Shown here piece by piece: positions 1 to 28,081 of a stretch of 28,081 nucleotides of DNA. The stretch is from a virus, in the IMG/VR virus record IMGVR_UViG_3300037225_001244, positions 1 through 28,081 of that record; one strand, 5' to 3'. The notes beneath the pieces are model-generated. The model was not told the origin of the DNA and did not search any database. It worked only from the letters and a program-made list of their open reading frames with translations. Position 1 is the stretch's first letter. Each line of letters opens with the position of its first letter. The translations under genes were made by a program, and so were the position numbers.

Positions 1-228
1 GGTGGAACTGGTGGAACTGGTGGAAACGGTGTTGGAGCGGGCGCCGGCGGCTTCGGTGGTCAGGGTGGTCAGGGTGGAAACGGCGGATGGATCCAAACAT
101 ACATTATGTCAACCGGTGTCACTACCACAGTCAACAACACTGCCACAACTGCCTCGGCGCCAGCTGTTCCAGCTACAAATGCAGGGTCAGCCGGCTCAGC
201 AGGGGTGGCAACCCAGCAAACTTTCTAA
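1..228 (+). CDS. Glycine-rich protein, C-terminal end (partial)
   Basis: The reading frame is open from base 1 to TAA at 226-228, giving 75 residues; the start lies outside the window. The first 30 residues are nearly all Gly with Thr, Asn, Gln and Ala (GGTGGTGGNG...GGQGGQGGNGG). A Trp and a Thr/Ala/Ser-rich tail ending ATQQTF follow. Polyglycine stretches of this kind occur in phage tail-fibre tips, adhesins and other virion surface proteins, but too little is visible to choose. A competing frame starting at base 2 is also open but gives an unnatural composition and runs into the next gene, so I treat it as a shadow. Confidence 0.75.
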   Translation, partial: GGTGGTGGNGVGAGAGGFGGQGGQGGNGGWIQTYIMSTGVTTTVNNTATTASAPAVPATNAGSAGSAGVATQQTF

Positions 229-237
229 ACTAATTAG
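229..237 (+). promoter_or_regulatory. Putative ACTAATT promoter
   Basis: ACTAATTAG ends 2 bases before the ATG at 240, directly after the stop of the glycine-rich gene. No Shine-Dalgarno lies between. The same 14 bases ACTAATTAGATATG recur on the minus strand at the start of the 44-aa ORF near 13978. Read as a phage promoter, inferred from recurrence alone. Confidence 0.5.
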
Positions 238-239
238 AT

Positions 240-830
240 ATGGCAACACCCGAAGATAACACAGCCGCTCGCGAACTAGTTGCTCGTCTCAACGAAAAAA
301 TTCAGCATGTCAATGAGTTGATCGAGCAAAAGATCGAATTTCAAAACAAGCTCGTCGATAGCCGCTTGGAAGGCATCGAAAAAACCAACGCGGAAAAAGT
401 GTTGGGCTTTTCTATTCGACTCGAAGAAGCAGTCCAGGAGATTCGGGGTTATAAAGAGATATTGCAACAGCAGGTCACTATTCTTGATAGCTCGATCAAA
501 AAGGCGCATACGCGGCTTGATGAGTTGGATTCAAAGGGTACCACGCACGCCAACGCGGAAATCCTTGCCGTTCGAAAAGAACTTCAGGATAGCATGGTTG
601 AGATAGAAGCCATGATGAAAGACCTTCGAGCGCTTGAAGATGCCAAACATGATGAAGAGCTACTTCAAGAGGCGAAGGAAAATAGTCCTTGGAGAAAATT
701 CTTCGAAGAAAATGGTAAACGCGTTTTGTTATTTATCCTGTTAGCTGTTGGCTTATTCCTTCTAAAGAATTTGCCTGACTTTTTACATATCCTAGGCCAG
801 CTAGGGATGAAAGCCGCGGGAGGCGACTAA
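240..830 (+). CDS. Coiled-coil protein with C-terminal membrane anchor
   Basis: 196 residues, function not recognised. Residues 1-155 are charged and helical with heptad-like hydrophobic spacing and almost no Pro or Gly, so a long coiled coil is likely. Residues about 162-176 (VLLFILLAVGLFLLK) form a single hydrophobic helix preceded by Lys/Arg, after which about 20 residues remain. This is the layout of a tail-anchored protein with its coiled coil in the cytoplasm, although the opposite topology is possible. The start is the ATG next to the ACTAATTAG motif. The stop is 1 base before the next ATG. It is the first of five consecutive membrane or coiled-coil genes that probably act together. 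Confidence 0.85.
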   Translation: MATPEDNTAARELVARLNEKIQHVNELIEQKIEFQNKLVDSRLEGIEKTNAEKVLGFSIRLEEAVQEIRGYKEILQQQVTILDSSIKKAHTRLDELDSKGTTHANAEILAVRKELQDSMVEIEAMMKDLRALEDAKHDEELLQEAKENSPWRKFFEENGKRVLLFILLAVGLFLLKNLPDFLHILGQLGMKAAGGD

Positions 831-831
831 C

Positions 832-1212
832 ATGTTTGAGAAGTGGAAAGAAGAATACAGAAAGAGACTCGCCGACGATAGCGGAGAGCCTTCGCTTGGT
901 CGATGGATCGTTTTTTACGGGACAATTCTCTCAGCCGTATTAGCCGTAGTGGGCATACTTATAGCTGTCTATGAGGTTATGTTTCAGCCCTATATTGTTA
1001 CCGAGCACATGACCCAGGCATTCCACTCTAACGTAGGAATGCCAATGATTATGGCGGGAGTGGGCCTGTATACCTCAGGCGCGATATCCAAAGCATGGCA
1101 AGCGCAGGCAGAAGCGAAAAAAATGCAAGCCCAAGCTTCTCAAGATCCTAATGCCGCCACTAATATAAATGGAGGGCCAAATGGAGCCCAAGACCCCGTC
1201 AACACCCGATAA
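832..1212 (+). CDS. Small two-helix membrane protein, holin-like
   Basis: 126 residues. GGGAGG at 818-823 lies 8 bases before ATG 832. A charged N-terminus leads to GEPSLGRW and a strong transmembrane helix (about residues 23-49). A 20-residue linker follows, then a second weaker helix (about 64-84) and an Ala/Gln/Lys-rich hydrophilic tail. The 'GEPSLGR + TM + linker + TM with small residues' pattern is common in small phage inner-membrane proteins, some annotated as holins. A lysis role is therefore an inference; no endolysin lies in the window. The end overlaps the next gene by 32 bases, implying co-translation. Confidence 0.8.
   Translation: MFEKWKEEYRKRLADDSGEPSLGRWIVFYGTILSAVLAVVGILIAVYEVMFQPYIVTEHMTQAFHSNVGMPMIMAGVGLYTSGAISKAWQAQAEAKKMQAQASQDPNAATNINGGPNGAQDPVNTR
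1171..1175 (+). promoter_or_regulatory. Ribosome binding site that sets start 1181
   Basis: GGAGG lies 5 bases before ATG 1181. The upstream in-frame ATG at 1169 has no such site and would place GGAGG inside the coding sequence, so 1181 is preferred. Confidence 0.6.
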
Positions 1213-1624
1213 GAAGAAGCTCAGCCCCACCACAATTGTAGTAGTGGTCGCCGCAATAGCACTCGTCATATTTTTCGTGCCCGGATTTTCTCTCAAGAAA
1301 CTCGCCGGGGGTAATGCGCCAGCGCAGGTAACCACACCGGCACCTGAAGTGGTAAAACCCCCTGCCCCCCAGTTGATTCCGCCTGGCCCTGCCCCGATAG
1401 AAGCTCCTGAAAAGGTTATCCCCGCACCAGTAGTTGTAGAAGTTCCAGCTACCTATGATCAAGTATTGTTACAATATCAGAGTGTCATGCAAGAGGCGGA
1501 AAGCATCAAAGCTCAGATTCTCGCACTGAAGAACTCGAATGACACGTTAGCGAAAATGATCGAGTTACACAATAAGATGATGTCAAACTATGCCGAGGCT
1601 TCAAAGCCTAAGGCTAGCAAATAA
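1181..1624 (+). CDS. N-terminally anchored Pro-rich/coiled-coil protein
   Basis: 147 residues from ATG 1181. A short Lys-rich cytoplasmic start is followed by one transmembrane helix (about residues 16-36, TTIVVVVAAIALVIFFVPGF). A Pro/Ala/Val-rich linker covers about 45-95, and a helical coiled-coil segment covers about 98-140. This is a type II membrane protein with a stalk and a periplasmic coiled coil, similar in plan to inner-membrane spanins and to TonB-like stalk proteins. No homologue is recognised. It overlaps the holin-like gene upstream. Its stop (1622-1624) runs into the ribosome site shared by the next two genes. Confidence 0.8.
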   Translation: MEPKTPSTPDKKKLSPTTIVVVVAAIALVIFFVPGFSLKKLAGGNAPAQVTTPAPEVVKPPAPQLIPPGPAPIEAPEKVIPAPVVVEVPATYDQVLLQYQSVMQEAESIKAQILALKNSNDTLAKMIELHNKMMSNYAEASKPKASK

Positions 1625-1633
1625 AGGTGAGGG
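1624..1633 (+). promoter_or_regulatory. Shared ribosome binding region for two overlapping genes
   Basis: AAGGTGAGGG precedes two ATG codons only 4 bases apart (1636 and 1640, in the string ATGAATGAA). AAGG is 8 bases from the first ATG and GAGG is 7 bases from the second, so each start has a well-placed site. Confidence 0.55.
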
Positions 1634-1635
1634 AC

Positions 1636-2136
1636 ATGAATGAAACTACGAAATTACTTATTGCTGGCGGTACTGGTTTTATCCTTGCCAGTGTCATTGC
1701 ACTCGCAATCTTCTTCAGCGGCGCCTCCGGCAGCGCCCTCCTCAGAGCAGAAGCCGACGTACGAAAGCTCACAAGCGAGCTATCAGCAGTTACTCTCGAA
1801 ATATCAAGAGAAACAAAAGCTCTTGGCATCAATAATGCAAACTTTGATTCCAATAACACAACGCTTGCAAACATCACAGCAGGATTACAAGCTATCACAG
1901 AGCGACTTGGCAGCGTTAACAATCAGCTATCAAGCGCAAATCAAGAAATTGCAGGATACGCAAAGCGAGTTGGAATCCTTGAGAGCACAATTGACGGACT
2001 CAAGCAACAAGCTGGAGCAGATCTCGAAACAATACGAAGGATTGCAAGCCGACTACAAGACGCAAACGGACAAGTATCAGGATCTGCAGATCAAATACAA
2101 GGACTTATCGACAAAATACGATCAAACCTTGAGTGA
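1636..2136 (+). CDS. Inner-membrane-anchored coiled-coil protein, i-spanin-like, overlapped gene
   Basis: 166 residues from ATG 1636 (a GTG at 1627 is in frame but less likely). Residues about 6-28 form a signal-anchor helix (LLIAGGTGFILASVIALAIF). The remaining 140 residues are Ala/Leu/Ile/Glu/Gln-rich with heptad-like spacing, predicting a periplasmic coiled coil. This matches the plan of inner-membrane spanin subunits (Rz-like), but the sequence is not recognised. Apart from its first 4 bases the whole gene lies inside the 1640-2320 gene in another frame. Its codons (CTC, CTT, ATC, GCA, GAA) look like those of neighbouring genes, suggesting this frame is the older of the two. Confidence 0.65.
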   Translation: MNETTKLLIAGGTGFILASVIALAIFFSGASGSALLRAEADVRKLTSELSAVTLEISRETKALGINNANFDSNNTTLANITAGLQAITERLGSVNNQLSSANQEIAGYAKRVGILESTIDGLKQQAGADLETIRRIASRLQDANGQVSGSADQIQGLIDKIRSNLE

Positions 2137-2320
2137 TCTCGTTGCAACAAACGCTAAGCTTGCCAACGCGAATAAAGTGGCAGAGGACTTACAAAAACAG
2201 GTTGATGATATCAAAAAGGAAATGGCCAAAACCTTCATTAAGGGTTTTGTAATAGGCGGTGGAGCCGTAGCAATCGTTGGCACTGTCTTGTATTTCACCA
2301 TTCTTCCACATAACAAGTAG
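1640..2320 (+). CDS. Exported coiled-coil protein with C-terminal membrane helix, overlapping gene
   Basis: 226 residues. A textbook signal peptide (about residues 1-22: MKLRN, hydrophobic LLLAVLVLSLPVSL, then LHSQ) is followed by a Ser/Pro/Ala linker and a Gln/Lys/Tyr-rich coiled coil (about 45-195). The C-terminal transmembrane helix (about 201-221) has the small-residue stretch VIGGGAVAIVG. There is no Cys, so it is not a lipoprotein like the o-spanin Rz1. Bases 1640-2136 are shared with the gene above in another frame. In that part Leu is mostly TTG and Ser often TCG or TCA; after 2136 codon choice returns to the genome norm. This suggests the frame was overprinted on the older one. Confidence 0.75.
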   Translation: MKLRNYLLLAVLVLSLPVSLHSQSSSAAPPAAPSSEQKPTYESSQASYQQLLSKYQEKQKLLASIMQTLIPITQRLQTSQQDYKLSQSDLAALTISYQAQIKKLQDTQSELESLRAQLTDSSNKLEQISKQYEGLQADYKTQTDKYQDLQIKYKDLSTKYDQTLSDLVATNAKLANANKVAEDLQKQVDDIKKEMAKTFIKGFVIGGGAVAIVGTVLYFTILPHNK

Positions 2321-2325
2321 TTATA

Positions 2326-2358
2326 TTACAGGTATGTCAGATGATAACATACCTGTAA
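2326..2358 (+). promoter_or_regulatory. Inverted repeat over a start codon
   Basis: TTACAGGTATG (2326-2336) and CATACCTGTAA (2348-2358) are perfect reverse complements with an 11-base loop. The ATG of the next gene (2334-2336) is the last part of the left arm. As RNA, the hairpin would bury the start codon; as DNA, it could be an operator. The half-site AGGTATG recurs in the palindrome at 5975-6000. Confidence 0.5.
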
Positions 2359-2957
2359 GGTCAATTAGAATTCGGGGTGAGCCATTTATTGAGGCACTTG
2401 AGGCGCTCGAGATGAACACGACTATCACCCCATTCCCGCCCAGCCAAGTCGATCAGGCCGAAGCCAAACTCACCGCATTCGTCAACGAACAAATCGAAAA
2501 GATGCGCTCTTATGTTCAATTTCAAGCGGGTGCGGAACCATCCTTTTTCGAGATCAATCAAGCCTTGCTCACCTACCAAGATACAAACCTCGGCCTCTTA
2601 GCGCTACACAACACCGCTAAGATGGACAACACCCGCGCCAAGGAAGCTTTTGATGACTGGTATGCGGAGAAATATGTCTTCATTCGAGACCGTGAAAATC
2701 CCCGAACCCTCTCTGCGCAGAAATGGCTCTCTCAAAAAGAGATCGAGCTAATGATCCGCCACGAATATAAGGACGAATACCATCGCTACAATTGGGACGT
2801 TGTCATTACGGAACAGCAGCTCGCGTTCATGAGGCGCCTACTTGAGTCGTGGGCTTCATATCAATATGTGCTCACGCAGCTGTCCAAGAATATTATCAGC
2901 GAGCTCAACGGAACAAGCGTTGATAGCACGATGGAACGAATGGCTAACAACCAATAA
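2334..2957 (+). CDS. Hypothetical soluble protein
   Basis: 207 residues from ATG 2334 (MSDDNIPVRSI). The longer frame starting at 2277 would overlap the previous gene and begins with an unnatural stretch. The protein is charged and mostly helical, with aromatic-rich parts (DDWYAEKYVFI, RHEYKDEYHRYNW), and has no membrane segment, signal peptide or recognised motif. Only CAGG precedes the start, and the start sits in the inverted repeat at 2326-2358, so translation may be regulated. It is the last gene before the bidirectional terminator, closing the left-hand membrane-protein operon. Confidence 0.8.
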   Translation: MSDDNIPVRSIRIRGEPFIEALEALEMNTTITPFPPSQVDQAEAKLTAFVNEQIEKMRSYVQFQAGAEPSFFEINQALLTYQDTNLGLLALHNTAKMDNTRAKEAFDDWYAEKYVFIRDRENPRTLSAQKWLSQKEIELMIRHEYKDEYHRYNWDVVITEQQLAFMRRLLESWASYQYVLTQLSKNIISELNGTSVDSTMERMANNQ

Positions 2958-2983
2958 AAAAGGCCCTCAATTGAGGGCCTTTT
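2958..2983. terminator. Bidirectional intrinsic terminator
   Basis: AAAAGGCCCTCAA is followed immediately by TTGAGGGCCTTTT, a perfect symmetric hairpin with A/T runs on both sides. It lies between the converging genes ending at 2957 (+) and 2987 (-). Confidence 0.9.
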
Positions 2984-2986
2984 GTT

Positions 2987-4588
2987 TTAGTCGCGCGGAT
3001 TATTAGTAAATACTACTCTAACATCCGCCGCAAGTTGTTTCATGAAGTCTTCATAGGAGAGTTCAGCAAAACTGCGAGCGATATCGGACTTTAGATTAGG
3101 TTTACCTAAGAATTCTGTAGCGACTTTTCGAACTTGTCCCACCCTAAGACCTTGATTTGGATACATCTTTTCGAATCGTTGCTCCCACTTATCGGAGAGT
3201 TCAGGGCTTTTGAAGCGAAATTGAACTTTTTTAGTATCGCCGAAAATATCATAGGTTTTTCCCGTTGCTGGATCTTGAACTAAGAATGTTTTCTCGCTAA
3301 GATCCAATTTATAAGGGATGCCGCAAGCCTTTAGAAGCGCGGCCTTATTCAGACGGAATCGCTCCGCGGAAGTAAAAAGACCCGCAGCTTCATGATAACC
3401 ATTCGCGAACATAGCCTTGCGCTGTTGATCAGCTCCGTGCTTTGAACCGAACTTATGGTGCTTGCGTTTCTTACCCGTCGCCGTTCTCTTATGAGGGCCA
3501 ATGTTCTCGTATCCGCCGTTTACTTTTTCGGTATCTTCATTACGTCGGAGTAGACCTCTGTAAAGCCCTTTGCTCTTTTTCCCATAGAGCCCGCCATCCC
3601 CTTTGTTGCGGCCATAAAGCCCCATTTTCTTTTTATCTTCTTTTTTCTCTTCTGGTTTTTCTTCTTCGGCTTCCTGAAGATATTCCCACTCGAGCTTCTC
3701 ATACGCCTCTCGAACGGTTTGGCCGGGGAATTTCTTAGCGACGTCTAAAGCGATCGCCTCAAGCTCACGCTTGATCCCCTCGGCGCCGAGCTTATCCTTC
3801 GCCTCACTCCAAGCGTAGATATAGTAGAGACACTGATCTTCTCGCGGTCTTTGACCTCGCAGATTCTCAGCGATATTGGCATCCTCTTCTTCAAGCATCT
3901 CATCTACATCCCCGTGATTCTCACCGGCGAGATCCTCGGGGGTCTCACGAACGATAAGGAAGCGGGTCTCAGTCTCGTGGTCTTCCCATAAAGTAGCTTG
4001 AGGAAGATAACCAGGCATCGCGTCAATTTTTGTTGTAATGTTGTCCGCGATCTTCTCGCCATGCATAAAGACCCACGCAGCCATTGCCTGGATTTCGTAC
4101 TTGTCGTTGGTCCAGGAGGATATTGAGTATATGTCTTTCGGAGTCAGGCCCATTGGCCTCTCCGAGAACATGGAGAACTGATCGTGCATCATTTTAGCGA
4201 GCTTACCTTTATTGGGATTGCCCGCTAAGACGTTCGCCATTTGATAAGATTTGACTTGACCAGGCGTTGTAGAAAGAGCTGTAGAGATGATAGCCGGGAG
4301 GGTTTGCTCCACCGGAGGCGTAGGCGTAGGTGCTCCGTCTTCTTCATCGTCTGGTAAGCTAGCCATAAGGTCTTGAGCCATTCGGCCCATTGAGACACCC
4401 TTGTTAGAAGCAGCGGAAGGAGCGTGCATCGGAACATCGCCAGTATCCACTTTCGCCATAGGCACGCTCTGGTGCTTCGGTTTCCCCTTTGTTAGTTCTG
4501 TATCCCCAACAGGGATATCACGAGGCATCTCTTTTTGAGGTAGGTCAAGCTTATCTACAACTTGCGGCTTTTTCATCAATTCCGGCAT
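2987..4588 (-). CDS. Large hypothetical phage protein with GLYG repeats
   Basis: 533 residues, not recognised. The start (ATG 4588) has AAGGAG 5 bases upstream. Residues 1-95 are low-complexity, Pro/Lys/Asp-rich and probably disordered. About 100-300 look globular, with SSWTNDKYEIQAMAAWVF and several acidic stretches (DEMLEEEDANIAEN). About 305-390 are extremely Lys/Glu-rich and carry short repeats (MGLYGRNKG, GGLYGKKSKG, GLYRG) and a basic patch ending KKRKHHKFG. About 410-533 form a second globular part. The single gene sits between a divergent ACTAATT promoter and the shared terminator. A virion or DNA-binding scaffold role is possible; no catalytic motif is seen. Confidence 0.85.
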   Translation of the reverse strand: MPELMKKPQVVDKLDLPQKEMPRDIPVGDTELTKGKPKHQSVPMAKVDTGDVPMHAPSAASNKGVSMGRMAQDLMASLPDDEEDGAPTPTPPVEQTLPAIISTALSTTPGQVKSYQMANVLAGNPNKGKLAKMMHDQFSMFSERPMGLTPKDIYSISSWTNDKYEIQAMAAWVFMHGEKIADNITTKIDAMPGYLPQATLWEDHETETRFLIVRETPEDLAGENHGDVDEMLEEEDANIAENLRGQRPREDQCLYYIYAWSEAKDKLGAEGIKRELEAIALDVAKKFPGQTVREAYEKLEWEYLQEAEEEKPEEKKEDKKKMGLYGRNKGDGGLYGKKSKGLYRGLLRRNEDTEKVNGGYENIGPHKRTATGKKRKHHKFGSKHGADQQRKAMFANGYHEAAGLFTSAERFRLNKAALLKACGIPYKLDLSEKTFLVQDPATGKTYDIFGDTKKVQFRFKSPELSDKWEQRFEKMYPNQGLRVGQVRKVATEFLGKPNLKSDIARSFAELSYEDFMKQLAADVRVVFTNNPRD

Positions 4589-4603
4589 AAAAGCTCCTTC
4601 GAT

Positions 4604-4618
4604 CTTATACTAATTAGT
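4604..4618 (-). promoter_or_regulatory. Putative ACTAATT promoter (leftward)
   Basis: On the minus strand this reads ACTAATTAGTATAAG, ending 15 bases before the ATG at 4588 and followed by a good Shine-Dalgarno. The HEG at 14793 has the closely similar ACTAATTAAGTATAAG. ACTAATTAGT is itself a perfect palindrome. Confidence 0.55.
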
Positions 4619-4630
4619 AGGCTACGACCT

Positions 4631-4640
4631 ACTAATTTAG
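4631..4640 (+). promoter_or_regulatory. Putative ACTAATT promoter (rightward)
   Basis: ACTAATTTAG ends 1 base before ATG 4642, with no Shine-Dalgarno. It faces the leftward copy; both share CCTACTAATT, forming a 10-bp dyad (4612-4621 with 4628-4637). Confidence 0.5.
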
Positions 4641-4641
4641 C

Positions 4642-5052
4642 ATGGATCCCACTTTACAAAACATCGTCGGCTGGGTACGATCCGGCGCACCACACGCAAA
4701 AGATCCCCGACTTGCCTTGTTCAGCTCTTTATACAAATCCTCGTCTATTGATCCCCACACAATCAAAGCCATCTATGCAAAAGACAAATTGACGATTCAA
4801 GCAAAGCTCACCTGTGAAGTGCCGGATTTAGCTGCGTTGAAGCGGAAGAAAATTGTGATGAAGAGGACAACCCGAGAACTTCAAGTAACCCTAGGAGGTG
4901 CATCACCGGACGCAACGGTGTATATTTCGGCTTCACGGCCCATGTTTGGGCTAGCTTTAGAGGAAGTGCTTTTGTATTGTAACCTGTTTGTTTTATTCAG
5001 GAACCCAGACAAGCTGAAGCTCTTCCAGCAACTCATCAAGGAGAGTAAATAA
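4642..5052 (+). CDS. Hypothetical protein
   Basis: 136 residues starting MDPTLQNIVGWVRSG. It looks like a compact alpha/beta protein with a central basic patch (ALKRKKIVMKRTTRE) and a hydrophobic stretch near residues 108-122 (GLALEEVLLYCNLFVLF) that reads as a buried helix rather than a clear membrane span. No family is recognised. ATG 4642 was preferred to the overlapping frame at 4562, which is less protein-like. Its TAA overlaps the ATG of the next gene by one base (TAATG), so the two are translationally coupled. Confidence 0.8.
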   Translation: MDPTLQNIVGWVRSGAPHAKDPRLALFSSLYKSSSIDPHTIKAIYAKDKLTIQAKLTCEVPDLAALKRKKIVMKRTTRELQVTLGGASPDATVYISASRPMFGLALEEVLLYCNLFVLFRNPDKLKLFQQLIKESK

Positions 5053-5243
5053 TGAGTTCACCCGCGTTTTATAAAGATTTAGTTGACGCGATTTATCATG
5101 GGGATGCCCGTATGCTAGGCGCCTCCGATACACCGCGTTCGTTCGATGAGAAAGTAACACTCACCGGAGCTATCGTGGTTAATGGAGCAAAGCTCCCAGC
5201 AAATACCACGTTGAGGATACAGAGGCCTGTTGGCGTTCAGTAA
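5052..5243 (+). CDS. Small hypothetical protein
   Basis: 63 residues, MSSPAFYKDLVDAIYHGD... The N-terminal third is helical. The second half (VTLTGAIVVNGAKLPANTTLRIQRP) looks like short beta strands. GGAGAG precedes the start and the gene is coupled to 4642-5052. It converges on 5273-5461 with only 29 bases between, where I see a T run but no convincing terminator hairpin. Confidence 0.7.
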   Translation: MSSPAFYKDLVDAIYHGDARMLGASDTPRSFDEKVTLTGAIVVNGAKLPANTTLRIQRPVGVQ

Positions 5244-5272
5244 CATGAACACTGGCAGGTCTCATTTTTTAT

Positions 5273-5461
5273 CTAGTATTCCAGATACCTTTTAGCGGCT
5301 TCAATCAGCTGCCTTCGTTTCTGGTTCCGTTCTTCGATGTTCTTGCACTCCTCAATAATATTGGGGTGCATGCTTAGCGTATAATAGGGGGCAGGTGGCC
5401 AAGGCGCTCTTTCGAGCGCTTCGGTCAAGTGCTTGATAAGGTCTCTTTCTGTTCCTGTCAT
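5273..5461 (-). CDS. Small helical hypothetical protein
   Basis: 62 residues, MTGTERDLIKHLTEALERAP... A central Pro-rich stretch (APWPPAPYY) is flanked by charged helices, the last being EERNQKRRQLIEAAKRYLEY. No family is recognised. It is the only leftward gene between two rightward blocks. Its ATG follows an ACTAATTA motif by 4 bases and has no Shine-Dalgarno. Confidence 0.7.
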   Translation of the reverse strand: MTGTERDLIKHLTEALERAPWPPAPYYTLSMHPNIIEECKNIEERNQKRRQLIEAAKRYLEY

Positions 5462-5465
5462 GTTG

Positions 5466-5473
5466 TAATTAGT
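5466..5473 (-). promoter_or_regulatory. Putative ACTAATT promoter
   Basis: The minus strand reads CCAACTAATTACAACATG up to the start at 5461. The motif is the only recognisable signal for this single-gene unit. Confidence 0.45.
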
Positions 5474-5577
5474 TGGGGCAAAAGGATATTATTAATACCC
5501 AAGGCCCCTTCAACACAGAAGAGGAAGCCGAAGGCGCTTGTCTGACCTACATAGCAAAGGGAGGAACTGATGATTGA
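5473..5577 (+). CDS. Short ORF resembling the C-terminus of the next gene
   Basis: 34 residues if the TTG at 5473 is used; the frame is closed by TAG just upstream. It contains GPFNTEEEAEGACLTYIAKG, which parallels GPYDTEDKTRETLEIYARNL in the next gene (same Gly-Pro-aromatic-acidic/Asn-Thr-Glu core and a Leu-x-x-Tyr-x-Ala spacing). It could be a real micro-protein or the remnant of a tandem duplicate. It overlaps the next start by 8 bases. Confidence 0.4.
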   Translation: MGQKDIINTQGPFNTEEEAEGACLTYIAKGGTDD

Positions 5578-5755
5578 TCTCGTCTTTCTCTCCGATCAGC
5601 AATTCGTGGACGAGTTCAAAGACCTCAAGGATGGGGTAGAACACGTCTTGGGCCGGTGGTATTTCTGGGATGAGACTTGGTCCGGTGTTTGTGGACCGTA
5701 CGATACAGAAGACAAGACCCGAGAAACTCTCGAAATCTATGCGAGGAACCTATGA
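5570..5755 (+). CDS. Small hypothetical protein with GPYDTE motif
   Basis: 61 residues starting MIDLVFLSDQQFVDEFKDLK. GGGAGG lies 6 bases before ATG 5570. The centre is Trp-rich (GRWYFWDETWSG) and leads into GPYDTEDKTRETLEIYARNL. Short phage proteins with 'W-x-GPf-x-Te-x-A-x-x-x-L-x-x-Y' are frequent, and I recognise the type from memory without a function. The stop overlaps the next ATG (ATGA at 5752-5755). Confidence 0.7.
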   Translation: MIDLVFLSDQQFVDEFKDLKDGVEHVLGRWYFWDETWSGVCGPYDTEDKTRETLEIYARNL

Positions 5756-5958
5756 TAGGAAACGAAAAGAAAGTCTCCGTTGAGGAGATGACTAACCCCG
5801 ACATTTTCGATTTAGTGCTTTATGATGTCGAGCGCACTGGATCTATCTACATCATCTATGAGGATATGGCGAAGACAATACCATCCGTCGTGCTGATGCC
5901 GTACAGGACTTATGAAGAACTTCTACCCAACGCAAAAATGGAAGGAAAAAATGATTGA
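5752..5958 (+). CDS. Small hypothetical protein, coupled to thg1 remnant
   Basis: 68 residues from ATG 5752 (MIGNEKKVSVEEMTNPD...). A longer frame from 5677 lies inside the previous gene and is rejected. The protein is acidic and alpha/beta-like (FDLVLYDVERTGSIYIIYEDM), with no known motif. Its last codons (GAAGGAAAAAATGATTGA) hold a ribosome site and an ATG at 5951 that originally began the thg1 gene, so this gene and thg1 were once translationally coupled. Confidence 0.7.
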   Translation: MIGNEKKVSVEEMTNPDIFDLVLYDVERTGSIYIIYEDMAKTIPSVVLMPYRTYEELLPNAKMEGKND

Positions 5959-5989
5959 TTCGCTTGGCATTGGTAGGTATGAAAGTTGA
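5951..5989 (+). pseudogene. Remnant 5' end of the Thg1 gene
   Basis: A 12-codon ORF encodes MIDSLGIGRYES then TGA. The intact gene at 6803 starts MIDSLGTRMKRYEA. ATGATTGAT is identical in both copies, while Ser-Leu-Gly is TCG CTT GGC here and AGC TTG GGG there. A well-placed AAGGA precedes the remnant. The simplest reading is that this was the original start and the HEG insertion displaced it. Confidence 0.65.
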
Positions 5990-6000
5990 CTTTCATACCT
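5975..6000. promoter_or_regulatory. Palindrome/hairpin upstream of HEG
   Basis: AGGTATGAAAGT and ACTTTCATACCT are perfect 12-base arms around TG. It sits between the thg1 remnant and the HEG promoter. It could stop read-through from the upstream operon, although the T run after it is only two bases, or be an operator. The half-site AGGTATG is shared with the repeat at 2326-2358. Confidence 0.5.
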
Positions 6001-6007
6001 TGACAGT

Positions 6008-6015
6008 ACTAATTA
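6008..6015 (+). promoter_or_regulatory. Putative ACTAATT promoter of HEG
   Basis: GTACTAATTATGTATG places the motif 3 bases before ATG 6019, with no Shine-Dalgarno. A TTGACA at 6000-6005 precedes it, but no -10 box stands at the right distance. Confidence 0.5.
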
Positions 6016-6018
6016 TGT

Positions 6019-6801
6019 ATGAAGAAGTATTACTATTTATACCAGATCATAAATCTTATCAATGGAAAAATCTACATAGGGGCTCATAGCACAGATAATT
6101 TAGATGACGGGTATTTTGGATCGGGATCTTTGTTAAAAAAGGCCATACGAAAATATGGCCAAGAAAACTTTGTAAAGATTACTCTCTATGAGGTCGGGTG
6201 CTCCGATGACCTTTATAAAAAAGAGGCGGAAATAGTTACTCTTGACTTTGTAGAGCGATCTGATACCTACAATCTAAAAGTTGGTGGCTACGGAGGAACG
6301 ACCCCGAGCATTGAAGTTCGAAATCTTCTCAGCCAGAAAGCGGTTAAGAGGGCCGCGGAAGGGACTGGCACTTTTTCAGAAGAATCCAAACAAAAGATCA
6401 AGCAGTATCAAGATTCCCCTAAAGGTAGAGCTGATAGGCGTCGCGCCTCCCAAATTGCGGCTGAAGATCCTCAAGCCCAGCAAAAAAGAATAGAAGCTCT
6501 TCAAGCTTGGTATGAAACAAACGGATTTCCTACTCGTAATTCCTTTAGAGTAACTAATGGAGAGATAAATCTTACTCTTCGGGCGGGCCGCCCTATTCCT
6601 GAGGGCTTTTGGCAGGGAATTACAAGAATCCATAAAAAAAATTCAAAAATTCATAAAGGAGCTGAAACAAATAATTTTGGAAAAACTTGGTATACAAATG
6701 GGGCTGAGAATCGATTTCTAAAACCAGACGAAATGATTCCTGAGGGTTTTTTTATTGGTCGCACGTGCTCTAAATTAGGTCCAAGAAAAAAGGAGAATTA
6801 G
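6019..6801 (+). CDS. GIY-YIG homing endonuclease, free-standing
   Basis: 260 residues. The GIY-YIG nuclease domain spans about 1-95: LYQIINLINGKIYIGAHST carries the two signature strands (LYQ... and YIG), followed by FGSG and a helix KKAIRKYGQENF. The metal-binding Glu is in KKEAEIVTLDF, followed by the typical YNLKVGGYGG. A charged linker follows. The C-terminal part has two copies of a likely DNA-binding repeat: TNGEINLTLRAGRPIPEGFW (about 174-193) and TNGAENRFLKPDEMIPEGFF (about 226-245). The gene is inserted at the 5' end of the Thg1 gene and is A/T-richer than its neighbours, fitting a mobile intergenic HEG. Confidence 0.9.
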   Translation: MKKYYYLYQIINLINGKIYIGAHSTDNLDDGYFGSGSLLKKAIRKYGQENFVKITLYEVGCSDDLYKKEAEIVTLDFVERSDTYNLKVGGYGGTTPSIEVRNLLSQKAVKRAAEGTGTFSEESKQKIKQYQDSPKGRADRRRASQIAAEDPQAQQKRIEALQAWYETNGFPTRNSFRVTNGEINLTLRAGRPIPEGFWQGITRIHKKNSKIHKGAETNNFGKTWYTNGAENRFLKPDEMIPEGFFIGRTCSKLGPRKKEN

Positions 6802-6802
6802 A

Positions 6803-7522
6803 ATGATTGATAGCTTGGGGACAAGGATGAAGAGATATGAAGCTACCTCAAAAATTCTGCTTTCCCGTCGATCCTACGTGATCGTCCGCGTTGATGGCGC
6901 TCACTTCCACACCTACACGAAGGGATTCAATAAGCCATTCGACGAGGATATCATTGCCGCCATGCAATTTGCGACGAAATACGTATGCGAGCATGCGCAG
7001 GGCTGCAAAATCGGCTATTTCCAATCCGACGAGGCTTCCTTTCTCTTAACCGACTTCGATGACATCACTACAGACGCCTGGTATGACAACCAACTCCAGA
7101 AGCTCGTCTCTGTCGCAGCGTCGCTATTTACAGCAGCGTTCAACAACTATATGGGCGAGGAACGAGATATCTCGGCGAACTCGCTGGCCACCTTCGATGG
7201 CCGCGCCTTCGTCCTCCCGGATCATATCGAGGTGATGAACTACTTCCTCTGGCGTATCAAGGACGCAGAGCGCAATAGCCTCGCTGGCCTCTGCCAGGCG
7301 AATTACTCTCATAAGGAATTGATGGGGAAGAACGCTAGCCAGCAGCAAGAGCTTCTGTTTCAGAAAGGCATCAATTGGAACGATGTCGATGAGAGGCTCA
7401 AGCGGGGGATCATGCTCATAGCTTCGGAGGCCTCACCCCTCACCGGCAGAAATGGTTGGCTGAGCTTCCCCGCACCAAGAGATAAGGAAGCGATACTGAA
7501 ATTGATTCCTGAAAAGGAGTAA
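6803..7522 (+). CDS. Thg1-like tRNA 3'-5' polymerase (tRNA-His guanylyltransferase family)
   Basis: 239 residues, close to the usual family length. Thg1-family enzymes add nucleotides to tRNA 5' ends in the 3'-5' direction; the bacterial and phage Thg1-like members mainly repair truncated tRNAs. Visible signatures are RMKRYE near the N-terminus, the metal-binding strand IVRVDGAHFHTYTKGFNKPF (about 27-46), the SDE motif in YFQSDEASFLL (about 72-82), and the later GKNASQQQELLFQKGINWND (about 173-192). AGGAG precedes the ATG. The start duplicates the remnant at 5951 with synonymous codons after the first three. A terminator follows. The symbol is withheld because the substrate cannot be read from sequence. 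Confidence 0.9.
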   Translation: MIDSLGTRMKRYEATSKILLSRRSYVIVRVDGAHFHTYTKGFNKPFDEDIIAAMQFATKYVCEHAQGCKIGYFQSDEASFLLTDFDDITTDAWYDNQLQKLVSVAASLFTAAFNNYMGEERDISANSLATFDGRAFVLPDHIEVMNYFLWRIKDAERNSLAGLCQANYSHKELMGKNASQQQELLFQKGINWNDVDERLKRGIMLIASEASPLTGRNGWLSFPAPRDKEAILKLIPEKE

Positions 7523-7524
7523 TA

Positions 7525-7550
7525 AAAAGCCCCGAATCAACGGGGCTTTT
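7525..7550. terminator. Bidirectional intrinsic terminator
   Basis: AAAAGCCCCG, loop AATCAA, CGGGGCTTTT. It lies between the converging thg1-like gene and the giant leftward gene. Confidence 0.9.
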
Positions 7551-7553
7551 GTT

Positions 7554-10500
7554 TTATTCAGTGAACTTCAAGCCACCCGGGGCCACACTAAGCCTGAGCA
7601 TGTTGAATACTTGGCTAAGAATGTATTTGAGCTGTTTGCGTATCGCGAGCATATCCCCAGGCATGCCATTTTTGGGCACGATGTATACGATACCTGGTTC
7701 GCCAGTTCGGTAGCCCCAGTAGAAACGAATACTACCTTCCGCATTTGCACCAAGAGAAACGTGGGACGATCCGATGGCACCGAGTTTGATTTGTCCGCTA
7801 GGAAGGATTAGCCCTCGACCGAATGCGTTTAGGATCCCCTGAAGCTGAGCCTCAGAATGAATGTCCTGGTAGCCCACGAATTTCTTGGGGAACTGAAAAG
7901 CGATAGTCTGGACTTGGCGGGATTCTTCAAGTATTACCTGCTTCTCCTGAGCGTCACGCGGCTTGTAGTACCAAAAGGAATTACCCTCATCCCCACTCCC
8001 CATTGTTTGACCTCTACCAAAGAGATCGTAGCCTTTCTTTTTCATACGGGGAGCCAGGGCAGAAATTGGGGATTTCGACGTTCCCAACCTTTCTACACCT
8101 TCCTTTAGCTTCCATTGATAGTGTTGAACATCAACACCCTCTAGTTCTTTGTATCCCTTACCCCGATTATCGGCTGGGCCTATACGTCTACTTTCGACGT
8201 ATTCTTTCTCGTTAATCCTGTTGATCATCTTGTAGGCGGAGGGGGAGATCGAATTGTAGTTGGCCTTGCCGGTAGAGATGACAACGCCTTGTGCCAATAG
8301 ATTCTCGATTAACTGCTCTACATAACCGCGGCCCTTAATTTTTGTCTCCATGTGGCGAATGCTGACATCGTCTTCGTATTCGTTGTCGTTCGCTATAGCG
8401 GCGACTGGCTCATCGTCTTCATAGAGCACCCAACTAGGATATCCTTCGGCATAAGTATTACCTTCAAAAGGCCACTTCTCATAGCGCGCCTCGTGAACTG
8501 GCGTGCGGAGATAATCCTCCGAGCGAGTTCGTGTGTAGGCACTATTCCATGTATTGTCGTCTATTTTGCCGTGCTTGGTGTTACCAGTCCCCCTATTAGA
8601 GGTGGGAACACCATTGAGGCCAATCATATGCTCTGGCGCATGTGCAGCAAAATCCCCGGAAAGCCCAACGCCCCCACTGACCCCGTCTTCTTCTATCGTT
8701 TTGAAGAACTCAGTTAGCGTGTCTTCACGCAAAGAGTTCTTGGTGATGACGATGAAGTGGCAATCCTCGATTTCAAACTCAGAGCGAACCGACCAATCGG
8801 TCAAAGAAGCTACTAGGCGTCGATATAGCCGAGTGCGAGAAGGGGACCGAACCGATACCAACGTGAGACTAGGGTATTCGTTCATGTGTTCTTTGAGAAC
8901 TTGAATCGCAGTGGAGAAGATCCGACCGGCTAAGGAAAGTAATTGAGGAGCCTTCTCTTCATCTCCGGCGCCCAGGTATGCTTCCGAGTTATCTCTCTTC
9001 AAAATCTCGAAGAAGAAGTTGTAGGTTTCTTCAAGAGGAATCTTGGCTTGCCGGACTAATGCGCGATAGGATTCCTTCACATCCATTCCCAGGGATCGGA
9101 ACATCCCCTGAGCCATATGCTCTAGAGGAACAAATGCTCCGACGATATAGTAAGGTGTGTTCTCTATCGGGGCAGCAAACTGATCGTCTTCAAAAGTTGT
9201 AGGATACGGCGTTGCGTTCTCAATAGCGCTCTCGTCCAAAACCCCTTCTTTCAAACGTTCTACCTTACCGAGGCCGTCGCAATACGTGCAGTCTACTTCA
9301 GTGCCATCTCTCTTGGTTCTCTTTCCTGTGCCATTGCAAACGGGGCACTTACCAATATGTTCGAAAAAATCAGTCCCATCTTCGAGTGCCACTTGCTTAC
9401 CGCAGAGCTCGCAATCAACGAAAGCGATGTTACCATCGAATTCGACAACCGGGCCACGATGTTTTTCGCCGCGCAAAGTATCCCACTCGATAACGTCCCC
9501 CAGATGATTATCATAGGAACTTTCGTGTAGGTGGCTTGGTAGGTGATCGTTCTGATCCGCGTGCCTTACCACTGGGCCCAGATATCTGACTTCTCTCTTA
9601 TTCAAATCAAATCCTTTCGCAAGCTCAGGGCCCGCTTTCCCCGCCTCGATATCGTCAAATGAGTTAGGGACATTCTGGTAGCGAGTAGGCCCGCCTTTTT
9701 TGAAGTAATACTTCTTGCTAATACCTTCCTCGAGGATCAAATCATCCAAGTTGTCCCAGTTGGTCAAAGCTTCAAAGTTAGTTACCGAGGTGATCTGCTT
9801 TCTAATGAACTCGATATTAGGGTTTTTTGCCTTAGCAAGTTCAAAGACGTCATGGACATACTTGCTCTTGGTGATATCTTCATAGCTCTCACCAATATAG
9901 ATTTCATCAGTCTCGCCGTTTCGCTGGACCGTGACGCCACCGCCCTTCCCAAGGGCTCGCCACGCGAGCCTTACATCCGAAATAATCCCTTGACGCTGTA
10001 GAGCCTCGAGAAATACCCGGTGGTCTATTTGACTGATGGGCTTCTCATCATTATCGATGTTCTCATAGCCCTCCACATAGAGGTCGCCATCCGTGGTTAT
10101 AAACCCTCGTGCGCCGCTCGCGACATATTTCCTCATCTCCTCTCGGTCAGGGTTCAAATAGACAGAGAGTAACAAGGAGGGCATATTATCCGCTTGATAA
10201 ACCCGCTGCATGGTGACAAACTTCTCCGTTATTTTGCCGCGGAGCTGATCTACTATTGCGTGATCAATTTGCGAATTGTCCTTAGTAGCATCCTCTCCCC
10301 AGAAGCCCATATCTCGAGCGAGCATGGTTTCGATAGCTTCTTCGGATAACTGGGGGCAAACTATGTAGTAGGTCTCTTCGCCGCTATTCCCCGTGACTGC
10401 ATAATTCCATTCAAGATACTTAGCGAGCTGTGCAGCCATGGTTCGATAGGATCTCTGTCGGCTATTGTGATGTTCTTTATCCTCACCTTTGTCCGCACTG

Positions 10501-13500
10501 AATTCGAGAGCGAGAATAAGAGGGTCTTCATTGAGTTTTTCAAGAACGAGTTTTACTATTGTAGCAAGAACACGATACATTACCCTTGGACCCACGTCGA
10601 CACGATCGTAGCTAAAGTCCTCGTTGTCATCCATGTCGTAGGAAACGGTGCCGAAGAGCACGGCCATAGTTTTAGGAGAATCGTCCTTTGCGTAGATACC
10701 CTCTACATTGAACATCGCCTGATACCTGACGCCTGTCTCAGTTTCAAAATCGTAGTGAGGAGTATCCGGAGAATCGTATCGGCTGGTGCGAGTAGGGTAA
10801 GCGTGGCTAAGATCAATGCCCTCTCGAATGACGCTCTCCTCCATTTCAATTTCATCTTCCGATCGAGTATCATCGATGTCTGTGAGACGCGCGGTGCCCG
10901 CTAGGCCGGATCCTAGTCCCCGCCCATTGCCCCAACCTTTGACAGCTATAGAGTCAAAGAAAAACTGCAGTTGAGGATTTCGCTCCTGCGCGGTTTTGAG
11001 CAGATTTTTTACGTATTCTTTTTCGTTCGGGTCGTCGAAAACCAGGTGGCCTCGCCCTGCTTCGCCACCTGTATACTGGCATTCAACGCTTTCGCCAAAG
11101 TAGATTTCATTGGAGTGACCCCACCTCTGGATGGTGATACCCTCGCCAGGTTCCGCACCCCACGAACTCATGACATCCGGCACTATTTTTGGATCGTGAT
11201 CTTGAAGAACTTTGAGAAGGACATTATGCATGATGCTCGATTGCTTTCCGGAACCGCCTTCATCATCTTCATAGCCTTCCATATAGAGGTCACCGGCATT
11301 GGAAATAAAGCCACGAGAGCCGTCGGCAATATATCGCCTCATTTCATCAGGCTCGGGGTTCTTATAGATTGAGAGTAGAACAGATCCACCTGATCGAGGT
11401 CGATAGCGAGCCATAGTTACAAAGCTTTCAGCTAGTGTTCCGTACTTTCCAAGATAGTCTGCGTCGAATTGACCAGCGTCCGGTATTGCATCGATGCGCG
11501 TAGTATCGAAGTCGAACTTAGGGTTCTTCTCCTTGGCCCGTTGTAAAACATTGGTAACCCGCGCATCGTATTCTTCTTGAGACAGATCAGCTAGAAGTTC
11601 ACTATCGAGACTCTCACCCAAATACATTCTGTTGGTCTCGCCGTAGCGCTGGATAGAAACACCACCGACGAGTTTACCCCAGGCACCATCAACATCACGA
11701 AGTATCCCCATGTCCCGAAGAACTTCGAGAAGCGGGCCATGCATGATCTGACTGCCTTGTGCTCGGGAATCAGGATCTTCGTATCCCTCCAAGTACATGT
11801 CACCATTGGTAGTTATGAAGCCACGAGCCCCTACTGCGACAAAGCGTCGAGTCTCATCGCTATCCGGATTCTTGTAAATGGAGAAAAGAATAGTCTTTGG
11901 CTTCCCGCCCATTACCCAGCCAGGGATAGTGGCGTGCGCCATCGTAACGAACTTCTCTTCAAACGTACCTTGAAGGAACTTGTTATAGACATGAGGTTGT
12001 GGCGTCATCATTTTAGGCTTAGGCTTTTTCTTTGGTGCAAGGTCACGTACTAGCTTTGGTATTTTCTCACCCGGAAGATTCCGGTTCTTGTCATCAACGA
12101 GATCCACGATAAATTCGAAATGCGGATTTTTCTTTTGGGCTCGTTTGAACATCTGCGCTACACGTTCTTTGTCCTTCCGATTGTCCAAGTATACCCTTTG
12201 GCCTACAAAGATTATATTGGTAGAGTTCCAACGCTGAATAGTGACGCCGTGGGTTGTGTTCTCCCACTCATATTCTACGCTTTTTATTAGCTTAGGGTTG
12301 AAGCGCTGGAGGGCTTGAAGAACTGCGCCGTGGACGACGCTTGATTTTCTCTTTGATCCGCCTTCTTCCTTCTCATAGCCTTCCATATAGAGATCGCCGT
12401 CGGCAGTAACGTATCCTCGGGAGCCATCTGCGATGAAGCTTTTCACTTCATCAGGAGTGGGATTCAAGTATATGGACATCAGCACAGAAGAGACATGATG
12501 GCCCCACCCGCCTTCGTGGCCTGTGCGTTCCATCGTAACGAACTTTTCTTCGAACACGCCCTGAGCAAACTTATTGTGGATGGTGACTGGTTTTCTAGTT
12601 CTAGTCTTAGCTATTCTTCGCGCGAAGCGCTTGTCATTATCATCGTTAAAACCTGAGAACTCGGATTCAGAATCTTTTTGGTACGGAGTACCTGAGGCTT
12701 GGAAATCTAACCTGGGGTTTTTCTCCCGCGCATGAGCTAATATTTGGGTAATGAGTTTCAAATCCTTTCCGAAAGGGTGCTCAGATAGCAATTCCCCCAA
12801 ATGAATGGTGTTGGTATCCCCGTATCTTTGAATAGTAATTCCGTAGTTGGTAACATTACCCCAGATGTTCCGCTCCCAGCTCATACCGCCAAATATACTA
12901 GGTTTATATTCCTCTAGGGCTTGAAGTATCAGTCCGTGGAGGCAACTCGTTTGCCTTTTGTTTCCTTGACCATCCTTTTCTTCGTAGCCTTCGAGATACA
13001 GGTCGCCATCCCCGCACAAAAAGCCACGTGCACCAATAGCGACATACTTCTTCATCTCATCTTGATCTGGGTTTAGGTAAAGAGACATCAAGAAGGATTC
13101 TCTTGCCATCTTCGGTCGGATGCGAGCCATCGTAGCGAATTTTTCACTCAAGGATTTCGGCGGTGTGCCAATGAAGTTATTCCTTTCAGCCTGACTTGAG
13201 TAAATGCAAATAGGGTAGAAATTGAGATCCGGATTTCTTTCCTTTGCTAGGGCGCAAAGACGATCTAGTTTCTCTTTATTGTTGGTATAAACCCAAGAGT
13301 GAACGCTTTCGCCGATGTAGAAATCAGAGGCATCTCCTTCACGCTGAATCGTGATCCCAAAGTCGCCATCGTAGCAATCATTTCGGATGTGATCGAGGTC
13401 CTCCTTGATAATCCCCTCATCCTTGAGCACCCGCAAGAGAACGGAGTGGGTAATCTGAGAGTATTGCGTGTGGTTTTCCCTTTCGTAACCTTCGAGATAT

Positions 13501-13832
13501 AGGTCCCCCTCAGGGGAGATCCATCCTCGAGCTCCTTCAGGCGCATATTGCTGGAGCTCATCATTGGTGGGATTCTTGTATATTGAAAAAAGCGTGCCAC
13601 TGGAAGTAAGGGGAGCTAAACCTGTTACCTTTCCCATTGTTGCAAAGGCTTCGTGCTTGCGATGGCGCCTTACTTTGCGGTGGCCTTTATGACCTGCAGG
13701 TTTCTTCTCTCCCCACATGCCATACGCTTGTGCGGCAGCTTGCTTGGAATCTTTGCCTTTGTCGGACATGATTTCAGGAATCGCGTGAGAAATGTAGTGT
13801 TGTTTGGATTCACCTTTTGTTGGCCACGGCAT
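7554..13832 (-). CDS. Giant multi-repeat protein, probable virion polyprotein
   Basis: 2,092 residues from ATG 13832, with AAGGGTGG 5 bases upstream (a GTG at 13841 is less likely). The N-terminus (PWPTKGESKQHYISHAIPEI... AQAYGMWGEK) resembles short motifs seen in phage head proteins. Six modules of about 175-200 residues follow (starts near 60, 229, 425, 623, 800, 1201). Each has [V/A]TM, L.SIY.NP..DE, G.RGFI...GDLY.EGYE, H..LL..L, G.TIQR.G.T..I..GES and A..KNP. About 1010-1200 and 1550-1720 carry two related alpha/beta domains. About 1473-1521 carry CxxC pairs including CPVCNGTGK and CTYCDGLGK, like a DnaJ zinc domain. About 1800-1900 look GNAT-like. Function is unknown. Confidence 0.9.
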   Translation of the reverse strand: MPWPTKGESKQHYISHAIPEIMSDKGKDSKQAAAQAYGMWGEKKPAGHKGHRKVRRHRKHEAFATMGKVTGLAPLTSSGTLFSIYKNPTNDELQQYAPEGARGWISPEGDLYLEGYERENHTQYSQITHSVLLRVLKDEGIIKEDLDHIRNDCYDGDFGITIQREGDASDFYIGESVHSWVYTNNKEKLDRLCALAKERNPDLNFYPICIYSSQAERNNFIGTPPKSLSEKFATMARIRPKMARESFLMSLYLNPDQDEMKKYVAIGARGFLCGDGDLYLEGYEEKDGQGNKRQTSCLHGLILQALEEYKPSIFGGMSWERNIWGNVTNYGITIQRYGDTNTIHLGELLSEHPFGKDLKLITQILAHAREKNPRLDFQASGTPYQKDSESEFSGFNDDNDKRFARRIAKTRTRKPVTIHNKFAQGVFEEKFVTMERTGHEGGWGHHVSSVLMSIYLNPTPDEVKSFIADGSRGYVTADGDLYMEGYEKEEGGSKRKSSVVHGAVLQALQRFNPKLIKSVEYEWENTTHGVTIQRWNSTNIIFVGQRVYLDNRKDKERVAQMFKRAQKKNPHFEFIVDLVDDKNRNLPGEKIPKLVRDLAPKKKPKPKMMTPQPHVYNKFLQGTFEEKFVTMAHATIPGWVMGGKPKTILFSIYKNPDSDETRRFVAVGARGFITTNGDMYLEGYEDPDSRAQGSQIMHGPLLEVLRDMGILRDVDGAWGKLVGGVSIQRYGETNRMYLGESLDSELLADLSQEEYDARVTNVLQRAKEKNPKFDFDTTRIDAIPDAGQFDADYLGKYGTLAESFVTMARYRPRSGGSVLLSIYKNPEPDEMRRYIADGSRGFISNAGDLYMEGYEDDEGGSGKQSSIMHNVLLKVLQDHDPKIVPDVMSSWGAEPGEGITIQRWGHSNEIYFGESVECQYTGGEAGRGHLVFDDPNEKEYVKNLLKTAQERNPQLQFFFDSIAVKGWGNGRGLGSGLAGTARLTDIDDTRSEDEIEMEESVIREGIDLSHAYPTRTSRYDSPDTPHYDFETETGVRYQAMFNVEGIYAKDDSPKTMAVLFGTVSYDMDDNEDFSYDRVDVGPRVMYRVLATIVKLVLEKLNEDPLILALEFSADKGEDKEHHNSRQRSYRTMAAQLAKYLEWNYAVTGNSGEETYYIVCPQLSEEAIETMLARDMGFWGEDATKDNSQIDHAIVDQLRGKITEKFVTMQRVYQADNMPSLLLSVYLNPDREEMRKYVASGARGFITTDGDLYVEGYENIDNDEKPISQIDHRVFLEALQRQGIISDVRLAWRALGKGGGVTVQRNGETDEIYIGESYEDITKSKYVHDVFELAKAKNPNIEFIRKQITSVTNFEALTNWDNLDDLILEEGISKKYYFKKGGPTRYQNVPNSFDDIEAGKAGPELAKGFDLNKREVRYLGPVVRHADQNDHLPSHLHESSYDNHLGDVIEWDTLRGEKHRGPVVEFDGNIAFVDCELCGKQVALEDGTDFFEHIGKCPVCNGTGKRTKRDGTEVDCTYCDGLGKVERLKEGVLDESAIENATPYPTTFEDDQFAAPIENTPYYIVGAFVPLEHMAQGMFRSLGMDVKESYRALVRQAKIPLEETYNFFFEILKRDNSEAYLGAGDEEKAPQLLSLAGRIFSTAIQVLKEHMNEYPSLTLVSVRSPSRTRLYRRLVASLTDWSVRSEFEIEDCHFIVITKNSLREDTLTEFFKTIEEDGVSGGVGLSGDFAAHAPEHMIGLNGVPTSNRGTGNTKHGKIDDNTWNSAYTRTRSEDYLRTPVHEARYEKWPFEGNTYAEGYPSWVLYEDDEPVAAIANDNEYEDDVSIRHMETKIKGRGYVEQLIENLLAQGVVISTGKANYNSISPSAYKMINRINEKEYVESRRIGPADNRGKGYKELEGVDVQHYQWKLKEGVERLGTSKSPISALAPRMKKKGYDLFGRGQTMGSGDEGNSFWYYKPRDAQEKQVILEESRQVQTIAFQFPKKFVGYQDIHSEAQLQGILNAFGRGLILPSGQIKLGAIGSSHVSLGANAEGSIRFYWGYRTGEPGIVYIVPKNGMPGDMLAIRKQLKYILSQVFNMLRLSVAPGGLKFTE
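9760..10240 (-). repeat. Sixth copy of the protein module, separated from the others
   Basis: Approximate span. It begins ITEKFVTMQRV and contains LLSVYLNPDREEM, GARGFITTDGDLYVEGYE, GGVTVQRNGETDEIYIGES and AKAKNPNIEF. It is separated from copy five by an unrelated domain of about 200 residues. Confidence 0.75.
10980..13655 (-). repeat. Five tandem protein modules in the giant gene
   Basis: Approximate span. The modules start HEAFATMG, LSEKFATMA, FEEKFVTME, FEEKFVTMA and LAESFVTMA. The DNA copies have diverged (different codons), so the duplication is old and is seen mainly at protein level. Linkers differ; copies two and three end in Lys/Arg/Pro-rich tails (KTRTRKPVTIHNKF, KKKPKPKMMTPQPHVYNKF) that resemble each other. 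Confidence 0.8.
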
Positions 13833-13843
13833 GCTTACCACCC

Positions 13844-13978
13844 TTAAGGATTATTTGCTACCGTTGGTGTTAAAGAAACCGAGTTGCCCAACGGCTGAGG
13901 AGTTTCTTCTGAAAGAAGAGCGTCTACCGCTTCTTCGAGTTGAAATAAGGATTCAAGTAGATCTTCTACTCTATTCAT
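13844..13978 (-). CDS. 44-residue ORF between HEG and giant gene
   Basis: The minus-strand ATG at 13978 opens 44 codons (MNRVEDLLESLFQLEEAVDA...) ending TAA at 13844. An acidic amphipathic helix (about 4-24) is followed by a flexible tail with ETPQPLGNSVSLTP. The ATG lies 2 bases after ACTAATTAG, the same context (ACTAATTAGATATG) as the gene at 240. Its stop lies beside the ribosome site of the giant gene, so it is probably the first gene of that unit. Confidence 0.6.
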   Translation of the reverse strand: MNRVEDLLESLFQLEEAVDALLSEETPQPLGNSVSLTPTVANNP

Positions 13979-13980
13979 AT

Positions 13981-13989
13981 CTAATTAGT
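13981..13989 (-). promoter_or_regulatory. Putative ACTAATT promoter, also encodes a stop codon
   Basis: On the minus strand ACT AAT TAG is both the last Thr-Asn-stop of the HEG and the motif 2 bases before ATG 13978. Confidence 0.5.
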
Positions 13990-14793
13990 AACTTCTGCTT
14001 GCTTGACTCTTATTTTCGCGCGAGCCTCTTTCATAAAACGGCTTCTTTCTTCTTTTCTTCTTTCTTTTTCTTCGGGTGATAAAAGAGCAAGAGTGGCTCT
14101 CCGTTTTTCCATAATTTTATCCCAATACTCTTGAGGCTTCGCGCGCTGGGTTTTACTTAATTTTTCCGCGCGACCTTGCTGGGCAGAGAGTATGCCCCCT
14201 TCTCGTAATTTTTGTCGGTATTCTTCTTTTTCTTCCGGACTTTTATTTTTCATAGTTTGTATTCGTTTTGGGACGGCTTTTGCTGACCTTGATTTTCCCG
14301 TATTAGAAATCTTTTGTTTGTAGACAACCATACGAGCGTCAGCTTCTTCTTGGCCATATTTTTCAATCCATAATTGGTATAATGAGAGCCTACCTTTTTG
14401 TGCTAACGGATTATTGGATGTCCTTTCTTTTTTTCCTTTTCGGGAAGAATCAAACCACCCCCAATTATTTAATCCTAATTTAGGAGCCCGAAGATTCATT
14501 AAGTCCAAAGTCTCTGCCTTCATCTCCCAGTATAAGGAATCTTCTATACTAAGAGCTTCATCATAAGAGTCGCAAGTTAAAATAATTTGGAAATTAAAAG
14601 AGGACAAACCAGATTTCTTAATAAGACGCTTTACGACTTTGGAGCTTGTAAAGTAGCGAATAAAAAAGTCCTCTCTGGGGGAAAAGTTTTTATGAACATT
14701 TCGACCGCGAGAGCCAATATACCATTTATTTGTAGGTAGGTAATGGAGCAAATAGACATAAGGATAAACTTCATCAGGCCGGCAATGATACAT
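13981..14793 (-). CDS. GIY-YIG homing endonuclease, free-standing
   Basis: 270 residues. The GIY-YIG domain lies at about 9-105: YVYLLHYLPTNKWYIGSRGR has the two signature strands, and the likely catalytic Glu is in SIEDSLYWEMKAE. Next comes LYQLWIEKYGQEEADARM (about 140-157), the WIEKYG-type motif also seen in the HEG at 19402 (YMIDKYGEEAGRKRF). The C-terminus is very Lys/Glu/Arg-rich (SPEEKEEYRQKLREGG, LSPEEKERRKEERSRF). The DNA is clearly more A/T-rich than its neighbours. It is inserted between the 202-aa gene and the 44-aa ORF, and its stop codon comes from the downstream promoter motif. Confidence 0.85.
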   Translation of the reverse strand: MYHCRPDEVYPYVYLLHYLPTNKWYIGSRGRNVHKNFSPREDFFIRYFTSSKVVKRLIKKSGLSSFNFQIILTCDSYDEALSIEDSLYWEMKAETLDLMNLRAPKLGLNNWGWFDSSRKGKKERTSNNPLAQKGRLSLYQLWIEKYGQEEADARMVVYKQKISNTGKSRSAKAVPKRIQTMKNKSPEEKEEYRQKLREGGILSAQQGRAEKLSKTQRAKPQEYWDKIMEKRRATLALLSPEEKERRKEERSRFMKEARAKIRVKQAEVTN

Positions 14794-14799
14794 AGATAC

Positions 14800-14826
14800 C
14801 TTCTTATACTTAATTAGTGTAAGAAG
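14800..14826 (-). promoter_or_regulatory. Hairpin containing the HEG's ACTAATT promoter
   Basis: CTTCTTATACT and AGTGTAAGAAG pair over 11 bases with one mismatch (G-T) around TAATT. The minus-strand motif ACTAATTAAG (14809-14818) occupies the centre, 15 bases before ATG 14793. AAGAAGG provides a possible ribosome site. Confidence 0.5.
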
Positions 14827-14841
14827 TAAAGGAAGGTCTAC

Positions 14842-15450
14842 CTACCAACCAAGGGCCAGACGACGATTAGAAAGTTCCACAACAGTATCTAACATCTCTT
14901 GTGGCAGAGGCTCGTCGGAATAAGTGCAATTGAATTTGGACCAAACCAAAGACTCAACTCCGAATGTTCCAAGATTTTCTTTAACTTGGAGAACCAAGAC
15001 AATAGGTCGCACATCTGTTTCTGCGGTTCCGTCCATCATATCCATAGTAGAAGGATCTTTTAGGAGATAGTCTGGCTTATATTTTAGTTCAGAGACGTCT
15101 CGAAACAAACGGAAGATCAAGTCATCGCGATAGATATTGTTATTGTGGGGCACCATGATTTGAAGAGGAAACAACTCCATCGCGGTAGGCAAAGTTTCAA
15201 TGGTGATTTCTGAACCACCAACATTTCTTGCGAGCCTGCGATAGGGGGCATCCTTAAGAATGGGGAAGATAACGGAAACAACGTCAGCTGCCTCGACAAC
15301 GCGAGTTTCAATATCACCATTTCGAGTTCTTTTATACTTGACGCGAATGCAGTCTGCAGCTTGACCTGTGAGGCTAATCATATTGTCCGTCAACTTGCGG
15401 CGGATATGATCTTGAAAATGTCCCATCCGAGACTGAAAGCTTCTTACCAT
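14842..15450 (-). CDS. Hypothetical phage protein, possibly structural
   Basis: 202 residues from ATG 15450 (MVRSFQSRMGHFQDHIRRKL...). It looks mixed alpha/beta, with a conspicuous middle part (TAMELFPLQIMVPHNNNIYR) and VRPIVLVLQVKENLGTFGVE. There is no membrane segment or catalytic motif. Its neighbours suggest a small virion or tail-completion protein, but this is context only. The ATG follows an ACTAATTAG motif by 5 bases and has no Shine-Dalgarno. Confidence 0.75.
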   Translation of the reverse strand: MVRSFQSRMGHFQDHIRRKLTDNMISLTGQAADCIRVKYKRTRNGDIETRVVEAADVVSVIFPILKDAPYRRLARNVGGSEITIETLPTAMELFPLQIMVPHNNNIYRDDLIFRLFRDVSELKYKPDYLLKDPSTMDMMDGTAETDVRPIVLVLQVKENLGTFGVESLVWSKFNCTYSDEPLPQEMLDTVVELSNRRLALGW

Positions 15451-15455
15451 GGTTT

Positions 15456-15464
15456 CTAATTAGT
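15456..15464 (-). promoter_or_regulatory. Putative ACTAATT promoter in a divergent region
   Basis: The minus strand reads CTACTAATTAGAAACCATG up to the start at 15450. The near-palindromic core reads TCTAATTAG on the plus strand, so it might also serve the replication block starting at 15490. Confidence 0.5.
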
Positions 15465-15489
15465 AGAAAATGAGAGGAGGAATGTTATA

Positions 15490-15711
15490 TTGATACATAT
15501 GGCAACTATAGACCTCACCCAAGCCGAAAATCTCGCACTTGCTCTCCTACGAAATACCCCCACCGAAATTGCAAGACTGAGCCGGCCCGATGGAACCATA
15601 GGCCTAGACGAGCTCCACGGCTACTATTATACGCTAGCCCGCAAGCTGGAAATGGCACAAGTTCGCAGGAGGAATGAGTATATTGATGTTGTCAATACGG
15701 AATCATCATAG
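15490..15711 (+). CDS. Small hypothetical protein at head of replication block
   Basis: 73 residues from TTG 15490, or 70 from ATG 15499 (MATIDLTQAENLALALLRN...). GGAGG at 15476-15480 is 9 bases from the TTG but 18 from the ATG. A three-codon ORF (ATG TTA TAT TGA, 15482-15493) overlaps the TTG, so the start is uncertain. The protein is helical, with GTIGLDELHGYYYTLARKLE in the middle. No family is recognised. Confidence 0.65.
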   Translation: MIHMATIDLTQAENLALALLRNTPTEIARLSRPDGTIGLDELHGYYYTLARKLEMAQVRRRNEYIDVVNTESS

Positions 15712-15722
15712 GAGACAAAGAT

Positions 15723-16961
15723 ATGCAATGGAGCATCACCCGCAGACCAAGGACTCTTAACGATCTATATGGCCTCGGCAATATCAAGAGCTACTTTTAC
15801 GAAAAGGCGAAAACCAAAGCTTGGCCCAAGGCTATCCTTCTTCGCGGGCAATTCGGCAACGGCAAGACTACATCTGCGCAGATCATAGCGCAGATGATGG
15901 TGTGTCAGCACCCGCTTCCCAACGGGGATCCTTGCGGCGTATGCCCCGAGTGTGACTCTATTATCGGCGAGCGCTTCGACGCATCCGTTCAAATGATCGA
16001 TGGTGGCAATTCGGGTAAGGCTGACATAATCGAACAAGTGACCGAGTTTGCCAACGGAGCTTTCTTCTCCGATCGCCGCGTTATGATCATTGAAGAAATC
16101 GGCGAGCTATCGACAGCAGCCAAAAACTCTCTTCTCAAGCATCTCGAAGCCCCAAAACCGAAAGTTCATTTCATTCTCCTTTCGATGGAGTCGGGTGGAG
16201 CGTCGGGTCTCGCCTCTCGATGCGTCCCCTTCAACTTCAAGAAGATCCCCGTCAAGGAGATCATGCTTTTCCTCAAGCAGACGATGGAGGCCGAGGAGCT
16301 TTGGAAGGATGCTGGTATCCCTGATGAGTTCCGTATAAAGGGCCTAGCAACAATTGCTCAAGTCGCGCAGGGAAGCATTCGCCAGGCGCTCCAGTTCCTT
16401 GACGCCTGTATAGTCGGCAAGTACTTCACCTCTCAAGAGATCGTAGACAATCTCGGCATCGCTGACGAGTCAATGGTCATTCATACTCTTTTGGGTCTGT
16501 GCGATGGCACCGACCCTGAAGTATTTACAGAGCTTGAAAAGTACGAACCCCCTGAATTCTTTGCTCTCGGGTATAAGATCGTATCCGACGCCGGCATATA
16601 TAAGGCCTCAGGGCATCTAGCCAGCGAGGGAAATAGCTTCTTCGAGAACAACACCAAGGCGCTTGCATCAAAGGCTCATTTCTGGGACCTCCTCAAAGCC
16701 TTTGAGACTCTCTCCCCCAACACTAAGCCTTTCCTTCGTAAAAGTGATTTGATGACAGCAATGTTGCGCGTATACCAGGCCGCTATGCCTATGGTAGGGA
16801 TTCACTTGAAAGAAGGGCATAGCTCGGCGGGTACTACGAATCCCAGCGCGCTGAATGATAATTGTACAACAGAAAATGGAACAGGAAAAGCCGGCACAGG
16901 GGGTGAAGGCCGGGATGGTTCAATTCCCACTCGCTCAGTCCCGGTGAGGACGAGAGGATAA
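15723..16961 (+). CDS. DnaX-like DNA polymerase III clamp-loader subunit
   Basis: 412 residues. This is a RFC/DnaX-type AAA+ ATPase that would load the sliding clamp on primed DNA. Walker A is GQFGNGKTT (42-50). A DnaX-type zinc site follows (Cys61, Cys71, Cys74, Cys77 in VCQ...CGVCPECD). The Walker B region is RVMIIEEIGEL (119-129), with Glu where Asp is usual. The SRC motif lies in GLASRCVPF, then the sensor-2/lid region QGSIRQALQFLD. The C-terminal tail is Gly/Thr/Asn low complexity ending SVPVRTRG. GGAG lies 8 bases before the ATG. T4-type phages use gp44/gp62, so a bacterial-style zinc-bearing DnaX is notable. Confidence 0.9.
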   Translation: MQWSITRRPRTLNDLYGLGNIKSYFYEKAKTKAWPKAILLRGQFGNGKTTSAQIIAQMMVCQHPLPNGDPCGVCPECDSIIGERFDASVQMIDGGNSGKADIIEQVTEFANGAFFSDRRVMIIEEIGELSTAAKNSLLKHLEAPKPKVHFILLSMESGGASGLASRCVPFNFKKIPVKEIMLFLKQTMEAEELWKDAGIPDEFRIKGLATIAQVAQGSIRQALQFLDACIVGKYFTSQEIVDNLGIADESMVIHTLLGLCDGTDPEVFTELEKYEPPEFFALGYKIVSDAGIYKASGHLASEGNSFFENNTKALASKAHFWDLLKAFETLSPNTKPFLRKSDLMTAMLRVYQAAMPMVGIHLKEGHSSAGTTNPSALNDNCTTENGTGKAGTGGEGRDGSIPTRSVPVRTRG

Positions 16962-16963
16962 AA

Positions 16964-17275
16964 ATGCCGCGCGTCAATCGAGACACTCTTCGTAAAGAGC
17001 AAGAAGAAGATGAGGCCCTAGAGAAGAGCTTCAACAACAATCCAGTTAAGGCTGAAATCCAGCGCCTATTCCAAAATGAATTTTCCGGAATGAATTACCG
17101 GAAACTCGGCGGAATAGATAAAGTAAAAGAGATGGCTGTTTCAAGACTTAAAGAAGTCGCCTCATCAAAGCCAGGGCCGTGGTCGTCCGCGGTAGTGAAT
17201 CTTACATCTAAAATAGGGAGGGCCAAAGCATATGAAGATGTGCTTATGGCGATGAACGACTATCTTTTCAGTTAG
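16964..17275 (+). CDS. Hypothetical protein in replication block
   Basis: 103 residues, MPRVNRDTLRKEQEEDEALE... The N-terminal 30 residues are highly charged and helical. The rest has NYRKLGGIDKVKEMAVSRLK and a C-terminal helix SKIGRAKAYEDVLMAMNDYL. The start is 2 bases after the DnaX stop; GAGGA is 6 bases away, inside the dnaX-like gene. The position suggests an accessory replication factor, but no motif supports a specific role. Confidence 0.75.
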   Translation: MPRVNRDTLRKEQEEDEALEKSFNNNPVKAEIQRLFQNEFSGMNYRKLGGIDKVKEMAVSRLKEVASSKPGPWSSAVVNLTSKIGRAKAYEDVLMAMNDYLFS

Positions 17276-17284
17276 GACGGCATA

Positions 17285-18079
17285 ATGGAAATCAGTTCCG
17301 AACAATTTGTTCTCAGCACCCTTTCAGATGACGCGTTTGTTCTTGTCAACAAGAAGATCCTGCGCTATCTGAAAGGCGATGGTGCGGCAGCCGTATTCTT
17401 GGGCGAGCTCGTCTCCATGTATAAATACAATCTCAACAATCAAACTCTCGAGCCCGACAATTCTTTTCGCTGTCTCACGTCTCGTATCGAATACGCGGTA
17501 GGTCTTTCAGAGTTCCGACAGCACCGCATTCTTGATAAGTTCAAAGAATGCGGTCTTGTTCAGTATCGCTTGAAAGGGTTCCCAGCTACCAAGTATGTCA
17601 CGCTCAATTTTGACATGCTTGTTAAGATTCTCGCTAACGACGATCTCAAGTACAAAAAGATAGACCAACAGACTTTCTACAATGAGCTCAACAATGCTCT
17701 CAACGCATTCCAAACTTGGACAGACCCAACATCGCAAGAACACATTGTAGAAAATGCAGAGCATTGTTGTGATAACATGGGGGAGGCTCTCAAAGGCTCT
17801 GTTATATTAATCTCCAAGTATTACACCAAGGCTAACCGCTCCGTTACTTGGCAGCCCGACCTTCTAGGGAAACTAGGATATTGGGTGCGCAACAGAGGGA
17901 TGGGTAAGCCTTTCGACTTTACTCTTGTAACTCGAACACTTTTGGCGATGAGCCCAATTCATGATGATACTCATTTTCATGACTTTGTTCGAGACTTCAT
18001 CATGAGAGCGAAAGCCACACAAGACATACATTTTAGTAATCAGGTTTATGTATACAGAGACCTACTTACTACTAATTGA
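17285..18079 (+). CDS. Winged-helix replication-type protein
   Basis: 264 residues. About 30-115 read as a winged helix: an aliphatic helix (AAAVFLGELVSMYKYNL), a Phe-Arg-Cys-Leu-Thr strand, a recognition helix (GLSEFRQHRILDKFKECGLV) and a wing (YRLKGFPATKYVTLNF). Phage replication-initiation or DnaD/helicase-loader-like proteins share this plan, and the surrounding clamp loader and RecA agree. The C-terminal half is helical and includes KPFDFTLVTRTLLAMSP. Its final codons ACT ACT AAT TGA coincide with the ACTAATT promoter of the next HEG. The function is inferred from fold-like pattern and context only. Confidence 0.75.
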   Translation: MEISSEQFVLSTLSDDAFVLVNKKILRYLKGDGAAAVFLGELVSMYKYNLNNQTLEPDNSFRCLTSRIEYAVGLSEFRQHRILDKFKECGLVQYRLKGFPATKYVTLNFDMLVKILANDDLKYKKIDQQTFYNELNNALNAFQTWTDPTSQEHIVENAEHCCDNMGEALKGSVILISKYYTKANRSVTWQPDLLGKLGYWVRNRGMGKPFDFTLVTRTLLAMSPIHDDTHFHDFVRDFIMRAKATQDIHFSNQVYVYRDLLTTN

Positions 18080-18080
18080 G
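18071..18080 (+). promoter_or_regulatory. Putative ACTAATT promoter overlapping a stop codon
   Basis: ACTAATTGAG supplies Thr-Asn-stop of the upstream gene and ends 1 base before ATG 18082. It resembles the motif at 4631-4640 (ACTAATTTAGCATGG). Confidence 0.5.
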
Positions 18081-18081
18081 C

Positions 18082-18831
18082 ATGGGAATAATTTACAAAG
18101 TGACATGCATTGTCACTCAGAAGGTTTACGTTGGGCAGACGATTCGGAAGTTTCGCGAACGCATAGCCGGCCATTTTTCACTAAAGGGGTGTAAGCACCT
18201 TCATTCGGCATTAATGAAATATGGTCGTGAAGCTTTTATATGGGAAATACTTGAAGAGCAGGAGTTTCCCGAGGCCCTTAACGAGGCTGAAGCTCGGTGG
18301 ATCAAGTTTTACGATTCAACAAATCCGGAGCGAGGTTATAATTTAACCGAAGGAGGGACTCGTGCGGCAACGAGGAAGTGGACAGAGGAACAAAAGCAAA
18401 AACAAAGTGAAGACTCCCGTCGACGTATTGCTGCTATGACCCCCGAGCAAAGACTCATTTTTGGGAGTCAGAGGGGAGTCGAAAAATCTGAAGAGACTAA
18501 GCAAAAGATGTCTGAAAGTCATAAAGGAGTTCCTTTTACTGAAGAGCGCCGAAAGGCCCTTTCGAAAGCTTGGGAATCAAGATCAAGAGAGGTTTCGGAA
18601 GAAACCCGGCAAAAAATAGGCGCAGCGAGTAAAGGAAGAACTCACGAGGTCTCAGAAGAAACTCGCCAAAAAATTAGTAAGGCAAATAAAGGTAGAATCC
18701 CAGAATTCTCGGAAGAGACCCGACAAAAGATATCCACTTCAAACAGAGGTAAAATACGCTCAGAAGAAGCCCGCGAGCATTATCGACAAGCGATGAAAGC
18801 CGCGTGGGCGAAACACAAACAAAAGGAGTAA
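18082..18831 (+). CDS. GIY-YIG homing endonuclease with NUMOD3-like repeats
   Basis: 249 residues from ATG 18082; a TTG at 18076 overlaps the previous stop and is less likely. GIY-YIG domain at about 1-95: IIYKVTCIVTQKVYVGQTIR (signature strands and the conserved Arg region), then KFRERIAGHF, the Glu in NEAEARWIKFY and YNLTEGG. From about 110 to 230, repeated SEETRQKIS..NKGR units are typical NUMOD3-type DNA-binding modules (SEETKQKMSESHKG, SEETRQKIGAASKG, SEETRQKISKANKG, SEETRQKISTSNRG). It lies between the winged-helix gene and recA. Its end carries AAGGAG, the ribosome site of recA. Confidence 0.93.
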   Translation: MGIIYKVTCIVTQKVYVGQTIRKFRERIAGHFSLKGCKHLHSALMKYGREAFIWEILEEQEFPEALNEAEARWIKFYDSTNPERGYNLTEGGTRAATRKWTEEQKQKQSEDSRRRIAAMTPEQRLIFGSQRGVEKSEETKQKMSESHKGVPFTEERRKALSKAWESRSREVSEETRQKIGAASKGRTHEVSEETRQKISKANKGRIPEFSEETRQKISTSNRGKIRSEEAREHYRQAMKAAWAKHKQKE

Positions 18832-18832
18832 T

Positions 18833-19351
18833 ATGGCTAGCCCGCTACACCTCGCTCTCACAAAGCTACAAAAAACCTATAAGGATGCTGTGCGAGACGT
18901 AAACACGTCCGGCATCATCGAACGTTTTTTCTTAGAGAGCCCACAATTGAACTTCCTCTTTGGAGGGGGTTATCCTATTGGTCGAATCATCCAGCTTCAC
19001 GGTCCTGAGTCTGGTGGCAAGTCAACTCTCGCAACCTATATCGGCGGCGAAGTCCAGCGCAAGCGCAAGGACGAACACAATGTCGTTGTCTACGTAGACT
19101 TCGAAAGAACGTTCGAAACGACATTCGCTCAGAAGCTCGGCCTCATGACAGACACCGATCATCTTGTTTTCCTTAGACCCGAAAACGGGGAGGAGGCTTT
19201 TGAAATCTGTCAAGAGCTCCTTCGCACCAATTCAATCGGCCTCGTTATTTGGGATTCGGATACGACGACTCCCTCGGCCGCGCAGATCAACGACGAATAT
19301 GGTAAGGCTTGTGTTTTTCCAGACACGGAGGTCAATTTCCGAATAGCATGA
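18833..19351 (+). CDS. RecA/UvsX-type recombinase, N-terminal half fused to split-intein N-fragment
   Basis: 172 residues. The first 159 are the N-terminal RecA core. Walker A is GPESGGKST (57-65), YVDFERTFETTFAQKLG follows the RecA strand with its conserved acidic residues, and GLVIWDSD forms the Walker B region. The last extein residues are QINDEYGKA, in the loop L1 region. Residue 160 is the Cys that starts a 13-residue intein block (CVFPDTEVNFRIA), then TGA. The product lacks loop L2 and the filament half, so alone it should be inactive. It is expected to trans-splice with 20082-21182 to give a RecA of about 361 residues. AAGGAG precedes the ATG. The terminator hairpin at 19357 follows. 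Confidence 0.9.
   Translation: MASPLHLALTKLQKTYKDAVRDVNTSGIIERFFLESPQLNFLFGGGYPIGRIIQLHGPESGGKSTLATYIGGEVQRKRKDEHNVVVYVDFERTFETTFAQKLGLMTDTDHLVFLRPENGEEAFEICQELLRTNSIGLVIWDSDTTTPSAAQINDEYGKACVFPDTEVNFRIA
19310..19348 (+). other. Split-intein N-fragment (13 residues)
   Basis: CVFPDTEVNFRIA matches intein block A: nucleophilic Cys1, then x-x-x-D-T-x-V. It ends just where the C-fragment begins (MTILDLFKTAG), which reads as the direct continuation of the block A region of a normal intein. Known atypically split inteins such as AceL-TerL have a 25-residue N-fragment, so 13 is unusually short. Confidence 0.85.
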
Positions 19352-19356
19352 TGCCT

Positions 19357-19400
19357 AACCCCCGAATGATGCTACCACTAATTAGTCATTCGGGGGTTTT
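19357..19400 (+). terminator. Terminator hairpin with a promoter motif in its loop
   Basis: AACCCCCGAATGA (19357-19369) and TCATTCGGGGGTT (19386-19398) are perfect 13-base arms, with T at 19397-19400. The 16-base loop contains ACTAATTAG. Transcripts arriving from recA-N would form the hairpin; transcripts started at the loop motif would contain at most its right arm. Confidence 0.7.
19377..19385 (+). promoter_or_regulatory. Putative ACTAATT promoter of the intein-associated HEG
   Basis: ACTAATTAG lies 16 bases before ATG 19402, inside the loop of the 19357-19398 hairpin. No Shine-Dalgarno is clear, other than the GGGGG of the right arm. Confidence 0.55.
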
Positions 19401-19401
19401 G

Positions 19402-20085
19402 ATGTATTACATTTACAAGATTACCAATAAAATTACGGGCAAGATCTATGTCGGCCGCGGAACGATTAGAACAAAGACATACGGACCTGAACATGATCAC
19501 TATTATGGATCTGGAAGGGTAATTAAACGATCCCTAGCCAAATACGGAAAAGAAAACCATGTCAAAGAAATTCTAGAAGAATGTGAATCTTTGAAGGTTG
19601 CTTTGGAAAAAGAAGTTTACTGGATTAAAGCATTGGATGCTCTCAATCCTGAAGTTGGATATAATTTGACATTGGATAGCTGCGGCTTTACATCCGAAAC
19701 AGCTAGCGCCACTGCGAAGAGATTCTACGCTTCTCTTACAGAAGAACAAAAGCAGATACTATATGAACAAAGAGCTATGGAGATGCGAAAAAAGATTAAT
19801 GTGATAAGCGCATCATCTAAACAAATGTGGGCTAACATGTCCGAGAATAAATACTCTGAAGTAATCGCTAAGTTGAAAGATTCTTGGACACCAGAAAAAC
19901 GAGAGGCACAGAGACAAAGATTATCCGGAAGTAAGCGAAAGAATAATTTGGAGTATATGATAGATAAATATGGTGAAGAGGCAGGCCGTAAACGTTTTGC
20001 CGAATGGTCGAAGAGACATAAAGAGGCCTGCGCGGAAGCAGCAACGAAACGCCGTATATTAAAGCAAACACAGGAGAACAAATGA
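19402..20085 (+). CDS. GIY-YIG homing endonuclease inside the split intein
   Basis: 227 residues from ATG 19402 (the open frame extends upstream through the terminator to 19309, which is unlikely to be coding). GIY-YIG domain at about 1-95: YYIYKITNKITGKIYVGRGT, then the YGSGRVIKRSLAKYGKENH helix, Glu in LEKEVYWIKAL and GYNLTLDS. The middle is charged and helical. YMIDKYGEEAGRKRFAEWSK (about 188-207) is a motif shared with the HEG at 13981. The gene sits between the two intein fragments, where ordinary inteins carry an endonuclease domain, but is a separate ORF. Its TGA overlaps the ATG of the intein C-fragment gene (ATGA), so that gene depends on its translation. Confidence 0.92.
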   Translation: MYYIYKITNKITGKIYVGRGTIRTKTYGPEHDHYYGSGRVIKRSLAKYGKENHVKEILEECESLKVALEKEVYWIKALDALNPEVGYNLTLDSCGFTSETASATAKRFYASLTEEQKQILYEQRAMEMRKKINVISASSKQMWANMSENKYSEVIAKLKDSWTPEKREAQRQRLSGSKRKNNLEYMIDKYGEEAGRKRFAEWSKRHKEACAEAATKRRILKQTQENK

Positions 20086-20570
20086 CTATATTAGATCTTT
20101 TCAAGACAGCAGGATATGAAGATTACGAAAAGATGGAAATTGATAGGCCTTATCCGCCAAAAGTAAACATTGAAATACTTTCTTGTAACCTGTCGGGTGC
20201 AAATGAGAACCTATTTACTAGCGGACTGGGCTCTGAACTTTTTGAATACAAAAAAGTAAATGCTCTTTTTTATAAAGGTAAATCAAAAGGGTATAAAGTC
20301 CAATTCTATGGAACCAGCACTTCTTTTATGTGCACAGGATCCCACACATTCTTCGTTCGAATTGACGCCCCCGTTGGTGATACTGGAGTGTGGCACAGAC
20401 ATGGTGAATGGAGAACTGCGGATAGCCTCGGCTCCTCATTCTGGGGGTACTCTGAGACTGGGGGGTATACTGAAGTCAGCCTAATTAAGACTGATGAAGA
20501 GTTCCCTGTTTTAGATGTGGAAGTCGCTGACAATTGTAATTATGTGAGTAACGGGATTGTATCCCACAAT
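20082..20570 (+). other. Split-intein C-fragment (163 residues)
   Basis: Blocks B, F and G are present and the fragment ends His-Asn before Ser. Its length is large because the break lies only 13 residues into the intein. No LAGLIDADG endonuclease domain remains within it. Confidence 0.88.
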
Positions 20571-21182
20571 TCCTTTGGAGGCAGCGCCAAACTCATGTCG
20601 GAGGCTCTACGTAAATTCAACCCGCTACTCGAGAAGTACAAGACCTCGATGTTCATGATCTCCCAAGAGCGAGATAACATCGGTAGTAATGGATATGGCC
20701 CAGACTACAAGGTAACGGGCGGCCGCGCGATCAAGTTCTACGCCTCCAATCGTTCTCGCGTCCAGAGAGTTGACTACATCAAGGAGAAGGGAATCATCAC
20801 CGGCATCCAGATGAGAGTCAAGAACGAAAAAAATAAAGCGGGCATCCCTTATCGCGAAGCGATGCTTACTCTTGACTTCGAGAAAGGCTTTGACATCAAC
20901 AATGAATATATGGACTTCATCATTTCATTAGGAATCGCGGAACAGAAGGGCGCTTGGTTTTATATGCCGCAATATGGCCTTGAGAAGGCTAATGGTCGAG
21001 ACGCTGTTCAAGCGTGGCTGAATCTCCACCCAGAAGAGTATGCTAAAGTCAAGCTGGAAGTTAATACCCAGCTCACCGGCGAAACTATCCTCGACCAGGA
21101 CAACGCGCCTGTAGCAGACGACGATTTCGATGAGCCGCCGGAGATCATACCGGACACTCCAGAATCAATTTCCCTTGAGTAA
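20082..21182 (+). CDS. Split-intein C-fragment fused to RecA C-terminal half
   Basis: 366 residues. Residues 1-163 are the intein C-fragment: MTILDLFKTAG continues block A, SFMCTGSHTFFVR (about 84-96) is block B (T-x-x-H), VLDVEVADNCNYVSNG (about 143-158) is block F, and IVSHN followed by Ser is block G with the His-Asn pair and the +1 nucleophile. Residues 164-366 are the RecA C-terminal half: SFGGSAKLMSEALRKFN, the L2 region MISQERDNIGSNGYG...VTGGRAIKFYAS, ITGIQMRVKNEKNKAG and an acidic tail rich in Asp/Glu (DNAPVADDDFDEPPE). The ATG is coupled to the HEG stop; the terminator follows. All core intein residues look intact, so trans-splicing is plausible. Confidence 0.92.
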   Translation: MTILDLFKTAGYEDYEKMEIDRPYPPKVNIEILSCNLSGANENLFTSGLGSELFEYKKVNALFYKGKSKGYKVQFYGTSTSFMCTGSHTFFVRIDAPVGDTGVWHRHGEWRTADSLGSSFWGYSETGGYTEVSLIKTDEEFPVLDVEVADNCNYVSNGIVSHNSFGGSAKLMSEALRKFNPLLEKYKTSMFMISQERDNIGSNGYGPDYKVTGGRAIKFYASNRSRVQRVDYIKEKGIITGIQMRVKNEKNKAGIPYREAMLTLDFEKGFDINNEYMDFIISLGIAEQKGAWFYMPQYGLEKANGRDAVQAWLNLHPEEYAKVKLEVNTQLTGETILDQDNAPVADDDFDEPPEIIPDTPESISLE

Positions 21183-21183
21183 T

Positions 21184-21209
21184 AAAAAAGCCCCGAAAGG
21201 GGCTTTTTT
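21184..21209. terminator. Bidirectional intrinsic terminator
   Basis: AAAAAAGCCCC, loop GAAA, GGGGCTTTTTT. It lies between the converging recA-C gene and the leftward virion operon. Confidence 0.92.
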
Positions 21210-21210
21210 A

Positions 21211-24200
21211 TTAGATCGACCCGTTCTTCTGAGCCAGTGCTTTTTGAGCCGTTGGGTCCGCCGCCCATGTCGACCCAAGTTGCATGTTAGTCGAACTCTC
21301 TAAAACGGGATTCAAGCTGAGGCTTCCCGTCATAGTGATGTACTGCTCAATAACGGCGTCAGGCTGCGGCTGAATGAGCATTAGATTCGATTGATAGTTA
21401 GATGCCACGGGTTGGATCTCCGTTGGAACCGGTATCTCCCACCAATCCGCTAGTGTACGCGCAAAGCAAATCTTCTCCAATTGCGTCAAGTTTGTATCCG
21501 TCATTATCTGTTGAAGTTTATTTCCGTCCAACGAGGTGATGACATTCTTGATGATGTTGGGGCAATTAGGATCGTCGACCGCGAAGGTGATATACCATTC
21601 CGGCGTCGCGAGCAGTGGCTGGTTGATCATCTCCTGGCTAAAGAATTGGTAGACACCAGCAGGCGGCCTAACAATCTCTCCGCTATCCGTATACTGGACG
21701 GCCACGTAAACAATCTGAACCACCTCAGTGGGCAACTCCGTTGCTGTGGTTGTTGCTGTCTGTAATAAAGATACATTGGTAACATCGTGTACGACAGGCA
21801 GATTGGCTAGGATCAAAGGTGCAACCGGATTTGGTGCCGAAGCAATCTCATCCTGCATTAGGCCGAGGATTAGTTCAAGACGAGCTGGAGTTATCAGAGT
21901 ACCATTGGTTTTATTAATGCGCGCGGAGATGAGTATGAGGCGTTGTTCATAGAGAACATTCAAATAAGCCTCAAGCGCTTGTTTCATTGCAGGGCTGAGC
22001 AATCCGCCCATTATGATTGGGTATAGCGTGTAGAAGGTTTGTATATCGCCAACGTGATATGTTCCTGGGCTGTTGATAATGTTGTTGATAGCCGTGAGTA
22101 GCGTGGCAAATGTATTTTGGATATTCTCTACCTGAGAAAGCAAGAGACCTGTGTTCGCATCACTGAACAATAGCTTTGCGGTCTGGATCGTTTGCTTGTC
22201 TTGCACATCAGGTCCGACAGTGGGAAGCTGAGAGATGATACTCTCGATGACGGCCGCCGAACCAGGCTGGAATAGCGTGGATAGGGCGGAGATGGTATCG
22301 GAGATTACGTTGAAGACATTTGTGACTAACGCTTGCAGAATAGCGCATAAGGGCGAACGGTTGTATACAGTCCCGTCCCACCACATTGGATTCAACAGCG
22401 CCGTTGCGATCGCAGCTCCCGTTACGCTATCAATAGTTGTTGTTCCCCAGGCATCTGTAATAATATTTTGGCCCGACGTAAGTGTTCGCTTAGGCAGATC
22501 AAAATAGACCCCGGTGAAGGGAGCTCCGTTTTTGAAGAATTGCATTGGCAACATAGGGTTAGCAACAACAATGCCATTCGAACCCGTATCAATAGAAAAC
22601 CCTTGACCTTGACTCAGATCGAGTTGGTAAACCCACTGCGAAGATGAGGTGTTTACCGTATAGGTCCACCATAAGAAATGCGCTGTGTGGGAGGATTGAA
22701 CGATGGTTTGAACTCGCTGAATAGGCGCGATAACAACATAGGCTGGCTTGTTTCCGGATCCTTGCCTCGCACCTACGATAATAACCGGACGAGCTACACC
22801 ATCAGCAAGGATAGTCTTGACGCTTGCGGCATTTGTCCCGTTGAAATCTGCGATCTGAAGAACATCAGCGACATTGATATTTTGATTTACCTGCAGAGTC
22901 CCGAAAGACTTTGTTGAAGATCGTGTTGGCTGACCGTTATACCCCGAATATTCCGAATATCCATAAGTTTTTTCTGTGATTGCTCTCAGGCTGGAATAAG
23001 GAACTCCAAGGGTTCCCGTTACTAAAGGGAACTCGCCGGAAGTAGTTTGCTGTGATACTTGAGGAACCGATATTGTTGTTTGAATATAATTCGGAGTATT
23101 GTTACCGGGGTTATACGGGGGGCCTGGAGATTGAGGTATAAAAGTAGAAACAATTTCCTGAACATAGGTGGTAACGTTATACGTGGAAACCCACCCATTG
23201 AGTAGTTTGTTAATCCCATCCATAGGGTTGCCGTAGGGGTAAGCTTGATTGATATTGGTTGTGGGATCCCCTGTCACATCTATTTTCGAGAGCGTGCCAC
23301 TTGTGTTATCAATGTAACCCTGAATAGATCGGGGGTCAGGTGTGCGTCCGTAAGGAGACCCATACCACATCGGGCTTGACAAATTGATTCCTAGCTGGCT
23401 CTGCGGAGCCCCCGGAGCTGAAAAGAGAGATGGTGTAGGCTGCGTTTGCGGAGTAGGAACGGACGTAGTTCTGGCGTTAGCTAGATCCTTCAAGTGATCG
23501 AGGATGGCCGAAATATCGTCGGATGTGATGCCTGTTGTGTTGTCGGTTGTAAAGAATAGTTGCCAAAACGGGGGTGTCCAGGATGTCCAGCCTGCTGCAT
23601 TGGCTATGTTGATCTGGTTCTGCTGCCAGTCATTCACTGCTGCTGGTGGCGGCACGTCCCACACCCAAGTAGTTTTCGACGGCGAAGAGAAGATCCACCA
23701 CCCACCGCCACCAGTTGTTACAAAGTGGCCTTTAGGCACAACTTGATAGGCGCTTAGATCGTCAGTGGGCGGAACCCAATAGAAAAGGTCCGGATCTGCG
23801 GTCGGGTTATAAACGGAAGACTTGTATCGATAATTAAGCGCGGCATTGAGAATGCCGTAACATAGCGCCCGACTATCGGTATAGCCTTGAGGGTTGTCTA
23901 CGAAGATGCGATAGAGAAGAGAAAGATCAAATATGGATGTTTGGTCAAGCCAAAGTTGCTGAAGGTATAATGATAGATCCCATTCTGTGATTTTCGTTCT
24001 GATTTCACCCGTCAGCATACGATGGACATTTTGGATCTGGTTAACTTTTTCGTTGAGTTGCTTGAACCCCCCGACGCGCACACCAAGATTGGGGAGTGTG
24101 ACTGTTTGATTGAAGGGAGGAAACAAAAAGTCAGCCACAGCGACGTCCCCTGAAGTCGTAGCCACAATCACCCCCAGGCGATTGTGGAGGTCGGATAGCT

Positions 24201-24327
24201 GTGCAGGCGACATATACCCATTGATGAAGTTCTGGGCTATTTGTTGCGCGCCAAGAGTTTTCATGGTGAGGATATCGGAGGCTTGTTGGCTATTCTGTAG
24301 CGATGCTCGAAGATCGTAATTTGCCAT
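21211..24327 (-). CDS. Large probable virion/tail protein
   Basis: 1,038 residues, not recognised. AAGGATGG lies 5 bases before the ATG. The sequence is rich in Thr, Ser, Gln, Asn, Pro and Trp and poor in charge, as in many baseplate and tail structural proteins. Features include NTSGTLSKIDVTGDPTTNIN, a Gly/Trp/Pro patch (TTGGGGWWIFSSPSKTTWVW) and a helical part around residues 680-860. It is the last gene of the operon that starts with hub and OB-fold proteins, so a baseplate or tail-associated role is likely. No enzymatic motif was seen. Confidence 0.85.
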   Translation of the reverse strand: MANYDLRASLQNSQQASDILTMKTLGAQQIAQNFINGYMSPAQLSDLHNRLGVIVATTSGDVAVADFLFPPFNQTVTLPNLGVRVGGFKQLNEKVNQIQNVHRMLTGEIRTKITEWDLSLYLQQLWLDQTSIFDLSLLYRIFVDNPQGYTDSRALCYGILNAALNYRYKSSVYNPTADPDLFYWVPPTDDLSAYQVVPKGHFVTTGGGGWWIFSSPSKTTWVWDVPPPAAVNDWQQNQINIANAAGWTSWTPPFWQLFFTTDNTTGITSDDISAILDHLKDLANARTTSVPTPQTQPTPSLFSAPGAPQSQLGINLSSPMWYGSPYGRTPDPRSIQGYIDNTSGTLSKIDVTGDPTTNINQAYPYGNPMDGINKLLNGWVSTYNVTTYVQEIVSTFIPQSPGPPYNPGNNTPNYIQTTISVPQVSQQTTSGEFPLVTGTLGVPYSSLRAITEKTYGYSEYSGYNGQPTRSSTKSFGTLQVNQNINVADVLQIADFNGTNAASVKTILADGVARPVIIVGARQGSGNKPAYVVIAPIQRVQTIVQSSHTAHFLWWTYTVNTSSSQWVYQLDLSQGQGFSIDTGSNGIVVANPMLPMQFFKNGAPFTGVYFDLPKRTLTSGQNIITDAWGTTTIDSVTGAAIATALLNPMWWDGTVYNRSPLCAILQALVTNVFNVISDTISALSTLFQPGSAAVIESIISQLPTVGPDVQDKQTIQTAKLLFSDANTGLLLSQVENIQNTFATLLTAINNIINSPGTYHVGDIQTFYTLYPIIMGGLLSPAMKQALEAYLNVLYEQRLILISARINKTNGTLITPARLELILGLMQDEIASAPNPVAPLILANLPVVHDVTNVSLLQTATTTATELPTEVVQIVYVAVQYTDSGEIVRPPAGVYQFFSQEMINQPLLATPEWYITFAVDDPNCPNIIKNVITSLDGNKLQQIMTDTNLTQLEKICFARTLADWWEIPVPTEIQPVASNYQSNLMLIQPQPDAVIEQYITMTGSLSLNPVLESSTNMQLGSTWAADPTAQKALAQKNGSI

Positions 24328-24336
24328 ATTCCATCC

Positions 24337-25608
24337 TTAGAAAGTAGAAAATTCTCCACCTGGGAAGTAATCTTTGATTAGTTTAGCGGATCCAACAATA
24401 TCATTGGCGCTCGTGCTTATTCCATTGATAGCCCCCTGGACCGTACTGGTGGCAGCTCCCGCCAAGGCGCCTGCAGCACCGACTGCTTGGCCAACCAACG
24501 TGGAGACGGGGGCTAACAAGGTGCTCGAGGCTAGGTTGAATAAAGCGCCTGCGTTGAGCGTCGATGCCTGAGATTGAGCCGACGGGGGGATACCAAGCTC
24601 TCTGTATAGAGCGGCGTTATTTCCTTGCGATGCGGAATAAACAGCACCTGTGAGCTTTTCCGCCCCGGCAATTACATTGGCATTGAAGCTGACGAAAGAA
24701 CCAAGCTCAGAGCCTATATCCGTGACGCCAGCAATGGAACCGAGAATCTGTTGTACCGCTGACATCACTTCGCTCAGTAAGCACTCAAGGTTGAGGTTGG
24801 CTATGAGCTGAGCGACCATCGGCATAATAAGCCCGTAAATAGCGGCTTGGGCTTGACCAGCGGCGGATAATATCATCTGAGGAATCATTGAAGGATTGAG
24901 ATAACAAGCGACAGCTTGCTCTGCGATTTCAACGTAAGGGTAGATATAGGAGAGAGCTCGTTTCTCAATGCCTAGAAAAGTCTGAATGAAGGCGATGATT
25001 TGGAAAACGACTTGAAGCAACTGCAACTCCACCATCGCGCACTCTGTATCGGAAGATGGCTGAGCGCTTCCTAGGGAAGGCTCCGTTGAACTACCGGTGG
25101 CATTGGCCCCGATTAGCCCTGTCGTAATGTTTGCGCCTGCAGGTGTTGCGGTTGAAGTGCCTGCGGGTGGTGTTGTGCCATTCGAGGACGCTAGATATGG
25201 ATTGTCTCCGCAGATATCAAAAGGCAAATCCGCAAGGGTAACTGGCGTGCCCTGGAGGAAAGAGCTAATTGCCCCCAATATGGTATACATGTCTTGTTGG
25301 AGCGGGACGGGAGTGGCTGAGGGCGCAAAGCCAATTGGTAAGGGAATAGTCGCGGAAATTCGGGTGCTATCAACATATGGAATTCCTAAGCTAGAAGGGG
25401 CAATACTTACTCCGCCGCCTTGCGTTAATTGCCCTTTGTATTTATTGAACAAGGCAACACGTAAAGACGCTACCAAGGATGCGTAGTCGGGTTGGACCTC
25501 TCTCTTGGGGTTGAGGTTATCAAGGCCTACAGAAAAGTCGCCGTTAAGATACCTGTTGTATATGGGCGTTTGTTCTTGCAGCTGTAAAAATTGACTTAGT
25601 ATATCCAT
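24337..25608 (-). CDS. Ala/Gly/Ser-rich probable tail protein
   Basis: 423 residues from ATG 25608 (MDILSQFLQLQEQTPIYNRY), preceded by AAGGA 7 bases away; an upstream ATG at 25665 lies inside the preceding gene. A Pro/Thr/Gly-rich linker (about 155-200: SSNGTTPPAGTSTATPAGAN) separates an N-terminal part from a long hydrophobic helical part (about 210-400: LLQVVFQIIAFIQTFLGI, AIYGLIMPMVAQLIANL, LVGQAVGAAGALAGAATSTV). Such Ala/Gly-rich amphipathic helices occur in tape-measure-like and membrane-penetrating virion proteins, but this is too short for a main tape measure. Function is unknown. Confidence 0.8.
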   Translation of the reverse strand: MDILSQFLQLQEQTPIYNRYLNGDFSVGLDNLNPKREVQPDYASLVASLRVALFNKYKGQLTQGGGVSIAPSSLGIPYVDSTRISATIPLPIGFAPSATPVPLQQDMYTILGAISSFLQGTPVTLADLPFDICGDNPYLASSNGTTPPAGTSTATPAGANITTGLIGANATGSSTEPSLGSAQPSSDTECAMVELQLLQVVFQIIAFIQTFLGIEKRALSYIYPYVEIAEQAVACYLNPSMIPQMILSAAGQAQAAIYGLIMPMVAQLIANLNLECLLSEVMSAVQQILGSIAGVTDIGSELGSFVSFNANVIAGAEKLTGAVYSASQGNNAALYRELGIPPSAQSQASTLNAGALFNLASSTLLAPVSTLVGQAVGAAGALAGAATSTVQGAINGISTSANDIVGSAKLIKDYFPGGEFSTF

Positions 25609-25618
25609 TTGCGTATCC

Positions 25619-26389
25619 TTAGAAGGTGATGTGTGCCTGAGGTTGCAAAGTAATACCTTCGACAAAAACCGGAACAGTGCCAGAAGCTCCCACGAGATTC
25701 AGGCCCTGATTGCCCATTTTGATTTGCCCCGCTTTAATATTCAGAATTGGGGTGACCATGTCTATCGATTCCCGCGACATAGAGAAACTAGAATACGCTG
25801 GCGCGCTTCCATTGGGGTTGACTGAAGAATCAGCAGCAGCACCGGAGCCCACCTGCAAATAGATTCGAGCCATGCTCATAATAATCATGTTGCCATTGGA
25901 CTGAAGGATATATTTATCTCCGTGGCGAAAGTCCACCATCTCGAGGTAGTTATCAGTCCAATACTGCACGTAGAGGTTGCGATAGTCGATGTAGGACGGG
26001 AGAAGTCCGCGGCTAGCTAACCCTTGCACCAAGCCTTTATAATTATAAGACTTAGTGAATTTAGCTGCGGCCCCAGAACTCTCATAATCGTTTGCGAGAC
26101 CCATTACGAAGCCCATTGAGAAATCGGGAAGCGCGGCGACCCAAACAAAGTCAGCGAGCGCAGCTCCGTCGAGGTTTTCATTCTTACCAACTATTACCTG
26201 CCCAGCAAAGAATGGCGGATAATAGGGAAGCAACTCTGTTTCTTGAATGTCTGCCATATGGGGCATAATACGGACTTGAAGCCTATCATCACCGGGATCG
26301 GGTTTATTAACGATACGAGCTCGATAGATGTGAAGTTCATCAGAGAATGGCTTTGGCTGCCGTTCGTAATCATCGTATTGTGGCTGCAT
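25619..26389 (-). CDS. gp5-like OB-fold baseplate/spike protein
   Basis: 256 residues. The N-terminal part (about 19-100) reads as the OB-fold found in phage spike/hub proteins (T4 gp5, gpV, VgrG): IYRARIVNKPDPGDDRLQVR, then LLPYYPPFFAGQVIVGKNE and ADFVWVAALPD. The middle has YVQYWTDNYLEMVDFRHGDK, followed by short strands with repeated Ile/Val (NGNMIIMSMARIYLQVGSG, NIKAGQIKMGNQGLNLVG) that could begin a beta-helical spike. There is no lysozyme domain. It follows the hub gene with AAGGAT before its ATG, the expected gene order for hub then spike. Confidence 0.7.
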   Translation of the reverse strand: MQPQYDDYERQPKPFSDELHIYRARIVNKPDPGDDRLQVRIMPHMADIQETELLPYYPPFFAGQVIVGKNENLDGAALADFVWVAALPDFSMGFVMGLANDYESSGAAAKFTKSYNYKGLVQGLASRGLLPSYIDYRNLYVQYWTDNYLEMVDFRHGDKYILQSNGNMIIMSMARIYLQVGSGAAADSSVNPNGSAPAYSSFSMSRESIDMVTPILNIKAGQIKMGNQGLNLVGASGTVPVFVEGITLQPQAHITF

Positions 26390-26395
26390 ATCCTT

Positions 26396-27661
26396 TTATC
26401 CTTGTAGGGATGCGTTGTATAAAGAGGCTGCATCAATGTTCGAGGGGAGGCTGCTAATAGCAGGTCGTGCAAGCATGTATTTGGAATAATATCGGCCTTC
26501 TCGTAAAAAATGTTCCGAGGCTATTGCAAGCCAGGTTCCATTCATCCAGTGATCCTTAGTAGTGTCGATGCCTGCTAATTTGACTTGCACCGTCGAACCA
26601 ACTCGAACAATGTCCGGCACGAAATCAACGGTGACCGAGAGCTGGAAGAATTCATTCATGATACCGTTGTTATTGATATTGAGGCGTAGCACATCTTCGA
26701 ATTCTCGGAACGGATATACCGCGGCATCAGTCCCATTGAGAGCCACACTTTGAATAAAATCATTCTTCATCAAAGTATAGCCGGGGATAGTCGAATGATA
26801 AGGGAGCTTGGCAACAAAACTCAAACCTACTGAAGGGTTTGTATTTTCAACATACACTCTTTTTTGGAAGGTGCCAAGTTGCTCCATGAATTTTTCGCCT
26901 ATCCACCACCCGCCATCATAAGTGTAGAGCTGAGGAACTCGCGCTGAGGGGTTATACAAGGAAGTCGAAGCCGCGTCCGTGAAAGGTGGGAGAATAATAG
27001 CACTCACGGGTTGATTATACATACTCTCAAAACTATGTAGATGGAATCCGCCTACTTCATCGACGAAGGAATATGACGCTTGTTTTTGAATTGTAGTATA
27101 AGGCAGGATCTTGCGATGAATGAATTGAGCCTCAGATTCTGCGATTTTATAGCGAACAATGTCTCCAGCGTCATCGGAGGGGTCTATTGAAACAGAAGGG
27201 AAAGCAAAACCCCGTTTACCCTGGGTGATCAAGCTATTAAGAATGCTGGAATTTTTTCCGGCATAGGCATGGTTAGACCAGTCCGATTGTAGAATCCACT
27301 GATGTGCTAGTTGCAATCGAAAATCACCACCGAGAGATCCTAGCTGAGCCTGGTCACTGAAAGATTTGAAAACACCTGGATTATTGATGCCCACGACTCG
27401 CATGGGGCAAAATGCGAAAGTAGATGGCGAGGTAGGTTGGATTTCCCCTTGGCCACCCGGGGCGGCTAAAATACCGATCAAGTTGCCGGGCTTGACCCCG
27501 AGCGCCGCAAGGAAGCGGCCTTCGGGGTCATTGAGAACAAGTTCTGAGCCTGGGAAAGAGGAAAAGATACTAGCAGATAGACTGAAAGATTTTATGGAAA
27601 CATCCGGAATCTGCCAAACGCTCTCATCGTTAAGAAAATAGGATACTACGGGCTCAATCAT
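26396..27661 (-). CDS. gp27-like baseplate hub protein
   Basis: 421 residues. The N-terminus (FLNDESVWQIPDVSIKSFSL...GSELVLNDPEGRFL...GVKPGNLIGI) has the DPEG-turn and 'GD/GN-x-V/I' pattern of phage hub proteins. The C-terminus (WMNGTWLAIASEHFLREGRY...MLARP) matches the usual 'sG-x-W-x-V-x-x-x-x-H-x-x-x-x-g-x-Y-x-x-x-L-x-L-x-R' ending of the gp27/gpD type. The hub forms a trimeric ring joining the tail tube to the spike. Its start follows an ACTAATTA motif by 3 bases and lacks a clear ribosome site, while the downstream genes have one. The assignment rests on pattern, context and length. Confidence 0.65.
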   Translation of the reverse strand: MIEPVVSYFLNDESVWQIPDVSIKSFSLSASIFSSFPGSELVLNDPEGRFLAALGVKPGNLIGILAAPGGQGEIQPTSPSTFAFCPMRVVGINNPGVFKSFSDQAQLGSLGGDFRLQLAHQWILQSDWSNHAYAGKNSSILNSLITQGKRGFAFPSVSIDPSDDAGDIVRYKIAESEAQFIHRKILPYTTIQKQASYSFVDEVGGFHLHSFESMYNQPVSAIILPPFTDAASTSLYNPSARVPQLYTYDGGWWIGEKFMEQLGTFQKRVYVENTNPSVGLSFVAKLPYHSTIPGYTLMKNDFIQSVALNGTDAAVYPFREFEDVLRLNINNNGIMNEFFQLSVTVDFVPDIVRVGSTVQVKLAGIDTTKDHWMNGTWLAIASEHFLREGRYYSKYMLARPAISSLPSNIDAASLYNASLQG

Positions 27662-27664
27662 AGA

Positions 27665-27672
27665 TAATTAGT
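27665..27672 (-). promoter_or_regulatory. Putative ACTAATT promoter of the hub operon
   Basis: The minus strand reads CCACTAATTATCTATG up to the start at 27661. Confidence 0.5.
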
Positions 27673-27692
27673 GGAGTTCAGCAATCCTAAAA

Positions 27693-28013
27693 TTAAGGGA
27701 GGCCCGCGATATTTGAAACTCCGTATAGATCGGATAACACGGGGGTATAAAGAAAATCCCCGGTTTGTAGCATTCCTACGTAAGGGACGTCGTTGATAAT
27801 CAGGAGAACGTCATCTGCTTCTGCAACTTTTGAATACTGCCGAGTCATAAATAGCCAAAAGCGATCCAAATCAACTTTTGAAAGGGCCGTGCGGCCTGGG
27901 AGTTGTGTAAGCTTTACGTTGTTGTAGTTGATACTCAAAGGGTCTGGATAGTTATCTCGATCCACCGGGTCTTGAACTTGAGACGGGCTTAGAACATCAT
28001 AACGCGAAAACAT
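27693..28013 (-). CDS. Small probable baseplate/tail protein
   Basis: 106 residues, MFSRYDVLSPSQVQDPVDRD... AAGGAG lies 7 bases before the ATG. The middle is helical (KVDLDRFWLFMTRQYSKV). The end (DVLLIINDVPYVGMLQTGDF then LYTPVLSDLYG) has the 'pGd-x-L-x-x-P' look of LysM-like segments in gp53-type wedge proteins, which is suggestive only. Its position just before the hub gene fits a baseplate component. Confidence 0.7.
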   Translation of the reverse strand: MFSRYDVLSPSQVQDPVDRDNYPDPLSINYNNVKLTQLPGRTALSKVDLDRFWLFMTRQYSKVAEADDVLLIINDVPYVGMLQTGDFLYTPVLSDLYGVSNIAGLP

Positions 28014-28025
28014 TCAAGTCTCCTT

Positions 28026-28081
28026 TTACCTGTCAGGTCGCCCGACACTTGGCCCTGCGGCTACGGGCACGGTTTCATCAG
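28026..28081 (-). CDS. C-terminal end of an upstream leftward gene (partial)
   Basis: The minus strand reads DETVPVAAGPSVGRPDR then TAA, the only frame open to the window edge that ends just before the next gene's ribosome site. It is too short to identify. Confidence 0.55.
   Translation of the reverse strand, partial: DETVPVAAGPSVGRPDR

What the first reader, a model, noticed from the sequence alone, without database searches (positions are those of the whole stretch)
18833..21182. RecA gene fractured by a split intein with a 13-residue N-fragment and a GIY-YIG HEG between the halves
The sequence shows RecA-N ending in CVFPDTEVNFRIA then stop, a separate GIY-YIG ORF, and an ORF starting MTILDLFKTAG with intein blocks B, F and G ending VSHN before Ser, then RecA-C. 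Joining the two intein pieces gives one continuous intein of 176 residues. Fractured genes with split inteins and HEGs, and atypical inteins with short N-fragments (AceL-TerL, 25 residues), are known. A 13-residue N-fragment in a recombinase loop L1, with a GIY-YIG rather than LAGLIDADG partner, is at the extreme of that range. A tiny IntN would be useful for peptide ligation.
Basis: partly seen in the sequence, partly recalled or inferred. Interest (0 to 1): 0.92.

Follow-up and report, generated by a model that had tools for sequence, protein, structure and literature searches.

The report
Split-intein phage recA with homing gene
A large-phage recA gene is cut in two by a self-removing protein element (a split intein) whose front piece is only 13 residues, shorter than any natural one in the literature read here, with a DNA-cutting "homing" gene between the halves; the arrangement is known but rare, and the tiny piece could be useful for protein labelling if it works.

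Summary
RecA-N (18833-19309) runs into CVFPDTEVNFRIA and a TGA. A GIY-YIG ORF (19402-20085) follows. An ORF at 20082-21182 then carries a 163-residue intein C-fragment ending IVSHN, directly before Ser and RecA-C.

Both splice junctions are fixed independently. Intact RecAs of related 300-kb phages read GKA|xFGG without a break (260 loci, 164 distinct sequences, none interrupted). The 13-mer is the best of 34,623 window 12-mers against an intein N-block profile. A profile of seven phage inteins scores the joined intein 42.8 bits; shuffles reach at most 10.8.

Best reading: a naturally split class 1 intein broken at the atypical "S1" site, in a fractured gene with a Seg-like homing endonuclease between the halves. 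Splicing is inferred, not shown.

The parts are known: VidaL (16 aa) and PolB16 OarG (15 aa) share the split site, and AceL NrdHF has a GIY-YIG gene between its halves. I also found unannotated S1-split fractured genes in Pseudomonas phage PA5oct (uvsX, 17 aa) and an uncultured phage (phoH-like, 26 aa). What is new is the RecA L1-loop site, the GIY-YIG plus S1 combination, and a record-short natural IntN if it splices.

The parts
18833..19309 (+). RecA N-extein (159 aa), ending ...INDEYGKA; preceded by AGGAG a few nt before the ATG
   Evidence: PF00154 and phrog_97 matches; ungapped alignment to intact phage RecAs
19310..19351 (+). IntN: CVFPDTEVNFRIA (13 aa) then TGA stop (19349-19351)
   Evidence: Starts exactly at the RecA junction; rank 1 of 34,623 window 12-mers against an independent intein N1 profile; resembles CVHPDTKIKIRY (L265), CLPETAKVKIRL (PA5oct) and CLYPDEKIKIYK (LR756500)
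19357..19398 (+). Perfect 13-bp inverted repeat (14-bp predicted stem) between IntN and the HEG; its 3' arm contains GGGGG, 5 nt before the HEG ATG: candidate RBS-sequestering hairpin
   Evidence: Fold -26 kcal/mol, z -5.2, 0 of 200 shuffles as good; inverted repeat. Regulatory role is inferred from T4 HEG hairpins (PMC2988022)
19402..20085 (+). Seg/I-TevI-like GIY-YIG homing endonuclease gene between the intein halves (227 aa from ATG 19402; alternative ATG 19348)
   Evidence: phrog_314 E 2.7e-28; TIGR01453 51 bits, just under its cut-off; Seg-like hits in phages
20082..20570 (+). IntC (163 aa): TxxH block B (CTGSH), block F/G ...VLDVEVADNCNYVSNGIVSHN; AGGAG a few nt before the ATG, ATGA overlap with the HEG stop
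   Evidence: TIGR01443 over cut-off; PF14890; phage-intein HMM 41.1 bits; the 29 best Foldseek hits of a weak model are all inteins or intein-like domains
20571..21182 (+). RecA C-extein (203 aa), starting with Ser (+1 nucleophile), SFGGSAKLM...
   Evidence: PF00154, PF21096, TIGR02012; alignment A2
18082..18831 (+). Neighbour, not part of the intein: free-standing GIY-YIG/NUMOD3 HEG inserted directly upstream of recA
   Evidence: PF01541 and PF07460 over cut-off; absent in L012, where the orthologue of the preceding gene (33% id) overlaps recA

Best explanation
This is a mobile 'fractured gene' element in the recA gene of a large phage related to 300-kb phages. A class 1 intein lies in the RecA L1 loop between Ala159 and Ser160. 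It is split at the turn after its second beta strand (S1 site) into a 13-aa IntN on RecA-N and a 163-aa IntC on RecA-C, and a Seg-like GIY-YIG homing endonuclease gene fills the break. Inferred mechanism: the three ORFs are translated from one message, and IntN docks into IntC. Cys1, the block B TxxH, the penultimate His, the terminal Asn and Ser+1 carry out trans-splicing, giving one 362-aa RecA. The endonuclease cuts empty recA alleles during co-infection, so the 1,261-bp unit is copied by recombination. A hairpin over the endonuclease's ribosome site probably limits its expression. Shown: anatomy, junctions, motifs, relatedness. Inferred: splicing, homing, hairpin control.
For: Junctions are defined by gapless alignment to intact RecAs; 260 loci (164 distinct sequences) have an unbroken site, including DEYGKA|SFGGSA in L095. 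All class 1 catalytic residues are present, read directly. Intein models match and the phage-intein HMM gives 42.8 bits against at most 10.8 for 3,000 shuffles. IntN is rank 1 of 34,623. Insert GC3 is 0.36-0.37, like the window's other HEGs (0.33-0.41), against 0.56-0.60 in the exteins. SD sequences precede both recA ORFs. RecA catalytic motifs are conserved in both exteins. The same layout occurs in PA5oct uvsX and LR756500 phoH-like, and PA5oct IntC matches VidaL structure 6vgv at E 8.5e-36. GIY-YIG precedent: AceL NrdHF.
Against: No splicing or cleavage data. The intein is very divergent: direct phmmer against PDB inteins is not significant. Adding IntN raises the HMM score by only 1.7 bits. 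Block F has Cys where the compared inteins mostly have His (NCNY vs NHNY). A 13-aa IntN lies outside the natural range reported. AlphaFold confidence is low (mean pLDDT 32 and 40). The layout rests on one metagenomic contig with no close relative found.
Confidence: 0.82

Rival explanations
1. Genuine split intein by descent but no longer active, or very slow; the phage uses an unspliced or host RecA, or the copy is decaying.
For: Block F His is replaced by Cys; IntN is shorter than any natural one reported (PMC13014065); divergent sequence.
Against: All three ORFs are open, both recA ORFs have SD sequences, nucleophiles and the TxxH and HN motifs are kept, and RecA motifs are conserved. An artificial 11-aa IntN (M86) splices well (PMC13014065).
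Confidence: 0.12
2. Genes in pieces without splicing: a HEG simply split recA and the two polypeptides assemble non-covalently, as for Aeh1 NrdA split by mobE.
For: Precedent for functional HEG-split phage enzymes (PMC2988022).
Against: The extra residues are intein sequence starting and ending exactly at the junction, which this reading does not predict. L1 is a loop inside the RecA core.
Confidence: 0.03
3. Group I or II intron, or another RNA-level insertion, with an intronic GIY-YIG ORF; the protein motifs are coincidence.
For: GIY-YIG HEGs are typical of group I introns (TIGR01453 51 bits); there is a strong hairpin.
Against: No Rfam intron match even at a relaxed threshold. IntC is in frame with RecA-C with its own SD and start. 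Intein models match.
Confidence: 0.01
4. A variant of the best reading, not exclusive of splicing: the intein and the HEG are separate elements. The HEG is a free-standing Seg gene that landed in the intein and now protects itself there, while the intein itself has lost mobility.
For: Three other unlinked GIY-YIG ORFs in the window share 35-36% identity with it over the nuclease domain; a second HEG sits just upstream of recA.
Against: HEGs lie at the same S1 break in PA5oct and LR756500, so the position is recurrent. This differs from the best reading mainly in what the nuclease cuts.
Confidence: 0.25

Closest known systems
PA5oct/MIJ3-group UvsX split intein (NC_071039.1; found here, annotated only as hypothetical protein and UvsX/RecA)
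   Same: Phage recombinase gene in two ORFs; S1 split (IntN 17 aa, IntC 128 aa); HEG-like ORF between the halves; large phage
   Different: Inserted in Walker A (GESG|SGKS), not L1; the ORF between is not GIY-YIG and has no detectable relation to the window's HEG
VidaL intein (PDB 6vgv/6vgw), IntN 16 aa
   Same: Natural split after beta strand 2 (S1), cysteine-dependent (PMC13014065)
   Different: IntN three residues longer; the window intein has no significant direct match to it. That its host gene is uvsX is from memory
PolB16 OarG intein (PDB 8cpn/8cpo), IntN 15 aa
   Same: S1 split; previous shortest natural IntN (PMC10189870)
   Different: Ser1/Ser+1 cysteine-less; DNA polymerase host; two residues longer
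AceL NrdHF intein
   Same: Phage fractured gene with a GIY-YIG HEG between the intein halves (PMC7891396)
   Different: Class 3, canonical split (98 + 48 aa), ribonucleotide reductase host
LR756500 PhoH-like fractured gene (uncultured 462-kb phage; found here)
   Same: S1-type split, HEG-like ORF between the halves, IntN starts CLYPDEKIKI
   Different: IntN 26 aa, PhoH-like host, ORF between weakly related to PA5oct's, not GIY-YIG

Membership tests
Class 1 intein (Hint) | Cys or Ser at position 1, exactly at the N-extein junction | tested here: met
   Cys at 19310-19312 directly after the conserved GKA
Class 1 intein (Hint) | N1 block resembling known inteins | tested here: met
   Rank 1 of 34,623 positions; TIGR01445 over its full length finds nothing
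Class 1 intein (Hint) | Block B TxxH | tested here: met
   CTGSH, aligned with CTGNH of Spl DnaX and with phage inteins
Class 1 intein (Hint) | C-terminal His-Asn followed by Cys/Ser/Thr+1 | tested here: met
   IVSHN|S; TIGR01443 over cut-off
Class 1 intein (Hint) | Hint fold | tested here: inconclusive
   pLDDT 40 model; the 29 best Foldseek hits are all inteins or intein-like domains but E > 0.001
Class 1 intein (Hint) | Self-splicing activity | not testable with these tools
   Needs expression
Naturally split intein, atypical S1 type | Intein in two ORFs, break after beta strand 2 | tested here: met
   By sequence alignment: the break follows EVNFRI-A, the strand aligned with KVKIRL of PA5oct
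Naturally split intein, atypical S1 type | IntN of 15-37 aa (reported natural range) | tested here: not met
   13 aa; a descriptive range, not a mechanistic limit (PMC13014065; artificial M86 IntN is 11 aa)
Fractured gene with HEG | Host gene broken into two ORFs by split intein halves with a HEG between | tested here: met
Fractured gene with HEG | HEG of the family first described in Dassa 2009 | not tested
   That paper is not held; the HEG here is GIY-YIG, and AceL NrdHF shows GIY-YIG also occurs
GIY-YIG homing endonuclease, Seg/I-TevI type | Domain match and conserved core | tested here: met
   phrog_314 E 2.7e-28; PF01541 22.7 bits at a cut-off of 22.6; YIY...YVG, R, E..WI and GYN motifs read by eye
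VidaL subfamily | Direct significant similarity to VidaL | tested here: not met
   6vgv not among phmmer hits at E 10; only a profile of its phage relatives detects the window

The most novel reading that the evidence does not exclude
Because the intein sits in the L1 DNA-binding loop of a recombinase, trans-splicing by a 13-residue IntN may depend on single-stranded DNA or on RecA filament state. RecA would then mature only when recombination, including homing of the element itself, is under way. Nothing here tests this; a splicing switch through intein-extein contact is reported for the Pyrococcus horikoshii RadA intein (PMC5790916, title and abstract start only).
Probability: 0.06. Interest if true: 0.8.

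Novelty: new member of a known kind. Interest (0 to 1): 0.52.

Why it matters
If it splices, this would be the shortest natural IntN in the literature read here (13 aa against 15 for PolB16 OarG and 16 for VidaL). It would be a cysteine-dependent IntN that is trivial to make by peptide synthesis, and it comes from a sequence group far from those in use. It adds an intein site inside the L1 loop of RecA, and shows with PA5oct and LR756500 that the S1 break is repeatedly filled by unrelated homing genes in large phages. That makes it testable whether homing genes create S1 splits.

Tried and rejected
Group I/II intron: Rfam gave only chance matches. Close relatives of the fracture: single-protein scans of viral and genome collections found none, and N-extein and C-extein alignment scans found only unbroken recA. 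Inteins elsewhere in 16 related contigs: none. The long tblastn hits H1-H3 that seemed to cover the intein were intact RecAs aligned loosely. Plasmids: no match. Intrinsic terminator at the hairpin: not called by the terminator scan (its loop limit is 8 nt, here 14-16), so attenuation is not excluded. phrog_9666 (a RecA-like family that also matched the intein end) was considered as a same-site intein, but the profile coordinates do not fit.

Full report
WHAT IS THERE. The window is a 28,081-base virus record. Its recA is in two pieces. ORF 18833-19351 encodes 159 residues of RecA followed by CVFPDTEVNFRIA and TGA. A GIY-YIG ORF runs to 20085; its best start is ATG 19402, and an in-frame ATG at 19348 overlaps the IntN stop. 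ORF 20082-21182 starts inside the HEG stop (ATGA) and reads MTILDLFKTAG...NYVSNGIVSHN, then SFGGSAKLM, the rest of RecA. AGGAG stands a few nt before both recA starts.

THE JUNCTIONS ARE INDEPENDENTLY FIXED. PF00154 matches both pieces, and phrog_97 ends at position 188 on one and resumes at 189 on the other. The joined RecA aligns without a gap at the junction to intact phage RecAs. An alignment-based scan found close empty-site relatives: L012/L013 (305-kb and 111-kb contigs, 55% identity), then L094-L101 and L053. They read GKA|DFGG, GKA|SFGG, GKA|NFGA and GKA|TFGG. In all, 260 fetched loci (164 distinct RecA sequences) are unbroken there, also when the scans were anchored on the N-extein or C-extein alone. 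The insertion point is in a conserved motif; by alignment with cellular RecA it is loop L1 (the loop numbering is from memory). The window's clamp loader and another gene are also related to those 300-kb contigs (50% and 37% identity).

IT IS AN INTEIN. NCBIfam intein_Cterm is over its cut-off (22.3 vs 15.6 bits; 25.9 in the genome search, though that short model also rings in most control genomes). PF14890 is below its cut-off (24.7 vs 35.8 bits). Cys1, block B CTGSH, penultimate His, terminal Asn and Ser+1 are all present. One departure: block F has NCNY where most of the compared inteins have His (NHNF or NHRY). An HMM built from seven other phage inteins (PA5oct, SCTP-2 twice, L265 twice, L266, LR756500) scores the joined intein 42.8 bits and IntC 41.1; the best of 3,000 shuffles scores 10.8 and the next window ORF 2.1. 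IntN adds little to that score, so I tested it separately: against an N1 profile made from seven other phage inteins it is first of 34,623 stop-free 12-mers in the six-frame window, and it lies exactly at the predicted junction. AlphaFold models are of low confidence; still, the 29 best Foldseek matches of the second are all inteins or intein-like domains, at E between 0.008 and 0.7. I count that as weak support.

THE SPLIT. The break comes straight after the strand EVNFRI, and IntC begins with a short strand and helix, MTILDLFKTAG. The literature calls this S1: natural S1 splits are VidaL (16 aa) and PolB16 OarG (15 aa, "record-short"), and natural atypical IntN range over 15-37 aa; an artificial M86 IntN of 11 aa works (PMC13014065; PMC10189870). 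So 13 aa is beyond the natural record but inside what has been made to work.

RELATIVES FOUND ON THE WAY. In Pseudomonas phage PA5oct and its group (11 records with identical IntC) uvsX is fractured the same way...MFAGESG|CLPETAKVKIRLSKKQS-stop, a 477-aa ORF, then a 128-aa IntC before SGKS. The IntC matches VidaL at E 8.5e-36. The MIJ3 paper describes a split PolB intein with an HNH HEG but has no mention of RecA. Salicola phage SCTP-2 has the same uvsX intein unsplit. An uncultured 462-kb phage has a phoH-like gene broken by a 26-aa IntN, a HEG-like ORF and an IntC. The window's GIY-YIG protein is not related to those ORFs.

THE HEG. It is Seg/I-TevI-like (phrog_314 E 2.7e-28). The catalytic residues of that family look present by eye. 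A perfect 13-bp inverted repeat (-26 kcal/mol, z -5.2) sits between IntN and the HEG, and its 3' arm holds GGGGG just before ATG 19402. T4 HEGs are held back by hairpins over their ribosome sites (PMC2988022), so the same role is inferred here. Insert composition (GC3 0.36-0.37) matches the window's other HEGs and not the recA exteins (0.56-0.60).

MECHANISM. Shown: anatomy, junctions, motifs, relatedness. Inferred: co-translation, docking of IntN, trans-splicing to a 362-aa RecA, homing by cleavage of empty alleles, hairpin control. The main doubt is activity, given the short IntN and the block F change. A second doubt is whether the nuclease homes the whole unit or is a Seg gene that settled there; that rival is compatible with splicing, so its probability overlaps with that of the best explanation.

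KNOWN OR NEW. Each ingredient has a precedent: S1 split (VidaL, PolB16), GIY-YIG gene between halves (AceL NrdHF), and a fractured phage recombinase (PA5oct, found here). I therefore file it as a new member of a known kind, with moderate interest. The founding paper on fractured genes (Dassa 2009) and the VidaL paper (Burton 2020) were not available to read, so an earlier mention of this contig cannot be excluded.

Noticed in passing
L268:2263-5269 (NC_071039.1, Pseudomonas phage PA5oct; same layout in MIJ3, L275): uvsX is a fractured gene with an S1-split VidaL-type intein (IntN 17 aa, IntC 128 aa) and a 477-aa HEG-like ORF between; annotated only as hypothetical proteins and UvsX/RecA. IntC identical in 11 records.
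   Followed up: partly
L274:662-3924 (LR756500.1, uncultured 462-kb phage): PhoH-like gene broken by an S1-type split intein (IntN CLYPDEKIKIYKMKSKNKINSKNQQE, 26 aa) with a 430-aa HEG-like ORF between, weakly related to the PA5oct one.
   Followed up: partly
L269:2797-4782 (Salicola phage SCTP-2): Single UvsX ORF holding two contiguous inteins, one at the Walker A site used by the PA5oct split intein: an apparent unsplit counterpart.
   Followed up: partly
L265:1962-4940 (IMGVR_UViG_2651869530_000001): gp41-1-like phage record with a canonical IntC fused to UvsX-C, a gp41 helicase with a contiguous VidaL-like intein and then a gp41-1-like split intein.
   Followed up: no
window 18082-18831: Second GIY-YIG/NUMOD3 HEG wedged between recA and the gene that overlaps recA in L012: two HEG insertions within about 2 kb around one recA.
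   Followed up: partly
window 6019-6801 (+) and 13981-14793 (-): Two further GIY-YIG ORFs with low GC3 (0.33-0.34); four such genes in 28 kb.
   Followed up: no
window 7554-13841 (-): A 2,095-aa ORF with several degenerate internal repeats of about 200 aa (motif KFVTM...LLSIYKNP...GARGFI...GDLYLEGYE); no function looked up.
   Followed up: no
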